A DNA stretch of 64,000 nt from Paramylibacter ulvae. Lineage in GTDB: Bacteria; Pseudomonadota; Alphaproteobacteria; Rhodobacterales; Rhodobacteraceae. Each line of letters begins with the position of its first letter. Positions within the stretch are counted from its first letter, which is position 1. The notes beneath the pieces are model-generated. The model ran no database searches and had not been told where the DNA came from. It saw nothing but the letters and a program-made list of their open reading frames with translations. Location: assembly GCF_014652655.1 (NCBI RefSeq), contig NZ_BMZF01000003.1:1-64000 (forward strand). The letters are read 5' to 3'. Positions 1 to 64,000 of this stretch are shown here, piece by piece. A program made the position numbers and the translations under genes.

Positions 1-345
1 GGTATCGACCGTGAAGGTGTTGAGCGTGGTCAGGTTTTGGCAGCGCCAAAATCAGTGAACCCACACACCAAATTCGAAGCAGAAGTTTACATTCTGACCA
101 AAGATGAGGGTGGCCGTCACACGCCGTTCTTTGCCAACTACCGTCCACAGTTCTACTTCCGTACAACTGACGTAACGGGTACTGTTGAGCTTCCATCAGG
201 TACAGAAATGGTGATGCCAGGCGACAACTTGAAGTTCGACGTAGAACTGATCGCGCCAATCGCCATGGAAGCAGGCCTACGCTTCGCGATCCGCGAAGGT
301 GGCCGTACTGTTGGTTCTGGTGTGGTTTCTAAAATCCACGCGTAA
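1..345 (+). CDS. tuf: Elongation factor Tu, C-terminal part (5' end outside window)
   Basis: Partial gene, open from base 1 in frame 1 and ending at the TAA of 343-345. The 114 visible residues are the end of domain II ([13 protein letters not shown]) and all of domain III ([33 protein letters not shown]), the parts of EF-Tu that clasp aminoacyl-tRNA on the ribosome. The fragment ends with the usual GVVSKI. It sits just upstream of rpsJ, the common tuf-S10 arrangement. Identity is certain; the GTPase domain is not in the window. Confidence 0.97.
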
Positions 346-362
346 GAATTAAAAATACCTTT

Positions 363-388
363 GGGGCCTGCCAGATTTGGTGGGCCCC
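363..388 (+). terminator. Stem-loop between tuf and rpsJ
   Basis: Arms at 363-373 and 378-388 pair over 11 bp (two G-U wobbles) around the loop GATT. No clear T-run follows (TTGGGG), so this is a weak or Rho-assisted terminator, pause site or RNA processing site that could separate tuf from the S10 genes, not a textbook intrinsic terminator. Confidence 0.5.
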
Positions 389-462
389 TTGGGGTTCGAC
401 GTAGGGTTCCGAGTGGTTCGGTTCTCTACCTATCAACTCTAACGCCTTGAAAGGCTCAAGAA

Positions 463-771
463 ATGCAAAGCCAAAATATTCGCATTCGGCTGAAAGCTTT
501 CGACTACCGCGTGTTGGATGCGTCCACCGAGGAAATCGTTAACACAGCCAAACGGACTGGCGCCCAAGTACGCGGCCCAATCCCATTGCCAAACAAAATT
601 GAGAAATTCACTGTTTTGCGTGGCCCACACGTAAACAAGAAATCTCGTGAACAATTCGAAATCCGCACGCACAAACGCCTGCTGGACATCGTTGACCCAA
701 CTCCACAAACAGTAGACGCGCTGATGAAGCTTGATCTTGCTGCTGGTGTGGATGTTGAGATCAAACTTTAA
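463..771 (+). CDS. rpsJ: 30S ribosomal protein S10
   Basis: The 102-residue product has the standard S10 length and sequence ([14 protein letters not shown] near the start, [17 protein letters not shown] in the middle, [18 protein letters not shown] near the end). S10 sits in the 30S head and also binds NusB in transcription antitermination. It opens the S10 segment and is followed 14 nt later by rplC. The ATG at 463 is supported by homology to the S10 N-terminus; the upstream Shine-Dalgarno is weak. Confidence 0.98.
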
Positions 772-785
772 GGGAGTATTGAGAT

Positions 786-1523
786 ATGCGCTCTGGAGTA
801 ATTGCAAAAAAAATCGGCATGACTCGTTTGTTCATGGAAGACGGTAAACAGATCCCTGTAACCGTTTTGCAAATGGAAAACCTACAAGTTGTGTCACAAC
901 GCACAAACGAAACAGACGGTTACACCGCTGTTCAGTTGGGTGCGGGTGTTGCCAAAGCAAAACGCCAATCCGCAGCGATGCGCGGCCACTTTGCCAAAGC
1001 AAAAGTAGAACCAAAACGCAAAATCGCGGAATTCCGCGTTTCTGCTGACAACCTGATCGAAGTTGGTGAAGAAATCACTGCGAACCACTTCTTGGACGGT
1101 CAAAAAGTTGACGTTTCTGGTACATCAATCGGTAAAGGTTTTGCCGGTGCGATGAAACGTTGGAACTTTGGCGGTTTGCGTGCGACGCACGGTGTTTCAA
1201 TTTCACACCGTTCACACGGTTCAACAGGTCAATGTCAAGAACCTGGTCGCGTTTTCAAAGGTAAGAAAATGGCCGGTCACATGGGCGCTGCACGTGTAAC
1301 AACCCAAAACTTGGAAGTTGTACGTACAGACGTTGATCGTGGCTTGATCATGATCAAAGGCGCTGTTCCTGGCCACAAAGGTGGTTGGGTTACTGTGAAA
1401 GACGCTGTGAAAAAGAAAGCCCCAGAAGGTCTTCCTTTCCCAGCTGCTTTGCGCAGCCAACAAGCAGCAGCACAAGTAGAAGACGCAGCTGTTGAAACAG
1501 CCGCTGAAGGAGGCGCAGAATAA
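786..1523 (+). CDS. rplC: 50S ribosomal protein L3
   Basis: L3 binds 23S rRNA near the peptidyl-transferase centre and is an early assembly protein. The start ([16 protein letters not shown]) and the central block ([27 protein letters not shown]) are characteristic. At 245 residues it is longer than the usual roughly 210. The excess is a C-terminal tail rich in Ala, Glu and Gln (from about residue 222), probably disordered. AAGGGAG precedes the ATG, and the stop codon shares its last A with the rplD start (TAATG), implying translational coupling. Confidence 0.98.
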
Positions 1524-2143
1524 TGAAAGCCGACGTAATCAAATTGGATTCAAAAGCTGCGGGTTCCATCGATCTTGACGATGCGATCTTCGGTCTTGAA
1601 CCACGTGCAGACATTTTGCACCGTGTTGTGCGTTACCAATTGGCAAAACGCCAAGCGGGTACACACAAAGTAAAAACACGTTCAGAAGTGAGCTATTCAA
1701 CCAAGAAGATTTATCGCCAAAAAGGTACTGGTGGCGCACGCCACGGTGCACGTTCGGCGCCGATCTTTCGCGGTGGTGGTGTTTACAAAGGTCCAAAAGT
1801 GCGCAGCCACGCGCATGATTTGACCAAAAAATTCCGCAAGCTGGGTCTGAAACACGCATTGTCTGCAAAAGCAACTGCTGGTGAATTGGTGATTGTCGAT
1901 ACTGTTGAATTGGCAAACGCAAAAACCAAAGATCTGGCAAAGACAGTTGCAAACTTGGGTTGGAAAAAAGCGTTGATTATCGACGGTGCAGATGTGAACG
2001 AAAACTTCGCAATGGCATCACGTAACATCGACGGTTTGAACATTTTGCCAAGCCAAGGTGCGAACGTCTATGACATTCTAAAAGCGAACACTTTGGTTTT
2101 GACCAAAGCAGGCGCCGAAGCATTGGAGGCTCGCTTAAAATGA
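1523..2143 (+). CDS. rplD: 50S ribosomal protein L4
   Basis: A 206-residue L4 protein that binds 23S rRNA domain I and lines the exit tunnel with its extended loop (here around residues 45-90, with [20 protein letters not shown] and [16 protein letters not shown]). In enterobacteria L4 represses its own operon; whether that holds here cannot be read from the sequence. The start overlaps the rplC stop by one base and the end overlaps rplW by four (ATGA). Confidence 0.98.
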
Positions 2144-2436
2144 GCACGAAAGCAGAACTATACGATGTGATCCGCAAGCCGATCATCACAGAGAAAGCAA
2201 CAATGGCGTCTGAACATAACGCAGTTGTTTTCGAAGTAGCGATCGAAGCGAACAAACCACAGATCAAAGAAGCAGTGGAAACATTGTTCAACGTCAAGGT
2301 GAAGGCCGTGAACACGACCATCACCAAAGGTAAAGTGAAACGCTTCCGTGGCGCATTGGGTAAACGTAAAGACGTTAAAAAAGCCTATGTGACTTTGGAA
2401 GAAGGTAACACAATCGACGTATCAACTGGTCTGTAA
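2140..2436 (+). CDS. rplW: 50S ribosomal protein L23
   Basis: A 98-residue L23 protein, located at the tunnel exit and the docking site for trigger factor and SRP. Family blocks [15 protein letters not shown] (residues 8-22) and [30 protein letters not shown] are clear. It overlaps rplD by ATGA. Unlike the standard order it is not followed directly by rplB: a terminator lies 27 nt after its stop, and about 1.2 kb of other sequence separates the two. Confidence 0.98.
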
Positions 2437-2463
2437 ACAGACCCGTTTTTGAAAAATGAAGAG

Positions 2464-2490
2464 CCCCTCGCAATTGCGGGGGGTTTTTTT
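2464..2490 (+). terminator. Intrinsic terminator after rplW
   Basis: Arms CCCCTCGC (2464-2471) and GCGGGGGG (2476-2483) pair with one wobble around AATT, followed by seven T. A nearly identical copy with its flanks recurs at 2784-2815. Confidence 0.9.
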
Positions 2491-2590
2491 GTTAGCGCTC
2501 ATGTTAACCCTATCACGCGGTTACAAAAAATGAGGTTGCTTGCAACATCGCTCCCAGTAAACTTAACCCATATATTGATTGGGAAATCAT

Positions 2591-2734
2591 ATGCGTGCCT
2601 TGGCTTATTTTTTGATATTTTTAACAGGAGCGACAACTGAATGGTGGATTTCCCACTACGTAATGCGCCGTGTCGGGCTTCGCATAGAAGAGCAATACAT
2701 TTTGGCTGAATTGCTCGGGTATAAATATCGCTAA
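2591..2734 (+). CDS. Possible 47-residue hypothetical membrane protein
   Basis: A short ORF from the ATG at 2591 to TAA at 2732-2734. The product starts with MRALAYFLIFLTGA, a hydrophobic stretch long enough for a short membrane segment or signal anchor, followed by a mixed tail ending LAELLGYKYR. It lies between two near-identical terminators, so it would be its own small transcript. No convincing Shine-Dalgarno precedes the ATG. I do not recognise a family. The composition looks protein-like, but the length makes chance possible. Confidence 0.4.
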   Translation: MRALAYFLIFLTGATTEWWISHYVMRRVGLRIEEQYILAELLGYKYR

Positions 2735-2783
2735 ATGCGTAACGATACATGGATTTTTTGAAACGCTCACATCCGTGAAATAA

Positions 2784-2815
2784 AGAGCCCCTCGCAAATG
2801 CGGGGGGCTTTTTTT
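2784..2815. terminator. Second copy of the GC-rich terminator, between convergent genes
   Basis: Arms AGCCCCTCGC (2786-2795) and GCGGGGGGCT (2800-2809) around AAAT, followed by a T-run. The T-run serves the + strand; the stem lies at the very end of the leftward stress-protein gene, whose stop is at 2814. The stem and flanking AAGAGCCCC repeat the terminator at 2464-2490. Confidence 0.8.
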
Positions 2816-3221
2816 ATCGGATCACATGCACTGAACATTTCGCGTGGCGCACGACCTTGGCCGCGGTGGAGCCAAGGAAAATATCCGATAGCCCCAGTTG
2901 ATGTGATGCCATGACAATACAATCGACGTGATTGTCATCTGCATAATTAACGATTGAACGCCCTGAATAGCCATCAATCAGCTCTGCCTTGGCACTTGGG
3001 ATCGCCTTTGCAATGTCATTGAGCGAGTCGAGCGCATATTTGCGCGCCTCTGCCAATGTGGATGCGGGGATTTCAACATTCACGTAATTGGGGATGTTTT
3101 CCAACACATGCAAAATGGTATATTTAGCGGCCTTGCTGCCCAATGTTTTTGCCACTTCAAATGATTTGGCAGTGTCATGCCCATCATCAAAAATGACAGG
3201 GATAAGAATATGATCATACAT
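2814..3221 (-). CDS. Universal stress protein, UspA superfamily
   Basis: A 135-residue single Usp domain beginning MYDHILIPVIF, with the beta-strand VDCIVMASHQ and the nucleotide-loop region GLSDIFLGSTAAKVVRHA near the C-terminus, a form seen in UspF/UspG-like proteins. The ATG at 3221 is preferred over an upstream in-frame codon because AGAGGAGA lies just before it. The family acts in stress survival, often binding ATP. A TTGAT-N4-ATCAA box sits at -41.5 relative to a -10 hexamer, so oxygen-responsive FNR-type activation is predicted. It interrupts the ribosomal locus between rplW and rplB on the opposite strand. Confidence 0.92.
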   Translation of the reverse strand: MYDHILIPVIFDDGHDTAKSFEVAKTLGSKAAKYTILHVLENIPNYVNVEIPASTLAEARKYALDSLNDIAKAIPSAKAELIDGYSGRSIVNYADDNHVDCIVMASHQLGLSDIFLGSTAAKVVRHAKCSVHVIR

Positions 3222-3670
3222 CGTCGTCTCCTCTGAGATCAAAAGTGATAGGGACAGTATACACCATACGGGCAGGGCATGTGTTGATGTGGATCAAGGT
3301 TGGGGGTTATCGGCACAAGAGCGCCTGACCTTGGGGCGGCGATAGATTGCATTCAATCATCGTTGTCAGGCGCGGGACGCTTGTGCGACGTTGGATTGAT
3401 CCCCTATAGTTAAACATCCCGCCAATCCCCAACAAAAACACCACCCAACCACTTGCCACCACCCCCCAACCCTGATACTCCCCACCAATCAGCCGGCTTC
3501 GGATTCGTTCCGAGGCCGTTTGGTTTTGGAATAATTGGGGTTTTCCCTGAATAACCGTGGACCTATGGCGTTATCGCATAAGGGGCCACATACACTTGCG
3601 GACCTACGGGGCCGCGCAAACTTTCGGCCCGAATTTTTCGGTGTCGAACACAAAACGGAAGACAGAAAGA
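3222..3670 (+). other. Intergenic region upstream of rplB with several stem-loops
   Basis: No gene is supported in these 449 bases. Besides the usp promoter they hold: a long imperfect hairpin at 3313-3386 (GCACAAG/CTTGTGC outside, GCGCCTGAC/GTCAGGCGC inside, GATTG/CAATC at the tip); a 10-bp hairpin at 3494-3518 (one wobble); and a bulged hairpin at about 3557-3589 (GTGG/CCAC plus CCTATG/CATAAGG). The last two would lie in an rplB leader. A promoter for rplB must lie here but I cannot place it confidently. Confidence 0.5.
3256..3297 (-). promoter_or_regulatory. Predicted class II FNR/FnrL-dependent promoter of the first usp gene
   Basis: Perfect palindrome TTGATGTGGATCAA at 3284-3297, the FNR/FixK consensus TTGAT-N4-ATCAA. 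Reading leftward, 22 nt separate it from TATACT (complement of 3256-3261). With that hexamer at -12 to -7 the box centre falls at -41.5, the position at which FNR-family activators contact RNA polymerase. No -35 hexamer is visible, as expected for an activated promoter. Confidence 0.75.
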
Positions 3671-4510
3671 ATGGCACTTAAGTCGTATAAACCGACGACG
3701 CCAGGCCAACGTGGGTTGGTTCTGATTGACCGTTCCGAGCTTTGGAAAGGTCGCCCAGTTAAATCACTCGTAGAGGGTTTGACAAAAAACGGCGGTCGTA
3801 ACAATACCGGACGGATCACTATGCGTCGCAAAGGCGGTGGGGCGAAACGCCTGTACCGTATCGTTGACTTTAAACGTAACAAATTTGACGTACCAGCGAC
3901 AGTTGAGCGTATCGAATATGACCCTAACCGGACAGCATTCATCGCCTTGATCCGCTACGAAGATGGTCAACAATCCTACATCATCGCGCCACAACGTTTG
4001 GCAATTGGTGACAAGGTGATCTCTTCTGCTAAGGCTGACGTTAAGCCTGGCAACACAATGCCTTTTACTGGTTTGCCAATCGGTACAATCATTCACAACA
4101 TCGAATTGAAACCAGGTAAGGGTGCACAGCTTGCACGTTCTGCTGGTACTTATGCTCAATTTGTTGGTCGTGATGGTTCCTATGCGCAGATCCGCCTGTC
4201 TTCTGGTGAATTGCGTTTGGTGCGCCAAGAATGCTTGGCCACTGTGGGCGCTGTATCAAACCCTGATCACAGCAACCAAAACCTTGGTAAAGCTGGCCGT
4301 AACCGCCACAAGGGCATCCGCCCGTCTGTGCGTGGTGTGGTTATGAACCCTGTCGATCACCCACATGGTGGTGGTGAGGGTCGTACATCCGGTGGTCGTC
4401 ACCCAGTGACACCATGGGGTAAGCCAACCAAAGGTGCACGCACCCGTTCCAACAAGACCACGGATAAATACATTATCCGTTCGCGTCACGCCAAGAAGAA
4501 GGGTCGTTAA
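3671..4510 (+). CDS. rplB: 50S ribosomal protein L2
   Basis: A 279-residue L2 protein, required for subunit association and peptidyl-transferase activity. Family signatures include [15 protein letters not shown] at the start, [18 protein letters not shown] at about residues 38-56 and [18 protein letters not shown], the RNA-contacting loop with the conserved His. The open frame extends upstream to 3557, but the ATG at 3671 matches the L2 N-terminus and is preceded by AGAAAGA. It restarts the interrupted S10 segment; rpsS follows after 3 nt. Confidence 0.98.
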
Positions 4511-4513
4511 TCG

Positions 4514-4795
4514 ATGTCTCGTTCAGTATGGAAAGGCCCATTTGTCGATGCTTACGTGCTTAAAAAAGCCGCAGCAGTTCGCGAATCTGGCCGTAACAAT
4601 GATGTAATTAAAATCTGGTCTCGTCGTTCGACGATTCTGCCACAATTTGTTGGTCTGACTTTCGGCGTTTATAACGGCCAAAAGCACATTCCGGTAAACG
4701 TATCAGAAGATATGATTGGCCAGAAATTTGGTGAATACAGCCCGACACGTACATATTACGGTCACGCGGCTGATAAAAAAGCGAAGCGGAAATAA
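4514..4795 (+). CDS. rpsS: 30S ribosomal protein S19
   Basis: A 93-residue S19 protein of the 30S head, forming a complex with S13 that contacts the A-site tRNA side. [14 protein letters not shown] at the start and [24 protein letters not shown] in the middle are typical. Standard length, three bases from rplB and three from rplV, so co-translated within the same segment. Confidence 0.98.
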
Positions 4796-4798
4796 GCC

Positions 4799-5182
4799 AT
4801 GAGTAAGTCTAAGAACCCTCGTCGCGTAGCAGAGAACGAAGCGTATGCCGTTTCTCGTATGCTGAAAACCAGCCCGCAAAAGCTGAACTTGGTTGCGCAA
4901 ATGATCCGCAACAAGCCAGTTGAAAAAGCGCTTGCTGATTTGACATTCTCGAAAAAGCGTATCGCAGAAGACGTAAAGAAAACGTTGCAATCTGCAATCG
5001 CGAATGCCGAAAATAACCATAATCTTGATGTTGACGAATTGATCGTTGCAGAAGCTTATGTTGGCAAAAACCTAACAATGAAACGTGGTCGTCCTCGGGC
5101 ACGTGGTCGTTACGGTAAAATCCTGAAACCTTTCGCCCAAGTTACTATTCTTGTGCGTCAGCCATCAGAGGAGCAAGCATAA
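4799..5182 (+). CDS. rplV: 50S ribosomal protein L22
   Basis: A 127-residue L22 protein that lines the nascent-peptide exit tunnel with its beta-hairpin and binds all six 23S domains. The core [23 protein letters not shown] and the hairpin region [19 protein letters not shown] (about residues 98-117) are conserved. The stop codon overlaps the rpsC ATG by one base. Confidence 0.98.
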
Positions 5183-5901
5183 TGGGTCAAAAGATCAATC
5201 CAATTGGCTTTCGTATGCAAGTCAACCGTACATGGGATAGCCGCTGGTACGCCGAAGGCGAAAACTATGGTAACCTGTTGTTGGAAGACATCAAAATCCG
5301 TGAATTCATCAAGAAAGAGTGCATGCAAGCCGGTGTTGCACGTGTGATCGTTGAACGCCCACACAAAAAATGCCGCGTGACAATCCACTCTGCACGTCCT
5401 GGTGTTATCATCGGTAAAAAAGGCGCGGATATCGAAACTTTGCGTAAAAAGGTTGCAGCCCTGACAGAGTCAGAATTGCACCTGAACATCGTCGAAGTGC
5501 GCAAACCAGAAATGGATGCGCAATTGGTTGCTGAATCAGTTGCACAACAGCTGGAACGCCGTGTGTCTTTCCGTCGTGCGATGAAACGTGCTGTGCAAAA
5601 CGCAATGCGTATGGGCGCGCTTGGTATTCGTATCAACTGTGCTGGTCGTCTTGGTGGTGCTGAAATCGCGCGTACTGAATGGTACCGCGAAGGTCGTGTT
5701 CCGTTGCACACATTGCGTGCGGACATCGACTATGCACGTGCAGAAGGTCTGACAGCTTATGGTATCATCGGTATCAAAGTTTGGATATTTAAGGGTGAGA
5801 TCATGGAACATGATCCAGCCGCGCGCGATCGCCGTGTAGAAGAAATGCAAAACAGCGGTGGGCCACGTCCACAAGGCGGCAATCGCCCGCCACGCCGTTA
5901 A
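5182..5901 (+). CDS. rpsC: 30S ribosomal protein S3
   Basis: A 239-residue S3 protein. It starts [11 protein letters not shown], carries a KH domain with the RNA-binding loop GKKG at residues 78-81 ([12 protein letters not shown]), and has the C-terminal S3 domain ([20 protein letters not shown]). S3 helps form the mRNA entry channel and helicase site. The last 20 residues are a Pro/Gly/Arg-rich tail. It overlaps rplV by one base; rplP follows after 18 nt with a good AAAGGGAGAG ribosome site. Confidence 0.98.
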
Positions 5902-5919
5902 GCGAAAGGGAGAGATATA

Positions 5920-6333
5920 ATGCTTTCACCAAAACGTACTAAATTCCGCAAGGCGTTTAAAGGTCGTATCAAAGGCCAAGCCAAGGGCGGTTCTGATCTG
6001 AACTTTGGTTCATTCGGTTTGAAAACAATCGAGCCAGAGCGTATCACTGCACGTCAAATCGAGGCGGCTCGCCGCGCGATGACACGTCACATGAAACGTC
6101 AAGGCCGTGTTTGGATCCGTATTTTCCCAGATCTTCCTGTCACCAAAAAACCAACCGAAGTTCGGATGGGTAAAGGTAAAGGTTCTGTGGAATTTTGGGC
6201 AGCCAAAGTAAAACCAGGCCGTATCATGTTTGAAATCGACGGTGTGTCAGAGGCCGTTGCTGTTGAGGCGTTGCGCCTTGCTGCAATGAAATTGCCTGTA
6301 AAAACACGCGTCGTTCAACGCGAAGATTGGTAA
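5920..6333 (+). CDS. rplP: 50S ribosomal protein L16
   Basis: A 137-residue L16 protein that helps position A-site tRNA near the peptidyl-transferase centre. [16 protein letters not shown] at the start and [26 protein letters not shown], with the conserved Arg that is hydroxylated in some bacteria, are plain. It ends this segment: a terminator follows at 6411, and rpmC, normally adjacent, is 2.9 kb away. Confidence 0.98.
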
Positions 6334-6410
6334 GCAGCGAACTTCGTTCGTTAGCCTAATTTACGCGCAAGCGAAAATCTGGGGCTGCACACCAGTTTAA
6401 AAAATTTAAA

Positions 6411-6438
6411 ACCCCTGACCATTTGGTTGGGGGTTTTT
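6411..6438 (+). terminator. Intrinsic terminator after rplP
   Basis: ACCCCTGACC and GGTTGGGGGT flank ATTT and can pair with mismatches and wobbles, followed by TTTTT. It separates rplP from the inserted genes. Confidence 0.75.
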
Positions 6439-6480
6439 GCATTTTCATAATGGCGCTATCCTGTTCTAAAGGAGCCACTC

Positions 6481-6864
6481 ATGACCCAACAAGACACTAA
6501 CAAAGCCAATGCCATGGCGTTTTATGATATGATGTTTAATCAATGCAAACCCGCAGAGGCGATTGCGACATATGCGGGGGATGAATATATTCAACACAAT
6601 CCCCATGTCGCCGATGGCAAACAGGCGTTTATCGATTATTTCGAACGTATGGCAGCGGAATATCCAGACAAGCATGTGATTTTTCACCGCGCCGTGGCTG
6701 AGGGCGATTTGGTCGTGCTCCATTGTGAACAAATCTGGCCCAATAGCGATAATTACGCAGGTATCGATATTTTTCGATTTGATGATGCGGGCAAGGTCGT
6801 GGAACATTGGGATGTATTGCAAACTATCATTGACGTATCGGCAAATGATAATGGGCTGTTCTAG
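6481..6864 (+). CDS. SnoaL-like / NTF2-fold protein
   Basis: The 127-residue product resembles the predicted SnoaL-like aldol-condensation group of the NTF2 fold. It has an N-terminal helix (NKANAMAFYDMMFNQCKPAEAI), the pocket sequence YIQHNPHVADGKQAFIDYF, and strands ending with FRFDDAGKVVEHWDVLQTI, the family's conserved His-Trp. Substrate and reaction are unknown; many relatives are non-catalytic binders. AAAGGAG lies 6 nt before the ATG. It is the first of four genes inserted between rplP and rpmC, 36 nt ahead of the oxygenase-like gene. Confidence 0.85.
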   Translation: MTQQDTNKANAMAFYDMMFNQCKPAEAIATYAGDEYIQHNPHVADGKQAFIDYFERMAAEYPDKHVIFHRAVAEGDLVVLHCEQIWPNSDNYAGIDIFRFDDAGKVVEHWDVLQTIIDVSANDNGLF

Positions 6865-6900
6865 CTGGCGTTTGGCATTTGCCTTGCGCTATGAAAGGGC

Positions 6901-7524
6901 ATGACCCAGATCGAATCTCTCTTTGTGACCCGCCTATATCAATCCACGCTGAATGCGCATGGTGATGCCATTGATGCGGGGGAATTGGAAAACACTTGTC
7001 TGTCCATCGCCGAAGATGACGAGGCGGGGCAAGAATGGTGCGAGGAAAACGATTTTCCAGGCTACACCAGTTATGCATCGCTTGATGATTTGGCGTGGCG
7101 CTTTCCGATATTTAAGGACGTGGTTGCGGCATTGGATAAACATGTGGCCGAATTTGCCAAAGATTTGGAATTTGATCTGGATGGCAAATCGCTCACACTT
7201 GATACAATCTGGATTAATATCCTGCCAACGGGTGGGATTCATACATCCCACATTCACCCCCACAGCGTGATCAGCGGCACAACATATGTGACCATGCCAA
7301 CAGATGCGAGCGCGATCAAATTCGAAGATCCGCGATCCGCAATGATGATGGCAGCACCCATTCGCAAGAAAGACGCGCGCAAGGATCAACGCAATTTTGT
7401 TTATGTTGAACCAAGCGTTGGTGATGTTCTGCTCTGGGAAAGTTGGCTGCGCCACGAGGTGCCAATGAACATGTCCGATGATGAACGGATATCGGTGAGT
7501 TTTAATTACCACCTGTCGGAGTAG
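6901..7524 (+). CDS. Putative 2OG-Fe(II) oxygenase-like protein (TIGR02466 type)
   Basis: A 207-residue protein like the uncharacterised TIGR02466 group of double-stranded beta-helix oxygenases. The metal-site region is visible: HIHPHSVISG near residues 117-126 with paired histidines, a distal His at about 185 (LRHEV), and an Arg at about 197 (ERISVSFN) suited to binding the 2-oxoglutarate carboxylate. Substrate unknown. It may be co-transcribed with the SnoaL-like gene 36 nt upstream. The ATG at 6901 follows AAAGGGC. Confidence 0.82.
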   Translation: MTQIESLFVTRLYQSTLNAHGDAIDAGELENTCLSIAEDDEAGQEWCEENDFPGYTSYASLDDLAWRFPIFKDVVAALDKHVAEFAKDLEFDLDGKSLTLDTIWINILPTGGIHTSHIHPHSVISGTTYVTMPTDASAIKFEDPRSAMMMAAPIRKKDARKDQRNFVYVEPSVGDVLLWESWLRHEVPMNMSDDERISVSFNYHLSE

Positions 7525-7590
7525 GGTAAGCAGCGCCGCGGTATAGGCAAAACGAAGTTTCGACCACACCGCGTTGGGCAATGTCACCGA

Positions 7591-8037
7591 TCAAGCCACC
7601 GTCAAACACGCGCATTTTGCCAGATGGTTGATTTTTTGTGATGTGCTGCCTTGGATCAAACTACCAATGGTGCCAAGCCCACGGCGCCCTGTGACAATCA
7701 AATCCGCACCACAGTTTTCGGCAACCTTCACAATTTCCGTTGCAGGGTCGCCGATATCGGAATGGGTGTGGGTGATGGTCTGCCCCATGGATTTTGCGAT
7801 CTCTTTGCCGGAATTGATGATTTTATCAGATGCCTCTTTCACCTCTGATGGGTCTGGCATGGTGGTGACAGCATGATACCCACCAACCGCCCCCATGGCA
7901 TAGGCCACGGTTTGGGGCTGGGGGGTGTGCACCAAATGCAACTCAGACCCATATTTCCCCGCCAAATCACAGGCCATTTGCAACGCGGTTTCAGACATCG
8001 CTGATCCATCAAGTCCAATAACGATTTTACGAAACAT
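7591..8037 (-). CDS. Universal stress protein, ATP-binding UspA type
   Basis: A 148-residue Usp domain starting MFRKIVIGLDGS. The ATP-binding signature G-x2-G-x9-G-S is intact near the C-terminus (GRRGLGTIGSLIQGST). It differs from the other usp gene at 2814-3221 in this motif and in an insert around residues 45-65. It stands alone on the minus strand inside the second interruption of the ribosomal locus, with an FNR-type box upstream. The ATG follows the purine-rich GGAAAGGG. Confidence 0.93.
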   Translation of the reverse strand: MFRKIVIGLDGSAMSETALQMACDLAGKYGSELHLVHTPQPQTVAYAMGAVGGYHAVTTMPDPSEVKEASDKIINSGKEIAKSMGQTITHTHSDIGDPATEIVKVAENCGADLIVTGRRGLGTIGSLIQGSTSQKINHLAKCACLTVA

Positions 8038-8067
8038 GTTTTACCCTTTCCATTTTGATTTAAGAGC

Positions 8068-8108
8068 ATTCTAACATATTACGGTTCGGCGTCTTTGATG
8101 TGGGTCAA
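8068..8108 (-). promoter_or_regulatory. Predicted FNR/FnrL-dependent promoter of the second usp gene
   Basis: TTGATGTGGGTCAA at 8095-8108 differs from the FNR palindrome by one base. Reading leftward, 21 nt separate it from TAGAAT (complement of 8068-8073), placing the box centre near -40.5. The arrangement matches the first usp gene. Confidence 0.6.
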
Positions 8109-8257
8109 GGTTGTTGTTGGGGGAAAGGGGAAGCAGGTTCACCTAAGTTTTCGATTTTATTTAAAATTCTCTAAATGTTCAGTTGTTAACCTTTGATTAG
8201 TAGTGTTTCAGATTATACTTTTTAGAGCATCACCAAACTTTCTTAGAAGAAAACACA

Positions 8258-8923
8258 TTGCCTATTTACATATTTCTCGACGAAGGCGGAGATTTGAACT
8301 TTTCCGCAACAGGTACAAAGTATTACACAATCACATGTGTGGCGATGACACGGCCGTTTGAGCTTCATACGAAGTTAGATACGTATAAATATGATTTGAT
8401 CGAATATACCAAGAAACCTCGAATTGATCTTGAGTACTTTCATTGCGCTGAGGATAATAAACATGTTCGAAACCGAGTGTTAAATCTTTTGGCCGAAGGG
8501 GTGTCCGAGAAATCAGTGGATGTAGTTGTCGTTGAAAAATCTAAAACAGGGCCAGCTCTTCAAGTTCCCGAAAAATTCTATCCAAAAATGATGAGTTATG
8601 TACTGGACTACGCGATCAAAAATGCGGGTTCAAAGTTAGATGAAGTTGTGGTCATTACTGACTCATTGCCTATAAAGAAGAAAAGAAATGCGGTTGAAAA
8701 GGCAATAAAGTTATTTTTGGCAGATCGGTTAGCGCCAGGAACACCCTACAGAATTATGCACCATGCATCTAAGGCGCATTATGGTTTGCAAATAGCTGAT
8801 TACTTAAACTGGGCTGTTTACCGCAAATGGGAGCGACAAGACACCACTGCATATGATATGATCAGACATCTAATTCGAAGTGAGTTCGATATATTCAGAA
8901 GTGGTTCACGACACTACTATTAA
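8258..8923 (+). CDS. DUF3800 domain protein
   Basis: A 221-residue protein with the DUF3800 layout: an N-terminal acidic strand motif (IYIFLDEGGDLNFS), a central strand with VVVITDSLPIKKKR, and the C-terminal HHASKAHYGLQIADYLNWAVYRKWE, where the QIADY motif is the family hallmark. The acidic residues resemble an RNase H-like nuclease fold, and members are often linked to mobile DNA or defence islands; neither role is shown here. It starts at TTG with a weak AGAAGA site. By eye it is richer in A and T than its neighbours, which suggests recent acquisition. Confidence 0.82.
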   Translation: MPIYIFLDEGGDLNFSATGTKYYTITCVAMTRPFELHTKLDTYKYDLIEYTKKPRIDLEYFHCAEDNKHVRNRVLNLLAEGVSEKSVDVVVVEKSKTGPALQVPEKFYPKMMSYVLDYAIKNAGSKLDEVVVITDSLPIKKKRNAVEKAIKLFLADRLAPGTPYRIMHHASKAHYGLQIADYLNWAVYRKWERQDTTAYDMIRHLIRSEFDIFRSGSRHYY

Positions 8924-8937
8924 GACACTACTATTAA
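8910..8937 (+). repeat. 14-bp tandem duplication across the DUF3800 stop codon
   Basis: GACACTACTATTAA occurs at 8910-8923 and again, without a gap, at 8924-8937. The first copy supplies the last residues and the TAA stop; the second copy lies wholly in the 3' flank. Confidence 0.95.
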
Positions 8938-9225
8938 GAAATTGACCTCTCCAACTACCTTACGGAGAGCCCCTTGGGCTCTTATCATTGGAGAGGTACC
9001 TTTGAGTTCTACATATACACTAAATTGTTTAAATCAAGTTAACATTTTTTTGACTGCCCCCATATTCGGCAAGGAAATACAGTTTCCCGCCATAACCCCT
9101 TGCCATATTGGGGAATCCCCGCTAAAGAGCGCCTTCATCATGTACTCCACTGGAATCACGGTGACCTGCGCGTGTGCGTTGCACATGCAAATGGGGCCTA
9201 CCAGTGATGTTGAAAGGAAAAGGCT
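8924..9225 (+). other. Gene-free region before rpmC
   Basis: These 302 bases hold the second copy of the 14-bp repeat, the nested stem-loop, and an AT-rich stretch at about 9010-9055 ending in TTGACT (9050-9055), a possible -35 element for the rpmC segment without a convincing -10. An open frame crosses the region but runs through the stem-loops and has no protein-like character. Confidence 0.4.
8945..8997 (+). other. Nested stem-loop downstream of DUF3800 / far upstream of rpmC
   Basis: An outer perfect 10-bp stem (8945-8954 with 8988-8997, ACCTCTCCAA/TTGGAGAGGT) encloses an inner perfect 7-bp stem (AGAGCCC at 8966-8972, GGGCTCT at 8976-8982, loop CTT). No T-run follows, so it is not a standard intrinsic terminator. 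It could end DUF3800 transcription with help, or belong to an rpmC leader. Confidence 0.6.
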
Positions 9226-9438
9226 ATGAATGCCAACGAACTACGCGATAAGACGCCTGATCAGCTTCAAGAAGAGCTGTCTCAGTTGAAAAAAGAGCAG
9301 TTTAATCTGCGTTTCCAACAGGCCACTGGTCAGTTGGAAGGTACTGCACGTATGAAAGCTGCGCGTCGCGAAGCTGCACGTGTAAAAACTATTTTGAACC
9401 AAAAGGCTGCTGCTGCAGCTGCTGAAAAGGAAGCGTAA
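9226..9438 (+). CDS. rpmC: 50S ribosomal protein L29
   Basis: A 70-residue L29 protein, a two-helix protein near the tunnel exit beside L23. [33 protein letters not shown] and the Arg-rich helix with RVKTILNQ are typical. The C-terminus has an extra Ala/Lys tail. GAAAGGAAAAGG precedes the ATG. It starts the third ribosomal segment, one base before rpsQ. Confidence 0.97.
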
Positions 9439-9439
9439 G

Positions 9440-9673
9440 ATGCCAAAGCGTATACTTAACGGCACTGTGACCGGCGATCAAAACGAACAAACAATCACTG
9501 TTTCTGTTCAACGTGCGTTTCAGCACCCAGTTTTGAAAAAAACGATCCGTAAGTCCAAAACATACCGGGCCCACGATCCAAAGAACACTTTTAAGATCGG
9601 CGATAAGGTTCGCATTCAAGAATGCCGCCCTATCTCTAAAACGAAACGCTGGGAGGTTTTGCCAGAGGCGTAA
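9440..9673 (+). CDS. rpsQ: 30S ribosomal protein S17
   Basis: A 77-residue S17, an OB-fold protein that binds 16S rRNA early in assembly. [21 protein letters not shown] at the start and [18 protein letters not shown] near the end are diagnostic. The ATG follows the rpmC stop after one base. A small perfect hairpin (CGGTTT/AAACCG, 9691-9706) lies in the 76-nt gap before rplN. Confidence 0.97.
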
Positions 9674-9749
9674 GCCCGCAGCAAACCAACCGGTTTAACG
9701 AAACCGTGGGGCGTAAATTGCATCGTCCCCAAAGGTCGGAGGAAACTCA

Positions 9750-10118
9750 ATGATTCAGATGCAAACAAATCTGGATGTAGCTGACAACAGCGGCGCTCGC
9801 CGTGTTCAGTGCATCAAGGTTTTAGGCGGCTCTAAGCGGAAGTATGCTTCTGTTGGAGACGTTATTGTCGTTTCTGTGAAAGAAGCCATTCCACGTGGTC
9901 GCGTGAAAAAAGGTGACGTTCGCAAGGCAGTGGTTGTACGTACAGCCAAAGAAGTTCGTCGTGAAGACGGCACAGCAATTCGTTTCGATCGTAATGCTGC
10001 TGTTATCTTGAACAATTCAAATGAACCAATGGGCACACGTATTTTTGGCCCAGTTGTTCGTGAATTGCGCGCGAAAAACTTCATGAAAATCATCTCACTT
10101 GCACCGGAGGTGTTGTAA
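9750..10118 (+). CDS. rplN: 50S ribosomal protein L14
   Basis: A 122-residue L14 protein, contacting L19 and the inter-subunit face and the target of the silencing factor Rsf[20 protein letters not shown] and the C-terminal [13 protein letters not shown] are invariant landmarks. GGAGGAAA precedes the ATG. The stop is followed one base later by rplX. Confidence 0.98.
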
Positions 10119-10119
10119 G

Positions 10120-10434
10120 ATGGCTGCGAAATTGAAAAAGGGTGACAAGGTTATTGTCCTAACTGGTAAAGACAAAGGCACAGAAGGCGTTATCGCATCT
10201 GTGAACACGTCAACAGGCAAGGCAATCGTAACTGGTGTAAACCAAGCGATCCGTCACACAAAACAATCACAAGCGTCACAGGGTGGTCGTGTTCCAACGG
10301 ACATGCCAATCCAATTGTCAAACTTGGCAATCGTTGATCCAAAAGAAGGCGGCGCAACACGCGTTGGTTTCAAAATGGAAGGCGACAAGAAAGTACGCTT
10401 TGCTAAAAAATCAGGAGCGTTGATCGATGGCTGA
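10120..10434 (+). CDS. rplX: 50S ribosomal protein L24
   Basis: A 104-residue L24 protein, an assembly initiator with a KOW motif near the N-terminus ([19 protein letters not shown], residues 4-22). The frame is open slightly upstream, but the ATG at 10120 matches the family and has GGAGG (in the end of rplN) 9 nt upstream. It overlaps rplE by 8 bases. Confidence 0.97.
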
Positions 10435-10978
10435 TTATACTCCACGTTTGAAAACTGTTTACACAGACACTGTGCGCGCTGCTTTGAAAGAAGAGTATGC
10501 ATACAAGAACGACATGATGATCCCAAAATTGGAAAAAATCGTGTTGAACATGGGTGTTGGTGAAACTGTTAATGACACCAAAAAAATCCGTTCTGCTGTT
10601 GCTGACATGACTGCAATCGCAGGTCAGCAAGCTGTGATCACGAAAGCAAAGAAATCAATCGCTGGTTTCCGCGTTCGTGAAGACATGCCTTTGGGTTGTA
10701 AGGTAACGTTGCGCGGCGCCAAGATGTACGAATTCTTGGATCGCTTGATCACCGTTGCTATGCCTCGTATCCGCGACTTTCGCGGTGTGTCAGGCAAGAG
10801 CTTTGACGGCAATGGCAACTATGCCATGGGTTTGAAAGAGCATATCGTGTTCCCAGAAATCAACTTTGATAAAGTTGACGAAATGTGGGGCATGGACATC
10901 GCAATCTGCACGACCGCAAATTCAGATGCAGAAGCAAAGAGCCTGTTGAAGCAATTCAACATGCCTTTCACTAACTGA
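10427..10978 (+). CDS. rplE: 50S ribosomal protein L5
   Basis: A 183-residue L5 protein that binds 5S rRNA and forms a bridge to the 30S head via S13. [15 protein letters not shown], the loop [24 protein letters not shown] and the C-terminal [19 protein letters not shown] are characteristic. Coupled to rplX by an 8-base overlap; rpsN follows after 19 nt with a GGAAGGAGA site. Confidence 0.98.
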
Positions 10979-10997
10979 TCGCGGAAGGAGAGACACT

Positions 10998-11303
10998 ATG
11001 GCAAAAGCTGCAATGGTTCAACGTCAGGTAAAGCGTGAAAAATTAGTCGCACAATATGCTGCTAAACGCGCCGCGTTGAAAGAAATCATCAACAATAAAG
11101 ATCTTCCAGTAGAAGAGCGTTTCAAGGCCGGCATGAAATTGGCCGAACTACCACGCAATTCTTCTGCAACTCGTCTGCACAATCGTTGTCAGATCACGGG
11201 TCGTCCGAAGGCTTATTATCGTAAACTGAAAATGTCACGTATCGCGTTGCGCCAATTGGCGTCTGACGGTCAGATTCCTGGCATGGTCAAGTCAAGCTGG
11301 TAA
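10998..11303 (+). CDS. rpsN: 30S ribosomal protein S14, zinc-independent type
   Basis: A 101-residue S14, the longer zinc-free form: the CxxC pairs of the short form are absent, with only one Cys in [11 protein letters not shown]. The C-terminal block [27 protein letters not shown] is typical. S14 is a late-assembling 30S head protein. It lies between rplE and rpsH as in most bacteria. Confidence 0.97.
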
Positions 11304-11315
11304 GGGAGAGAATTT

Positions 11316-11708
11316 ATGAACGATCCTATCGGTGATATGTTGACACGCATCCGCAATGCTCAATTGCGCGGCAAGTCAACTGTAAAAACACCAGCGTCAA
11401 AACTGCGTGGTTGGGTGCTCGACGTTCTTGCGAACGAAGGCTATATCCGCGGTTATGAACCATCAACATCCGATGCAGGCCACCCTGAAATGGAGATTTC
11501 TTTGAAATACTTCGACGGTGAACCTGTGATCAAAGAACTGAAACGTGTTTCTACACCTGGTCGTCGTGTTTATTCCGCGTCCAAAGAGATCCCAACAGTT
11601 CGTCAAGGTCTCGGTGTTGCAATCGTTTCGACGCCAAAAGGCGTGATGTCAGATGCACAAGCACGTGCTGCCAATGTTGGCGGTGAAGTGTTGTGCACAA
11701 TCTTCTAA
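11316..11708 (+). CDS. rpsH: 30S ribosomal protein S8
   Basis: A 130-residue S8 protein, a primary 16S binder and, in enterobacteria, the translational repressor of the spc operon. [16 protein letters not shown] at the start and [23 protein letters not shown] near the end are clear. AGGGAGAG precedes the ATG. rplF follows after 10 nt. Confidence 0.98.
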
Positions 11709-11718
11709 GGGGGTTTTG

Positions 11719-12252
11719 ATGTCTCGTATTGGTAAAAAACCAGTTTCACTACCATCAGGTGTAACAGCATCTGTTTCTGGTCAAACTGTCGAAATCAAAG
11801 GCCCAAAGGGTGTTCGCACCTTTAAAGCAACTGACGACGTAACAATCACATTGGAAGACAACGCGGTACAAGTAATGCCACGCGGTAAATCCAAACGTGC
11901 ACGTCAACAGTGGGGCATGTCACGCACACAGGTTGCCAATTTGGTAACAGGTGTGACCGAAGGCTTTAAGAAAGAGCTGGAAATTAACGGTGTTGGTTAT
12001 CGTGCCGCAATGGAGGGTAAAAACCTGAAATTGGCACTTGGCCTTTCACATGACGTTATTTTTGCGGTTCCAGACACAGTAACTGTGACTGCACCAAAGC
12101 CAACTGAAATCATCGTCGAAGGTATTGATCAACAAACTGTTGGTCAGGTTGCTGCGAAAATTCGCGAATACCGTAAGCCAGAGCCATACAAAGGCAAAGG
12201 TATCAAATACAAAGACGAATATATCTTCCGCAAAGAAGGTAAAACCAAGTAA
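11719..12252 (+). CDS. rplF: 50S ribosomal protein L6
   Basis: A 177-residue L6 protein, near the factor-binding site. [15 protein letters not shown] at the start and the C-terminal [21 protein letters not shown] are diagnostic. The open frame extends upstream into rpsH, but the ATG at 11719, behind AAGGGGG, fits the family start. Confidence 0.98.
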
Positions 12253-12264
12253 GGAGCGCATAAT

Positions 12265-12624
12265 ATGGCTATTTCTCGAAGAACTCTGTTCCTCAAGCGC
12301 CGCATGCGCAACCGGAACAAAATGCGTAAGGTGGCTAATGGTCGCCCACGTTTGAGCGTACACCGTTCATCTAAAAACATCAGCGTTCAATTGATCGATG
12401 ATGTGAGCGGCGTAACATTGGCATCAGCATCCAGCCTTGAAAAAGCACTGGGCGTTGTTGGCAAAAACAATGTTGAAGCATCTGCCAAAGTGGGTTCTGC
12501 AATCGCAGAACGTGCGAAAAAAGCAGGTGTTGCAGAGTGTTATTTCGACCGTGGTGGTTTCATCTTCCACGGCAAAGTAAAAGCACTTGCAGACGCAGCC
12601 CGCGAAGGCGGTCTGAAATTCTAA
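12265..12624 (+). CDS. rplR: 50S ribosomal protein L18
   Basis: A 119-residue L18, the second 5S rRNA binding protein. [20 protein letters not shown] and the C-terminal [24 protein letters not shown] are the typical blocks. AAGGAG lies before the ATG. A perfect 8-bp hairpin (AGGAGGGC/GCCCTCCT, 12631-12651) follows the stop within the 99-nt gap to rpsE. Confidence 0.97.
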
Positions 12625-12630
12625 AATTGC

Positions 12631-12651
12631 AGGAGGGCGTTCTGCCCTCCT
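12631..12651 (+). other. Stem-loop between rplR and rpsE
   Basis: Perfect arms AGGAGGGC (12631-12638) and GCCCTCCT (12644-12651) around GTTCT. No T-run follows, and transcription must continue into rpsE, so pausing, RNA processing or 3'-end protection is more likely than termination. The left arm contains an anti-SD-like AGGAGG. Confidence 0.6.
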
Positions 12652-12723
12652 CGATGATCCGGGGGATGTTTTATCCCACTTGGATTGAAATTAACGGGCA
12701 ATGCCCAATCTTAGGAGGCCGCA

Positions 12724-13269
12724 ATGGCTAGAGAAGATAACCGTGGTGGACGTCGCGAACGCGATGAAGCACCTGAATTTGCAGATCGTCTGGTTGCAAT
12801 CAACCGTGTGTCCAAAACAGTAAAAGGCGGTAAGCGCTTTGGTTTTGCGGCATTGGTTGTTGTTGGCGATCAAAAAGGCCGTGTTGGTTTCGGTAAAGGC
12901 AAAGCGAAAGAGGTTCCAGAAGCCATTCGCAAAGCGACCGAACAAGCAAAACGCCAAATGATCCGCGTTCCATTGCGTGAAGGTCGTACATTGCACCACG
13001 ACGTAAATGGTCGTCACGGCGCAGGTAAAGTTGTGATGCGCACAGCACCACAAGGTACTGGTATCATCGCAGGTGGTCCAATGCGTGCCGTTTTCGAAAT
13101 GCTTGGCGTACAAGACGTTGTTGCGAAATCAATTGGGTCACAAAACCCATATAACATGATCCGCGCAACGATGGACGGTCTGACCAAAGAAGCATCACCA
13201 CGCAATGTTGCACAGCGTCGCGGCAAGAAGGTCTCTGACATTCTGCCTAAAGAAGCTGCGGAGGCTTAA
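12724..13269 (+). CDS. rpsE: 30S ribosomal protein S5
   Basis: A 181-residue S5, part of the mRNA entry site and the helicase centre, important for decoding accuracy. [30 protein letters not shown] (about residues 20-49) and the double-strand RNA-binding fold with [18 protein letters not shown] are typical. The first 18 residues are a charged extension. TTAGGAGG precedes the ATG; rpmD follows after 3 nt. Confidence 0.98.
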
Positions 13270-13272
13270 ACC

Positions 13273-13461
13273 ATGGCAAAAACGATCGTAGTAAAACAGA
13301 TTGGTTCACCAATCCGTCGCCCAGCCAAACAGCGTCAAACGCTGATCGGTCTTGGCCTGAACAAAATGCACAAAACACGCGAGCTGGAAGATACACCAGC
13401 AGTGCGCGGCATGGTGCGCAAGATTTCCCACATGGTGGAGATCATCGAAGAGAAGGGTTAG
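13273..13461 (+). CDS. rpmD: 50S ribosomal protein L30
   Basis: A 62-residue L30, the short bacterial form with the [23 protein letters not shown] core and the C-terminal [17 protein letters not shown]. It closes this segment: an intrinsic terminator follows at 13518, and rplO, usually next, lies 2.3 kb further on. Confidence 0.96.
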
Positions 13462-13517
13462 TGGTTTTTTGCCGCAAGGCAAAATACCGGACCTGTAGAC
13501 TTTGTTATAGAATTAAG

Positions 13518-13547
13518 CGCCTCGCGGGAAACTGCGGGGCGTTTTTT
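13518..13547 (+). terminator. Intrinsic terminator after rpmD
   Basis: CGCCTCGC (13518-13525) and GCGGGGCG (13534-13541) pair with one wobble, followed by six T. Confidence 0.88.
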
Positions 13548-13680
13548 GTTGGGATTACGTTCATTAAGCAAAGCCATATTTTAAATTTGATTTGAATGAA
13601 ATATTCGCGCTGAGTTCAGTGTTGAATTTTGAACGATTTGGGATCAGGTTGTTATTCGTCACTGTGGCTTGGGGGTAATG

Positions 13681-14346
13681 ATGGGTCTTATTTCATTTAT
13701 CAAATCACTATTCACCGCTTCAATCAAAGAAGCGGGGGGAGAGCCGCCTGAGAGGGGTGGGATCGAAGAAGAGCTTCGATTGCTTAATCACCAATATGTC
13801 CACCATATGGTGCGCGGTGGTTATGATAGCAAAGCGGGTATCATCGCTGCGGCAAAGCACGCGTTTCGCGATGATGAAACCGTAACAGAGTCAGATGTCG
13901 AACAATTGGTTGATGATGCGATCCAAGAGTTAATTGTGGAACAAGAAAGCTGGCCCGTAGAAACGGATTTTGATCGGCTGACGCATGCGATGAACGCATT
14001 AGAGCAAAACGGTATTGTCGCAAGACAGAATTTTTCATGCTGCGGCACGTGCGGAAGCTTGGAAATAAACGATGAAATTAAGGCGTATAACCAAGAAAAT
14101 AAAACGCCTGCCCGCGGATATGTATTTTTCCATCAACAAGCAACAGAAGCTGTGGTCGATGGTGCGGATATAAACTTTCATTATGGTAGCGCATTGGATG
14201 CGCGATCAGAAACAGCCGATGTTGCGATTGGTCAAGAACTCGCGGATGCCATGCGCAATGCGGGGTTTGAGGTGGATTGGAACGGCACGATACGTCAATG
14301 TGTTATGGTAGGGCTTGATTGGAAACGACGCTGGAAAATATCCTGA
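13681..14346 (+). CDS. DUF6891-like hypothetical protein
   Basis: A 221-residue protein. The middle block with a CCGTCG cysteine cluster (NFSCCGTCGS), then RGYVFFHQQATEAV and later the LDWKRRW end, fit the uncharacterised DUF6891 family. The cysteines could bind metal, but this is inference. The N-terminus (MGLISFIKSLFTA) is hydrophobic-amphipathic. GGGGGTA lies just before the twin ATGs at 13678 and 13681; the second has better spacing. It is the first gene of the third interruption of the ribosomal locus. No function is known. Confidence 0.78.
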   Translation: MGLISFIKSLFTASIKEAGGEPPERGGIEEELRLLNHQYVHHMVRGGYDSKAGIIAAAKHAFRDDETVTESDVEQLVDDAIQELIVEQESWPVETDFDRLTHAMNALEQNGIVARQNFSCCGTCGSLEINDEIKAYNQENKTPARGYVFFHQQATEAVVDGADINFHYGSALDARSETADVAIGQELADAMRNAGFEVDWNGTIRQCVMVGLDWKRRWKIS

Positions 14347-14380
14347 ACCGTTTGTTCGGTACCATGTTGAGCAACCCAAA

Positions 14381-15256
14381 TTACCCCACCGCATTCTTGC
14401 GCGTTGCCAGATAGACACCCACCGCTGCGATCACCATGCCAAGCCAGCCAATGGGCGGAAGGATTTCGCCAAGGCCGATCCACGCCATCAGGGCGGCGAT
14501 GGGCGGGACGAGGAACATCAGCGAGCTTACCGCGCTGACGTCACCCGCGCGGATCATGGCGAGCAGCAATCCGATGGCAAGGATCGAATTGCCCAACACC
14601 AGATAGGCCACCGCAATGCCAAATTCCCAATTCCAATCGATATGCATTGTGTCGAGCGTCAACATGAATGGCAAAACCCCGATAAAGCCTGCGCCATATC
14701 CGATCATGTTTTGCGTGATCGGGTGATGCGAGCGCCCAAAGCGTTTTTCCCAAAGCGATGCAATGGTCATGCCAAGCAATCCCATGATCATAAAGAAATA
14801 GCCGATCAGGCCAGCGCCAGAAACCTCGGTTCGGGAATTGATCACGATTGCCGTGCCGACCAATCCGATGATCAGACCAATCCAACGGCGCATGCCAACG
14901 GGTTCACCCGTCCAGCGCGGTGCAATCAATGCAACCAACACGGGCTGAAATGACATGACAAGTGCTACGGTTCCCGCCGCCACGCCCACGCGAAACGCCA
15001 ACCAGCAAAATCCGAAATATACGGTTTGGATTAAAAAGCCGACGATTGCCAGATGCATCCAATCGACACGTCGTTCGGGCAGGGGGGGGCGGATGATGAA
15101 AAACAGCGGGATCATAATGGCCAAGACACAGCCGTATCGCAGCGCAAGCAGCGTCATCGGTTCGGCAGATTCCAGCGCGATTTTCGCAACGGTATAGCCA
15201 CCAGACCACAGAAGCAGAAAAATAACAGGGGCAAAGACCAACCAGCGTGGGGACAT
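14381..15256 (-). CDS. EamA/DMT-superfamily transporter (RhaT/PagO-like)
   Basis: About 291 residues with ten predicted membrane helices in two EamA repeats. The first starts at VFAPVIFLLLWSGGYTVAKIAL; the second covers about residues 145-280 and ends WLGMVIAAVGVYLATRKNAV. The family exports or imports small metabolites such as amino acids; the substrate is not predictable. The ATG at 15256 (MSPRWL) is preferred over a longer form for homology and a short upstream purine tract. Monocistronic, opposite to the ribosomal genes, in the rpmD-rplO gap. Confidence 0.88.
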   Translation of the reverse strand: MSPRWLVFAPVIFLLLWSGGYTVAKIALESAEPMTLLALRYGCVLAIMIPLFFIIRPPLPERRVDWMHLAIVGFLIQTVYFGFCWLAFRVGVAAGTVALVMSFQPVLVALIAPRWTGEPVGMRRWIGLIIGLVGTAIVINSRTEVSGAGLIGYFFMIMGLLGMTIASLWEKRFGRSHHPITQNMIGYGAGFIGVLPFMLTLDTMHIDWNWEFGIAVAYLVLGNSILAIGLLLAMIRAGDVSAVSSLMFLVPPIAALMAWIGLGEILPPIGWLGMVIAAVGVYLATRKNAVG

Positions 15257-15765
15257 ATTGAAACCTAAAATCAATTTATCGTCACGCTAGCGAAAATTGC
15301 CCCAAGGCAAAGCGGTTTATCACGGTTTTTGAAATAATAAACCAAGGCGCGGGTTTTGCGCCACGCAAAGCGCCCGCCAATGTGGGGTGCATTGGCAGGG
15401 GACAGCGATTATTGTCATCGTTATGGTAATTGGCAGGCCCGCCGTTGCGGTGTTGCCGTACAGGGGAGAAATCCTGAACCGTGTGCGCCGGGGCTTTAAT
15501 CCGGTGCACAGATGATCGTATCGGTTATGGCGTATCGCACGTTTGTTAAGCGTGCAAAGGTTTACCACAGTGAGCTCGGGGATTGTTATACGCGCCATGG
15601 GTTGTGATTTAGTTAAACTTGCGTGCGCTGTTGGGTCTTGAAACCCGATGCATTGGCGCGTATACGCCCCAAGTGGTTCTGGATTACCAGAATCAATTTT
15701 GTGAAACGCCGTGTTTGCCCCTTTGTCGCTAATCGGGGGTAGTTCCGGCAAAAGGAGATAGCGAC
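15257..15765 (+). other. Gene-free, structured region upstream of rplO
   Basis: These 509 bases contain no supportable gene. They hold a 10-bp hairpin at 15482-15510 (TGTGCGCCGG/CCGGTGCACA, one wobble, loop GGCTTTAAT); a perfect 11-bp inverted repeat TATACGCGCCA/TGGCGCGTATA at 15587-15597 and 15654-15664 that closes a 78-nt arm with a small GGGT/ACCC inner stem; and a 6-bp hairpin TTCTGG/CCAGAA at 15677-15692. They lie in the probable leader of the rplO-secY-rpoA segment. AAAGGAGATA precedes rplO. Confidence 0.5.
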
Positions 15766-16251
15766 ATGAAACTGAATCAGCTTTCAGATAACAAAGGTGC
15801 CAACAAAAAACGCAAGCGCATTGGCCGTGGACCAGGTTCTGGTACAGGTAAAATGGGTGGTCGTGGTATCAAAGGCCAAAAATCACGTTCAGGTGTATCA
15901 TTGAACGGTTACGAAGGCGGTCAAATGCCATTGTATATGCGGCTTCCAAAGCGCGGCTTTAACAACATCAACGCCAAAACACATGCTGTTGTGAACCTTG
16001 GTCTGTTGCAGAAATTTATCGACGAGAAAAAACTGGACGCGAAAAAGCCAATTACAGAGGCTGTTTTGGTTGAATCAGGTTTGGTTCGTCGCGTGAAAGA
16101 CGGCGTTCGCATCCTTGCCAAAGGCGAGTTGAAAGCGAAGCTGGACATCACAGTTTCCGGTGCTTCTAAATCAGCAATCGCTGCTGTTGAAAAAGCTGGC
16201 GGTAAACTGACAGTAACAACTGCGCCAAAAGCTCAAGCAGCGGCGGAATAA
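15766..16251 (+). CDS. rplO: 50S ribosomal protein L15
   Basis: A 161-residue L15, a late assembly protein. The N-terminus [26 protein letters not shown] and [35 protein letters not shown] are textbook L15. AAAGGAGATAG precedes the ATG. Its stop lies 105 nt before secY, and the intervening sequence holds two mutually exclusive hairpins. Confidence 0.98.
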
Positions 16252-16255
16252 CACT

Positions 16256-16340
16256 TGTAGGTCGCGCCATCGCGACTTACATTTCAAACAGTTTCTTGCG
16301 TCGCGGTATCTGGAAACAGGATATCGCGACGTTTGTTTTT
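16256..16340 (+). promoter_or_regulatory. Candidate attenuator between rplO and secY
   Basis: Hairpin A: 16256-16266 with 16271-16281 (11 bp, one wobble, loop CCAT). Hairpin B: 16299-16310 with 16320-16331 (CGTCGCGGTATC/GATATCGCGACG, 12 bp, one wobble, 9-nt loop), followed by TTTGTTTTT, a canonical intrinsic terminator. The right arm of A (CGCGAC, 16271-16276) is also fully complementary to the left arm of B (GTCGCG, 16300-16305), extending to about 8 bp, so A/B and the alternative 2:3 pairing exclude each other. A ribosome finishing rplO (stop 16249-16251) would cover the left arm of A. Confidence 0.6.
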
Positions 16341-16356
16341 GAAAGGTTTACTAAAC

Positions 16357-17721
16357 ATGGCTTCAGCCGCAGAACAAATGGCATCCAACCTAAGCTGGGG
16401 TGCATTTGGTAAAGCAAAAGAATTGCAACAACGCATTCTTTTCGCACTTGGTCTGTTAATCGTGTACCGCATTGGTACATTCATCCCTGTTCCGGGCATC
16501 GACGCAGAAGCGTTACGCCAATTCGTTGAGCAGGCACAAACAGGCGTTGGCGGCATTTTGAACATGTTCTCTGGCGGTGCGATTGGCCGTATGGCGATCT
16601 TTGCGCTGGGAATCATGCCTTATATTTCGGCTTCGATCATTGTTCAGTTGATGACGGCGATGGTGCCGCAATTGGAGCAGTTGAAAAAAGAAGGCGAACA
16701 AGGGCGCAAGAAAATCAACCAATACACCCGTTATGGTACGGTTTTATTGGCGTTCTTTCAGGCATATGGCCTGTCCAAAGGGATCGAGGCCAGCGATCTG
16801 GCGCATTCACCAGGTTTCCTGACATTCCAATTGCCATGTATCATCACGTTGGTGGGCGGTACGATGTTCCTGATGTGGCTGGGTGAACAAATCACCGCAC
16901 GCGGCATTGGTAACGGTATTTCATTGATCATTTTCGTGGGCATCGTTGCCGAATTGCCTGCTGCCTTGGCGCAGTTTTTCGTGCAAGGGCGTTCTGGCGC
17001 ATTGTCACCAGCGGTGATTATTGGCGTGATGGTTATGATCGTCGCCGTGATTGCGTTTATCGTGTTCATGGAACGCGCATTGCGCAAGATCCACATCCAA
17101 TACCCCAAACGCCAAGTGGGCATGAAGGTTTATGGTGGTGAATCAAGCCATCTGCCGATCAAATTGAACCCAGCGGGCGTGATCCCACCGATCTTTGCTT
17201 CTGCATTGTTGTTGTTGCCCACAACCGTTTCGACGTTTTCTGGCACGCAAACATCACCGTTCATGAACGCTTTGTTGGCCTATATGGGGCCGGGACAACC
17301 ATTGTATTTGGTGTTCTTTGTGTTGATGATCGTGTTCTTTAGCTATTTTTACACCGCCAACGTATCGTTTAAATCGGATGAGGTTGCGGATAATCTGAAA
17401 AAGCAAAATGGTTTTGTGCCAGGGATTCGCCCGGGTGTAAAAACACAGGAATATTTGGACTATGTAACCACACGTATTTTGGTTCTTGGTTCGGCTTATC
17501 TGTCTTTCGTGTGCTTGTTGCCCGAAATTTTGCGTAGTCAGCTGGCGATTCCATTCTACTTTGGTGGTACTTCGCTACTAATTGTGGTGAGTGTGACAAT
17601 GGATACCATTAACCAAGTGCAGTCACATCTGCTAGCACATCAATACGAAGGCTTGATCGAGCGTTCGAAATTGACGGGCAAGAACCGTGCAAAGGCACGC
17701 CGCAGAAAGCCACGTCGCTAG
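16357..17721 (+). CDS. secY: Preprotein translocase subunit SecY
   Basis: A 454-residue SecY, the channel of the Sec translocon, with ten membrane helices. The first lies near residues 25-45 ([18 protein letters not shown]); the plug/TM2 region reads [22 protein letters not shown]10 ends before the basic tail [19 protein letters not shown]. The ATG at 16357 has GAAAGG ten bases upstream and only 16 nt separate it from the T-run of the predicted terminator. adk follows after 19 nt. Confidence 0.98.
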
Positions 17722-17740
17722 TTTGGGAGGGCTCGCGCCA

Positions 17741-18328
17741 ATGAACATTATTCTTTTAGGCCCACCGGGCGCAGGTAAAGGTACACAAGCAGAACGTTTG
17801 GTTGCCGAACGTGGCATGGTGCAATTATCCACCGGTGATATGCTACGCGCCGCGAAATCATCAGGCACCGAAATGGGCAAGATGGTTGCAGGAGTGATGG
17901 AACGCGGTGAATTGGTCACGGATGAAATCGTGATCGGTTTGATCGAAGAAAAGCTCACTGGCGGTGACGCTGGCAATGGTTTCATCTTTGACGGGTTCCC
18001 ACGCACATTGGCACAGGCCGATGCATTGGGTGATTTGTTGGATCGTGTTGGGCAAAAGCTGGATACCGTTATCCAGTTGCAGGTGAATGATGATATCTTG
18101 GTTGATCGCATCGTTGGTCGCGCACAAGAAGCCGTTGCCGCAGGCAAGGAAGCACGCGCAGATGACAACGCGGATGCGTTGAAAATTCGCTTGATGGCTT
18201 ATTACAAAGATACATCGCCATTGTTGGGCTATTATTACGCCAAGGGTTTGTTGCAACAGGTTGACGGGCTTGGCACCATTGATGGTGTTGCATCTGATAT
18301 TGCCAAAGCAATGGATGCTGTGTCTTAA
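17741..18328 (+). CDS. adk: Adenylate kinase, short-LID type
   Basis: A 195-residue kinase interconverting ATP+AMP and 2 ADP in the cytoplasm. P-loop GPPGAGKGT at residues 7-15, the AMP-binding [10 protein letters not shown], and [13 protein letters not shown] near 85 are intact. The LID is the short, zinc-free type ([18 protein letters not shown]). The ATG at 17741 lies behind GGGAGG. Position directly after secY is the standard one. Confidence 0.97.
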
Positions 18329-18351
18329 GGGGTTATTTACCCCTTGTGCCC

Positions 18352-18380
18352 TTGACGTTATTGGCAAATTCCCATATGGC
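18352..18380 (+). promoter_or_regulatory. Predicted sigma-70 promoter for rpsM-rpsK-rpoA
   Basis: TTGACG (18352-18357), a 17-nt spacer and TATGGC (18375-18380). It lies in the 215-nt adk-rpsM gap, just after a 7-bp hairpin AAGGGGT/ACCCCTT at 18327-18345 that begins in the adk stop codon region. Transcripts would have a leader of about 155 nt before rpsM. Confidence 0.45.
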
Positions 18381-18543
18381 ACACACTTCTAGGCCAAAAC
18401 CCATGTGGTTTTCCTGAAAACTGGCGAATCGCCAAAGTGTCAGGGTGGCTTGGAAATCTAAATCAGCCCAGCGCAAATCGCTGGGCTTCGTTGTGAAAAT
18501 AGGTTCTGGAGATACGGAACCGCAACCTTGAAGGATAAACGAC

Positions 18544-18912
18544 TTGGCACGTATTGCTGGCGTTAACTTGCCCACACACAAACGGGTTCCAATTGCCCTG
18601 ACATATATCACAGGTATCGGCCACACTTCTGCGGCGGAAATTTGTGAAGGTGTAAAAATTGACATGACACGTCGTATTAACGAATTGTCAGATGCTGAAA
18701 TTTTGGCCGTTCGTGAATATATCGATGCCAACTACGAAGTAGAAGGCGACCTTCGCCGCGAAGTATCCATGAACATCAAACGCTTGATGGATTTGGGTTG
18801 CTATCGTGGTCTGCGTCATCGTCGTGGTTTGCCGGTTCGCGGTCAGCGCACCCACACAAATGCACGTACACGCAAAGGCCCTGCAAAGGCCATTGCTGGT
18901 AAGAAGAAATAA
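18544..18912 (+). CDS. rpsM: 30S ribosomal protein S13 (TTG start)
   Basis: A 122-residue S13 of the 30S head, bridging to L5. [25 protein letters not shown] at the start and [23 protein letters not shown] at the end are diagnostic. No ATG is available in frame at the homologous position; the start is TTG at 18544, preceded by GAAGGA at good spacing. A weak start for an abundant protein is notable. rpsK follows after 14 nt. Confidence 0.97.
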
Positions 18913-18926
18913 GGGGAGCTGATAAC

Positions 18927-19313
18927 ATGGCACGTGAAGCACGTACGAAGCGTAAAGATCGCAAAAACATCACATCTGGTGTTGCGCATGTAAACTCTTC
19001 TTTCAACAACACAAAAATCTTGATCGCCGATGCGCAAGGCAACGCCATTTCATGGTCGTCTGCTGGCACAATGGGTTTCAAAGGTTCACGTAAATCAACA
19101 CCTTATGCGGCTCAGATGGCTGCTGAAGATGCTGGTAAAAAAGCACAAGAACACGGCATGAAAACTTTGGAAGTTGAAGTTCAAGGCCCTGGTTCTGGTC
19201 GTGAATCCGCATTGCGCGCGTTGGCTGCAATTGGTTTGAACATCACATCAATTCGTGACGTTACACCAATGGCGCACAACGGTTGTCGCCCACCAAAGCG
19301 TCGTCGCGTTTAA
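18927..19313 (+). CDS. rpsK: 30S ribosomal protein S11
   Basis: A 128-residue S11, part of the platform near the E-site mRNA path. [29 protein letters not shown] and the C-terminal [19 protein letters not shown] are typical. GGGGAG precedes the ATG. A 102-nt gap follows before rpoA. Confidence 0.98.
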
Positions 19314-19415
19314 TTATTATTGGCTGGTCCCTGATCGGGGCTGGCCTTTCCGTCATTTCAACCTCGAGCGTTCACTGGTTCGGATCCATACCAGCGAACA
19401 AGAATGGAGGCCCAT

Positions 19416-20432
19416 ATGATCCATAAGAATTGGCAAGAGCTTATTCGTCCAACACAGTTGGAAATCAAGCCAGGCAATGACCCGTTGCGTCAAGCTGTTG
19501 TAACAGCAGAACCGCTGGAACGTGGTTTTGGTCTGACACTTGGTAACGCGCTGCGTCGCGTTTTGTTGTCATCTTTGCAAGGTGCGGCAATTACATCTGT
19601 GCAAATCGACAATGTTCTGCATGAATTTTCATCTGTTGCGGGCGTTCGCGAAGACGTAACAGACATCGTTTTGAACCTTAAAGGCGTTGCCATCGGCATG
19701 GAAGTCGAAGGTCCAAAGCGTTTGGCGATTTCTGCCAAAGGTCCTGGTGTTGTTACCGCAGGTGACATTTCAGAAACCGCAGGCATCGAAATTTTGAACA
19801 AAGAGCACGTGATCTGTCACCTTGACGATGGCGCGAACTTGTTCATGGAATTGACTGTTGAAACTGGCAAAGGTTATGTTGCCGCTGACAAAAACCGCCC
19901 AGAAGATGCACCAATTGGTTTGATCCCAATCGATGCGTTGTTCTCACCTGTTGTGAAGGTCTCTTATGACGTTCAGCCAACACGTGAAGGCCAAGTTTTG
20001 GATTATGACAAGCTGACCATGAAAGTGGAAACAGACGGGTCTGTATCACCAGAAGACGCAATCGCGTTTTCTGCGCGTATTTTGCAAGACCAGTTGTCTG
20101 TGTTCGTGAATTTCGACGAACCAGAAGCAGCAACACGCCAAGACGAAGAAGACGAGTTGGAATTCAACCCACTATTGTTGAAGAAAGTGGACGAATTGGA
20201 ACTGTCTGTACGTTCTGCAAACTGCCTGAAAAACGACAACATCGTTTATATCGGCGATTTGATCCAAAAAACAGAGGCAGAAATGCTTCGCACGCCGAAC
20301 TTTGGCCGCAAATCTTTGAACGAAATCAAAGAAGTGCTGACAGGTATGGGCTTGCACCTTGGTATGGATATCGTGGATTGGCCACCGGACAATATCGAAG
20401 AACTGGCCAAGAAATTCGAAGACCAGTTTTAA
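19416..20432 (+). CDS. rpoA: DNA-directed RNA polymerase alpha subunit
   Basis: A 338-residue alpha subunit. The N-terminal dimerisation domain (residues 1-230) contains [25 protein letters not shown]; after a Glu/Asp-rich linker the C-terminal domain (about 260-338) contains the DNA/activator-contact helices ([35 protein letters not shown]). The ATG at 19416 is chosen over the in-frame ATG at 19404 because GGAGG at 19406-19410 is correctly placed only for the former. Confidence 0.98.
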
Positions 20433-20439
20433 TGAATTC

Positions 20440-20461
20440 GAGCGGGCTTTCGGGCCCGCTC
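20440..20461 (+). terminator. Stem-loop after rpoA
   Basis: Perfect 8-bp arms GAGCGGGC (20440-20447) and GCCCGCTC (20454-20461) with loop TTTCGG. No T-run, so probably partial termination or RNA stabilisation before rplQ. Confidence 0.55.
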
Positions 20462-20626
20462 AACCCATCGGGATGCAACGACATCTTGGTGTAAAATGCC
20501 CACGCATGGTGGGGAATATGACGGGATTGGCAACATGACTGTCTCGGGCAATGAAGCCCCAAGGAGTGTGAGACCCACGCAGGCTCGCCAGACAAAGTAA
20601 AACGAGACGAAAGAAGGATATATATC

Positions 20627-21043
20627 ATGCGTCACGCAAGAGGCTATCGCCGCCTAAACCGCACACACGAACACCGTAAAGCGTTGTTCGCGAATATGGC
20701 TGGCTCTTTGATTGAACACGAGCAAATCAAAACGACTTTGCCAAAAGCAAAAGAATTGCGCCCAATCATCGAAAAAATGATCACATTGGCAAAACGCGGC
20801 GATCTGCACGCACGTCGTCAAGCAGCATCAAAATTGAAGCAAGAAGCATATGTTGCGAAATTGTTCGAAATTTTGGGCCCACGCTACAAAGACCGCAGCG
20901 GTGGTTATGTACGCGTATTGAAGGCTGGTTTCCGTTACGGCGACATGGCACCAATGGCGATTATCGAATTTGTTGACCGCGACGTTAACGCCAAAGGCGC
21001 TGGCGACAAGGCACGCGTTGCCGCGGAAGAAATCGAAGAATAA
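20627..21043 (+). CDS. rplQ: 50S ribosomal protein L17
   Basis: A 138-residue L17, located near the tunnel exit. [29 protein letters not shown] at the start is unmistakable, and [25 protein letters not shown] completes the fold. GAAAGAAGGA precedes the ATG. It ends the ribosomal locus; an intrinsic terminator follows. Confidence 0.98.
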
Positions 21044-21075
21044 GACCGAAAACATACGTTTACGTTACGGTAACT

Positions 21076-21116
21076 AAAAAAAGGCTCCGAATCTCGGGGC
21101 CTTTACTTTTTGCAAA
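21076..21116 (+). terminator. Intrinsic terminator after rplQ
   Basis: AAAGGCTCCGA and TCGGGGCCTTT pair with one wobble around ATC, followed by ACTTTTT. Confidence 0.85.
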
Positions 21117-21145
21117 TCATGACTATGTGACGCAAGAATACGACG

Positions 21146-21307
21146 CTACGATTTTGCTTTAGTTATTCGGTCACTATTTTCTTGCAATAAATCGTTTGCC
21201 TTCATAACTTTAGCACCTAATTCAGCAAGTAAACTCAACCGCTGGTCGATTGGATATTTCATGGCACTTAAGAATGCGATTGTGTTAATATTTGCGGCGT
21301 TCTGCAT
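21146..21307 (-). CDS. Possible small ORF divergent from luxR
   Basis: From the ATG at 21307 to the stop at 21146 the frame gives about 53 residues (MQNAANINTIAFLSAMKYPI, later LLAELGAKVMKANDLL), helical-looking and vaguely phasin-like. AGGAG lies 13 nt before the ATG, farther than optimal, and overlaps a palindrome. The region is AT-rich. It could be a remnant or a non-gene; no family is recognised. Confidence 0.3.
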   Translation of the reverse strand: MQNAANINTIAFLSAMKYPIDQRLSLLAELGAKVMKANDLLQENSDRITKAKS

Positions 21308-21313
21308 AATAAG

Positions 21314-21379
21314 GAACAGGCTCCTGTACGTTTCAAATAACAATTTAAGGTTGACGAGTGGAATTGCAACTTGTCTAAA
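21314..21379 (+). promoter_or_regulatory. Palindrome and possible promoter upstream of luxR
   Basis: GAACAGGCTCCTGTAC (21314-21329) is a near-palindrome with arms ACAGG/CCTGT. Downstream, TTGACG (21351-21356) and TCTAAA (21374-21379) are 17 nt apart. The -10 ends 5 nt before the luxR ATG, which lacks a Shine-Dalgarno, so the mRNA could be leaderless. The palindrome is not at the usual lux-box distance (centre near -64), so its identity as an operator is only a suggestion. Confidence 0.3.
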
Positions 21380-21384
21380 AAGAC

Positions 21385-21994
21385 ATGTCTAGAATAATAG
21401 GTTTAGATAACGAGTTACATCGACTGGAGGCGCTTTCGCCTTCTGGTTATTTTTTGGGAATGCATATTCGATTCACGTCGCCGCTGATTACGCTGCGCAC
21501 GTATTCACAAGAATGGCAGGATCATTACACCGCGAATGTGTACGTGGTGCGTGATCCGTTGATCGCTTGGGCGTTCTCTAAGAAAGGAGTAAATCGCTGG
21601 AGCGAAATTAAGATTCCTGATCCATTCAACATTATGGGTCAGGCTGCAGAGTATGGTATGAAGTATGGTGTTGCTGTGTCGTGTGGCCCGTTAGGCTCGC
21701 GTTCCATTGGGACCGCTTCGCGTAATGATCGTGAGTACAACGATGAAGAGATGGCCGAAGTTAGACGGTTGGTTGAATATCTTCATGAAAAAACAGAACC
21801 CCCCGAGAGCCTGACACAGGCTCAACAGGAGGCTTTGGGACTAATAGCAGCGGGACCGCCATGCGGAAGCGGCGGCACGACTAGGGATTTCAGAAAGTGC
21901 ATTAAAGGTCAGGTTAACATCGGCTAGGAACCGATTGTTGGCACGAACGACTGCCGAAGCAATACAAAGGGCAAAGGACTATCGTCTTTTGTAG
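21385..21994 (+). pseudogene. LuxR-type quorum-sensing regulator, frameshifted before the HTH domain
   Basis: As read, the frame from ATG 21385 stops at 21927 after 180 residues. The N-terminal autoinducer-binding domain is intact, with W44, Y48, D57, P58 and W72 at the spacing of TraR/LuxR proteins. The C-terminus begins an HTH (LTQAQQEALGLIAAG) but then turns to nonsense. From 21857 the +1 frame reads RHAEAAARLGISESALKVRL and continues to a TAG at 21992-21994, clearly the rest of a LuxR HTH. A 1-base insertion or 2-base loss near 21852-21857 therefore separates the sensor from the DNA-binding domain. It lies 51 nt upstream of luxI. Alternatives are a sequencing error or recoding. Confidence 0.82.
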
Positions 21995-22045
21995 GATAAT
22001 GGACCGCCAGCTCAATTAAATACTGGGACAAGCTGGAGGCTTACA

Positions 22046-22633
22046 ATGCAAACGACTACATTATCTTTCGACAATATTCACCGTCATGGTGAATTGTTTT
22101 CAAACTTACTGCGCGCGCGACGCAACTGTTTTATCGTGGAAAAAGAATGGGATCTGCCGGAAGCGGATGGGATGGAATACGATCAGTATGACAACCCTTC
22201 AAGCCGTTGGATCGCCGTTCATGAGAACAGCCAAATCTTGGCGGGTGTACGTATGACACCAACCAATGCACGCTGCGGGATCTATTCATATATGATCCGT
22301 GATGCGCAACGTGGGTTGTTGGATTCAATCCCTTCAAACCTGATGGATACAGAGGCACCGGTTGCGGCAAATATCTGGGAAGGATCGCGCGTATTTGTAT
22401 CAAGCCACGTTCCCGCAGAAAAGCGCATGAAGGTGCAATTGAACCTGATGAGCGAGCTGATCAAAGCGTCACGCGAAAAGGGTGCGACACAACTGTTTGG
22501 TTTGGTGCCTGCATTGTGGCCACGTTGGGTGCGCCGATTGGGTATCGAGGCAAATTCCGCAGGCCCTGTTTTGAAAATTGATGGCGTGCCACACCAGGTC
22601 GCGCAAATGCATTTGGGAACACATTTACACTAA
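22046..22633 (+). CDS. Acyl-homoserine-lactone synthase, LuxI family
   Basis: A 195-residue LuxI-family enzyme making an N-acyl homoserine lactone from S-adenosylmethionine and an acyl donor. Conserved catalytic-region residues are present: R25/R26, F29, W35, D46, D49 (MEYDQYDNP), R69 (AGVRMTPT), E112 and R115 (WEGSRVFV). GGAGG lies 7 nt before the ATG. It follows the frameshifted luxR-type gene, so a signal is probably made while the neighbouring receptor is broken. A 6-bp inverted repeat (CCAGCT/AGCTGG) flanks the leader. The acyl chain cannot be predicted. Confidence 0.93.
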   Translation: MQTTTLSFDNIHRHGELFSNLLRARRNCFIVEKEWDLPEADGMEYDQYDNPSSRWIAVHENSQILAGVRMTPTNARCGIYSYMIRDAQRGLLDSIPSNLMDTEAPVAANIWEGSRVFVSSHVPAEKRMKVQLNLMSELIKASREKGATQLFGLVPALWPRWVRRLGIEANSAGPVLKIDGVPHQVAQMHLGTHLH

Positions 22634-22718
22634 TAATATTATCTCCAGCTGGCGGGTTTCTGTTGCTCTGCAGAAACTCGTCATAGGAATTTTTTGTTGA
22701 AAGTATTATCATCTGCGG

Positions 22719-24035
22719 ATGGCAGATTTATTCGATCACACCAGTACAGAAAATCAAACGCAAAACGCGCAACGCCCTTTGGCGGATCGCATTCGCCCGC
22801 GTGCGCTTGACGATGTGATTGGCCAGCAACAGGTTGTTGGCCAAGGCGGCCCCTTGCGCACCATGCTGGATGCGGGAAGCCTGTCATCGTTGATATTTTG
22901 GGGCCCGCCAGGGGTTGGGAAAACAACCCTAGCGCGATTACTGGCAGATGAAGTGGATTTACACTTCGTCCAAATCAGCGCGATTTTTTCGGGTGTGGCA
23001 GATTTAAAGAAAGTGTTCGAATCGGCGCGACTGCGCGCGCAAAACGGGCGTGGCACGTTATTATTTGTGGACGAGATCCACCGATTCAACAAAGCGCAAC
23101 AAGACGGATTTTTGCCATTCATGGAGGATGGCACGATTATTCTGGTCGGCGCGACCACAGAAAACCCATCGTTTGAATTAAACGCGGCGTTAATGTCGCG
23201 TGCTCAGGTCATGGTTTTGGAACGCCTGTCATTGGCGGAACTGGAATTGATGTTGCAACGCGCAGAAAAGGAATTGAAAAAATCCTTGCCGCTCACAGGG
23301 CAGGCGCGTGAAACATTGTTGGAAATGGCCGATGGCGATGGGCGCAGCCTGTTAAATTTGGCGGAACAGTGTTTTGGCTGGTCTGATGCAAAAAAGGTTG
23401 ATGTGGATGAATTGGCCAAACGCCTGTCCAAGCGTGCGCCAAAATACGATAAATCGGGTGAAGAACATTACAATCTGATTTCCGCATTGCACAAATCCGT
23501 GCGTGGTTCCGACCCTGATGCCGCACTTTATTGGTTTGCACGGATGCTCAAGGGTGGCGAAGACCCGCGATATTTGGCACGGCGCATCACGCGCATGGCG
23601 GTGGAAGACATCGGTTTGGCCGATCCGCAAGCACAGCATTTATGTTTGCAAGCATGGCAAACATACGAACGCCTTGGCAGCCCAGAGGGCGAATTAGCAT
23701 TGGGGCAAGCGGTGGTTTATCTCGCACTCGCGCCCAAATCCAACGCATCCTATGTGGCGTATAAGGCCGCGATGAAAGCGGCGGAAAAAACAGGGAGCAA
23801 ACCACCCCCCAAACATATCTTGAATGCGCCAACGGCGATGATGAAAGATATTGGTTACGGTGATGGCTATGATTATGATCACGACGCCGAAGATGGGTTT
23901 TCTGGCCAAAATTATTTCCCCGACGATATGGCGCGTGGGATATATTATCTGCCTGTTGATCGCGGGGCAGAGCGGGAAATGAAAAAACGTATTGATTATT
24001 TCGCAAAGCTGCGTGCAAAGCGTGGCAAAGGTTGA
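22719..24035 (+). CDS. rarA: Replication-associated recombination protein RarA (MgsA)
   Basis: A 438-residue AAA+ ATPase related to clamp loaders, acting at stalled replication forks. Domains: Walker A GPPGVGKTT at residues 62-70, Walker B LLFVDEIHRFN near 115-125, sensor-1 GATTENPSFE, then the MgsA C-terminal domain (YNLISALHKSVRGSDPDAALYWFARML). The start at 22719 has no strong Shine-Dalgarno. It leads a unit with crcB, rluC-like and atp12; crcB starts 31 nt after its stop. Confidence 0.95.
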   Translation: MADLFDHTSTENQTQNAQRPLADRIRPRALDDVIGQQQVVGQGGPLRTMLDAGSLSSLIFWGPPGVGKTTLARLLADEVDLHFVQISAIFSGVADLKKVFESARLRAQNGRGTLLFVDEIHRFNKAQQDGFLPFMEDGTIILVGATTENPSFELNAALMSRAQVMVLERLSLAELELMLQRAEKELKKSLPLTGQARETLLEMADGDGRSLLNLAEQCFGWSDAKKVDVDELAKRLSKRAPKYDKSGEEHYNLISALHKSVRGSDPDAALYWFARMLKGGEDPRYLARRITRMAVEDIGLADPQAQHLCLQAWQTYERLGSPEGELALGQAVVYLALAPKSNASYVAYKAAMKAAEKTGSKPPPKHILNAPTAMMKDIGYGDGYDYDHDAEDGFSGQNYFPDDMARGIYYLPVDRGAEREMKKRIDYFAKLRAKRGKG

Positions 24036-24066
24036 CAATGGTCGCGTTCCAAGTGACAGACACGCC

Positions 24067-24420
24067 ATGACTTTATTACATGTTGCAATCGGCGGCGCCT
24101 TGGGTGCGATGCTACGTTATCTGGTTGGGCTAAGCGTGGCATTCCCGTTTGGGACCTTGACGGTGAATATCCTTGGATCATTCATCATGGGGCTGGTTTT
24201 GGTGCTGTTTGTTGACAAAGGTTTGGATCGCTGGGTGCCATTGGTGATGGTGGGGTTGCTGGGTGGGTTTACCACGTTTAGCGCCTTTTCACTTGATGTG
24301 TTACGATTGATCGAAACCGATCGCGCGGCATCTGCGTTTGGCTATGTTCTCGCGTCGGTCGTATTGTCATTGGCTGCGATTTTCGTTGCTGTTTTTATCG
24401 CAAGGAGCTTTGCGCAATGA
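24067..24420 (+). CDS. crcB: Fluoride channel CrcB/Fluc
   Basis: A 117-residue, four-helix membrane protein that exports fluoride as a dual-topology dimer. GALGAMLRYLVG (TM1 end), LTVNILGSFIMG with the conserved Asn, and GGFTTFSAFSLD with the pore Phe/Thr residues are all present. The ATG at 24067 is preferred over longer in-frame starts for homology. No fluoride riboswitch was seen upstream; the gene sits within the rarA unit and overlaps the next gene by ATGA. Confidence 0.93.
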   Translation: MTLLHVAIGGALGAMLRYLVGLSVAFPFGTLTVNILGSFIMGLVLVLFVDKGLDRWVPLVMVGLLGGFTTFSAFSLDVLRLIETDRAASAFGYVLASVVLSLAAIFVAVFIARSFAQ

Positions 24421-25463
24421 GTGGTGTTCAATTATTAGAAGTCGCCGAAGATCATGACGGGCAGCGCCTGGATCGCTGGATGCGCAAGATTTTTCCACAT
24501 CTGAGCCAAGTGCGCATCGAAAAGATGTGCCGCAAAGGTGAAATCCGCGTGGATGGCGGACGGGTCAAGGCGTCAACTCGTGTTGAAGCAGGGCAATCCG
24601 TGCGCGTCCCCCCGATCAGCGATGCCGAAGAAAAACCACGCGGCGAGCGCCCGATGAATATCACCAAGGCAGATGCGGAAATGATCCAAGCCTGTGTGAT
24701 TTATAAAGACGACGACATTATCGCAATCAACAAACCCGCAGGGTTGGCGGTGCAAGGTGGATCGAAACAGACCAAACATCTGGATGGGTTGTCCGAGGCA
24801 TTGAAATTTGGATATGACGCGAAACCAAAACTGGTGCATCGCTTGGACAAAGACACATCGGGTGTGATGTTGCTTGCGCGAAATGGCAAGGCGGCGGCGG
24901 GGTTGGCCAAGGCATTTCAATCACGCGAAACGCGCAAGATTTATTGGGCCGCCGTGGCGGGGTGCCCCACGCCAAATCTGGGCACAATCAAATTTGGTTT
25001 GGTCAAAGCCGCAGGGCATGGCCCAAATCAAGCAGGCGAAAAAATGATCTGCATTCATCCGCGCGAAGTGGAACATCACAAGGGCGCGAAACACGCCACC
25101 ACCGATTACATGGTGTTAGAAGATGTGGGCAAACGCGCATCATGGTTGGCGATGGTTCCGATCACGGGGCGCACCCATCAATTGCGTGCACATATTGCCG
25201 AACTGGGCAGCCCGATTGTGGGTGATGGGAAATACGGCACCAACGCACAAACCAATGATGGCGATGGCTGGGGCGCACAATTGGGTGGCGACATAAGCCG
25301 CAAATTGCATCTGCATGCGCGGTCTTTGACGCTGACCCATCCGATCACAAAGAACAAATTGCACCTGACGGCGGAATTGCCCGATCACATGCAAAAAACA
25401 TGGGACATGTTTCATTGGCAAACCAAATACGCACCTGTTGACCCGTTTGAGGATATGAAGTGA
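24417..25463 (+). CDS. RluA-family pseudouridine synthase (RluC-like)
   Basis: A 348-residue RNA pseudouridine synthase with an N-terminal S4 domain (residues about 15-75, LDRWMRKIFPHLSQVRIEKMCRKGEIRVDG) and the catalytic domain containing HRLDKDTSGVMLLARN with the nucleophilic Asp, plus the later PITGRTHQLRAH. Closest in layout to RluC (23S rRNA positions 955/2504/2580 in E. coli), but the exact target here is inferred. Translationally coupled at both ends (ATGA with crcB, GTGA with atp12). Confidence 0.92.
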   Translation: MSGVQLLEVAEDHDGQRLDRWMRKIFPHLSQVRIEKMCRKGEIRVDGGRVKASTRVEAGQSVRVPPISDAEEKPRGERPMNITKADAEMIQACVIYKDDDIIAINKPAGLAVQGGSKQTKHLDGLSEALKFGYDAKPKLVHRLDKDTSGVMLLARNGKAAAGLAKAFQSRETRKIYWAAVAGCPTPNLGTIKFGLVKAAGHGPNQAGEKMICIHPREVEHHKGAKHATTDYMVLEDVGKRASWLAMVPITGRTHQLRAHIAELGSPIVGDGKYGTNAQTNDGDGWGAQLGGDISRKLHLHARSLTLTHPITKNKLHLTAELPDHMQKTWDMFHWQTKYAPVDPFEDMK

Positions 25464-26164
25464 CGCCATCGTTAAAGAAGCGGTTTTGGAAAGATGTGAC
25501 AATCACGCAAAACGATGCGGGGTTTGGCATTCAGTTGGATCAACACCAGTTACGCACCCCCGAAAAGGCCGCGTTTATTGTGCCAACGCGCGCATTGGCC
25601 GAAATGGTGCGCGATGAATGGGATGCACCAAAGGACAAGGTTGATTTATCGGTGATGCACGCCACGCGCATTACAAATGCGACCATTGATACGATCATGG
25701 TGAACACCGACACTGTTGTTGATGGCATCGCGGAATATGGTGGCACGGATTTGCTGTGTTACCGCGCCGACAGCCCGGCCGAATTGATCGCACGCCAAGC
25801 GGATGTTTGGGACCCAGTGTTGACATGGGCGGCGGCAGAATTAAACGCGCCATTGAACGTCACCACGGGTGTTATGTATGTCGCACAACCTGAACAATCT
25901 GTGGCGCATTTGAAATCGAAGTTGCTGGCGATGACCCCGTTTCAAATCGCGGCGATGCATGATTTGGTGGCGATATCTGGATCGCTGGTTTTGGCGCTGG
26001 CTTTGGTTTCGAATCACCTGACATTTGAGCAGGCATTTGCAGCGTCGCGCGTTGATGAGCACTGGCAAAAAGAGCAGTGGGGCGTGGATGACGACGCAGA
26101 AATCAAAGAAGCGGCGAAAGCAAAAGAGTTTGAATTCGCGTTAAAGTTTTATCGCGCCTCCTAA
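25460..26164 (+). CDS. ATP12-family F1-ATPase assembly chaperone (GTG start)
   Basis: A 234-residue protein of the ATP12 family, known from mitochondria, where it chaperones the F1 alpha subunit, and conserved in alphaproteobacteria. RFWKDVTI near the start, FIVPTRALAEMVRDEWDA, TDLLCYRA, WDPVLTWAAAELNAP and FAASRVDEHWQKEQWG are family blocks. The start is GTG at 25460, overlapping the stop of the preceding gene (GTGA). Last gene of the rarA unit. Confidence 0.93.
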   Translation: MTPSLKKRFWKDVTITQNDAGFGIQLDQHQLRTPEKAAFIVPTRALAEMVRDEWDAPKDKVDLSVMHATRITNATIDTIMVNTDTVVDGIAEYGGTDLLCYRADSPAELIARQADVWDPVLTWAAAELNAPLNVTTGVMYVAQPEQSVAHLKSKLLAMTPFQIAAMHDLVAISGSLVLALALVSNHLTFEQAFAASRVDEHWQKEQWGVDDDAEIKEAAKAKEFEFALKFYRAS

Positions 26165-26482
26165 AATTTAGGCAGCGGTCAAAAAACGAGCAATTTGCGA
26201 TTATTATGTCAGCTTGACTGACTTAATGCGCTGGCGGCATAGCGGGTATGCGCGATCTTCGTTGTCAGCACGAGCAAATTTTCACCATTGGGTAAGTTTT
26301 AGTGACCTAATTTTATGCATAAAATATTGTTACCAATAGACCCATAATCAACTCTTGACCCATACGCCTTATTCGCCCCACAATAACTGCCAGCGCTAAG
26401 GGGGAGTCTCTTGGCCTGTAAATCCAGTCGCAAGATTGGAATATCAGCCCGAATTCTAGGGCTACATCAGGATGAGGTAAAA
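26165..26482 (+). other. Intergenic region with possible aapJ promoter
   Basis: No gene in these 318 bases. The best promoter-like pair is TTGACC (26355-26360) and CACAAT (26379-26384) with an 18-nt spacer, about 100 nt before aapJ. An AT-rich stretch (about 26309-26350) precedes it. No -24/-12 sigma-54 element was found despite the nitrogen-related role of the operon. Confidence 0.35.
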
Positions 26483-27502
26483 ATGAAAAAATCTACATTT
26501 ATCGGCACAGTCGCCGCTGCCACGCTTGCAGCAGGTTTCGCTGCAGCTGGTACATTGGACGAAGTTAAAGCAAAAGGTTTCTTGCAATGTGGTGTTTCCA
26601 CTGGTCTTGCAGGCTTTTCGAATGCTGACGCAAATGGCGAATGGAACGGCTTTGACGTTGCTTTCTGTCGTGCGGTTGCAGCGGCGGTTTTGGGTGATTC
26701 AACAGCGGTTAAATTCACACCGACAACAGGTAAAACACGTTTTACCGCGTTGGCATCTGGTGAAATCGACATTTTGGCACGTAACACAACATGGACATTC
26801 AGCCGTGACGTTGACCTGAAATTCTCTTTCGTTGGTGTAAACTACTATGATGGTCAAGGTTTCATGGTTCCAAAAGCATTGGGCGTAAGCTCTGCGAAAG
26901 ATTTGGACACTGCAACTGTTTGTATCCAAACTGGTACAACAACCGAATTGAACTTGGCTGACTTCTTCCGTTCAAACAACATTTCGTATGAGCCTGTGCC
27001 AATCGAAACAAACGCAGAAGCACAAGCACAATACTTGGCTGGTGCATGTGACGTTTACACAACGGACGCATCTGGTTTGGCTGCGACACGTGCAACATTT
27101 GAAAACCCTGGCGATCACATTGTTCTGCCAGAGATCATTTCAAAAGAGCCTTTGGGCCCACTTGTACGCCACGGCGACGACCAATGGGCGGATATCGCAC
27201 GTTGGACATTGAACGCGTTGATCACAGCAGAAGAGCTGGGCATCACATCAGCGAACATCAAAGATGCTGCGATGTCTGCGGGTGATAACCCAGAAATCAA
27301 CCGTCTGTTGGGTACAGAAGGCAACCTTGGCGAAATGCTTGGTCTGTCAGCTGACTGGGCTGCGAATGCGGTTGCTGCCGGTGGTAACTACGGCGAAATC
27401 TTTGAACGTCACATTGGTGAGAAAACTGCGATCGGTATCGCGCGCGGTTTGAACGCACAGTGGACAAACGGTGGTCTACTATATTCACCACCTTTCCGTT
27501 AA
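26483..27502 (+). CDS. aapJ: General L-amino-acid ABC transporter, periplasmic binding protein
   Basis: A 339-residue solute-binding protein of the AapJ/BztA type with a signal peptide (MKKSTFIGTVAAATLAAGFAAAG, cleavage near residue 22). Signature stretches include VKAKGFLQCGVSTGLAGFSN, FCRAVAAAVLG, TFSRDVDLKFSF and the C-terminal GLNAQWTNGGLLYSPPFR. It captures a broad set of L-amino acids (Glu/Asp/Gln and others in relatives). The ATG at 26483 is chosen over an upstream in-frame start because the signal peptide begins there and GAGG precedes it. First gene of aapJQMP. Confidence 0.96.
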   Translation: MKKSTFIGTVAAATLAAGFAAAGTLDEVKAKGFLQCGVSTGLAGFSNADANGEWNGFDVAFCRAVAAAVLGDSTAVKFTPTTGKTRFTALASGEIDILARNTTWTFSRDVDLKFSFVGVNYYDGQGFMVPKALGVSSAKDLDTATVCIQTGTTTELNLADFFRSNNISYEPVPIETNAEAQAQYLAGACDVYTTDASGLAATRATFENPGDHIVLPEIISKEPLGPLVRHGDDQWADIARWTLNALITAEELGITSANIKDAAMSAGDNPEINRLLGTEGNLGEMLGLSADWAANAVAAGGNYGEIFERHIGEKTAIGIARGLNAQWTNGGLLYSPPFR

Positions 27503-27512
27503 TCGGAATTTG

Positions 27513-27542
27513 AAAGGGCGCGGCAATGACCGCGCCCTTTTG
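27513..27542 (+). terminator. Stem-loop/terminator between aapJ and aapQ
   Basis: Perfect 11-bp arms AAAGGGCGCGG (27513-27523) and CCGCGCCCTTT (27530-27540), loop CAATGA, with a short T-run of four or five. This arrangement typically lets the binding protein be made in excess over the permease by partial termination or 3' protection. Confidence 0.8.
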
Positions 27543-27635
27543 CCAAAACAACAATAATAATAAAATGCAGGAAATTTCAACCAACGCCGCAACCGCGACG
27601 ATGCGAAATTTCTGTACCAAAAACAGGGGGACATT

Positions 27636-28853
27636 ATGTCAGTTATTACGGACCCGCCCCAACAAGGGTTTCGAATAAGCCAGCTTTTGTACGACACACG
27701 ATATCGTTCAATGACAATTCAAATAATTGCATTGATTGGTTTCTTGGTGGCGTTTGGTTGGTTGATAAACAACACATTGGCCAATTTGGCTGCACTTGGT
27801 AAACCGCTTGGCTTTGGGTTTCTGTGGGAACCTGCGGGTTATGACATTAACCAGCGCTTGATCGAATATAATTCACAAATGTCGAACGCCCGTGCGGCGT
27901 TGGTCGGCGTTTTGAATACATTGCTGGTAGCCGTTCTTGGCTGTATTGCCGCGACCATATTGGGCGTGTTGATCGGTGTTTTACGGTTGTCGAAAAACTG
28001 GTTGGTGTCACGGTTGATGACAGTCTACATCGAAGGTTTCCGCAATGTTCCCGTGTTGCTTTGGATTCTTATGGCCATGGCGATTTTCATCGAAATTTTC
28101 CCACAACCACGGGATTTTCGCGGTGAAGATCCTGTTGCAACAATGAAGATATTTGAAACCGTTGCGGTTACAAACCGTGGTGTTTATTTGCCAGGCCCCA
28201 TCATGAATGCGGGTTCCGGTGTTGTGGTTGCCGCGTTCATCGCATCACTTGTTGCGATCTTTTTCTTTGGTAAATGGGCCAAGGCGCGCCAAGAGCAAAC
28301 AGGGCAAATTTTGCCAACGTTTTGGATCAAGCTGGGGATTTTGATTATCCCATCGATGCTAATCTTTTTCATCATGGGCAAACCAATTGGCATGGAAGTT
28401 CCCGCAATCAAAGGCTTTAACTTTGCTGGTGGTATTTACATGCGCAACTCGTTGATCGCGCTATGGCTGGCATTGTCATTATATACTGCGGCGTTTATCG
28501 CCGAAACGGTACGTTCTGGCATTATGGCCGTGTCCAAAGGCCAAACAGAGGCCGCCGCCGCATTGGGGCTACGCCCCGCACGCACCATGAACTTGGTTGT
28601 GTTGCCACAAGCGTTGCGTGTGATTATCCCACCAATGATTTCCCAATATCTGAACCTGACCAAAAACTCGTCATTGGCGATTGCGGTTGGTTACATGGAT
28701 GTAACGGGCACATTGGGCGGTATCACGTTGAACCAAACAGGGCGCGAGATGGAATGTTTGATCATTCTGATGGCGATCTATCTGACGATTTCATTGATTA
28801 TTTCCGGTGTTATGAACTGGTACAATGAACGCGTAAAGTTGCAGGAGCGCTGA
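27636..28853 (+). CDS. aapQ: General L-amino-acid ABC transporter permease AapQ
   Basis: A 405-residue inner-membrane permease of the AapQ/BztB type. An N-terminal helix (about residues 28-50) and a second group of helices carry the HisM-type domain, with the ATPase-contact EAA-like loop TEAAAALGLRPARTMNLVVLPQAL near residue 310-330. The long loop between helices (about 135-230) is usual for this subfamily. GGGGGA precedes the ATG. One base separates it from aapM. Confidence 0.96.
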   Translation: MSVITDPPQQGFRISQLLYDTRYRSMTIQIIALIGFLVAFGWLINNTLANLAALGKPLGFGFLWEPAGYDINQRLIEYNSQMSNARAALVGVLNTLLVAVLGCIAATILGVLIGVLRLSKNWLVSRLMTVYIEGFRNVPVLLWILMAMAIFIEIFPQPRDFRGEDPVATMKIFETVAVTNRGVYLPGPIMNAGSGVVVAAFIASLVAIFFFGKWAKARQEQTGQILPTFWIKLGILIIPSMLIFFIMGKPIGMEVPAIKGFNFAGGIYMRNSLIALWLALSLYTAAFIAETVRSGIMAVSKGQTEAAAALGLRPARTMNLVVLPQALRVIIPPMISQYLNLTKNSSLAIAVGYMDVTGTLGGITLNQTGREMECLIILMAIYLTISLIISGVMNWYNERVKLQER

Positions 28854-28854
28854 T

Positions 28855-30153
28855 ATGTCAAATATTTCTTATGTCCGCACAGAGATGCTGCAAGAAAAGG
28901 CGCCACCTGTTACACAAACGGGGATCGTTAAATGGGTGCGCGAAAACTTGTTTTCATCCGTGAGCAACAGCGTTCTAACGCTACTTGCACTTTGGCTGTT
29001 ATACACATTGTTGAGCCACGTTTTGCCATGGGTGTTTCAATCATCATGGAGCGCAAATAGCCTAACCGAATGTCGTTCTGCCATTGCAGCCGCATATGGC
29101 GAAGGCACGCATGGCGCGTGTTGGGCGGTTATTCGTGAACGGTTCTTCCAGCTAATTTATGGGTTCTATCCACCGGAATTATACTGGCGTCCAAACTTGG
29201 CGTTTATCCTGATGTTGGTCGCCTTGGCGCCTGTGTTGTTTGATAAATTGCCGCGCAAAATGTTGTGGTTTTCGGCAGTCTATCCCTTCCTTTGCTTTTG
29301 GCTGTTGTGGGGTGGTTCAATCTGGCTCCCGCTGAGCATTGTTGCTGGTTTTGTTTTGGGTGGTTTTGCATTCAAACTGATCGGGGCACAATTCGGCAAT
29401 TTGTTCGCCACGATTGGTGCGTTCCTTGTGCCAATTTTGTGGTGGATGTTTGCCGCAAGCCCTGTGGCGAGCGGAATACACAGCGCCATTCCACTTGGGT
29501 TAGAAGCAGTTGAATCTGCCAAATTTGGCGGCTTTTTGCTGTCGATTTTGATCGGGATTACAGGGATCGTGTTATCCTTGCCGATCGGGATTTTGCTGGC
29601 CTTGGGGCGTCAATCTGATCTGTTGATCGTCAAAGCAATCTGTGTGGGGTTCATCGAATTTATTCGTGGTGTACCGTTGATTACACTGTTGTTTGTGGCA
29701 TCGGTTTTGTTGAACTACTTCTTGCCACCTGGCACCAATTTCGATTTGATTTTGCGTGTTGTGATCATGGTCACATTGTTTGCATCCGCCTATATGGCCG
29801 AGGTTATTCGCGGTGGTTTGGCCGCGTTGCCAAAGGGCCAATATGAAGGTGCGGACAGTTTGGGTTTGGATTTCTGGCAATCAACACGCCTGATTATCAT
29901 GCCACAAGCGTTGAAGATTTCGATCCCATCGATCGTTTCAACCTTTATCGGTTTGTTCAAGGATACAACATTGGTGTCGATCATTGGTCTGTTTGATCCA
30001 ATTGGTCTGTCCACCAACATTCGCGCGGATTCAGCGTGGAACGGGATTATTTGGGAACTGTATGGTTTTATCGCCATTGTGTTCTTTATCTTCTGTTTCT
30101 CTATGTCGCGTTATTCGATGTATTTGGAAAACAAATTGAAAACTGGCCACTAA
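28855..30153 (+). CDS. aapM: General L-amino-acid ABC transporter permease AapM
   Basis: A 432-residue permease, partner of AapQ. After an N-terminal helix and a periplasmic segment, paired helices precede the transport domain starting near residue 220 (FLLSILIGITGIVLSLPIGILLALG). The EAA-like loop reads YEGADSLGLDFWQSTRLIIMPQAL. GGAG lies upstream of the ATG. An 11-bp stem-loop follows in the gap to aapP. Confidence 0.96.
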   Translation: MSNISYVRTEMLQEKAPPVTQTGIVKWVRENLFSSVSNSVLTLLALWLLYTLLSHVLPWVFQSSWSANSLTECRSAIAAAYGEGTHGACWAVIRERFFQLIYGFYPPELYWRPNLAFILMLVALAPVLFDKLPRKMLWFSAVYPFLCFWLLWGGSIWLPLSIVAGFVLGGFAFKLIGAQFGNLFATIGAFLVPILWWMFAASPVASGIHSAIPLGLEAVESAKFGGFLLSILIGITGIVLSLPIGILLALGRQSDLLIVKAICVGFIEFIRGVPLITLLFVASVLLNYFLPPGTNFDLILRVVIMVTLFASAYMAEVIRGGLAALPKGQYEGADSLGLDFWQSTRLIIMPQALKISIPSIVSTFIGLFKDTTLVSIIGLFDPIGLSTNIRADSAWNGIIWELYGFIAIVFFIFCFSMSRYSMYLENKLKTGH

Positions 30154-30156
30154 TGA

Positions 30157-30183
30157 TTGCGCCTTGCGAAATGCAGGGCGCAA
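30157..30183 (+). other. Stem-loop between aapM and aapP
   Basis: TTGCGCCTTGC (30157-30167) and GCAGGGCGCAA (30173-30183) pair over 11 bp with one wobble around GAAAT. No T-run. It probably affects RNA processing or stability within the operon. Confidence 0.6.
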
Positions 30184-30249
30184 CACCGAAACAATCGTGA
30201 CCCTTGCAAACAAGCGCGTCACAAATACAACGCTAAAGGGAGACCCTTA

Positions 30250-31017
30250 ATGGCAAACGCAAAGAAAATGGACGTATCCGACGAAGTTGCGATCCAGATT
30301 GAAAAAATGAACAAATGGTACGGTTCGTTCCATGTTCTCAAAGACATCGACCTGACGGTTAATCGCGGCGAACGTATCGTGATCTGTGGCCCGTCTGGTT
30401 CGGGTAAATCCACGTTGATCCGTTGCATCAACGCATTAGAAGAACACCAACAAGGCAAGATCATTGTTGATGGTACGCATCTGTCGTCTGATTTGAAAAA
30501 CATCGACACGATCCGTTCAGAGGTGGGGATGTGTTTCCAACACTTTAACCTGTTCCCGCATCTGTCGATTTTGGAAAACTGTACGTTGGCACCGATCTGG
30601 GTACGCAAAATTCCGAAAAAAGAAGCCGAAGAAACGGCGATGCATTTCTTGGAAAAAGTGAAAATTCCAGAGCAGGCCGATAAATACCCTGGTCAGTTGT
30701 CTGGTGGTCAGCAACAGCGTGTGGCGATTGCGCGTTCTTTGTGCATGCAGCCGCGCATCATGTTGTTTGATGAACCAACATCCGCACTTGATCCTGAAAT
30801 GATCAAAGAGGTTTTGGATACTATGATCGAGCTGGCCGAAGAAGGCATGACAATGTTGTGTGTGACACACGAAATGGGTTTCGCTCGCCAAGTTGCCAAC
30901 CGCGTTATTTTCATGGATGCGGGTCAGATCGTTGAACAAAACGAGCCAGAAGAATTCTTTAACAACCCACAATCCGAACGGACACAATTGTTCCTAAGCC
31001 AGATTTTGGGCCACTAA
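30250..31017 (+). CDS. aapP: General L-amino-acid ABC transporter ATPase AapP
   Basis: A 255-residue ATPase of the polar amino-acid class (GlnQ/HisP-like). Walker [10 protein letters not shown] near residues 48-56, the Q-loop [10 protein letters not shown], the signature [15 protein letters not shown] and Walker [14 protein letters not shown], followed by the H-loop VTHEMGF, are all intact. The ATG at 30250 is behind AAAGGGAGA. It energises AapQM with AapJ. Confidence 0.97.
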
Positions 31018-31039
31018 GAATTTAACGAATTTATGATCA

Positions 31040-31070
31040 GGGCGATGGTGGAAACACCGTCGCCCTTTTT
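31040..31070. terminator. Intrinsic terminator after aapP (convergent with the next gene)
   Basis: GGGCGATGGTG (31040-31050) and CACCGTCGCCC (31055-31065), one wobble, GAAA tetraloop, then TTTTT. Strong, serving aapP; it overlaps the end of the leftward transcript. Confidence 0.92.
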
Positions 31071-31572
31071 ATTTTCGCAAATCGCGCGGGGTGACAAAAT
31101 CAACCGCTGTGCCCCGACCAAACCCAATGGATTGCCAATCGGGTGTATCAAAATCAATTACGGTGATCGCCGCCGTTGGGTAATACATAAATTTAGGATG
31201 GTTGGGTGCAAGCTTTACCAAACGCGCGGCAAAATCGGAAATGCCAGGGTTATGGGCGAGCATCATTACTGTATCTGTCGTACCCTTTTGCAATTGCCCC
31301 ATCAGACGTTCTGCCGTTGCGTGATACAGCGATTTTTCATATCGCACGGGCGGATCAAACTGCGCCGCGATACCAACGGATTCCCATGTTTCCATGCAGC
31401 GCGTTGCGGTGGAACAAATCACCTCGGACGGGGTGTAACCCTTATCCACAAGCCACGCCGCCATCATGGGGCAATCATCGCGCCCGCGTTGGTTCAACGT
31501 GCGATCATGATCCGTCAGGCGCAGATTATCCCAGCTTGATTTCGCGTGGCGCATTAATATTAGTCGCTTCAT
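31069..31572 (-). CDS. SixA-like histidine phosphatase
   Basis: A 167-residue member of the histidine phosphatase superfamily, SixA-like group (COG2062). The catalytic motif LMRHAKSSW (residues 6-14) and the second His in MLAHNPGISDFA are present with Arg of TATRCMETWE. E. coli SixA dephosphorylates phosphohistidine in signalling proteins; the substrate here is unknown. It overlaps the upstream 4Fe-4S gene by four bases, implying co-expression. Confidence 0.88.
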   Translation of the reverse strand: MKRLILMRHAKSSWDNLRLTDHDRTLNQRGRDDCPMMAAWLVDKGYTPSEVICSTATRCMETWESVGIAAQFDPPVRYEKSLYHATAERLMGQLQKGTTDTVMMLAHNPGISDFAARLVKLAPNHPKFMYYPTAAITVIDFDTPDWQSIGFGRGTAVDFVTPRDLRK

Positions 31573-32204
31573 TCATTCCCCCTAAACACCCGCATATAAT
31601 GCGCAGATTGCGCGGCGTCGCGTTTTGCGCCTGCGCTGATCGGGCAGGCACGGCGCACCGCACAGCCCTTGGTCATGCAATCGCTTTTGGGGTTGGAACG
31701 CAAGTATTCTTTGCATTTCGGCACGTCATATCCCGCGGGTGTCAGCGCATTTACTGGGCAAGCGGTGGCGCAGGGTTTGGGGATGCATGTTTCACATGGT
31801 GATTGGTGCGTTGTTGGTGGCAGATCAATGCGTTCGTCAAATGCGAGTGCACCGCGATAGGATATCATTAATCCAAATTGATCGTGGACTAACATCCCAA
31901 CATGGCTGTTCCATGCGCGACCCGATTGTTTCGCGTAATCCAAAAACGGTGCATAGGGTGGCCCAACAAATGGCAGAATGGCGCGCGCATTGAATTTTGT
32001 AGCGAGTGTTTCAAATACCCGCGCTGACCAATGATCAACAGGATCGGCGGCGTGGTATTCGGGGGCATTTTTTAGAACTTGCCAAAAATCAGGTGCAGGT
32101 GCGAACAGGACCAGCGTGCCAATATCGGGATCATCAGGATGAAACGCGCCGACCAGCGCCAGCCCCATATCATTTGACGCGCCTTCAATACGTGCCAAAT
32201 TCAT
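31569..32204 (-). CDS. 4Fe-4S ferredoxin-like protein, related to the QueG C-terminal region
   Basis: A 211-residue protein ending in two cysteine clusters, CETCIPKPCATACPV and CMTKGCAVRRACP, enough for one or two [4Fe-4S] centres. The segment before (AFDERIDLPPT) recalls epoxyqueuosine reductase, but the protein is much shorter than QueG and lacks its cobalamin-binding N-terminal domain, so it is probably not a queuosine enzyme. Function unknown. It overlaps genes on both sides by four bases. Confidence 0.78.
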   Translation of the reverse strand: MNLARIEGASNDMGLALVGAFHPDDPDIGTLVLFAPAPDFWQVLKNAPEYHAADPVDHWSARVFETLATKFNARAILPFVGPPYAPFLDYAKQSGRAWNSHVGMLVHDQFGLMISYRGALAFDERIDLPPTTHQSPCETCIPKPCATACPVNALTPAGYDVPKCKEYLRSNPKSDCMTKGCAVRRACPISAGAKRDAAQSAHYMRVFRGNE

Positions 32205-32980
32205 TTGCGAAAGGGCAAAAGTAATGACCAGCCAAGCTTTGCCGGGCGATCATCCTGCCATTGTAGCCCGATCAACATATCATCATGCCCTGCTTTTGGT
32301 TGCGCGATATAGGTGCGAAACATCTGATCCCAAATGGATAGGGAAAAGCCATAGTTGCTGTCGTGTTCATCGCAGTGCACCGAATGATGCACACGGTGCA
32401 TATCGGGGGTGACGATGATACGGCGCAAAATGGCATCCATGCGCGGTGACAGGCGGATATTGGCATGATTAAACATTGCCATACCGTTTAACATCACCTC
32501 GAATATTACCACGGCAATGGCCGCGACCCCCAACAGATAAACCATGCCAATTTTTAAAACCATCGACAGGGCGATTTCGATAGGGTGAAACCGAATGGCG
32601 GTGGTGACATCGACATCGCGATCTGCGTGATGCACGCGGTGCAATTGCCATAACAGGGGTATTTTGTGGCTGACTAAATGTTGCGCCCAAATGATGAAAT
32701 CCAAGATCAGAACCGCAAGTGTAATTTCCAACCACGCGGGCAGGGACAGCCAATTGAACAACCCCCAACCGGCAGCATGTGCATCCACCGCCGCGCCAAC
32801 GGCGAGCAATGGTACAACAACCGCCATCAATTTAAGTGTCAGCGTATTGGCGATGGTGATGCCAAAATTGGTGAACCAACGGCGTTGGCGTGATTGTGTA
32901 CGCGATTTTCGCGGCAGCGCGAATTCCGCGCCGATCAACAGCGCAAGCAGCCCCAAAAATATAAATAGTCTGATTTCCAT
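32201..32980 (-). CDS. Sterol desaturase / fatty acid hydroxylase superfamily protein
   Basis: A 259-residue integral membrane di-iron protein. Histidine clusters are in place: HLVSH, HRVHHADRDVD followed by RFHP, and MHRVHHSVHCDEHDSNYG. Hydrophobic helices cover residues 1-20, 40-65, 80-105 and 140-170. Bacterial relatives hydroxylate lipids or carotenoids; the substrate is not predictable. Nine bases separate it from argB upstream, so it is likely co-transcribed. Confidence 0.9.
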   Translation of the reverse strand: MEIRLFIFLGLLALLIGAEFALPRKSRTQSRQRRWFTNFGITIANTLTLKLMAVVVPLLAVGAAVDAHAAGWGLFNWLSLPAWLEITLAVLILDFIIWAQHLVSHKIPLLWQLHRVHHADRDVDVTTAIRFHPIEIALSMVLKIGMVYLLGVAAIAVVIFEVMLNGMAMFNHANIRLSPRMDAILRRIIVTPDMHRVHHSVHCDEHDSNYGFSLSIWDQMFRTYIAQPKAGHDDMLIGLQWQDDRPAKLGWSLLLPFRK

Positions 32981-32989
32981 TTCCCGCCC

Positions 32990-33853
32990 CTATGCGCGGA
33001 TCATCGAACCCGCACCGTAATCTGTGAACAATTCCAACAAACATGCATTGGCCATGCGCCCATCCATAATCACAACTGCGCGAACGCCATCATTAATGGC
33101 ATCCAGTGCGGTTTGGGTTTTTGGGATCATGCCACCAGAGATCACGCCCTTGTCCGTTAGGTCGCTAACCTGTTCCGCGCTCAGGTTCGTGAGAACATCA
33201 CCATCTGCGTCTTTCACACCCGATACGTCGGTCAATAACAGCAAGCGGTTTGCCTTAAGCCCACCAGCGATTGCGCCCGCCGCCGTATCGCCATTGACGT
33301 TGAATGTCTCGCCATTCTTACCCGTGCCAAGGGGTGCGATCACGGGGATAAAGCCCGATTCAATCAGGGAAAACACGACCTTTGCGTTTACCGCAACAGG
33401 ATCACCCACCATGCCCAGATCGCCCGCCGCTTGTTCGCAAACCAACAGGTTGGCATCCTTGCCCGACAGGCCAACCGCCCGCCCGCCTTGGCCGTTGATG
33501 GCGGATACGATGGATTTGTTGACTTTACCCGACAAAACCATTTCGACAACATCGACGGTTTCGGGGGTGCTGATCCGTTTGCCGTTTACAAATTCTGTTG
33601 GGATTTCCAACTTTTCCAACATCGCGTTTATCATTGGACCACCGCCATGCACGATCACTGGCTTGATATTACATTGGCGCAGCATGACCATGTCGCGGGC
33701 AAATGATTTCATTGCCTCTGGGCTGCTCATGGCGTGACCACCCAGTTTGATCACAATAATCGCACCGTCGTGACGCTGGATATTTGGCAATGCCTCGCTT
33801 AACAAACGGGCGGTTGCGATGCTGTCACGTTTCATGGCTTTGGACTTCTCCAT
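32990..33853 (-). CDS. argB: Acetylglutamate kinase
   Basis: A 287-residue kinase phosphorylating N-acetylglutamate, second step of arginine synthesis. The phosphate-binding VIKLGGHAM (about 33-41), [12 protein letters not shown] and the C-terminal [14 protein letters not shown] and [14 protein letters not shown] blocks are typical. A longer N-terminus (about 25 residues before VIKLGG) is usual for arginine-inhibited hexameric enzymes. The ATG at 33853 follows AAGGAT; a second in-frame ATG lies six codons later. Confidence 0.96.
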
Positions 33854-33980
33854 CTTGGGATCCTTATCTTGATTTTAGACTGCATAACGTATTTTCATAC
33901 CCTGCGCCAAGGGGCTTGCATATCTGATGAAACCTGCGCCTATACTACGGTTAAATACCTGAGTCGAAAAGTTGGGAATT

Positions 33981-34721
33981 ATGGCGGATACGGAACAAAA
34001 AACGATGTTGCTGACAGGGGCGAGCCGCGGGATTGGCCATGCCACTGTGAAACGGTTTGCCGCCGAAGGTTGGCGCGTGATCAGTTGTTCACGCCATGCA
34101 TTTTCCGATAAATGCCCGTGGCCGGGGGGCGAGGAAAACCATTTGCAGGTTGACCTGTCCGATCCAAATTCGACAATTGATGCAATCGCGCGGGTGAAAA
34201 AACGCCTGAATGGGGGTAAGCTGCACGCGTTGGTGAATAACGCTGGCGTTTCGCCCAAAGGCGAAGATGGCGCAAGGCTCAGCACGCTTGATACCGATTT
34301 GCGCACTTGGGGACAGGTGTTTCATGTGAACTTTTTCGCATCCGTGGTGTTGGCGCGTGGATTGCGCGATGAATTGGCCGCCGCACAAGGTTCGGTGGTG
34401 AATGTTACATCAATTGCGGGGGTGCGTGTGCATCCGTTCGCAGGTGCAGCTTATGCCACATCAAAGGCCGCATTGGCGGCGTTGACACGTGAAATGGCAC
34501 ATGATTTTGGCCCGCTGGGGGTGCGTGTGAATGCGATTGCACCGGGTGAGGTGGAAACAAGCATCCTGTCACCTGGCACGGATAAGATCGTGGAGAAATT
34601 ACCGCTTCGCCGATTAGGGCAAACCCACGAAGTGGCCGATGTGATTTATTATCTGTGTTCAGATCAAAGCAGTTACGTATCAGGCACCGAAATCGAGGTG
34701 AACGGCGGTCAACACGTGTAA
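33981..34721 (+). CDS. Short-chain dehydrogenase/reductase (SDR)
   Basis: A 246-residue classical SDR: the nucleotide-binding TGASRGIGHATV (about 12-23), NNAG (about 88-91), catalytic Ser in NVTSIAGV, YxxxK in YATSKAALAAL, and the C-terminal GTEIEVNGGQHV. Closest in type to FabG-like 3-oxoacyl reductases, but substrate cannot be assigned. It is the only plus-strand gene between argB and engB; a TTG nine bases upstream is an alternative start. Confidence 0.9.
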   Translation: MADTEQKTMLLTGASRGIGHATVKRFAAEGWRVISCSRHAFSDKCPWPGGEENHLQVDLSDPNSTIDAIARVKKRLNGGKLHALVNNAGVSPKGEDGARLSTLDTDLRTWGQVFHVNFFASVVLARGLRDELAAAQGSVVNVTSIAGVRVHPFAGAAYATSKAALAALTREMAHDFGPLGVRVNAIAPGEVETSILSPGTDKIVEKLPLRRLGQTHEVADVIYYLCSDQSSYVSGTEIEVNGGQHV

Positions 34722-34724
34722 GGA

Positions 34725-35375
34725 TTACACCAGCGTTGCGATGATATGGCGAAGCGTTGGAATGCCTTCGCCCTTTTCCGAGGACGTCAAAACCAGTTCT
34801 GGGTATGATGCAGGATATTTTTTGATCACGGATTTGGTTTTTTCCAAAACCTTGTCTAATTCACCCTTTTTCAATTTATCGACCTTGGTCATGACGATTT
34901 GAAACGTCACAGCGGATTTGGACAGCAATTGCATGATTTCTTCGTCAGCGGTCTTTGGACCGTGACGTGAATCAATCAACAAAAACACGCGGCGTAATGA
35001 TGGGCGGCCTGATAAATACGCCTTGAGCAAGCGTTGCCATTTTTCAACGACGGGCAGGGGTGCATTTGCAAAACCGTAGCCTGGAACATCGACCAGATAA
35101 TGTTCTTCGGCCAATGTGAAAAAGTTGATTTCCTGTGTCCGCCCAGGGGTGTTTGATGTACGTGCCAATGCTTTGCGCCCTGTCAGCGCATTGATCAGGC
35201 TGGATTTCCCGACGTTAGAACGCCCAGCAAAACACACCTCTAGCCGATCTGCGGGGGGCATGCCATCCATTGCAACCACACCTTTGAGGAAATCAGTTTC
35301 GCCCGCGAATAGAACGCGCGCAGATTCGATTTCTTGGGCGGTTGGTTCTTCGGCAATGTTAAATTGGATATCCAT
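34725..35375 (-). CDS. engB: Ribosome biogenesis GTP-binding protein EngB (YihA/YsxC)
   Basis: A 216-residue GTPase involved in 50S assembly and cell division. G1 GRSNVGKSS, G2 TPGRTQ, G3 DVPGYG and G4 TKVDK are in order. The start ATG overlaps the stop of the MOSC gene (ATGA), so the two are coupled. Its stop lies three bases from that of the convergent SDR. Confidence 0.96.
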   Translation of the reverse strand: MDIQFNIAEEPTAQEIESARVLFAGETDFLKGVVAMDGMPPADRLEVCFAGRSNVGKSSLINALTGRKALARTSNTPGRTQEINFFTLAEEHYLVDVPGYGFANAPLPVVEKWQRLLKAYLSGRPSLRRVFLLIDSRHGPKTADEEIMQLLSKSAVTFQIVMTKVDKLKKGELDKVLEKTKSVIKKYPASYPELVLTSSEKGEGIPTLRHIIATLV

Positions 35376-36130
35376 CAAAGAATCTCGATTTTGCTGTTGG
35401 CGCAAATTGTGCCAGATTTTGTGACCACACCAAAGACGCCAAAATTGATATGCCCCCAGTTAGATTTCAACGTACCAAGGGTATCAACATCGCTGATCCC
35501 TGTGGCGGGGTTTACGGTGGTGGCAAGGCATCGTTCAACGGGTTTGGTAATTTCGAATTCAGCGTCACCGATGCGGATGGTTTTGCCTAGCCAATTGAAT
35601 TCTTCCCACGCATCAAATCTATCGACCCAAACATTCGCACGAAAACGGCGTTGGTGTAATTCTTCGCCGCATTTTTCAGATAATGCCGCCAATGATGCAT
35701 TGGATAAGATAGAGAGGCTCGCCGTGCCAGAATCGGTCATGCCGCGTCCTGCGACGCTGACCACTTGTTTTGGCAAGGATCGGTTGGGATTGCTGATCTT
35801 GCGCACCCATTCCACCAACGCGGCGGCGTCGGTTGCATTATCAGGATCGGCCAATAGATCATCCAGATCGGGGTGCGAAAAGCGGTGTTTGCCAGATATT
35901 TCATCAAACTGCGAGGTCACAGCCATTAACGAATGGCCACGTGCACCGCGTGCAAAATTCATGCACCGCGCCCATTCGGGGGCGTCGAAATTGAATTTGC
36001 TGTCTTCGTGGGCAATCGCCCAATGGCGATCAAGTGGCATGGTTTTGCCAGCGGCAAGTGCAACAGATTGCAATTCTTCGCCGCCGACACCTTTGACAGG
36101 GTGGCGCCACAGGTTTGTGACGTTCCCCAT
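35375..36130 (-). CDS. MOSC domain protein
   Basis: A 251-residue protein with an N-terminal MOSC beta-barrel (NLWRHPVKGVGGEELQSVAL) and the C-terminal MOSC domain (FRANVWVDRFDAWEEFNWLGKTIRIG, then KPVERCLATTVNPATG with the conserved Cys). MOSC proteins carry sulfur or molybdenum-cofactor chemistry (YiiM/MARC-like); the substrate is unknown. The start at ATG 36130 is one base past the yidC stop; a longer start inside yidC is possible. It links yidC to engB. Confidence 0.9.
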   Translation of the reverse strand: MGNVTNLWRHPVKGVGGEELQSVALAAGKTMPLDRHWAIAHEDSKFNFDAPEWARCMNFARGARGHSLMAVTSQFDEISGKHRFSHPDLDDLLADPDNATDAAALVEWVRKISNPNRSLPKQVVSVAGRGMTDSGTASLSILSNASLAALSEKCGEELHQRRFRANVWVDRFDAWEEFNWLGKTIRIGDAEFEITKPVERCLATTVNPATGISDVDTLGTLKSNWGHINFGVFGVVTKSGTICANSKIEIL

Positions 36131-36131
36131 T

Positions 36132-37937
36132 TTATGCGGTATCTTTTTTCTTACGCAAGAAGCCAAACATGTTGCCCCAGATATCTGGTTTCACGCCTTG
36201 GCTGCGCATAATCGTGTATTGCTGGATAAACGTGATGGTGTTGTTGGCCACCCAGTAAATCACCAAACCCGCCGCGAATTGACCCAGCATGAACATAAAT
36301 ACCCATGGCATCCACGCAAAGATTTGCGCCTGTGTTTTATCTGTCGGGGCGGGGTTCAATTTTTGTTGCAACCACATGGTGACGCCCATCAAAATTGGGA
36401 ACACACCGATGGAGAAAATCGCAAAGAATGATGTCGCATCAGGTGTTGACCACGGCAGCAATCCAAACAGGTTCAAGAACGATGTTGGATCGGGCGCAGA
36501 CAGGTCATGAATCCAGCCAAAGAACGGCGCATGATACATTTCAATCGTTACAAAAATCACCTTGTAGAGCGAAAAGAAAATCGGGATTTGTAGCAAGATC
36601 GGCAAACAACCAGCGGCGGGGTTTACCTTTTTGTCCTTATACAATTTCATCATGCCCTGTTGCAGTGCCTGACGATCATCGCCGTGCTTTTCTTTCAATG
36701 CTTCCATTTCTGGCTGCAATTCTTTCATGCGTGCCATGGAAACGTATGATTTATATGCAAGCGGGAACAAGATCGCCTTGATGATCAATGTCAAACCAAT
36801 GATCGCCCAACCCATGTTGCCAATCAGGTTGTTCAAGAAATGCATGACCTTGAAAATTGGTTTGGTGAGGAAGAAAAACCAACCCCAGTCGATTGAATCA
36901 ACGAATTTGGCGATACCGCCATCCTCGTAGGATTTGATCACATCGTATTCTTTTGCACCTGTGAACAATGATGTGGTTATCGATTGTGTGGCACCAGCGG
37001 CCACCGCCATTGTTGGCAGGCGCATATCAGTTTGATATGTGTCATTGCTGGCGGAATATTTGGATACGGAATTGAATGCTTGGCCCGATTGTGGTGCAAG
37101 CGCTGTCATCCAGTATTTCGAAGTAAAGCCGATCCAGCCCTCTGATTCCACGCCAATGGCATCGATATTTGCGTTTTCGCGTGGGTCCAGATCTTGGTCT
37201 GGCATATCGTCGTAATCGATTTCTTGGATTTCACCGTCGGAATTTCGCACCACACCTTCGTGCAGGATATAAAAACCGATGGTTTCTGGTTCGCCCTTGC
37301 GTGCGATAATGCCATATGGGGCGAGGCGGACTTCGCCATCTGTGGTGTTTTCAACGCTTTGTGTGATGTCGAATTTATATTCGGCGTCAACGCTGATTGT
37401 GCGGCGGAATGTCAGACCCGTGCCATTGTCCCACTTCAGGGTCACAGGCGTTGTTTCGGTCAATGTTGTACCGTCTTCGATTTGCCAAACGGTGCTTGCG
37501 GTTGGCACGTTGTCATATGTCAGGCCACTGGCAGGGGCCCAGCCATACATTGTGTAATATGCATTGGGTCCACCCGCAGGTGACAGCAATGTGATTTTTT
37601 CAGATGGATCATTCAGACGCACGTTGTAATCTGTCAGTTGCAGATCATCAATGCGCCCCCCCGTGAGGGACAATGAACCAGACAAGCGCGGTGTTTTGAT
37701 TTCAATGCGTTCTGATTTCGCCAACGCAGTATCGCGCGATTGTGCAGGTGTTGCCGCAATTGCAGGGATCGCACCATCAGCGGCGGGTGTCGTTGCAACG
37801 CCATCGCTGGTTTGTGTCACGGCCGTTGTTTCAGGTTCCGCGGGTGGTTCTGGTGGGAACAGGAAGAACCATACCAATACCACAAGTGCGCTGAGCACCA
37901 TCGCGAGGATCATATTTTTGTTGTTATCTTCTTCCAT
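36132..37937 (-). CDS. yidC: Membrane protein insertase YidC
   Basis: A 601-residue YidC of the Gram-negative form. An N-terminal anchor (MILAMVLSALVVLVWFFLF), a Pro/Thr-rich linker, a large periplasmic beta-sandwich (about residues 70-355) and five helices from about 365 onward carry the insertase core, with the cytoplasmic coiled region MARMKELQPEMEALKEKHGDD and the groove Arg. It inserts membrane proteins with or without SecYEG. Order yidC-MOSC-engB is typical of the group, but yidD-rnpA-rpmH are displaced here. Confidence 0.97.
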   Translation of the reverse strand: MEEDNNKNMILAMVLSALVVLVWFFLFPPEPPAEPETTAVTQTSDGVATTPAADGAIPAIAATPAQSRDTALAKSERIEIKTPRLSGSLSLTGGRIDDLQLTDYNVRLNDPSEKITLLSPAGGPNAYYTMYGWAPASGLTYDNVPTASTVWQIEDGTTLTETTPVTLKWDNGTGLTFRRTISVDAEYKFDITQSVENTTDGEVRLAPYGIIARKGEPETIGFYILHEGVVRNSDGEIQEIDYDDMPDQDLDPRENANIDAIGVESEGWIGFTSKYWMTALAPQSGQAFNSVSKYSASNDTYQTDMRLPTMAVAAGATQSITTSLFTGAKEYDVIKSYEDGGIAKFVDSIDWGWFFFLTKPIFKVMHFLNNLIGNMGWAIIGLTLIIKAILFPLAYKSYVSMARMKELQPEMEALKEKHGDDRQALQQGMMKLYKDKKVNPAAGCLPILLQIPIFFSLYKVIFVTIEMYHAPFFGWIHDLSAPDPTSFLNLFGLLPWSTPDATSFFAIFSIGVFPILMGVTMWLQQKLNPAPTDKTQAQIFAWMPWVFMFMLGQFAAGLVIYWVANNTITFIQQYTIMRSQGVKPDIWGNMFGFLRKKKDTA

Positions 37938-38096
37938 TTGCCTGTCCTAAAACCGATCTGATGAGTCCGCTTGGTTCAATACAAAAGGTTGCCAAAGGTC
38001 AAGGTTCTTGGCCGTCTTATTGTTCAAACCTGCGCAAAAAACGCAGGCCATTGTGCGGATGTTTTTATTTTGTCCATTTGGGTGGGTTTTTTGCCA

Positions 38097-38933
38097 CTAT
38101 TCCTTGGGGTTTGGGCGCATCAACCCTGCGAAATCAAATAATTGCGAATCCAGCAGGTGGCTTGGGCGTGCGTTCATCAGGCTGCGAAACATCACTTGGC
38201 GACGACCAGGGGAATTTTTTTCCCAAGTGTCCAAGATTTGTTTGACCTGTTGGCGTTGTAACCCGTCTTGGCTGCCACACAGATCGCATGGGATGATAGG
38301 GTAATTCATTTGATTGGCGAATTTTTCACAATCGGCCTCGGCCACGAATGCAAGCGGGCGATAAACGAATAAATCGCCCTCATCATTCACCAATTTTGGT
38401 GGCATGGTTGCCAAACGCCCACCATGAAACAGGTTCATAAAAAACGTTTCCAACATATCATCGCGATGATGGCCAAGCACAACAGCGCTACAGCCTTCTT
38501 CGCGAGCGATCCGATAAAGGTTGCCACGGCGTAGGCGGCTACACATCGCACAATATGTGCGCCCTGCTGGAACCTTTTCCTTTACGATGGAATAGGTGTC
38601 TTCGTATTCGATCCGATGGGGCACGCCCATGCGTTCCAAAAATTCGGGCAATACGGTTGCGGGGAAATTTGGTTGCCCCTGATCCAAATTACACGCCAAC
38701 AATTCCACAGGCAGCAATCCGCGCCATTTCAATTCATGCAACACGGCCAGCAAAGTATAGCTGTCTTTGCCACCAGACAAACAGACCAACCATTTGGCAT
38801 CACGTTCGATCATGCCAAATTGCTCAATCGCTTCGCGCGTTTGGCGCACGATACGTTTGCGTAGCTTCTTGTATTCGGTTGTCGATGGCGCGCCCTCGAA
38901 CAGGGCGTGAATTTCGGTTTTATCGTCCAACAT
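38097..38933 (-). CDS. ttcA: tRNA 2-thiocytidine(32) synthetase TtcA
   Basis: A 278-residue PP-loop ATPase that thiolates C32 of certain tRNAs using an iron-sulfur cluster. PP-loop SGGKDS at residues 53-58, the CxxC at C128/C131 ([11 protein letters not shown]) and a further CDLCGSQ pair near 220 are the TtcA hallmarks. [13 protein letters not shown] completes the active site. It lies between yidC and the creatinase. Confidence 0.96.
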
Positions 38934-38984
38934 GGGGCAGGCTCCTTGGCGTTGATGCTCTATAACCTGCCCTGTTGATAATGC

Positions 38985-40208
38985 CTAGGGGGCAACGATG
39001 TTGTGTTGGGGGCCATATGGGAACCCAGTGATGTTTTCGCTGTTGTCTTTGCCAACCACCAAAATGTCATGTTCGCGGTACCCGCCCGCGGCGTTGTCAC
39101 CGTCGGGCAATGTGAGCATCGGCTCCATGGAAACCACCATGTTTTCGGTTAAAACCGTGTCGATATCTTCGCGCAGTTCCAATCCCGCCTCGCGACCATA
39201 ATAATGGGACAGAACGCCAAATGAATGACCATATCCAAATGATCGATATTGCAACAGGTTTTGATCGGCAAAAAATGCGTTGATCTCTGCACAGATATCG
39301 CTGCATTTCACACCAGGTTTAATCAGGGATATGCCCAGTTCATGCGCATCAACATTGGCCTGCCAAACGCGCAATTCATCGCCATTGGGTTCGCCAACAA
39401 ATAATGTGCGTTCCAGCGCGGTGTAATATCCGTTGATCATCGGGAATGTGTTGAGCGACAGGATATCGCCGGCCTGTAATTTTCGCGTGGTCACCGAGTT
39501 ATGCGCCCCATCGGTATTCAGCCCCGATTGAAACCAAACCCATGTATCGCGAAGCTCGCTATCGGGAAATGCCCGTGCGATTTCCAGTTCCATCGCATCG
39601 CGTCCCGCCATGGCCACATCGATTTCACGTGTGCCAATTTTGATCGCATCGCGAATGGCCGCACCACCAATATCGGCAATCCGCGCACCTTCGCGGATTA
39701 ATGCGATTTCGCCCGCTGATTTGATCATACGTTGTTGCATGGATGCAGGTGCGACATCAAAAACCAATTTGGGTTGCAGATGTTCCAACATGGCACCACG
39801 CGCCATAACTGTCAGGTGATCAGCCTCGTACCCGACTGATTTCCCCGTTCCGATCAGCGATTTTACCGTTTGCCAATAATTGTCGCGCTGCCAGTCTGTA
39901 TAAACGATGTTTTCAGTGGCGGATCGTCGTGCAGGTTGCCCCGCATCAATTCCAGCGGAAACGGTTGTGGCAGTGTCATGTGTAATGACACAGGCATATG
40001 GGCGCCCGAATGAGCAATATAAAAAACCAGAATAATAGGCGATGCCATGCATGGATGTCAGGATCACCGCATCCAACCCGTTTGCATTCATAATCTCGCG
40101 CATGCCTGCGATACGCGCATCATATTCAGATTGAGCAAACGGCAATGGCGCGCGTTCACCATTGGCAAAGCGAAAATTTCGGACACGTGTGTTAAGGTTA
40201 TGTTCCAT
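38985..40208 (-). CDS. Creatinase (creatine amidinohydrolase), M24 family
   Basis: A 407-residue pita-bread-fold hydrolase converting creatine to sarcosine and urea. The sequence follows Pseudomonas creatinase closely over its length as I recall it: TSMHGIAYYSGFLYCSFGRPYA, VYTDWQRDNYW, IREGARIADIGGAAI, NTDGAHNSVTTRK with the catalytic His at 236, YRSFGYGHSFGVLSHYYGREAGLELREDID and YREHDILVV. It does not show the five-metal-ligand set of aminopeptidases. The start ATG at 40208 follows GGAG. No creatininase, sarcosine oxidase or transporter gene is adjacent. Confidence 0.92.
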   Translation of the reverse strand: MEHNLNTRVRNFRFANGERAPLPFAQSEYDARIAGMREIMNANGLDAVILTSMHGIAYYSGFLYCSFGRPYACVITHDTATTVSAGIDAGQPARRSATENIVYTDWQRDNYWQTVKSLIGTGKSVGYEADHLTVMARGAMLEHLQPKLVFDVAPASMQQRMIKSAGEIALIREGARIADIGGAAIRDAIKIGTREIDVAMAGRDAMELEIARAFPDSELRDTWVWFQSGLNTDGAHNSVTTRKLQAGDILSLNTFPMINGYYTALERTLFVGEPNGDELRVWQANVDAHELGISLIKPGVKCSDICAEINAFFADQNLLQYRSFGYGHSFGVLSHYYGREAGLELREDIDTVLTENMVVSMEPMLTLPDGDNAAGGYREHDILVVGKDNSENITGFPYGPQHNIVAP

Positions 40209-40365
40209 CAAGGTCTCCTGTAAATCAGGGGCAAACCAAACACCCCCAAAGGAATGTCCGGGCGTGCAGGACCATAAGATGAAGCGCATGTCGCGCAGGT
40301 GACGCCATCACCTGTTGCAAATATACGCGAAATTTTGCGCCTGTCTTGTGAAAAATATAGGTGGA

Positions 40366-40587
40366 TTAATCGGGGACGTTATCCACGCCAGACCCACCCC
40401 ACGGATGACAACGCCCAATGCGTTTGGCCGCGAGCCATGATCCCTTGATCCCACCATGTTTTTCTAATGCTTCAAGGGCATAAGCGCTACATGTCGGTTG
40501 ATATCGGCATCCATGCCCGACCCACGGGCTAAAGATCAGGCGATAGGCACGTACAGGAATTGCACATATTTTTGCAAGCGGGGTCAT
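40366..40587 (-). CDS. yidD: Membrane protein insertion efficiency factor YidD
   Basis: A 73-residue YidD: amphipathic N-terminus (AYRLIFSPW), the cysteine-containing core [22 protein letters not shown] and [15 protein letters not shown]. It assists YidC-dependent insertion and is normally next to rnpA; it overlaps rnpA by four bases. Confidence 0.95.
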
Positions 40588-40985
40588 TCATGCACCTTTT
40601 TTAGGGCATAACGCATGTCTTTGATTAAGTCGTTGAAATCACGATTGGCGGTGACTTGGGATTTGCCGATCAGGACGTAATCCCAACCCGCGCGGCCCTT
40701 TTCAGACAAAACAATTCGTGCCACTTCGCGTAATCGGCGTTTGGCGCGGTTGCGGGCAACGGCATTGCCGACCTTTTTGGAACAAGTGAAACCAACACGC
40801 GTGGATGTGTCATCATCTTTGCGATCGCGTGCTTGCAGTACCAAGCCCGTGGTGCCGCGCCAATTTGCACGAGAACAGGCCAAAAAATCGGCGCGTTTTT
40901 TAATTGTTTGTAGGCAAACGGAAACCGCCGGTGGCGTTCCACCAGCGCCCTGTGGGGTGCTGATTGTTGCCTCCGGCGGTTTCAT
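40584..40985 (-). CDS. rnpA: Ribonuclease P protein component
   Basis: A 133-residue RNase P protein, which helps the M1 RNA bind pre-t[39 protein letters not shown] with the RNR signature, and the C-terminal [10 protein letters not shown] are typical. The N-terminus (about 28 residues before the core) is somewhat long and Pro/Thr-rich; a later start is possible. It follows rpmH by 26 nt. Confidence 0.95.
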
Positions 40986-41011
40986 AATTCAGATACCCGT
41001 ATGGGTGCGTC

Positions 41012-41146
41012 TTATGCAGATAGGCTCTTGCGGCCCTGTGCACGACGACGGTTCAAAATTTTACGACCGTTTTTCGTTGCCATACGCGAACGAAAACCGT
41101 GACGGCGTTTGCGAACAAGGTTGCTCGGCTGGTATGTACGTTTCAT
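41012..41146 (-). CDS. rpmH: 50S ribosomal protein L34
   Basis: A 44-residue protein read on the minus strand from ATG at 41146 to TAA at 41012: [20 protein letters not shown], then [20 protein letters not shown] and SLSA. This is standard L34. AGGAG lies before the ATG. It heads the rpmH-rnpA-yidD operon, with a good promoter about 70-97 nt upstream. Confidence 0.98.
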
Positions 41147-41214
41147 GTCGATCTCCTGATCGTATTGCGGCCAAACCTACAAGAGATTCGAAGCCGGTGG
41201 TGTTCAAGTGCCGC

Positions 41215-41243
41215 TGTTTAGGCCGATGAATTGTGTAAGTCAA
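41215..41243 (-). promoter_or_regulatory. Predicted sigma-70 promoter for rpmH-rnpA-yidD
   Basis: On the minus strand TTGACT (complement of 41238-41243), a 17-nt spacer, and TAAACA (complement of 41215-41220). The -35 matches five of six bases and the -10 four of six. Confidence 0.6.
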
Positions 41244-41436
41244 TTCGCAATCCCACAGTTTTATTGCAAGAATGTCAGTTCTTTTCATCCAAATGTTACG
41301 GTTTTGTCGGTTTTACCCTGAAAACCCCATAAATACTGAAATATTGATACACGCCCGATCAACCCGCTGTGAGCCTACTAGCGTAACCGCCGCGATTCAT
41401 CCAATTAAGATGTAACAAACGCAAGGGGTGCGAACA

Positions 41437-42165
41437 ATGAGCGATACAACAACGGCAAAGGGGTTTTCGATAAGGCGAATGATTCCACTGATTACAATCT
41501 TGGTTGTAGCGGTTGCGGGGTTCATTTTTTTGAAAGACTATCTGAATTTTGAAACATTGCGCGACAATCGCGAAAGCTTGATCGCATGGCGCGATGGGAA
41601 TTATTTTATCGCAGCACTGACATTTATCGCAATTTACGTGGTTGTCGTTGCATTTTCATTGCCAGGTGCGGCGGTGATGACGTTAACAGGTGGGTTCCTG
41701 TTTGGCATATTCCCAGGTGCATTGTTCAATATCCTTGGCGCAACCATTGGTGCGGTGGCGATATTTTTGGCGGCGAAGACAGGGCTTGGCGATCTGTTGC
41801 AGCAAAAGCTGCAAAATGATGGCAAAGAATCCGTGCTGGATAAAATGGGGCGCGAGATAAACAAAAACGAGATCAGTTATCTGTTTTTGATGCGCCTTGT
41901 GCCCGCAATTCCGTTTTTTATCGCCAATCTGGCACCTGCGTTTTTGGGTGTTAAGCTGAAAAATTTTGTGGTCACCACGTTTTTCGGCATCATGCCCGGA
42001 TCGGTTGTTTATACATCTGTTGGCGCTGGGCTGGGCGATGTGTTTGCCGCGGGTGAAACGCCCAACCTCGGCATTATTTTTGAGCCCCATATTTTGGGCC
42101 CGATATTAGGGCTTTGTGCCTTGGCGGCGATGCCGATTGTCATTTCAAAATTCAAAAAGGTTTAA
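41437..42165 (+). CDS. TVP38/TMEM64 family membrane protein
   Basis: A 242-residue protein of the TVP38 (DedA-like, VTT domain) family with about six helices. The core reads LPGAAVMTLTGGFLFGIFPGALFNILGATIGA, and the signature helix RLVPAIPFFIANLAPAFLGVKLKNF is followed by GIMPGSVVYTSVGAGLG. Relatives scramble or transport lipids; the role here is unproven. ATG 41437 is preferred to GTG 41428, with AAGGGG upstream. Four bases separate it from the flavoprotein gene, a pairing common in bacteria. Confidence 0.92.
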   Translation: MSDTTTAKGFSIRRMIPLITILVVAVAGFIFLKDYLNFETLRDNRESLIAWRDGNYFIAALTFIAIYVVVVAFSLPGAAVMTLTGGFLFGIFPGALFNILGATIGAVAIFLAAKTGLGDLLQQKLQNDGKESVLDKMGREINKNEISYLFLMRLVPAIPFFIANLAPAFLGVKLKNFVVTTFFGIMPGSVVYTSVGAGLGDVFAAGETPNLGIIFEPHILGPILGLCALAAMPIVISKFKKV

Positions 42166-42169
42166 GGTC

Positions 42170-43582
42170 ATGGAACGTATTAAAACAGATTTGTGTATTA
42201 TTGGTGCTGGCTCTGGCGGTCTATCCGTGGCGGCAGGGGCTGTTCAAATGGGTGCATCCGTGGTTTTGCTCGAAGGGCATAAAATGGGTGGTGATTGCCT
42301 GAATTACGGCTGTGTCCCATCCAAGGCATTGATTGCGGCAGGCAAACATGCCCATGCGATGACCACGGGCGCACCGTTTGGCATTAAACCTGTGAAACCT
42401 ACAGTGGATTACGCGGCGGCCAAGGATCATGTTTCAAACGTGATCAAGGGCATCGAACCTCATGATAGTGTGGAACGGTTCCAAGGGTTGGGTGTGAATG
42501 TGATTACCGAATTTGGTACATTCATTTCCCCAACAGAGGTGCAAGCAGGCGATAAAATCATCACCGCGCGCCGTTTTGTGATTGCAACGGGGTCATCCCC
42601 GTTCGTACCACCCATTGATGGGCTGGATGGTGTGCCCCATTTCACCAACGAAAATATATTTGATTTAAGAGAACAGCCCGATCATTTGATCGTGATTGGT
42701 GGCGGTCCAATCGGAATGGAGCTGGCGCAAGCGCATGTGCGCCTTGGCAGCAAGGTCACAGTGCTGGAAGGCATGAAAGCATTGGGCAAGGATGATCCAG
42801 AATTGGCGGCTATCGCATTGGAGCGTTTGCGCAGTGAAGGCATTGAAATTGTTGAGGGCGCATTGGCCGAAAAAATCACTGGAGGTGCGGGTGATATCAA
42901 TGTGCACACCAAGGATGGCAAGACATATAGCGGCACACACTTGTTGATGGCCGTTGGGCGCAAACCCAATGTTGATAAGCTGGATTTGGAACAGGCAGGC
43001 ATTAAACCCACACGCGGGGGCATCAAAGTTGATGCATCCCTGAAAACCACAAACAAGCGCGTTTATGCGATTGGTGATGTGGCGGCGGGGCTGCAATTTA
43101 CCCATGTGGCGGGATATCATGCGGGCGTGATTATTAAATCCGCATTGTTTGGTTTGCCATCGAAAGCGAAAACAGATCACATTCCGTGGGCCACGTATAT
43201 CGACCCAGAAATGGCGCAGGTCGGTTTGACCGAAGAACAAGCACGCGAAAAACACGGCGATAAATTGGAAGTGGTACGGTTTGAATACGCCGAAAATGAT
43301 CGGGCGCGCGCAGAACTGGCAACAACGGGGTTGATCAAGGTTATGGTGATCAAGGGTCGCCCTGTTGGCGCATCCATTGTTGGTGCGCAAGCGGGTGAAT
43401 TGATTCAAATTTGGGCACTGGCATTGGCGAATAATCTGAAAATGTCAGCAATTGCCAATATGGTTGCACCTTATCCCACATTGGGCGAAGTGAACAAACG
43501 CGCGGCGGGTGCATATTTCGGCCCGCGACTGTTTGACAGCACGATGGTGAAACGCATTGTAGGTTTGGTCCAGAGGTTCTAA
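42170..43582 (+). CDS. MerA-like FAD-dependent disulfide oxidoreductase
   Basis: A 470-residue flavoprotein of the pyridine nucleotide-disulfide oxidoreductase class I. FAD-binding GAGSGGLS, the redox-active pair in GGDCLNYGCVPSKALI (CxxxxC), the NAD(P) motif VIGGGPIGMELAQ, GDV of the second FAD motif (YAIGDVAAG) and the C-terminal dimerisation domain (VAPYPTLGEVNKRAAG) are intact. It lacks the N-terminal HMA domain and C-terminal Cys pair of true mercuric reductase, so the substrate is unknown. Confidence 0.92.
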   Translation: MERIKTDLCIIGAGSGGLSVAAGAVQMGASVVLLEGHKMGGDCLNYGCVPSKALIAAGKHAHAMTTGAPFGIKPVKPTVDYAAAKDHVSNVIKGIEPHDSVERFQGLGVNVITEFGTFISPTEVQAGDKIITARRFVIATGSSPFVPPIDGLDGVPHFTNENIFDLREQPDHLIVIGGGPIGMELAQAHVRLGSKVTVLEGMKALGKDDPELAAIALERLRSEGIEIVEGALAEKITGGAGDINVHTKDGKTYSGTHLLMAVGRKPNVDKLDLEQAGIKPTRGGIKVDASLKTTNKRVYAIGDVAAGLQFTHVAGYHAGVIIKSALFGLPSKAKTDHIPWATYIDPEMAQVGLTEEQAREKHGDKLEVVRFEYAENDRARAELATTGLIKVMVIKGRPVGASIVGAQAGELIQIWALALANNLKMSAIANMVAPYPTLGEVNKRAAGAYFGPRLFDSTMVKRIVGLVQRF

Positions 43583-43610
43583 TATCGCAACAGTTTAACT
43601 GTGCAGGCAT

Positions 43611-45017
43611 ATGATGTTCTTTAACTCGCTTTCTGGCCGTTTCTTGTTGTTGACGGTTGTGTTTATTATGCTGGCAGAGATTTTAATCTTTGTCCCTTCC
43701 GTGGCGCGTTTTCGTTACGAATATTTGCACGAGCGTTTGGAACGATCACAAATTGCATCCCTTGCATTGCTGGCTGCACCCGACGATATGGTGAACCCAG
43801 AATTAGAGGCAGAGTTGTTGGACAATGCCAATGTGTTGAACGTTGTGTTGCGCCGCGATGATTTGCGCGAATTGGTTCTGTCATCGGAAATGCCAGCATT
43901 GGTCGCGCAAACATATGATTTGCGCAACAACAGTGCGTGGACATTGATCAAAGACGGGTTCGCGACCCTGCTAAATCGCGAGGACCGTGTGATCCGTGTG
44001 ATGGGCTATCCGGTCAAGGACGCGGGACAGTTGATCGAGATATCGATGAATGAACGCCCGCTGCACGATGCACTGCTTGATTATGGGTACAACATTTTAT
44101 GGCTATCGCTGGTGATTTCATCCATCACTAGCCTACTTTTGTTTTTTGCTGTGCGACGATTGATTGTTCAACCAACCAATCGTGTGATCCGCCAGATGAG
44201 GAATTTTGAATCCGCACCCGAAGATCGCAATAATATCATCCAACCCAAGCGCGGGATTAAAGAGTTGTATGAAGCCGAAGTTGCATTGCAATCCATGGAA
44301 AAACAAATCCATAAATCGTTACGCCAAAAGGAACGCTTGGCGGCACTGGGCGGTGCGGTGTCAAAGATTAGCCATGACTTGCGCAATATTTTGACCACGA
44401 CGCAATTGTTGGCGGATCGCATGGAAATGAGCGACGATCCACGGGTGCAAAAGACCGCGCCAAAATTGGTAAGTTCGTTATCGCGCGCGGTGAATCTGTG
44501 TGAACGCACGTTAATGTATGGAAAGGCCGAAGAGGCAGAGCCAGATATCAAAGAATTGTCGCTTTATAAATTGATCGAAGATGTGGCGGAAAATGAACGA
44601 TTGCCGCTGGATGGTTCAGATGTGAGCATCGAGGTTGATATCAATAAATCACTGCGCGTTGCCGCTGACGAAGAACAACTACACCGTGTGATATCAAATC
44701 TTGTTCGTAACGCGGGGCAGGTGCTGGCCGCACGTAAGGCTAACGGTGTGATCAACTTAACCGCATCAGATACGCCAGACACTTGGGATATTTTGATCCG
44801 CGACAACGGGCCAGGATTGCCGGCAAAAGCATTGGATAACCTGTTCACCGCATTTGAAGGTGGCGCACGCGCTGGTGGATCTGGGCTTGGGCTTGCGATT
44901 TCAGCAGAGCTGGTCAAAGGGCATGGCGGGAAACTGGAACTGGTTGAAACAGGCGAAAATGGCACGTTGTTTCGTGTAAGCTTGCCAAAAAATCATGATG
45001 AGATTAACACAAAATAG
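43611..45017 (+). CDS. Membrane sensor histidine kinase
   Basis: A 468-residue kinase with TM1 near residues 10-30, a periplasmic loop of about 130 residues, TM2 near 160-185, a HAMP-like linker, the phosphoacceptor region KISHDLRNILTTTQLL (His near 260), and the HATPase domain: N-box VISNLVRNAGQVL, G1 DNGPGLPA, and G2 GGSGLGLAISAELV. Histidine kinase chemistry is clear; the signal is unknown. No response regulator gene lies in the window, so it is an orphan here. It starts 28 nt after the flavoprotein gene. Confidence 0.92.
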   Translation: MMFFNSLSGRFLLLTVVFIMLAEILIFVPSVARFRYEYLHERLERSQIASLALLAAPDDMVNPELEAELLDNANVLNVVLRRDDLRELVLSSEMPALVAQTYDLRNNSAWTLIKDGFATLLNREDRVIRVMGYPVKDAGQLIEISMNERPLHDALLDYGYNILWLSLVISSITSLLLFFAVRRLIVQPTNRVIRQMRNFESAPEDRNNIIQPKRGIKELYEAEVALQSMEKQIHKSLRQKERLAALGGAVSKISHDLRNILTTTQLLADRMEMSDDPRVQKTAPKLVSSLSRAVNLCERTLMYGKAEEAEPDIKELSLYKLIEDVAENERLPLDGSDVSIEVDINKSLRVAADEEQLHRVISNLVRNAGQVLAARKANGVINLTASDTPDTWDILIRDNGPGLPAKALDNLFTAFEGGARAGGSGLGLAISAELVKGHGGKLELVETGENGTLFRVSLPKNHDEINTK

Positions 45018-45042
45018 GCGCGCTGAATCACCCCAGCGCGCC
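45017..45042. terminator. Stem-loop between the sensor kinase and trpS
   Basis: GGCGCGCTG (45017-45025) and CAGCGCGCC (45034-45042), perfect 9 bp, starting in the kinase stop codon region. A weak AT tract (CAATAATTTAAT) follows on +. It can act on both convergent transcripts. Confidence 0.6.
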
Positions 45043-45065
45043 CAATAATTTAATCGTCGATTAGA

Positions 45066-46088
45066 TTAGCGCGATAATACCATACCCATGATTTCCATGG
45101 CTTCATTAACGATGGGCTCGGCGATGTTGGCGGCGCGATCGGCACCTTTGCCCAAAATCGCATCAATTTGGGATGTGTCATTCATCAAGCGTGCGATTTC
45201 ATCGCTGATCGGACCAATTTTTGCCACGGCCAAATCTGCAAGCGCTGGTTTGAATTGGCCAAATTGCTGACCGCCAAATTCGCGTAACACATCATCCGAG
45301 CTGGTTTCAGAAAGTGCAGCATAGATATTCACCAGATTGCGCGCCTCTGGGCGTTCTTTCAAACCTTCCGTTTCGCTTGGCAATGGTTCGGGATCTGTCT
45401 TTGCCTTGCGAATTTTTTTGGCGATTGTGTCTGCATCATCTTTGAGATTGATACGGCTCATGTCTGATGGATCGGACTTTGACATTTTCTTGGTGCCATC
45501 GCGCAATGACATCACGCGTGTTGCCACGCCCTCGATTACAGGTTCGGGCATTGGGAAAAAATCAACACCGTAATCATGATTGAACTTGGCCGCGATATCG
45601 CGGGTTAATTCCACATGCTGTTTTTGATCTTCGCCAACGGGAACATGTGTGGCTTTGTAAACCAAAATGTCCGCCGCCATCAGGGCCGGATAGGCATAAA
45701 GCCCAAGCGACATTTTTTCAGCGTTCTTGCCCGCCTTATCCTTGAACTGTGTCATGCGGTTCATCCAGCCAACGCGCGCCACACAGTTAAACAACCATGC
45801 CAATTGCGCATGTGCGGGCACTTGGCTTTGGTTAAACAAAATGGATTTTTCGGGATCAAGGCCACAAGCCAAATAGGCCGCCGCCAGTTCACGCGTTTGA
45901 CGGCGCAGATCATCAGGATTTTGCCAGACAGAAATCGCGTGCATATCGACCATACAGTAAATGGTTTCAATGCCGCTATCTTGCATTGTCACAAAACGGT
46001 TCAACGCGCCAAGGTAATTCCCAAGCGTGAGGTTCCCAGATGGTTGAATGCCAGAAAAGATGCGCTGTGCGTTCGCGGTTTCTGTCAT
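45066..46088 (-). CDS. trpS: Tryptophan-tRNA ligase
   Basis: A 340-residue class I synthetase charging tRNA-Trp. The HIGH-like [14 protein letters not shown] (residues about 16-29), [13 protein letters not shown], and the KMSKS-type [14 protein letters not shown] are intact. Length is slightly above the usual 330 or so. In related genomes trpS neighbours murJ and glnD, from which it is separated here by a rhomboid-like gene, an acyltransferase and two small genes. Confidence 0.97.
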
Positions 46089-46174
46089 GGTATTTGATCC
46101 TTGATTAGATTACTAAACGTGCACGCCTTATCGCCCCGTGCGCCCCACGCGTCAACCAGTCAAAGAATGCCGTT

Positions 46175-46861
46175 ATGTATGATCCTGATCACAATGTATC
46201 ACCGATACACGCTTTGCCGCCCGTTGTGGTTTTATTGACGGGTTTGATCGCGGCGATTGAATTGCTGTTTCAGGCAGGCGCACATGGATTTATTGGTGGG
46301 CCAGAGGCCATTGGCTGGCGCATTAGTGCGGCGCGACAATTTGGATTTTTTGATCAAATTTCCGATTGGATGTTTCAAAATCAGAGCGCGCCATTGGAAC
46401 ACGTCATTCGCCTATTCACATATGGTTTTATCCATCGCAGTTTCCCAGAGGCATTGATTGTATGTGTTTACGTCTTGGCGCTGGGCAATTTTGTTGCCAA
46501 GGAATTGCATTGGTTCGGTGTTTTGTCGGTTTTTTTCACAAGCCAAGCATTTGGAGCAATCGGCTATGCACTGATCTTGAATGAACACACATTGTTAATT
46601 GGTGGGTATCCTGCGGCCTTTGGTTTGATCGGGGCGTTTACGTGGATTGTTTTTGCTGGGCGAACACAAGCGGGCAAAAACGGATTCCCCGCATTTCGTC
46701 TTATCGCGATGTTCATGGCGTTTCAGGCGGTTTGGAAAATCGCATTTGGTGGCAATAATCAATGGCTGGTGGAAATCATCGCCTTTGGCGTTGGTTTCAG
46801 TCTGTGCATAATATTGTTCACTGGTAAAGAAGCGGTGTTGGAAAAAATCCGCCAACGTTGA
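46175..46861 (+). CDS. Rhomboid-family membrane protein, probably catalytically inactive
   Basis: A 228-residue protein with six hydrophobic helices in the rhomboid layout: VVLLTGLIAAIELLF (TM1), IRLFTYGFIHRSFPEALIVCVYVLALGNFVAK (the W/F-T-HxxxxH-like region, lacking a second His), and a helix containing GGYPAAFGLIGAFTW. In active rhomboids this helix carries GxSG with the nucleophilic Ser; here that position reads Y-P. The last helix (LVEIIAFGVGFSLC) lacks the catalytic His. It is therefore a probable pseudoprotease. It may bind membrane clients; the role is unknown. Confidence 0.82.
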   Translation: MYDPDHNVSPIHALPPVVVLLTGLIAAIELLFQAGAHGFIGGPEAIGWRISAARQFGFFDQISDWMFQNQSAPLEHVIRLFTYGFIHRSFPEALIVCVYVLALGNFVAKELHWFGVLSVFFTSQAFGAIGYALILNEHTLLIGGYPAAFGLIGAFTWIVFAGRTQAGKNGFPAFRLIAMFMAFQAVWKIAFGGNNQWLVEIIAFGVGFSLCIILFTGKEAVLEKIRQR

Positions 46862-46914
46862 AATCACATTGAGATTAAGCAATAAGACGCAATGATTTAC
46901 AAGAAAGCCTCGTG

Positions 46915-47775
46915 ATGAAAACCCTGTTATCATTTGTTCAATTTGCCCCGATTTGGGTGATTTTAAAGCTGTTTAAAATTATCCCCATCGAACCGCGAAG
47001 CCGTATATTGGGGCGCTTGACGGGTGGTGTGATCAAGGTTTTACCAAGCATTCGCAAACGCGCGGATGATAATTTGGCACTGATTTTCCCTGATATGGCG
47101 ATCGGAGAGCGTTTGACCATACGCAACACGATGGCCCGCCACGTTGGGCAAACATTGGGCGAGATTTTATTTAACGAAGATTACGCAGCGCAAACCAAAC
47201 GATTTCATGCATCGGGTGTCGGGCTTGATGTTTTAGAACAATGTAAGACCGATGGGCGCGGTGCGATTATTGTATCTGGCCATTTTGGCCAATGGGAGGC
47301 GATCCGCCATTATTTAATGGCGCATGGCATGGAAACAGGGGCGCTGTATCGCCCAACGAACAATCCATTTTACGAAAAATATTTCCTGCGTGGCATTAAA
47401 CGTGCAGGCGAACCAATTGTGCCGCGTGGTACAGGTGGTGTGCGCACCATGATAAAAACGCTGCGCAGTGGCGGGTTTATGGCCATTTTGATTGATCAGC
47501 GTCAAAACGACGGGCGCGATCTACCGTTTTTGGGACATAATGCAAAAACAGGGGTGGCAGCGGCGGAAATGGCGCTGAAACTCAAGGTGCCATTGGTACC
47601 TGTATTTGCAACCCGTGCTGCAAACGGACAGGATATTCATATTGATTTCCAGGAACCGATTGAACCAACCGATGCGATTGAAATGACGCTTCGGGCAAAT
47701 GAACGGTTAGAGTCTAAAATCCGCAATCATCCCGAACAATGGTTTTGGGTGCACAAACGTTGGTTGATAAAATAA
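46915..47775 (+). CDS. LpxL/HtrB-family lipid A acyltransferase-like protein
   Basis: A 286-residue acyltransferase of the lysophospholipid/LpxL superfamily. N-terminal hydrophobic helix (about 3-23); catalytic HFGQWE (His-x4-Glu) near 124; the substrate motif GALYRPTNNPFYEKYF; PRGTGGVRTMIKTLRSGGFMAILIDQR; and the end EQWFWVHKRW, a hallmark of the family. It probably adds a secondary acyl chain to lipid A, or acts on another lipid. ATG 46915 is preferred to GTG 46912. The strong terminator at 47785 follows. Confidence 0.9.
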   Translation: MKTLLSFVQFAPIWVILKLFKIIPIEPRSRILGRLTGGVIKVLPSIRKRADDNLALIFPDMAIGERLTIRNTMARHVGQTLGEILFNEDYAAQTKRFHASGVGLDVLEQCKTDGRGAIIVSGHFGQWEAIRHYLMAHGMETGALYRPTNNPFYEKYFLRGIKRAGEPIVPRGTGGVRTMIKTLRSGGFMAILIDQRQNDGRDLPFLGHNAKTGVAAAEMALKLKVPLVPVFATRAANGQDIHIDFQEPIEPTDAIEMTLRANERLESKIRNHPEQWFWVHKRWLIK

Positions 47776-47784
47776 GTGCAATAA

Positions 47785-47812
47785 AAAAGGCAGCGTCGAA
47801 ACGCTGCCTTTT
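47785..47812. terminator. Bidirectional terminator between the acyltransferase and small gene 1
   Basis: AAAAGGCAGCGT (47785-47796), CGAA loop, ACGCTGCCTTTT (47801-47812), perfect 12 bp with A and T runs for both directions. Its stem is almost the same as the terminator at 48214-48241. Confidence 0.92.
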
Positions 47813-47839
47813 AATAACAGATCGAAATCTGTTGAAATA

Positions 47840-48049
47840 TTAGCTGTCGTCTGATGCGATCAGAGCAGCAACTACTGCAAGACCAAGCAATGGCAACAAG
47901 ATGCCGCCTGAACCAGCAGATGAACCTGTTTCTTCTTCAACAACTTCGATCATTGGTTCTACTTCTGGCTCTGCCAAAGAACCGGCGAAAGATGCTGTTG
48001 CAAGTGATACTGCTGCGAAAGTTGATGCAGCGATTTTCATGATAGACAT
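47840..48049 (-). CDS. Small exported acidic protein, tandem copy 1
   Basis: A 69-residue protein: a signal peptide (MSIMKIAASTFAAVSLATASFAG, cut after A or G near 22-23), an acidic linker (PMIEVVEEET), a Gly/Ser hinge (GSSAGSGG), a C-terminal hydrophobic helix (ILLPLLGLAVVAALIA) and the end SDDS. It probably sits in the inner membrane facing the periplasm. GGGAG precedes the ATG and the palindrome TTAGTACTAA lies 20 nt upstream. It is a near-copy of 48264-48473. Similar short proteins occur in Rhodobacterales as hypotheticals; no function is known to me. Confidence 0.85.
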   Translation of the reverse strand: MSIMKIAASTFAAVSLATASFAGSLAEPEVEPMIEVVEEETGSSAGSGGILLPLLGLAVVAALIASDDS

Positions 48050-48068
48050 TTGAGAGCTCCCAAAAATG

Positions 48069-48078
48069 TTAGTACTAA
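48069..48078 (-). promoter_or_regulatory. Palindrome upstream of small gene 1
   Basis: TTAGTACTAA, a perfect 10-bp palindrome, 20 nt before the ATG. The same word occurs at 48491-48500 upstream of the paralog, 18 nt before its ATG, so it could be an operator, promoter element or simply duplicated sequence. Confidence 0.5.
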
Positions 48079-48213
48079 TAGACCCCTATTGGGCCAGTGA
48101 GTATTATCTAAGATTGCGCGTGAATGATGTCAATGGAACACCGCGTTTTGCCGCGAATGGCAAATACTGTGACACTTTCGCCGCTATTTTTGCAAATTTG
48201 GGGCAAAAAGAGA

Positions 48214-48241
48214 AAAAGGCAGCGCTTTTGCGCTGCCTTTT
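48214..48241. terminator. Terminator between the two small paralogs
   Basis: AAAAGGCAGCGC (48214-48225), TTTT loop, GCGCTGCCTTTT (48230-48241), perfect 12 bp. It is the terminator of leftward small gene 2, and near-identical in its stem to that at 47785-47812. Confidence 0.92.
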
Positions 48242-48263
48242 AAGATTTTGGAAGCTTTGGTTA

Positions 48264-48473
48264 TTAGCTGTCGTCTGATGCGATCAACGCTGCAACTACT
48301 GCAAGACCCAACAATGGCAACAAAATGCCACCTGAACCAGCAGATGAGCCTGGCTCTTCTTCAACAACTTCGATCATTGGTTCGATTTCAGGTTCTGCCA
48401 TAGAACCAGCCATAGATGCTGTTGCAAATGATACAGCTGCGATAGATGCGGCAGCGATTTTCATGATATTCAT
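48264..48473 (-). CDS. Small exported acidic protein, tandem copy 2
   Basis: A 69-residue paralog of the gene at 47840-48049: signal peptide MNIMKIAAASIAAVSFATASMAG, the same PMIEVVEEE linker and an identical last 25 residues or so ending in the hydrophobic helix and SDDS. Differences cluster in the signal peptide. GGAG precedes the ATG at 48473; an upstream extension of the frame is not credible because the signal peptide starts here. The copies have diverged little, suggesting a recent duplication or gene conversion, or strong constraint. Confidence 0.85.
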   Translation of the reverse strand: MNIMKIAAASIAAVSFATASMAGSMAEPEIEPMIEVVEEEPGSSAGSGGILLPLLGLAVVAALIASDDS

Positions 48474-48490
48474 ATTTAATCTCCGAAATA

Positions 48491-48500
48491 TTAGTACTAA
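48491..48500 (-). promoter_or_regulatory. Palindrome upstream of small gene 2
   Basis: TTAGTACTAA, the same 10-bp palindrome as at 48069-48078, here 18 nt before the start codon and directly upstream of the GGAG ribosome site. Confidence 0.5.
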
Positions 48501-48663
48501 CGGACTCTCAAGGAATCTCACCCTATGGTATTGGTTGGGTGGTTGTTCTGTCAACTTGGCAGTGTGAAATCTGTGTTTTTGTGTTGAATTGGTGGTTTTT
48601 AACGCAGTTTTCCCGTCTTTTTTGACAAATATACCAATTTTCGCAGAATAATTGCTCGGCGGT

Positions 48664-50205
48664 CTATCGCCGAACAACGCGGCGCAGTTCGGAAAATTTC
48701 AAGGCTCCGGTGAAATGTGCGGCGGAAAAATAGACGATAATTCCAATCAGCAATAAAATTACAAACGCAAGGTAGCGCGCACCCGTCCCAAACAGCCAGT
48801 TTTCCAGTGTATTTTGTGCCAAAAACAGGATCACCCCCATGATCAGTGACGATATAATAATACGCGGGACACGTTGTTTGATCTGAGAATCAAATTGCGA
48901 GGCAGCCCCCATGGTGCGCGTTCCATTCCACAACAATACCACCATCGCCCAAGCGGCGATTGTGGTACCCGCCGCCGCGGCCAAAAAGCCGTATTTATAG
49001 GCCAGCCCAATCGCAACAGCGGCATTGATAAGCATTGATACCAAAGCAAAATAAAACGGCGTTTTGGTATCTTCGCGTGCGAAATACAACGGTTGTAGCA
49101 CCTTTTGCAAAACAAAGGCGGGTAATCCCAACCCATAGATCGCCAATGCCTGTGCCGTTGCCAGCGAATCGCTGTGTAAAAACGCGCCCCGCTCAAACAG
49201 AACCGATACGAGCGGGAGGGCGATCACAACCAAGGCCACTGCAGATGGCAGCGTGAGAAACAGTGAAAATTCAGTGGCGCGATTAAAGGCATCTTGCCCT
49301 GCTTTGTCATCACCAGCTTGCAGTTGACTGGAGAGAGCGGGCAACAAGACCACACCAATTGCGATGCCAACAACGCCAAGTGGTAATTGGTACAAGCGAT
49401 CCGCAACCGCCAGCCATTGAATGGCACCGTCGTAGTAGCTGGCCACTTGACGACCAACCAACAGATTGATTTGCACAACCCCGCCCGCCATGGCCGCAGG
49501 TGCCGCAATAATCGCAAGCTTTTTCAGCTCTGGTGTCCATTTGGGCAAGCGTGGTCGAATTTTCAGGCCAAGCTTTTCAGCCGCATACCAAACGATGCCC
49601 AGTTGAACGATACCAGCAACAGGGACACCCCATACAAGCGCAGTGCCGGCGTCTGTGCCCGCCCATAAGGCATAGAGCATCGCCCCCGTGAGGATGAAAT
49701 TCAAAAACACGGGTGCAGCGGCGGCGGCGGCGAATTTGCCCGATGCATTCAATACGCCGCTGAACAGTGCCGCGAGTGATATGAACAGGATATAGGGAAA
49801 ACAAACGCGGCCAAACATGACTGCCAGATCCATGCGTTCATCGCCTTGAAACCCGCTGGCCATTGCATAAACCAACCAAGGCATCGCAAAAATCGCGATC
49901 ACGGAGAGCGCGATTAATATCGCTGCCAGCGCATTAAGCGCATCATTGGCAAATTCCTCTGCATTTTCGCCCGCGCGTAGTTTTTTCGAAAACATCGGGA
50001 TAAACGCCATGTTGAATGCGCCTTCGGCAAAGAATCTGCGAAACATGTTGGGCAGGGCGAATGCGACCTGAAATGCCTCGGCGGTGGCGGATGATCCAAA
50101 CAGGTTGGCAAACAGAATTTCGCGGGCAAATCCTGCGATGCGGCTGATCAATGTCCAGCCACCCACGGTGACGAATGACGCCATCAACCGAATGGGGTTG
50201 GTCAT
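48664..50205 (-). CDS. murJ: Lipid II flippase MurJ (MviN)
   Basis: A 513-residue protein of the MOP superfamily with about 14 helices that flips lipid II across the inner membrane. TLISRIAGFAREILFANLFG at the start, NMFRRFFAEGAFNMAFIPMFSKKL and the later LPLGVVGIAIGVVLLPALS are typical MviN blocks. The start overlaps the glnD stop by four bases, indicating co-transcription. Confidence 0.96.
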   Translation of the reverse strand: MTNPIRLMASFVTVGGWTLISRIAGFAREILFANLFGSSATAEAFQVAFALPNMFRRFFAEGAFNMAFIPMFSKKLRAGENAEEFANDALNALAAILIALSVIAIFAMPWLVYAMASGFQGDERMDLAVMFGRVCFPYILFISLAALFSGVLNASGKFAAAAAAPVFLNFILTGAMLYALWAGTDAGTALVWGVPVAGIVQLGIVWYAAEKLGLKIRPRLPKWTPELKKLAIIAAPAAMAGGVVQINLLVGRQVASYYDGAIQWLAVADRLYQLPLGVVGIAIGVVLLPALSSQLQAGDDKAGQDAFNRATEFSLFLTLPSAVALVVIALPLVSVLFERGAFLHSDSLATAQALAIYGLGLPAFVLQKVLQPLYFAREDTKTPFYFALVSMLINAAVAIGLAYKYGFLAAAAGTTIAAWAMVVLLWNGTRTMGAASQFDSQIKQRVPRIIISSLIMGVILFLAQNTLENWLFGTGARYLAFVILLLIGIIVYFSAAHFTGALKFSELRRVVRR

Positions 50206-53024
50206 GACAATGCCTCTTGGGTGCCTTGTTCAATGGCACGGGTCAAACGTTCTGTGATTGTTTTTTGTTTATCGAGTGAGTGGATTTTCATGCCAAACAT
50301 GTCTTTGACGTAAAACACATCCACCGCCTGTGCGCCGTATGTCGCGATCACGGCGCTGGCGATATAGATATTTGCGTTGGACAATGTGCGCGTTAAGTCG
50401 TGCAACAGGGCAGGGCGATCGCGTGTATCGACCTCGATAATTGAATAAAGTTCGGAACCCTCGTTATCGAATGTGATTTCGGTGGGTACGCGAAAATCGC
50501 GCTCGCGTTTTTTGAATTTATCACGATCGCCCAACTCTTTTTTCGCAAGCACTTCACCCAACAGCGTTTTTTGAATCATATCGCGCAATCGTTTGATACG
50601 TGTGGTTTGATACGGTTTTTCATCCGCATCTTGAATCCAGAAAATTGCCGTGGCGAACCCATCGGTTGATGTGTAGGTGCGCGCATCCACAACATTAGCC
50701 CCAACCAGCGCAAGTGCGCCCGCGATACGCGAAAAAATACCAGGGTGGTCTTGCATCACGAAACACGCGCGTGTCGCATCGCGATCAACATCGGGGACGA
50801 TTTCACTGGCAAGTTTTTCATCACCGATATCGCGCAGCATATTGGCAAATGTAATATGTGATTGATGATCCAACCCTTGCCAATATGGATCGTAATGACG
50901 TTCCATTTCGATTTCCAGATCGTCATCTGACCAATCGGCAAGCTTGGCTTGCAATTGTTCCTTTGCCTCGTCAACGCGGTTGTAAACGCCAATTTTGTCA
51001 ACGCCTGCTTTGATGCTGGAACGCGTCGCACGGTAAAGATCGCGCAAAAGCTGTGCTTTCCAATTGTTCCAAGTGTTCGGGCCAACCCCGCGAATATCGC
51101 AAACCGTGAGCGCGGTTAGCAGGTTCAGGCGCGATGTGGTTTTGACATCTTTGGCAAAATTTATCACCGTTCGCGGATCCGATAAATCGCGTTTTTGGGC
51201 AACGTCTGACATCAACAAATGGTTCAACACCAGCCAAACAACGGTTTCAGTTTCTTTTTCGCTTAACCCAAGGCGCGGGCATATTTGTTCGGCGATTTTT
51301 GCACCCGCGATTGAATGATCTTCGGGCAAACCTTTGCCGATATCATGAAGCAGTAGTGCCACATACAAAACCTTGCGATCGATGGTGCCTTTGAACACTT
51401 CTGTCAGAATTGGCAAATCTTCCTTTAGGTCGCCAAGTTCCAATTTGGATAGTCCGGATATGCATTGAATCGTGTGTTCATCCACCGTGTAATGATGGTA
51501 ATTGTTAAACTGCATTAATGCGATAATGCGTTGAAACTCTGGGATAAACGCCCCCAACACACCCAGTTCATTCATACGGCGCAACGCGCGTTCTGGATTG
51601 CCGTAATCCAACAGTAATTCCAGAAATATGCGCTGCGCTTCTGGTGAATTGCGCACATTGTCGTCAATCAAATCCAGATTGTCCGCCATAAGGCGCATCG
51701 CATCGGGGTGAATTAAAATGTCAGAGCTAAGTGCAACTTGAAACAAGCGCATGATGTTCAGCGGATCGGCCAAGAATTTATCATCATCGGCAATGGCCAA
51801 ACGGTTATTTACAAAATTATACCCATCTGGCGTTTCGTCTTCATCGTCGCTGCTTCGGTTCCACGGCATCGCATCCAACAAGCGTTTGCCGATTGATGGA
51901 ATGTCTTTCACATGCTGTGCCTCTAACATGGATAAAAACACGCGTGTCAGATCGCCAACATGGGTGGCTTCGCGAAAATAATCCTGCATGAAACTTTCAA
52001 CGCCGCGTAATCCATCCGTGTCGCGATATCCCAGACGTTTGGAAATATCGACCTGTGCATCAAAGGTAAGCTGTTCTGTCGAGCGTTTGTTATACAGATG
52101 CAGATGACAGCGTACCGTCCACAAAAACGCATGCGCTTCTTCAAAGCGTTCCAATTCACTGGTAGTGAAATAGCCCTGATCGACCATCGCTTGGGTGGTT
52201 TGGGCGTGGCTGACATGTTTGGTGATCCAATACATGGTTTGCAAATCACGTAACCCGCCTTTGCCCTCTTTCACATTGGGTTCCAGCATATAACGCTGAC
52301 CACCCTGACGAATATGGCGGTTTTCGCGTTCAATCAGTTTTTCTTCGACATAATTTTTAGCTGTACCACTAAACAGTTTTGCCCATAGTTTACGATCAAG
52401 TTGATTTGCCAATCGTTCATCGCCCACTAAATAGCGGCTTTCGAGGAGGGCGGTTTTAATGGTTTGATCTTCGCCGCCCAATTTGATGCATTCATCAATC
52501 GTGCGCGTGGCATGGCCAATTTTCAATCGCATATCCCACAGGATATAAAGCATGGATTCAACCACGCTTTCCGACCATGCGGATAATTTATATGGCGATA
52601 GGAACAAAAGATCGACATCGGAAAACGGTGCCATTTCCGCCCGCCCGTAACCGCCAACACCCATCACGCACAGATGTTCGTTTTTGGTGGGTGTTGGGTT
52701 GGGGTGTAAAATATCGGTTGCAGCCATAAAGGCAAATTCAATGATACGATCGGTGAGCAAACAATAAGAATTGATTGCCTCCATCCCGGACCACGGTGCG
52801 TCGCTTAATGCGGTTTCAATCGCCGCACGACCAGCGGCGTTTTGGGCGCTTAACAATTCGGAAATCTCGCTACGCACTTGTTTGCCCGCTTGTTTCTTGG
52901 CAGTGATTTGCGTGTAGCGTTTTTGCACAAATTTTGTGTCAAAAATAGCGTCGGGCGCACAGATCAGTGCGCCCGTTACCGGCCCGTAGGCTTGGTTTTG
53001 TGTGTCCTTAACTACCAGCGCCAC
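50202..53024 (-). CDS. glnD: Bifunctional uridylyltransferase/uridylyl-removing enzyme GlnD
   Basis: A 940-residue nitrogen sensor that adds or removes UMP from PII proteins according to glutamine level. Domain order: nucleotidyltransferase (GVGGYGRAEMAPFSDVDLLFL, about 123-143), the GlnD helical domain, HD hydrolase (ALLLHDIGKGLPEDHS), and two C-terminal ACT domains (FSRIAGALALVGANVVDARTY and PALLHDLTRTLSNANIYIASA) that bind glutamine. The start is GTG at 53024, overlapping the end of the upstream lipoprotein gene by 17 bases. Confidence 0.96.
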   Translation of the reverse strand: MALVVKDTQNQAYGPVTGALICAPDAIFDTKFVQKRYTQITAKKQAGKQVRSEISELLSAQNAAGRAAIETALSDAPWSGMEAINSYCLLTDRIIEFAFMAATDILHPNPTPTKNEHLCVMGVGGYGRAEMAPFSDVDLLFLSPYKLSAWSESVVESMLYILWDMRLKIGHATRTIDECIKLGGEDQTIKTALLESRYLVGDERLANQLDRKLWAKLFSGTAKNYVEEKLIERENRHIRQGGQRYMLEPNVKEGKGGLRDLQTMYWITKHVSHAQTTQAMVDQGYFTTSELERFEEAHAFLWTVRCHLHLYNKRSTEQLTFDAQVDISKRLGYRDTDGLRGVESFMQDYFREATHVGDLTRVFLSMLEAQHVKDIPSIGKRLLDAMPWNRSSDDEDETPDGYNFVNNRLAIADDDKFLADPLNIMRLFQVALSSDILIHPDAMRLMADNLDLIDDNVRNSPEAQRIFLELLLDYGNPERALRRMNELGVLGAFIPEFQRIIALMQFNNYHHYTVDEHTIQCISGLSKLELGDLKEDLPILTEVFKGTIDRKVLYVALLLHDIGKGLPEDHSIAGAKIAEQICPRLGLSEKETETVVWLVLNHLLMSDVAQKRDLSDPRTVINFAKDVKTTSRLNLLTALTVCDIRGVGPNTWNNWKAQLLRDLYRATRSSIKAGVDKIGVYNRVDEAKEQLQAKLADWSDDDLEIEMERHYDPYWQGLDHQSHITFANMLRDIGDEKLASEIVPDVDRDATRACFVMQDHPGIFSRIAGALALVGANVVDARTYTSTDGFATAIFWIQDADEKPYQTTRIKRLRDMIQKTLLGEVLAKKELGDRDKFKKRERDFRVPTEITFDNEGSELYSIIEVDTRDRPALLHDLTRTLSNANIYIASAVIATYGAQAVDVFYVKDMFGMKIHSLDKQKTITERLTRAIEQGTQEALS

Positions 53025-54204
53025 TGAACGAAGTCGGTGCGCCAGAAATAATGCGGAACGTTTTTCCGTTGCCTTCGGCGATGGCTAGGGCGCGTTCATT
53101 CGTGCCGTCTTTGTTGAAACGAAACACACCTGTTGTTCCACGAAACCCGCCGCGACGTGTTAATGCGGATTTTGTTAATGCTTTGCTGCTACCTGTTTGC
53201 AACAGCTTTGCAACCGCAGAAACCCCGTCATAGGCAAGACCAGCCAACGGATGTGGCGCCCCGCCATATGCTTGGGTAAAGCGCGCGTTAAACTGTTGCG
53301 CGGATACGATATCGGGGGTTGTGAACCAACCGCCAACCAAACCAGGTGCGGCAAGGTTCGTGCTTGGGATATCCCAACGTGTGATGCCCAGATATTTCAC
53401 GCTCGCAGGAGACACACCCGCCGCTGGCAACATACGCCCAACAAATGGCAGACCAGTATCGGAATCGGCCGTCAAAACAATCGCCGTTGTCCCTGATGAT
53501 TTCACGTTGCTCGCGATGGCTGGTGCGGCTGCGGATAATCCAGCGGGGGACATTTCATAACTGTAATTACCAGTATAGGTTACATTGGCCTTTGCCGCTG
53601 CGGATTTCACCGCACTTGCAGAAATTTCCCCAACTGTATTTTGCGCGGAAACTGTTGCAATTCGGCGATAACCTTTGGAGGCAGCGTATTTCACAACACG
53701 GTTTGCTTTGTTTTCGAATGTGTCGCCCATGACGAACACATTACCACCCGCAATTGCGGTGTTATTGGAAAAGCTAAGAACATTTACGTTCTGGGATGCA
53801 ACAGCATTGCCCGTGGCGTTAACCGATTCTGCAAACAGCGGCCCAACGATGATTTTTGCACCATTCGCGACGGCAGTCTTTGCAACGCCAGCTGCTTGGC
53901 CCGAATTTCCGCCTGTGCTGTAAACCGTTAGATCAATTTTAACATCGGAATAATCTTGTGTAGCAAGACGTGCCGCTTGGACAAAGTTATTCGCCAATTT
54001 TTCAAGATTTCCATCACCTGAACCCGCAGGCACCAATAGTGCCACCTTTACCGTTTCATTGGCATTGATTGTTTGCCCTGTGTCCTCCGTGTCGCTCCCG
54101 ATGCTTGGAGTTATTGGTACTTCGCAAGCTGAAAGCAAAATACCAATTGCTGCGAAACCGATTGATTGGCGAATTTTAGAGACCGTCCCAAATCCCTGAT
54201 GCAT
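53008..54204 (-). CDS. LpoA/LppC-like periplasmic lipoprotein (type 1 periplasmic-binding fold)
   Basis: A 398-residue lipoprotein with a lipobox LLSAC (Cys near 28) after a signal peptide, and a type 1 solute-binding fold (VALLVPAGSGDGNLEKLA, IIVGPLFAESV, RIATVSAQNTVGE, LAGLAYDGVSAVAKLL). Alphaproteobacterial relatives are called penicillin-binding protein activators by similarity to LpoA; a branched-chain amino-acid receptor is the main alternative, but no transporter is adjacent. It is divergent from rsmI, a pairing that recurs with LpoA in many bacteria. Confidence 0.85.
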   Translation of the reverse strand: MHQGFGTVSKIRQSIGFAAIGILLSACEVPITPSIGSDTEDTGQTINANETVKVALLVPAGSGDGNLEKLANNFVQAARLATQDYSDVKIDLTVYSTGGNSGQAAGVAKTAVANGAKIIVGPLFAESVNATGNAVASQNVNVLSFSNNTAIAGGNVFVMGDTFENKANRVVKYAASKGYRRIATVSAQNTVGEISASAVKSAAAKANVTYTGNYSYEMSPAGLSAAAPAIASNVKSSGTTAIVLTADSDTGLPFVGRMLPAAGVSPASVKYLGITRWDIPSTNLAAPGLVGGWFTTPDIVSAQQFNARFTQAYGGAPHPLAGLAYDGVSAVAKLLQTGSSKALTKSALTRRGGFRGTTGVFRFNKDGTNERALAIAEGNGKTFRIISGAPTSFSGAGS

Positions 54205-54312
54205 GATGTTACCCCGTTTAAGCTAGAAAATAGTGACTCGTTTGTGCGAAAAGGTACGAAATGCCCATGCAGAGTGCAACAGTGGCAAGCATACAAAGGC
54301 GGATTTAATATA

Positions 54313-55170
54313 ATGACGGATAAAAAGCTGCCAGTTGGGCTGTATTTGGTATCAACACCGATTGGCGCAGCGCGTGACATTACATTGCGCGCTTTGGATA
54401 TCTTGGCCAACGCAGATGTGTTGGCCGCAGAAGATACGCGCAACACACGCCGATTGCTGGATATTCATGGCATTTCGCTGGGGTCGCGACGGATCATTCC
54501 ATATCATGATCATAACGGCGCTGGGCAACGGCCAAAATTGCTGGGTGCCATTCAAGACGGAAAAACCGTTGCTTACGTTTCGGATGCGGGTACACCGCTG
54601 ATTGCAGATCCTGGATATGGGCTTGCAAAGGAAGCGGGCAAACAGGGCTTGGATGTGTTCGCAGCGCCAGGAGCTTCCGCGTTGCTGGCCGCATTGGTGG
54701 TGTCTGGCATGCCAACGGATCGATTTATGTTTGCTGGCTTTGCGCCCAATAAACAAAAGGCAAAACAAAATTTCTTGTTAGAGTTCGCAGAGCTGCGATC
54801 AACCCTTGTGCTATATGAATCGCCCAAACGTGTGTGCGATACGCTTGAGCAAATGGTGCAAATTTACGGTCCCTCACGCCAAGTTGCATTGTGTCGCGAA
54901 TTAACCAAAAAGTTTGAACAAATTGTGCGCGGAACGCTCGAAGATGTATTCGCGCAACTGAAAGATGTACCGACAATAAAAGGTGAATGTGTGTTGGTTT
55001 TGGGCCCGCCCGTGCCCAAAGAGATTGCAGATATCGAGATTGAAGAAAAAATTAGGGAATTGTTAGGGGAACATAAAGTAAAAACGGTGGCACAGATCGC
55101 GGCGGATGAATTTAATATCCCGCGCAAACAAGCATACGATATCGCGCTAAAGGTGAAAAAAAACGAATGA
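54313..55170 (+). CDS. rsmI: 16S rRNA (cytidine(1402)-2'-O)-methyltransferase
   Basis: A 285-residue SAM-dependent methyltransferase that modifies C1402 in the decoding centre. LYLVSTPIGAARDITLRALDIL, AEDTRNTRRLLDIHGI, VSDAGTPLIADPGYGL and PGASALLAALVVSGMPTDRFMFAGFAP form the tetrapyrrole-methylase-type fold. ATG 54313 is the family start; the frame is open further upstream but that part lacks homology. It overlaps yraN by ATGA. Confidence 0.96.
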   Translation: MTDKKLPVGLYLVSTPIGAARDITLRALDILANADVLAAEDTRNTRRLLDIHGISLGSRRIIPYHDHNGAGQRPKLLGAIQDGKTVAYVSDAGTPLIADPGYGLAKEAGKQGLDVFAAPGASALLAALVVSGMPTDRFMFAGFAPNKQKAKQNFLLEFAELRSTLVLYESPKRVCDTLEQMVQIYGPSRQVALCRELTKKFEQIVRGTLEDVFAQLKDVPTIKGECVLVLGPPVPKEIADIEIEEKIRELLGEHKVKTVAQIAADEFNIPRKQAYDIALKVKKNE

Positions 55171-55514
55171 ACGCCTCAAAAAACTATCACGCCGGTCAAA
55201 TGGCCGAGGAAATTGTTGCGCAAAAATATGCAGCGGCGGGGTTTGACATTATTTCCAAACGCTATCGCCGCCGCGAGGGGGAAATTGATTTGGTGTTGGG
55301 CCATCAAAGCAAACTTTATTTTGTTGAGGTGAAAAAAAGCAGCAGTTTTGAAAAGGCGGCCGAACGAATTAATCTGCATCAAATCGCGCGGATCAAAAAC
55401 GCAGCACTGCGTTTTCTTGTTGATACGGGGCGTATGTTAGAAACGGAAATGCGGTTTGATGCGGCATTGGTGAACGACGCTGGTCAGGTAAAAGTGATCG
55501 CAAACGCGTTTTAG
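55167..55514 (+). CDS. UPF0102 protein, YraN family
   Basis: A 115-residue YraN-family protein, related to the endonuclease-like fold. GQMAEEIVAQKYAAAGFDIISKRYRRREGEIDLVLGHQSKLYFVEVKKSS contains the E...D...ExK arrangement of nucleases. Its biological role is unresolved. Coupled to rsmI by ATGA. Confidence 0.93.
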   Translation: MNASKNYHAGQMAEEIVAQKYAAAGFDIISKRYRRREGEIDLVLGHQSKLYFVEVKKSSSFEKAAERINLHQIARIKNAALRFLVDTGRMLETEMRFDAALVNDAGQVKVIANAF

Positions 55515-55599
55515 TCCACATGTAAAACCATTTTCGCTTTGCATCCTTTGCTGCACTGGTTCATGAAGTATCAAATTGTTTGTAAATGAGGTTTCTTTC

Positions 55600-56547
55600 A
55601 TGACCAATTCTTTGAATGTGGCGATCCAAATGGATCCAATCGCGCCAATTGATATCAACGCAGATAGCACATTTCGCATTATGGAAGAGGCGCAGAAACG
55701 TGGGCATAATTTATTTTACTACACGCCCGACAAATTGGCCTTTCAAGAAGGTGTCATAACTGCAAAGGGATGGCCCGTGCGTGTGCAGCGCGAAGTAGGA
55801 AACCACTATACGCTGGGAGAGTTGCAAGAAATTGAGCTTCAGACCCAAGATGTTGTTTGGCTTCGCCAAGATCCGCCGTTTGATATGGGATATATCACGA
55901 CGACACACTTTCTGGATATGGTGCACCCCGAAACGCTGGTTGTGAATGATCCAACTTGGGTGCGCAATTATCCAGAAAAACTTTTGGTGTTACAATTTCC
56001 TGAATTGATTGCCCCCACGACAATTGCGCGAGATTTGGAAACGCTCAAGGCATTCAAAGAAAAACATCAAGATATTATTCTTAAGCCTTTGTATGGCAAC
56101 GGTGGTGCAGGCGTTTTTCGACTTGGCCCCGATGATCGTAACATCAATTCGTTGCACGAATTGTTTTCTGGCATTAATCGCGAACCGCTGATTGCGCAAA
56201 AATTTCTGCCAGATGTATCCAAGGGCGATAAACGCGTGATCTTGGTTGATGGTGAACCTGTTGGTGCGATCAATCGCGTACCAGCAAAAGGTGAAACGCG
56301 TTCCAACATGCATGTCGGTGGACGACCGGAAAAGGTGGAATTATCCGAACGAGATTTGGAAATCTGTGCCGCGATTGGGCCGTTGTTGCGTGAAAGGGGA
56401 CAGGTGTTCGTTGGCATCGATGTGATTGGCGGGGTCTTGACCGAAATTAACGTAACATCGCCCACTGGCATTCAAGAGCTGGAGCGATTTGATAACATCA
56501 ATGTTGCCGAAAAAATTTGGCAAGTTATCGAAGATAAGTGCGCGTAA
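55600..56547 (+). CDS. gshB: Glutathione synthetase
   Basis: A 315-residue ATP-grasp enzyme joining gamma-glutamylcysteine and glycine. VAIQMDPIAPIDINADSTF, DVVWLRQDPPFDMGYITTT, ILKPLYGNGGAGVFRL, RVILVDGEPVGAINRVPAKGETRSNMHVGGRPEK and EINVTSPTGIQELERF are typical. The ATG at 55600 is behind GAGG. The lipase-like gene starts one base after its stop. Confidence 0.97.
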   Translation: MTNSLNVAIQMDPIAPIDINADSTFRIMEEAQKRGHNLFYYTPDKLAFQEGVITAKGWPVRVQREVGNHYTLGELQEIELQTQDVVWLRQDPPFDMGYITTTHFLDMVHPETLVVNDPTWVRNYPEKLLVLQFPELIAPTTIARDLETLKAFKEKHQDIILKPLYGNGGAGVFRLGPDDRNINSLHELFSGINREPLIAQKFLPDVSKGDKRVILVDGEPVGAINRVPAKGETRSNMHVGGRPEKVELSERDLEICAAIGPLLRERGQVFVGIDVIGGVLTEINVTSPTGIQELERFDNINVAEKIWQVIEDKCA

Positions 56548-56548
56548 A

Positions 56549-57481
56549 ATGCCATCTATTCGCTTAAAATTAATGTCGCTGATCACTCGGTTGGGATTCA
56601 AATCCGTGTTGGCGCGGACACATGACATCAATTTTATGCGTCACTATACGAACAAACTTGCAAAGCGAACAACAGTTGATCCCAAAAATGTGACCTATGG
56701 TCAAATTCAACTCGCCACTGGCGCCACCAAGGTAACGTTTACAACCGCAAAGTTTGAACAGAAATCGAACGCAGGAGCGTTGTTGTATATTCACGGTGGT
56801 GGGTTCGTTTTTGGTGCGCCTGAAATGTATCGTCATTTGGCGGCGGATATTGCCGATCAAATGGGGTTGATGGCCTATGTGCCAAAATATCGTTTGGCCC
56901 CAGAGAATCCATATCCTAACGGTATTGATGATATCAAATCTGCATATCATGCATTGCTTGATGCGGGCATTGATCACAAAACGATTGTTATCGGTGGTGA
57001 CAGCGCGGGTGGATGTTTGACGCTTTTGTTGCTTGCCTATTTATTGGAGAATAATTTACCATTGCCGGCCTGCTGCTTTGCTATTAGCCCAGTTGTCGAT
57101 CTGACATTTTCAAGCGAAAGCATCAAAAAAAATGCCCGTTCAGATTCGGTTTTACCCGCCAAGCGCGCGGGTTTTTTATGCGAATTGTACTTGTCGGATA
57201 GTGATCCTGCCGATCCTAGGGTATCACCGATCAATGCCGATTTTACGGGTGCGCCACCGATATTACTCCATGCGTCATCAAAGGAAATTTTGCGCGATGA
57301 TACCATCCGCATGACCAAACATTTGGTGCAACAAAAAGTCGAAGTGCGCACGAAGTTTTGGCAAAATAATTACCATGTTTTTCACATTCTGCGCGGCCGT
57401 GTGCGAGAGGCGGATCAAGCCGTTTCTGAAATCGCTAAATTTGCGATCAAGCATTTACCGCAGAAATCAAACGATAGCTAA
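56549..57481 (+). CDS. Alpha/beta hydrolase, hormone-sensitive lipase (GDxGG) family
   Basis: A 310-residue esterase-like protein. The oxyanion-hole HGGGFVFG near residue 77-84 and nucleophile motif GDSAGG near 147-152 are exact; the C-terminal NYHVFHIL supplies the catalytic His, with an Asp in the DDT region or near. Family enzymes hydrolyse short-chain esters; the substrate is unknown. It starts directly after gshB. Its last 35 bases overlap the end of the convergent comM gene. Confidence 0.9.
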   Translation: MPSIRLKLMSLITRLGFKSVLARTHDINFMRHYTNKLAKRTTVDPKNVTYGQIQLATGATKVTFTTAKFEQKSNAGALLYIHGGGFVFGAPEMYRHLAADIADQMGLMAYVPKYRLAPENPYPNGIDDIKSAYHALLDAGIDHKTIVIGGDSAGGCLTLLLLAYLLENNLPLPACCFAISPVVDLTFSSESIKKNARSDSVLPAKRAGFLCELYLSDSDPADPRVSPINADFTGAPPILLHASSKEILRDDTIRMTKHLVQQKVEVRTKFWQNNYHVFHILRGRVREADQAVSEIAKFAIKHLPQKSNDS

Positions 57482-58961
57482 GCGCCTCTGCAATATGGGT
57501 CTCATTCACATTTTCACGAGCATCCAGATCGGCAATGGTGCGAGAAACACGTAAAATGCGATGATACCCCCGCGCGGTTAGTTGAAATTTTTGCGCAGCG
57601 CGCGCCAAAAAATCTTGGCCGGCGCGATCTGGTGTCGCGACTTGTTCCAACAATCCCCCTTCGATATCGCTGTTCAGGCGTACGCTGGGGTGATCCGCGT
57701 ATCGCGCGAATTGAATGGCACGCGCTTTGGCCACGCGTTTGGCAATAACATGGCTCGGTTCGCCGTCTGATTTGATGTTAAGGGCGTTAATGTCGACTGC
57801 GGGGACCTCGATGCGTAAATCAAAACGGTCCATCAATGGCCCTGATATCCGCCCCAAATAATCCTCACCGCATTGGGGAACACGTGAACAGGCACGATTG
57901 GCATCGGCGAGATATCCACATTTGCAGGGGTTTGCCGCGCCAACCAACATGAATTTGCATGGATAATGTGTATGCGCATTTGCACGCGCCACCATGACCT
58001 GACCTGTTTCAATCGGTTGGCGCAAAGTTTCCAACACTTGGCGATTAAATTCTGGGAGTTCATCAAGAAATAATACGCCGTTATGCGCGAGTGAAATTTC
58101 GCCAGGTTTTGCACCGCGCCCGCCACCAACGATTGCCGCCATAGATGCGGTATGGTGAGGATCACGAAACGGTCGGGTTTTGGAAATTCCGCCTGATGTC
58201 AGCAATCCAGAAACGGATTGGATCATTGATGTTTCCAATGCCTCTTGTGCATCGAGGGGTGGCAGCAAATCGGGTAATCGCGCAGCCAACATGGATTTCC
58301 CCGCACCGGGTGAGCCGACCATAATCATATGATGGCGCCCCGCCGCGGCGATTTCCAATGCGCGTTTGGCGCGTTCTTGGCCTTTGACATCGGACAGACA
58401 TTTGCCAGTGGATTGCGATCGCACCTCGCCAGGGCGTGCGGGGGGGAGTGGTTTTCGTCCCGAAAAATGGTTCATCGTTTCCAACAATGTTGCGGGGGCA
58501 GTGACACAAACCGCGCCAACCCACGCCGCCTCTGCGCCGCAATCCTTGGGACAAACCAAATCGCATGATGCCTCTGCGGCGGCAACGGCGGCGGGTAATG
58601 CGCCGTTTACGGGGATCAATTTCCCATCAAGCGAGAGTTCACCAAGCGCCACAGTTCGCGCAACCTCGTCTTGTGGTAACACATCCATTGCGGCCAACAC
58701 CGCCAGCGCAATGGGTAAATCAAAATGCGACCCTTCTTTGGGTAAATCAGCGGGTGACATATTTACTGTGATTTTTTTGGATGGCATCGCAAGTGCCATT
58801 GACCCAATTGCGGAACGCACGCGCTCCTTTGCTTCGCTGACCGCTTTGTCTGGCAAACCAACGATGTTGAAGCTTGGCAACCCAGGGGACAGGGCGCATT
58901 GCACCTCTACCAAACGCGCATCGACGCCTTGGAATGAAACCGTGTATGCGCGTGAAACCAT
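57447..58961 (-). CDS. ComM/YifB-family Mg-chelatase-like AAA+ ATPase
   Basis: A 504-residue protein with an N-terminal ChlI domain (residues 1-about 170: FNIVGLPDKAVSEAKERVRSAI), the Mg-chelatase AAA+ core with Walker A GSPGAGKSM, the Walker B-containing GVLFLDELPEF, and a C-terminal domain (TARGYHRILRVSRTIADLD). In naturally transformable bacteria ComM is a helicase driving branch migration during recombination of incoming DNA. The start at 58961 follows GGGGGTATCA. The 3' end overlaps the hydrolase. Confidence 0.94.
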   Translation of the reverse strand: MVSRAYTVSFQGVDARLVEVQCALSPGLPSFNIVGLPDKAVSEAKERVRSAIGSMALAMPSKKITVNMSPADLPKEGSHFDLPIALAVLAAMDVLPQDEVARTVALGELSLDGKLIPVNGALPAAVAAAEASCDLVCPKDCGAEAAWVGAVCVTAPATLLETMNHFSGRKPLPPARPGEVRSQSTGKCLSDVKGQERAKRALEIAAAGRHHMIMVGSPGAGKSMLAARLPDLLPPLDAQEALETSMIQSVSGLLTSGGISKTRPFRDPHHTASMAAIVGGGRGAKPGEISLAHNGVLFLDELPEFNRQVLETLRQPIETGQVMVARANAHTHYPCKFMLVGAANPCKCGYLADANRACSRVPQCGEDYLGRISGPLMDRFDLRIEVPAVDINALNIKSDGEPSHVIAKRVAKARAIQFARYADHPSVRLNSDIEGGLLEQVATPDRAGQDFLARAAQKFQLTARGYHRILRVSRTIADLDARENVNETHIAEALSYRLISAVNA

Positions 58962-59005
58962 TGATACCCCCTGTTAACCAAGGTTAACGCTATGGGGGCA
59001 TTAGT

Positions 59006-59875
59006 TTAATTTTGGTAAATTTTTATGAAATTTGTCCATGCTTCGGGGTCTGCAATGGTTTTATCGCGGCAAAAAGCGTTGCAAAAACCAAAGATGCGCC
59101 CATCAATTTCGAGAAAATGGGTTACTGGATCGCCAGAATAGGGGCAGTTGGAATTTTCGGGTGTGCCCGTTTCAATCGCTTTCGCAACAAGCGGTTTTGG
59201 CCCTGGCCATTCAACATTTGGTAGGTCTAGATCATACCCTGGTTGAACATAGTTTTGCGCAATGCCCATCGCGCGCCACATGCGAAATTTTTGATCCGTA
59301 AGATGGGTATTGATATAGGTATCAGCGGTTTCACTCCGTGGGAGGTCATAAGTAGCAAATCGAGTTGCAACGGGTGCATAGAATACATCGGCGATCGAAT
59401 ATTGGCCAAATAACCAAGGGCCATCTGCGCCAAATTCGCGACGTGCGTGTGACCATAATTCGTTGATGCGTGCCACATCGGCCAGCACCTGTTCGGACGG
59501 TTTGAAATCGGGGTAACATTTGCGCAAATTCATCGTGCAATCGCTGCGCAATGGGCCAAAACCGGCGTGCATCTCTGCGGTCATGCTGCGTGCATATGCA
59601 CGCGCGGCGGGGTTGCTCGGCCACATGTTGGCATCGGGGTGGCGCTGGTTCAACTCCTCGGCAATGGCGAGGCTGTCCCATAATACGGCGCCATCCAATT
59701 TTGCCGCGGGCACCAATTTTGTTGGCGCAAATTGCGCAATTAGTCTTTTGAATTCATCGGTATACATGCGCGCATTATGAATGCGTACATCATGATTGAA
59801 TTTGGTAAATAGTAGCCAGCCCCGCAAGGACCAACTTGAATAAGTTTTATCGCCAATGGCCAGTTCATATGTCAT
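59006..59875 (-). CDS. Glutathione S-transferase fused to a C-terminal YHS-like cysteine motif
   Basis: A 289-residue protein. Residues 1-80 resemble the thioredoxin-like GST domain (YSSWSLRGWLLF), and 90-215 form the helical domain (WLFGQYSIADVFYAPVATRF). The last about 45 residues add NCPYSGDPVTHFLEI and FGFCNAFCRDKT, three Cys in a pattern like metal-binding YHS domains. GST substrate and the function of the metal site are unknown. A single-gene unit preceding the phosphatase gene by 57 nt. Confidence 0.85.
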   Translation of the reverse strand: MTYELAIGDKTYSSWSLRGWLLFTKFNHDVRIHNARMYTDEFKRLIAQFAPTKLVPAAKLDGAVLWDSLAIAEELNQRHPDANMWPSNPAARAYARSMTAEMHAGFGPLRSDCTMNLRKCYPDFKPSEQVLADVARINELWSHARREFGADGPWLFGQYSIADVFYAPVATRFATYDLPRSETADTYINTHLTDQKFRMWRAMGIAQNYVQPGYDLDLPNVEWPGPKPLVAKAIETGTPENSNCPYSGDPVTHFLEIDGRIFGFCNAFCRDKTIADPEAWTNFIKIYQN

Positions 59876-59932
59876 GTGAAAACCTTGCCACAGGGTGAAA
59901 AAAATTCCTAATCGAAAATTGTTAATGGTGCA

Positions 59933-60511
59933 TCACGGATTATGATTAACGCCCATTATCCGCCACGCATCGCCCAGATGTTCCAAATGTGTCACCGAAA
60001 GATTGTCGATTTTAAAGCCAAGTGCAGATGCCGCGTGCATGTTCGCAGCGCGTTGCAGTTGGGTTAAGATCACACCAAAATGCGCAACGATGATGATATT
60101 TTGCCCTGAATGTTCTTGGATCAGAGCATCAACCGTTGCGGAAATACGGGTTGCCCCTTGGTTCCAGCTCTCTCCATTTGGCGGTGCGATGTCACCTGGA
60201 TTGGACCAATAATCGTAGGATAAATCTGGGTGGGATTGCGCCACTTGTGAAAATGTTTTTTCCTCCCAGTCACCGAAATGAAATTCGCGCAGATCGCGGC
60301 GATGGGGTAGGCGTGTTCTGCTACCACCAATCGCATCGGCGGTATGAACGCAACGTTGCAGATCTGATGAAATGACGATGCCATCAGATGGCAGGTGGGC
60401 ATTCAGGCGTGATAATGCCTGCGTATCGGATAAATCAGCGCCGACATCTGTCCAGCCGATCAACCCATCGCGATGGGTTGGGCCGTGACGCACCCAATAG
60501 ATATTTGTCAT
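59933..60511 (-). CDS. Histidine phosphatase family protein (CobC/alpha-ribazole phosphatase-like)
   Basis: A 192-residue phosphatase of the phosphoglycerate-mutase type: WVRHGPTHRDG (RHG, residues 7-17), the Arg in SSDLQRCVHTA and AHFGVILTQL supplying the second His. It overlaps the cobU gene by four bases, so a role in late cobalamin assembly (alpha-ribazole phosphate dephosphorylation) is plausible but inferred from context. Confidence 0.85.
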   Translation of the reverse strand: MTNIYWVRHGPTHRDGLIGWTDVGADLSDTQALSRLNAHLPSDGIVISSDLQRCVHTADAIGGSRTRLPHRRDLREFHFGDWEEKTFSQVAQSHPDLSYDYWSNPGDIAPPNGESWNQGATRISATVDALIQEHSGQNIIIVAHFGVILTQLQRAANMHAASALGFKIDNLSVTHLEHLGDAWRIMGVNHNP

Positions 60512-61053
60512 GATATCCCCGTAGGCATTTGCCCTTTGATCGCTGTTGGGATGCCTGCGATCACATGAACCACCAGATCGGCGCGCGTTGCGATGTCTTG
60601 GTTCAATCGTCCTTGGGCGTTTTGGAATTGCCGCGCCAATGCGTGTTCGGGCACAACGCTTTGGCCGACTTCGTTGCTGATTAATATGACGGGTGCTTTG
60701 GTGGTGGAGATTGCGTTCATCAGATCCGCCGCCAATTCCCCAACAGGATTTTCTGCGAGCAAATTATTGGAGAGCCACAGTGTGATGCAATCGACAAATA
60801 CAATTGAATCCGCTGGAGCATTTGCCACGTGTTGCGCCAGTTCAAGAGGTGATTCAATCGTTGTCCAATCCAGGCCACGATCATTGCGATGCTGTGCGAT
60901 TTTCGCGCGCATTTCATCATCAAACGCCTGCGCAGTGGCGATGTAAATTTTCGACAATCCCGCATGTCGCGCCAATAATTCACCAAAACGCGATTTGCCA
61001 CTGGCAGCACCACCAATGATCAGGCAGAGTTTTGGAAAGTTGGGAGTTGTCAC
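60508..61053 (-). CDS. cobU: Adenosylcobinamide kinase/guanylyltransferase
   Basis: A 181-residue enzyme phosphorylating adenosylcobinamide and attaching GMP in B12 nucleotide-loop assembly. P-loop GGAASGKSRFGELL (about 14-27), KIYIATAQAFDDEM, the active-site His in IAQHRNDRGLDW and VFVDCITLWLSNNL are family marks, as is LISNEVGQSVVPE. No cobalamin riboswitch was seen upstream. The rest of the pathway is not in the window. Confidence 0.95.
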   Translation of the reverse strand: MTTPNFPKLCLIIGGAASGKSRFGELLARHAGLSKIYIATAQAFDDEMRAKIAQHRNDRGLDWTTIESPLELAQHVANAPADSIVFVDCITLWLSNNLLAENPVGELAADLMNAISTTKAPVILISNEVGQSVVPEHALARQFQNAQGRLNQDIATRADLVVHVIAGIPTAIKGQMPTGIS

Positions 61054-61215
61054 ATGCGTGTCCTTAATGAATGATGACTTTTCCTAGCACCGCATCGTGT
61101 GAATTGAAATATCAGAGTATCGAGATCGTACCAATGTCGATGTGTGCGCCAAACGCTTGCAGGTTATACTGGGCGTGATTACAGTATCGCTAAGGAACAA
61201 TTGGGATAGTGTTAT

Positions 61216-62412
61216 ATGTTACATGGCCGGAAAATATTGCTGATAATTGGTGGGGGTATTGCGGCCTATAAATCATTGGAATTGATCCGTGGTTTTCAAA
61301 AACGTGGTGCCAGTGTTGTGCCTGTGTTGACCAAGGCTGCGGAAGAATTTGTAACACCGCTATCGGCGGGTGCGCTGGCAGGAAACAAGGTTTATCGTGA
61401 TTTGTTCAATCTGACTGACGAGGCGGAAATGGGACATATCGAATTGTCTCGTGCCGCCGATTTGGTTGTTGTGGCACCTGCCACCGCCGACCTGATGGCG
61501 AAAATGGCACATGGCTTGGCAACAGATTTGGCCAGTACATTGTTGATGGCCACGGATAAACCCGTGATGATCGCTCCTGCGATGAATGTGAAAATGTGGG
61601 AACACGGCGCAACACAGCGCAATTTGGAAACGTTGAAAACCGACGGTATCCATATCTGTGGCCCTGATGAGGGTGGCATGGCTTGTGGTGAATTTGGCAT
61701 GGGTCGTATGGCGGAACCTGAATTTATCGCATCCGCTGCCAGTGATGTTTTGCTCAATGGCCCACTGAAAGGTAAACACATTTTGGTGACATCCGGGCCA
61801 ACGCATGAACCGATTGATCCCGTGCGCTATATAGCCAACCGATCATCGGGTGCACAAGGAAGTGCAATTGCCAATGCGTTGATCGCATTGGGTGCGCGCG
61901 TGACGTTTATTACTGGACCAGCGCGTGCGGAAATGCCGATGGGATGCGTGATTGAACGGGTGCAAACCGCGGGTGAAATGCTGACAGCCGTTGAAAAAAC
62001 ACTGCCCGTTGATGGCGCGGTTTTTGCCGCGGCCGTAGCTGATTGGCGTGTCACATCTGCATCGGATAGCAAGATCAAAAAAACCAAATCGGGCGATCTG
62101 CCCACGCTGAGCTTTGCCGAAAACCCAGATATATTGGCGACGGTGTCACAGATGAAAAAACTGCGTCCTAAATTGATCGTTGGGTTTGCGGCCGAAACCG
62201 ATGATGTGATCGACAACGCAACGGCTAAACGCGCCCGAAAGGGGTGCGATTGGATTGTGGCCAATGATGTATCACCCGAAACGGGGATAATGGGTGGCGC
62301 GGAAAATGACGTGACATTGATTACGCCTGATGCTGCGCATGATTGGCCACGTATGTCCAAGGATGCAGTGGCGCAAAAATTAGCCGCTGAAATTGCAAAG
62401 GCGTTGAAATGA
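61216..62412 (+). CDS. coaBC: Bifunctional phosphopantothenoylcysteine decarboxylase/synthetase
   Basis: A 398-residue coenzyme A biosynthesis enzyme. The N-terminal CoaC flavoprotein domain has [40 protein letters not shown] and PAMNVKMW; the CoaB domain (from about 185) has [21 protein letters not shown] and ends with EIAKALK. Two reactions convert 4'-phosphopantothenate plus Cys to 4'-phosphopantetheine. It overlaps dut by four bases (ATGA), the usual coaBC-dut pairing. Confidence 0.96.
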
Positions 62413-62879
62413 CGGATCTAATCGTGGATGTACAATATCTTCCCCATGCGGATCATGCGATACCACTCCCCAGTTATGAAACATCGGGTGCGGCGGGTAT
62501 GGATTTACGCGCAAACTTTGAAATCGGTCTTCGGGGTGATGGAATCACCATTGATGCGGGGCATCGCATGTTGATCCCAACGGGATTGGCAATCGCAATT
62601 CCAAAAGGATACGAGGCACAGCTTCGGCCGCGTTCGGGTCTTGCGCTGAAACATGGGATCAGCCTGCCCAACAGCCCAGGAACAATTGATGCGGATTATC
62701 GCGGGCCGCTTGGGGTGATTTTGATTAATCACGGTACGGAATCATTTCACGTTGCACATGGTGATCGTATCGCGCAAATCGTGTTTGCCCCTGTGTTACA
62801 GGCCAATTGGCAACTGGTTGATGCGCTGGATGCAACATCACGCGGTGGCGGTGGGTTTGGTTCAACGGGGCGTAAATAG
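62409..62879 (+). CDS. dut: dUTP diphosphatase
   Basis: A 156-residue trimeric dUTPase preventing uracil incorporation. All five motifs are seen: [38 protein letters not shown] and the C-terminal [10 protein letters not shown]. Coupled to coaBC; the next gene starts one base after its stop. Confidence 0.97.
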
Positions 62880-63788
62880 GTGGAATTTTTAGAAAGTCTA
62901 ATCCCATCCATCAGCGCCGAAGGCGCGGTGTTGGTTGGTCTGATCGCGTCCGTTTTTTTGTATCTGTGGTTTTTGCGTGGATTGCGTAGGTCCGCAGTCG
63001 TGAAAATGAATGAAACTCCCAATTCCGATGGTTTTTCCGATACGGAATTGGAACGTTATGCACGTCATATCGTTTTGCGTGAAATTGGCGGCGTGGGGCA
63101 GAGCAAGTTATCCAATGCGCGGGTTTTGGTGATTGGCGCGGGTGGACTTGGATCGCCCGTGTTGCAATATTTGGCCGCTGCGGGTGTTGGCACAATTGGT
63201 GTGGTTGATGACGATACGGTCAGTCTTTCAAACCTTCAACGCCAAGTGTTGTTTGACGAAGATCAATTGGGCAAGCCCAAGGTTTTTGCGGCGCAACAAC
63301 GATTGCACGCGATTAACCCGCATGTTGATATCCTGCCATATCATCGTCGATTGGAAACCGAAGAGGCGCAAGATTTGATCGCTGAATTCGATTTGGTTTT
63401 GGATGGGTGTGATAATTTCAAAACGCGCAGCATGGTGAATAGCGCCTGTGTGGCAACAGATGTCCCATTGATTTCGGGCGCGATAAGCCAATGGGAAGGC
63501 CAGATTAGCCTGTTTCACCCCAAAAGCGGTTGCCCGTGTTACGCATGCGTTTTTGACAAAGAACCAAGCGCCGGTCTGGCGCCAAGCTGTGCCGAAGCAG
63601 GTGTCATGGGGGCATTGCCTGGCATCGTTGGTGCGATGATGGCGGCCGAGGCGATCAAATACATCACGGGTGCGGGCAAAACGCTGGCGGGTGATATGAT
63701 ATTTGTCGATGCTCTGTTCGGTGAAAACCGTAAAATGAAATTATCGCGTCGGGCGGATTGCGCCGTTTGCGGTGCAAAACCACAATAG
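62880..63788 (+). CDS. MoeB/ThiF-family sulfur-carrier adenylyltransferase with N-terminal TM segment (GTG start)
   Basis: A 302-residue E1-like enzyme. It starts at GTG 62880 with a hydrophobic segment (about 13-33, GAVLVGLIASVFLYLWFLR), then the adenylation domain: ERYARHIVLREIGGVGQSKL, the nucleotide-binding GAGGLGSPVLQYLAAAGVG, DDTVSLSNLQRQVLFDE. Two CxxC pairs (CPCYACVF; CAVCG) bind zinc. It adenylates a ThiS or MoaD type protein for thiamin or molybdopterin synthesis; which one is unclear. The membrane anchor is unusual for MoeB but occurs in related bacteria. Confidence 0.9.
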   Translation: MEFLESLIPSISAEGAVLVGLIASVFLYLWFLRGLRRSAVVKMNETPNSDGFSDTELERYARHIVLREIGGVGQSKLSNARVLVIGAGGLGSPVLQYLAAAGVGTIGVVDDDTVSLSNLQRQVLFDEDQLGKPKVFAAQQRLHAINPHVDILPYHRRLETEEAQDLIAEFDLVLDGCDNFKTRSMVNSACVATDVPLISGAISQWEGQISLFHPKSGCPCYACVFDKEPSAGLAPSCAEAGVMGALPGIVGAMMAAEAIKYITGAGKTLAGDMIFVDALFGENRKMKLSRRADCAVCGAKPQ

Positions 63789-63790
63789 CG

Positions 63791-64000
63791 TTACACCATA
63801 TTGGGCAGGATCAGGTTTGGCGGGCGATGTCCGTCTTCCATCATTTTGATGTTATAGACTAGCTTTTCACCCATTTCTTGGCGCGCTTCTTTCGTCGCGG
63901 AACCCATATGGGGCAATAACATCAGGTTGTTCAGATCGCGAAGGGCGGGGTTGATTTCGTGACCACGTTCCAAAACATCCAAACCCGCACCCGCCAATTT
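63791..64000 (-). CDS. D-isomer 2-hydroxyacid dehydrogenase, C-terminal end (5' part outside window)
   Basis: The minus-strand frame is open to the window edge at 64000 and ends with the stop at 63791. The 69 residues KLAGAGLDVLE...NLMLLPHMGSATKEARQEMGEK are the typical C-terminal end of glyoxylate/hydroxypyruvate reductase-like enzymes, with the catalytic His in LPHMGSAT. Exact substrate cannot be told from this fragment. Its stop is two bases from the convergent moeB-like stop. Confidence 0.9.
   Translation of the reverse strand, partial: KLAGAGLDVLERGHEINPALRDLNNLMLLPHMGSATKEARQEMGEKLVYNIKMMEDGHRPPNLILPNMV

Follow-up and report, generated by a model that had tools for sequence, protein, structure and literature searches.

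The window, a 64,000-nucleotide stretch of DNA from Paramylibacter ulvae, is part of a 3.17-Mb genome rated 100% complete, available as a draft assembly of 25 contigs. The locus considered here has the gene order rplQ-luxR-luxI-rarA, with all four genes on the forward strand, and the reading frame of luxR is broken in the assembled sequence:

20627..21043, forward strand: rplQ (ribosomal protein L17; Pfam Ribosomal_L17, 5.3e-40), the upstream neighbour that fixes the gene order
21385..21927, forward strand: frameshifted luxR gene of the gtaR type, encoding the AHL-binding domain (residues 1-157) followed by 23 unrelated residues (ORF, Pfam, alignment, AlphaFold2)
21853..21858, forward strand: frameshift site, where the window is 2 nt shorter than three aligned relatives (nucleotide alignment)
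21857..21994, forward strand: out-of-frame HTH remnant, with a protein sequence identical to that of A. kogurei (translation, comparison)
22046..22633, forward strand: luxI, a gtaI-type AHL synthase gene, full length, 195 aa (Autoind_synth, 1.2e-12; a sequence search also finds solved AHL synthases)
22719..24035, forward strand: rarA/mgsA-type AAA ATPase gene, the downstream neighbour (MgsA_C, 5e-67)

The gene order and the 43–59% identity of the window LuxR to 45 of the 49 aligned relatives point to the gtaR/gtaI group as the probable family of this pair; the luxR-luxI pairs of R. capsulatus and D. shibae are presumably located after rplQ as well. A Rhodobacterales luxR-luxI pair with conserved gene order is known as gtaR/gtaI or luxR1/luxI1 (PMC11655674), and an L17 neighbour appears among the Roseobacter luxRI arrangements (PMC3824088). 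As in GtaR/GtaI of R. capsulatus and LuxR1/LuxI1 of D. shibae, a short LuxR is followed by LuxI in the gene order conserved for the group (PMC11655674); the window LuxR differs from both in lacking the HTH through a frameshift. Cereibacter sphaeroides, with gtaR but no gtaI (PMC11655674), also has one half of the same pair gone but is the mirror image of the window: there the synthase was lost and the regulator kept, whereas here the regulator is broken and the synthase kept. The gene transfer agent marker GTA_TIM (PF13547) was not found in the genome by a profile search, and the pair is therefore not connected here with such agents.

The nearest named relative among the fetched loci is Amylibacter kogurei 4G11 (contig NZ_MDGM01000012.1), now classed in Paramylibacter, where P. 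ulvae is the one further named species; its luxR sequence is the same as in genome G020. Over 3.6 kb around the locus, the window and A. kogurei are 94% identical at the DNA level, and the two LuxR sensors are 99% identical.

The break in luxR

The ORF at 21385-21927 encodes 180 amino acids that follow the LuxR sensor through residue 157 (ending in LIAAG) and then continue as PPCGSGG and further unrelated sequence. The C-terminal HTH (GerE) is absent from luxR's own reading frame and lies one frame over, where the frame from 21857 encodes RHAEAAARLGISESALKVRL and onward, with no internal stop before the stop codon at 21992-21994. A preliminary description of this DNA had proposed just this arrangement, a luxR frame that ceases to be LuxR-like after LIAAG and a displaced, stop-free HTH running to 21994, so that the sensor is split from the DNA-binding domain beside a full-length synthase, and translation bears it out. 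The same description allowed for an indel of either +1 or -2. In A. kogurei and in genomes G019 and G016, the alignment has two extra nucleotides at the codon after LIAAG and all 203 residues in one frame; because the window is 2 nt short relative to all three, the change is a deletion of two rather than an insertion of one. The reported distance of 51 nt to luxI is correct from the stop of the HTH frame, but from the stop actually in use, at 21927, it is 118 nt. A homopolymer slip was rejected as the cause, the run length being unchanged by the two missing nucleotides.

A free-standing HTH product was rejected as well: the remnant frame has no ATG or GTG, and its only potential starts are TTG codons (21935, 21938 and 21989) that lie inside the HTH itself. 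In Pfam, the 180-residue product matches Autoind_bind (2e-11) and no other family at E <= 0.1; the intact LuxR of A. kogurei additionally matches GerE and Sigma70_r4_2, both just below the Pfam cut-offs. The truncated protein is therefore likely to be devoid of DNA binding, to judge from its domain content.

The sensor part appears intact. The autoinducer-binding domain (PF03472) includes six residues, W44, Y48, D57, P58, W72 and G95, that are invariant in a 50-protein alignment, the window included, which agrees with the earlier statement that the signal-binding residues are kept; matched by eye, they are read as the counterparts of the TraR pocket residues W57, Y61, D70, P71, W85 and G113 (PMC11655674). 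An AlphaFold2 model of the 180-residue product built on this alignment has a mean pLDDT of 88.2; its 10-residue blocks score 90-99 between residues 11 and 150 and under 50 from residue 160 to 180, so that the sensor part should fold and the new tail should be disordered. Given this confident model and the retained pocket residues, the stub may bind AHL.

Recent mutation or sequence error

The comparison set consisted of 109 loci fetched from other genomes, a few of which are paralogues from other gene neighbourhoods. The sensor and the HTH are in one frame in 104 of these (100 distinct sequences); three of the remaining five are cut by contig ends (L067, L074, L080) and two have no luxR (L064, L095). 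The frameshift is thus peculiar to the window genome among the loci compared. In L064 and L095, around positions 3001-3705, a luxI of this family stands without luxR near histidine-kinase-like ORFs, joined in L064 by response-regulator-like ORFs (read from translations). Given this neighbourhood, the two were rejected as parallel losses of luxR; orphan luxI genes with histidine kinases upstream have been described (PMC3824088).

The break, if real, looks recent. Compared with A. kogurei, the sensor carries 15 synonymous differences and 1 nonsynonymous difference, and the stranded HTH carries 5 and 0, respectively. Had the HTH been neutral over the whole branch, about 6.9 nonsynonymous changes would be expected by a rough estimate; because there are none, the break would, on this rough reckoning, span at most about 0.43 of the branch since the split from A. 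kogurei. Synonymous divergence from A. kogurei differs along the locus, with dS of about 0.15 for luxR (21385-21991) and 0.55 for luxI (22046-22630); the low value for luxR relative to luxI may reflect either constraint or local recombination.

The lack of decay on either side of the break is also what a sequencing or assembly error would leave behind, in which case the cell has an unbroken luxR and an ordinary quorum-sensing system. The 104 intact loci, with none of the other five frameshifted, are compatible with such an error, and a draft assembly of 25 contigs could contain one wrong indel. Nevertheless, the missing bases do not alter the length of a homopolymer run, and losing 2 nt away from such runs is not a typical fault of assemblies made from short-read, pyrosequencing or nanopore data.

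The frequency of frame changes was assessed by matching mechanically defined ORFs of at least 100 aa between 400 kb of A. kogurei and all 356 kb of the contig that holds the window. Of the 377 A. kogurei ORFs, 133 have no match and 244 do. Among the latter, a single frame covers at least 90% of the ORF in 229, the match is partial or below 60% identity in 11, and a frame change was flagged in 4. The luxR gene is among these four and is alone there in having both pieces at 99-100% identity; in the other three, N-terminal pieces of 53-90 residues match at 68-77%. In the reverse direction, the 334 ORFs of the window contig comprise 88 unmatched, 230 covered, 11 partial and 5 flagged (246 matched), the five being luxR and four others, one of which, a 440-aa ORF at 199715-201037 of the window contig with a possible frame change relative to A. 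kogurei, is likewise split between frames into two pieces of near identity (97 and 98%). ORFs with a stop inside the matched stretch (16 forward, 12 reverse) were classed by coverage. A further possible frame change between A. kogurei and the window's contig involves a 334-aa ORF, at about 52587-53587 of G020:C12, opposite window positions 54166-55170. Frame breaks are therefore few in the contig, yet the one in luxR is not wholly alone. The rarity of the flags (4 of 244 matched ORFs one way and 5 of 246 the other) argues against an error in luxR, which we consider unlikely, although far from negligible.

Hairpin and dyad flanking luxR

Two elements around luxR bear on what a frameshift would do. 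The first lies in the gap between luxR and luxI:

22001..22041, forward strand: hairpin in the luxR-luxI gap, the 3' arm of which holds the luxI Shine-Dalgarno sequence GGAGG at 22035-22039 (from folding; a role in coupling is proposed)

In 90 of 93 distinct loci, 45-79 nt separate the luxR stop from the start of luxI, and the 5' arm of the window hairpin begins shortly after the normal luxR stop (about 7-18 nt past it). Gaps were examined in 89 loci (the window and 88 others), of which 80 have a clear Shine-Dalgarno (SD) sequence and a length of at most 100 nt, leaving 48 after removal of redundancy. In these 48, pairing between the SD and the stretch 4-19 nt past the luxR stop has a mean probability of 0.63, compared with 0.27 in dinucleotide shuffles; 36 exceed their own shuffles (p 1e-7, for related sequences that are not independent). 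Pairing of the SD with later gap nucleotides is depleted (0.15 versus 0.37 in shuffles). In 59 other co-directional gene gaps used as a control (37 from the window contig and A. kogurei, 22 from other loci), no such effect is seen (0.242 versus 0.235), although in five of the 59, the SD pairs with this stretch at least as strongly as in the window (0.80). Total SD pairing is not special, reaching at least 0.795 in 5 of 16 gaps of the window genome and 3 of 22 gaps of A. kogurei; only its position is.

Other tests are less telling. In a weak arm-swap test, a gap's own arms beat the mean swap in 52 of 80 cases, and when a ribosome footprint is masked, the window's SD still pairs at about 0.5, down from 0.76. 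RNAalifold finds 10 pairs and no double-sided change in 13 gaps and no structure in 22 more varied ones; the gaps are too divergent for one alignment. A covariance model built from the 13 gaps and run against 77 loci recovers those 13 plus 18 weak hits that include luxI gaps, and so barely leaves its own clade. None of the seven Rfam matches near the locus (E up to 5) comes close to its gathering score. Taken by position of pairing, the predicted SD-masking hairpin is conserved as a class beyond chance across the loci.

Because the 5' arm falls within the region that a ribosome halted at the luxR stop would occupy, termination of luxR translation would open the luxI start, in keeping with an RNA-unfolding model of translational coupling (PMC12548453). 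The stop of the frameshifted gene at 21927 is 67 nt before the normal one, so that the hairpin would stay shut, and the frameshift may thus lower luxI translation.

The second element overlaps the start of luxR:

21351..21388, forward strand: luxR promoter region, with a -35-like TTGACG (21351-21356), a 17-nt spacer and a -10-like TCTAAA (21374-21379) (inspection)
21369-21388, forward strand: dyad ACTTGTCT-AAAA-AGACATGT over the luxR start codon, a probable GtaR operator (from conservation)

The luxR promoter is strongly conserved, and the dyad ends on the start codon. The core of the dyad is TGTCT-N4-AGACA, with the final base being the A of the luxR ATG, and the window copy is perfect. At most one mismatch to this core is present in 39 of 100 luxR upstream regions, 37 of them with the ATG in the same register, as opposed to 7 of 500 shuffled controls; the other 61 regions have the core with 2 to 4 mismatches. 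The dyad is the probable GtaR operator, or autorepressor site, by virtue of this conservation, although it overlaps the -10 element and the start codon, both of which are constrained for other reasons. The promoter spacing would place the transcription start at or near the ATG, so that the luxR mRNA would be leaderless or nearly so. One further exact copy of the dyad was found in the genome, inside an ORF (C12:39487). A genome scan gave 10 and 14 matches for the pattern and more for the reversed control (39 and 31), and therefore no regulon can be read from the dyad.

GtaR has been reported to bind its own promoter across the -10 element and the transcription start (PMC6363796), and the same paper lists Leung 2012, whose title states negative regulation of gtaRI in R. 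capsulatus. By analogy with this namesake, reported to repress its own operon, the window LuxR would, when intact, be an autorepressor, and the break would be expected in the first place to relieve autorepression, not to remove an activator. The kind of mutation seen here is not new; follow-up would be most worthwhile for the hairpin and the dyad.

The truncated sensor and its possible effects

These observations are best accommodated, with a probability that we put at about 0.62, by a recent 2-nt deletion in a chromosomal gtaR-type luxR gene that removed the HTH and left a 180-residue signal-binding stub, with effects on the operon that can be proposed from the flanking elements. With the DNA-binding domain lost, the stub would no longer repress its own operon at the dyad, and transcription of luxR-luxI would become constitutive. 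At the same time, with ribosomes ending 67 nt early, the hairpin at the luxI ribosome-binding site would remain unopened, lowering luxI translation. The stub may, as a side effect in the manner of TrlR and CerN, bind AHL and tie up the genome's two other LuxR proteins in inactive dimers.

Those two proteins are intact: the window genome encodes a solo LuxR (C2) and another beside a second LuxI (C11). The suggestion that the cell makes a signal without its cognate regulator accordingly stands in that luxR is split next to a full-length synthase but is weakened by the two LuxR proteins that remain intact and by the second luxR-luxI pair. That a sensor-only product could act on other LuxR proteins gains the precedents of TrlR and CerN.

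Like these two, the stub is an AHL-binding domain without an HTH, with the sensor modelled confidently by AlphaFold2 and recognized by Pfam. TrlR, encoded on Agrobacterium octopine Ti plasmids, is a frameshift allele of traR with a dominant negative effect (PMC6341043, PMC3907764), which retains AHL binding and dimerization and loses DNA binding; however, its gene is an extra copy, accompanied by an intact traR and expressed from a mannopine-induced operon, whereas in the window, the sole copy of its luxR is broken. CerN, an HTH-less LuxR in the Rhodobacterales, blocks the full-length CerM in Cereibacter sphaeroides when AHL is present (PMC11655674), but it has its own gene next to cerM, shares 31% identity with CerM and is not a recent gtaR frameshift.

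Of seven divergent LuxR pairs examined in related genomes, five have one shortened member and two (L154, L155) have both members full-length. The shortened proteins, each encoded divergently beside a full-length LuxR, are:

L029, 1471-1953: 161 aa, Autoind_bind, no HTH at E <= 0.01
L032, 1471-1950: 160 aa, Autoind_bind, no HTH at E <= 0.01
L151, 794-1276: 161 aa, Autoind_bind, no HTH at E <= 0.01
L152, 848-1333: 162 aa, Autoind_bind, no HTH at E <= 0.01
L153, 292-717: 141 aa, classed by length only

These shortened/full-length pairs are CerN/CerM-like in architecture; the L029 genome belongs to the same genus as the window.

A stronger version of this side effect would have the stub as a selected antagonist, an incipient CerN or TrlR that binds AHL and sequesters other LuxR proteins in inactive pairs. 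Four natural HTH-less LuxR proteins (L029, L032, L151, L152) end within a few residues of the point at which the window's sensor is cut, CerN and the frameshift allele TrlR provide models of such activity (PMC11655674, PMC6341043), and the genome offers two intact candidate partners. There is, however, no trace of selection, with one nonsynonymous change in the sensor and none in the dead HTH; the HTH-less relatives are encoded by genes of their own next to a full-length LuxR gene, none of them a broken gtaR; two of the seven divergent pairs have no shortened member; and of the candidate partners, the C2 protein is only 31-34% identical to the window LuxR, and the C11 protein was not found in a search with it. 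We regard selection for antagonism as improbable.

The least tenable alternative is programmed recoding that would yield some full-length LuxR across the junction, which could draw on the open HTH frame and its unchanged protein sequence but is extremely improbable and was rejected, since by inspection, a +1 slip at the junction codons gives the peptidyl-tRNA no re-pairing, and 104 intact loci manage without recoding. Of the three possibilities raised in the preliminary description, a recent break, an error or a break rescued by recoding, the first is the most likely, the second less so, and the last finds no support.

Returning to the recent deletion, a broader and distinctly more speculative proposal, which we hold to be rather unlikely as a whole, is that in many Rhodobacterales, an SD-masking hairpin lets translation of gtaR license that of gtaI, and that the frameshift would uncouple the two genes, derepress the operon and create a CerN/TrlR-like antagonist in one step. 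The literature searched, seen in part, yielded nothing on a hairpin in the luxR-luxI gap or on this frameshifted luxR. If the hairpin couples the translation of luxR and luxI, it would constitute an extra layer of quorum-sensing control that is absent from that literature. If the deletion is real, the window genome would be a natural experiment on the contribution of the gtaR half, and an HTH-less quorum-sensing antagonist could arise in a single step in the order in which CerN is established.
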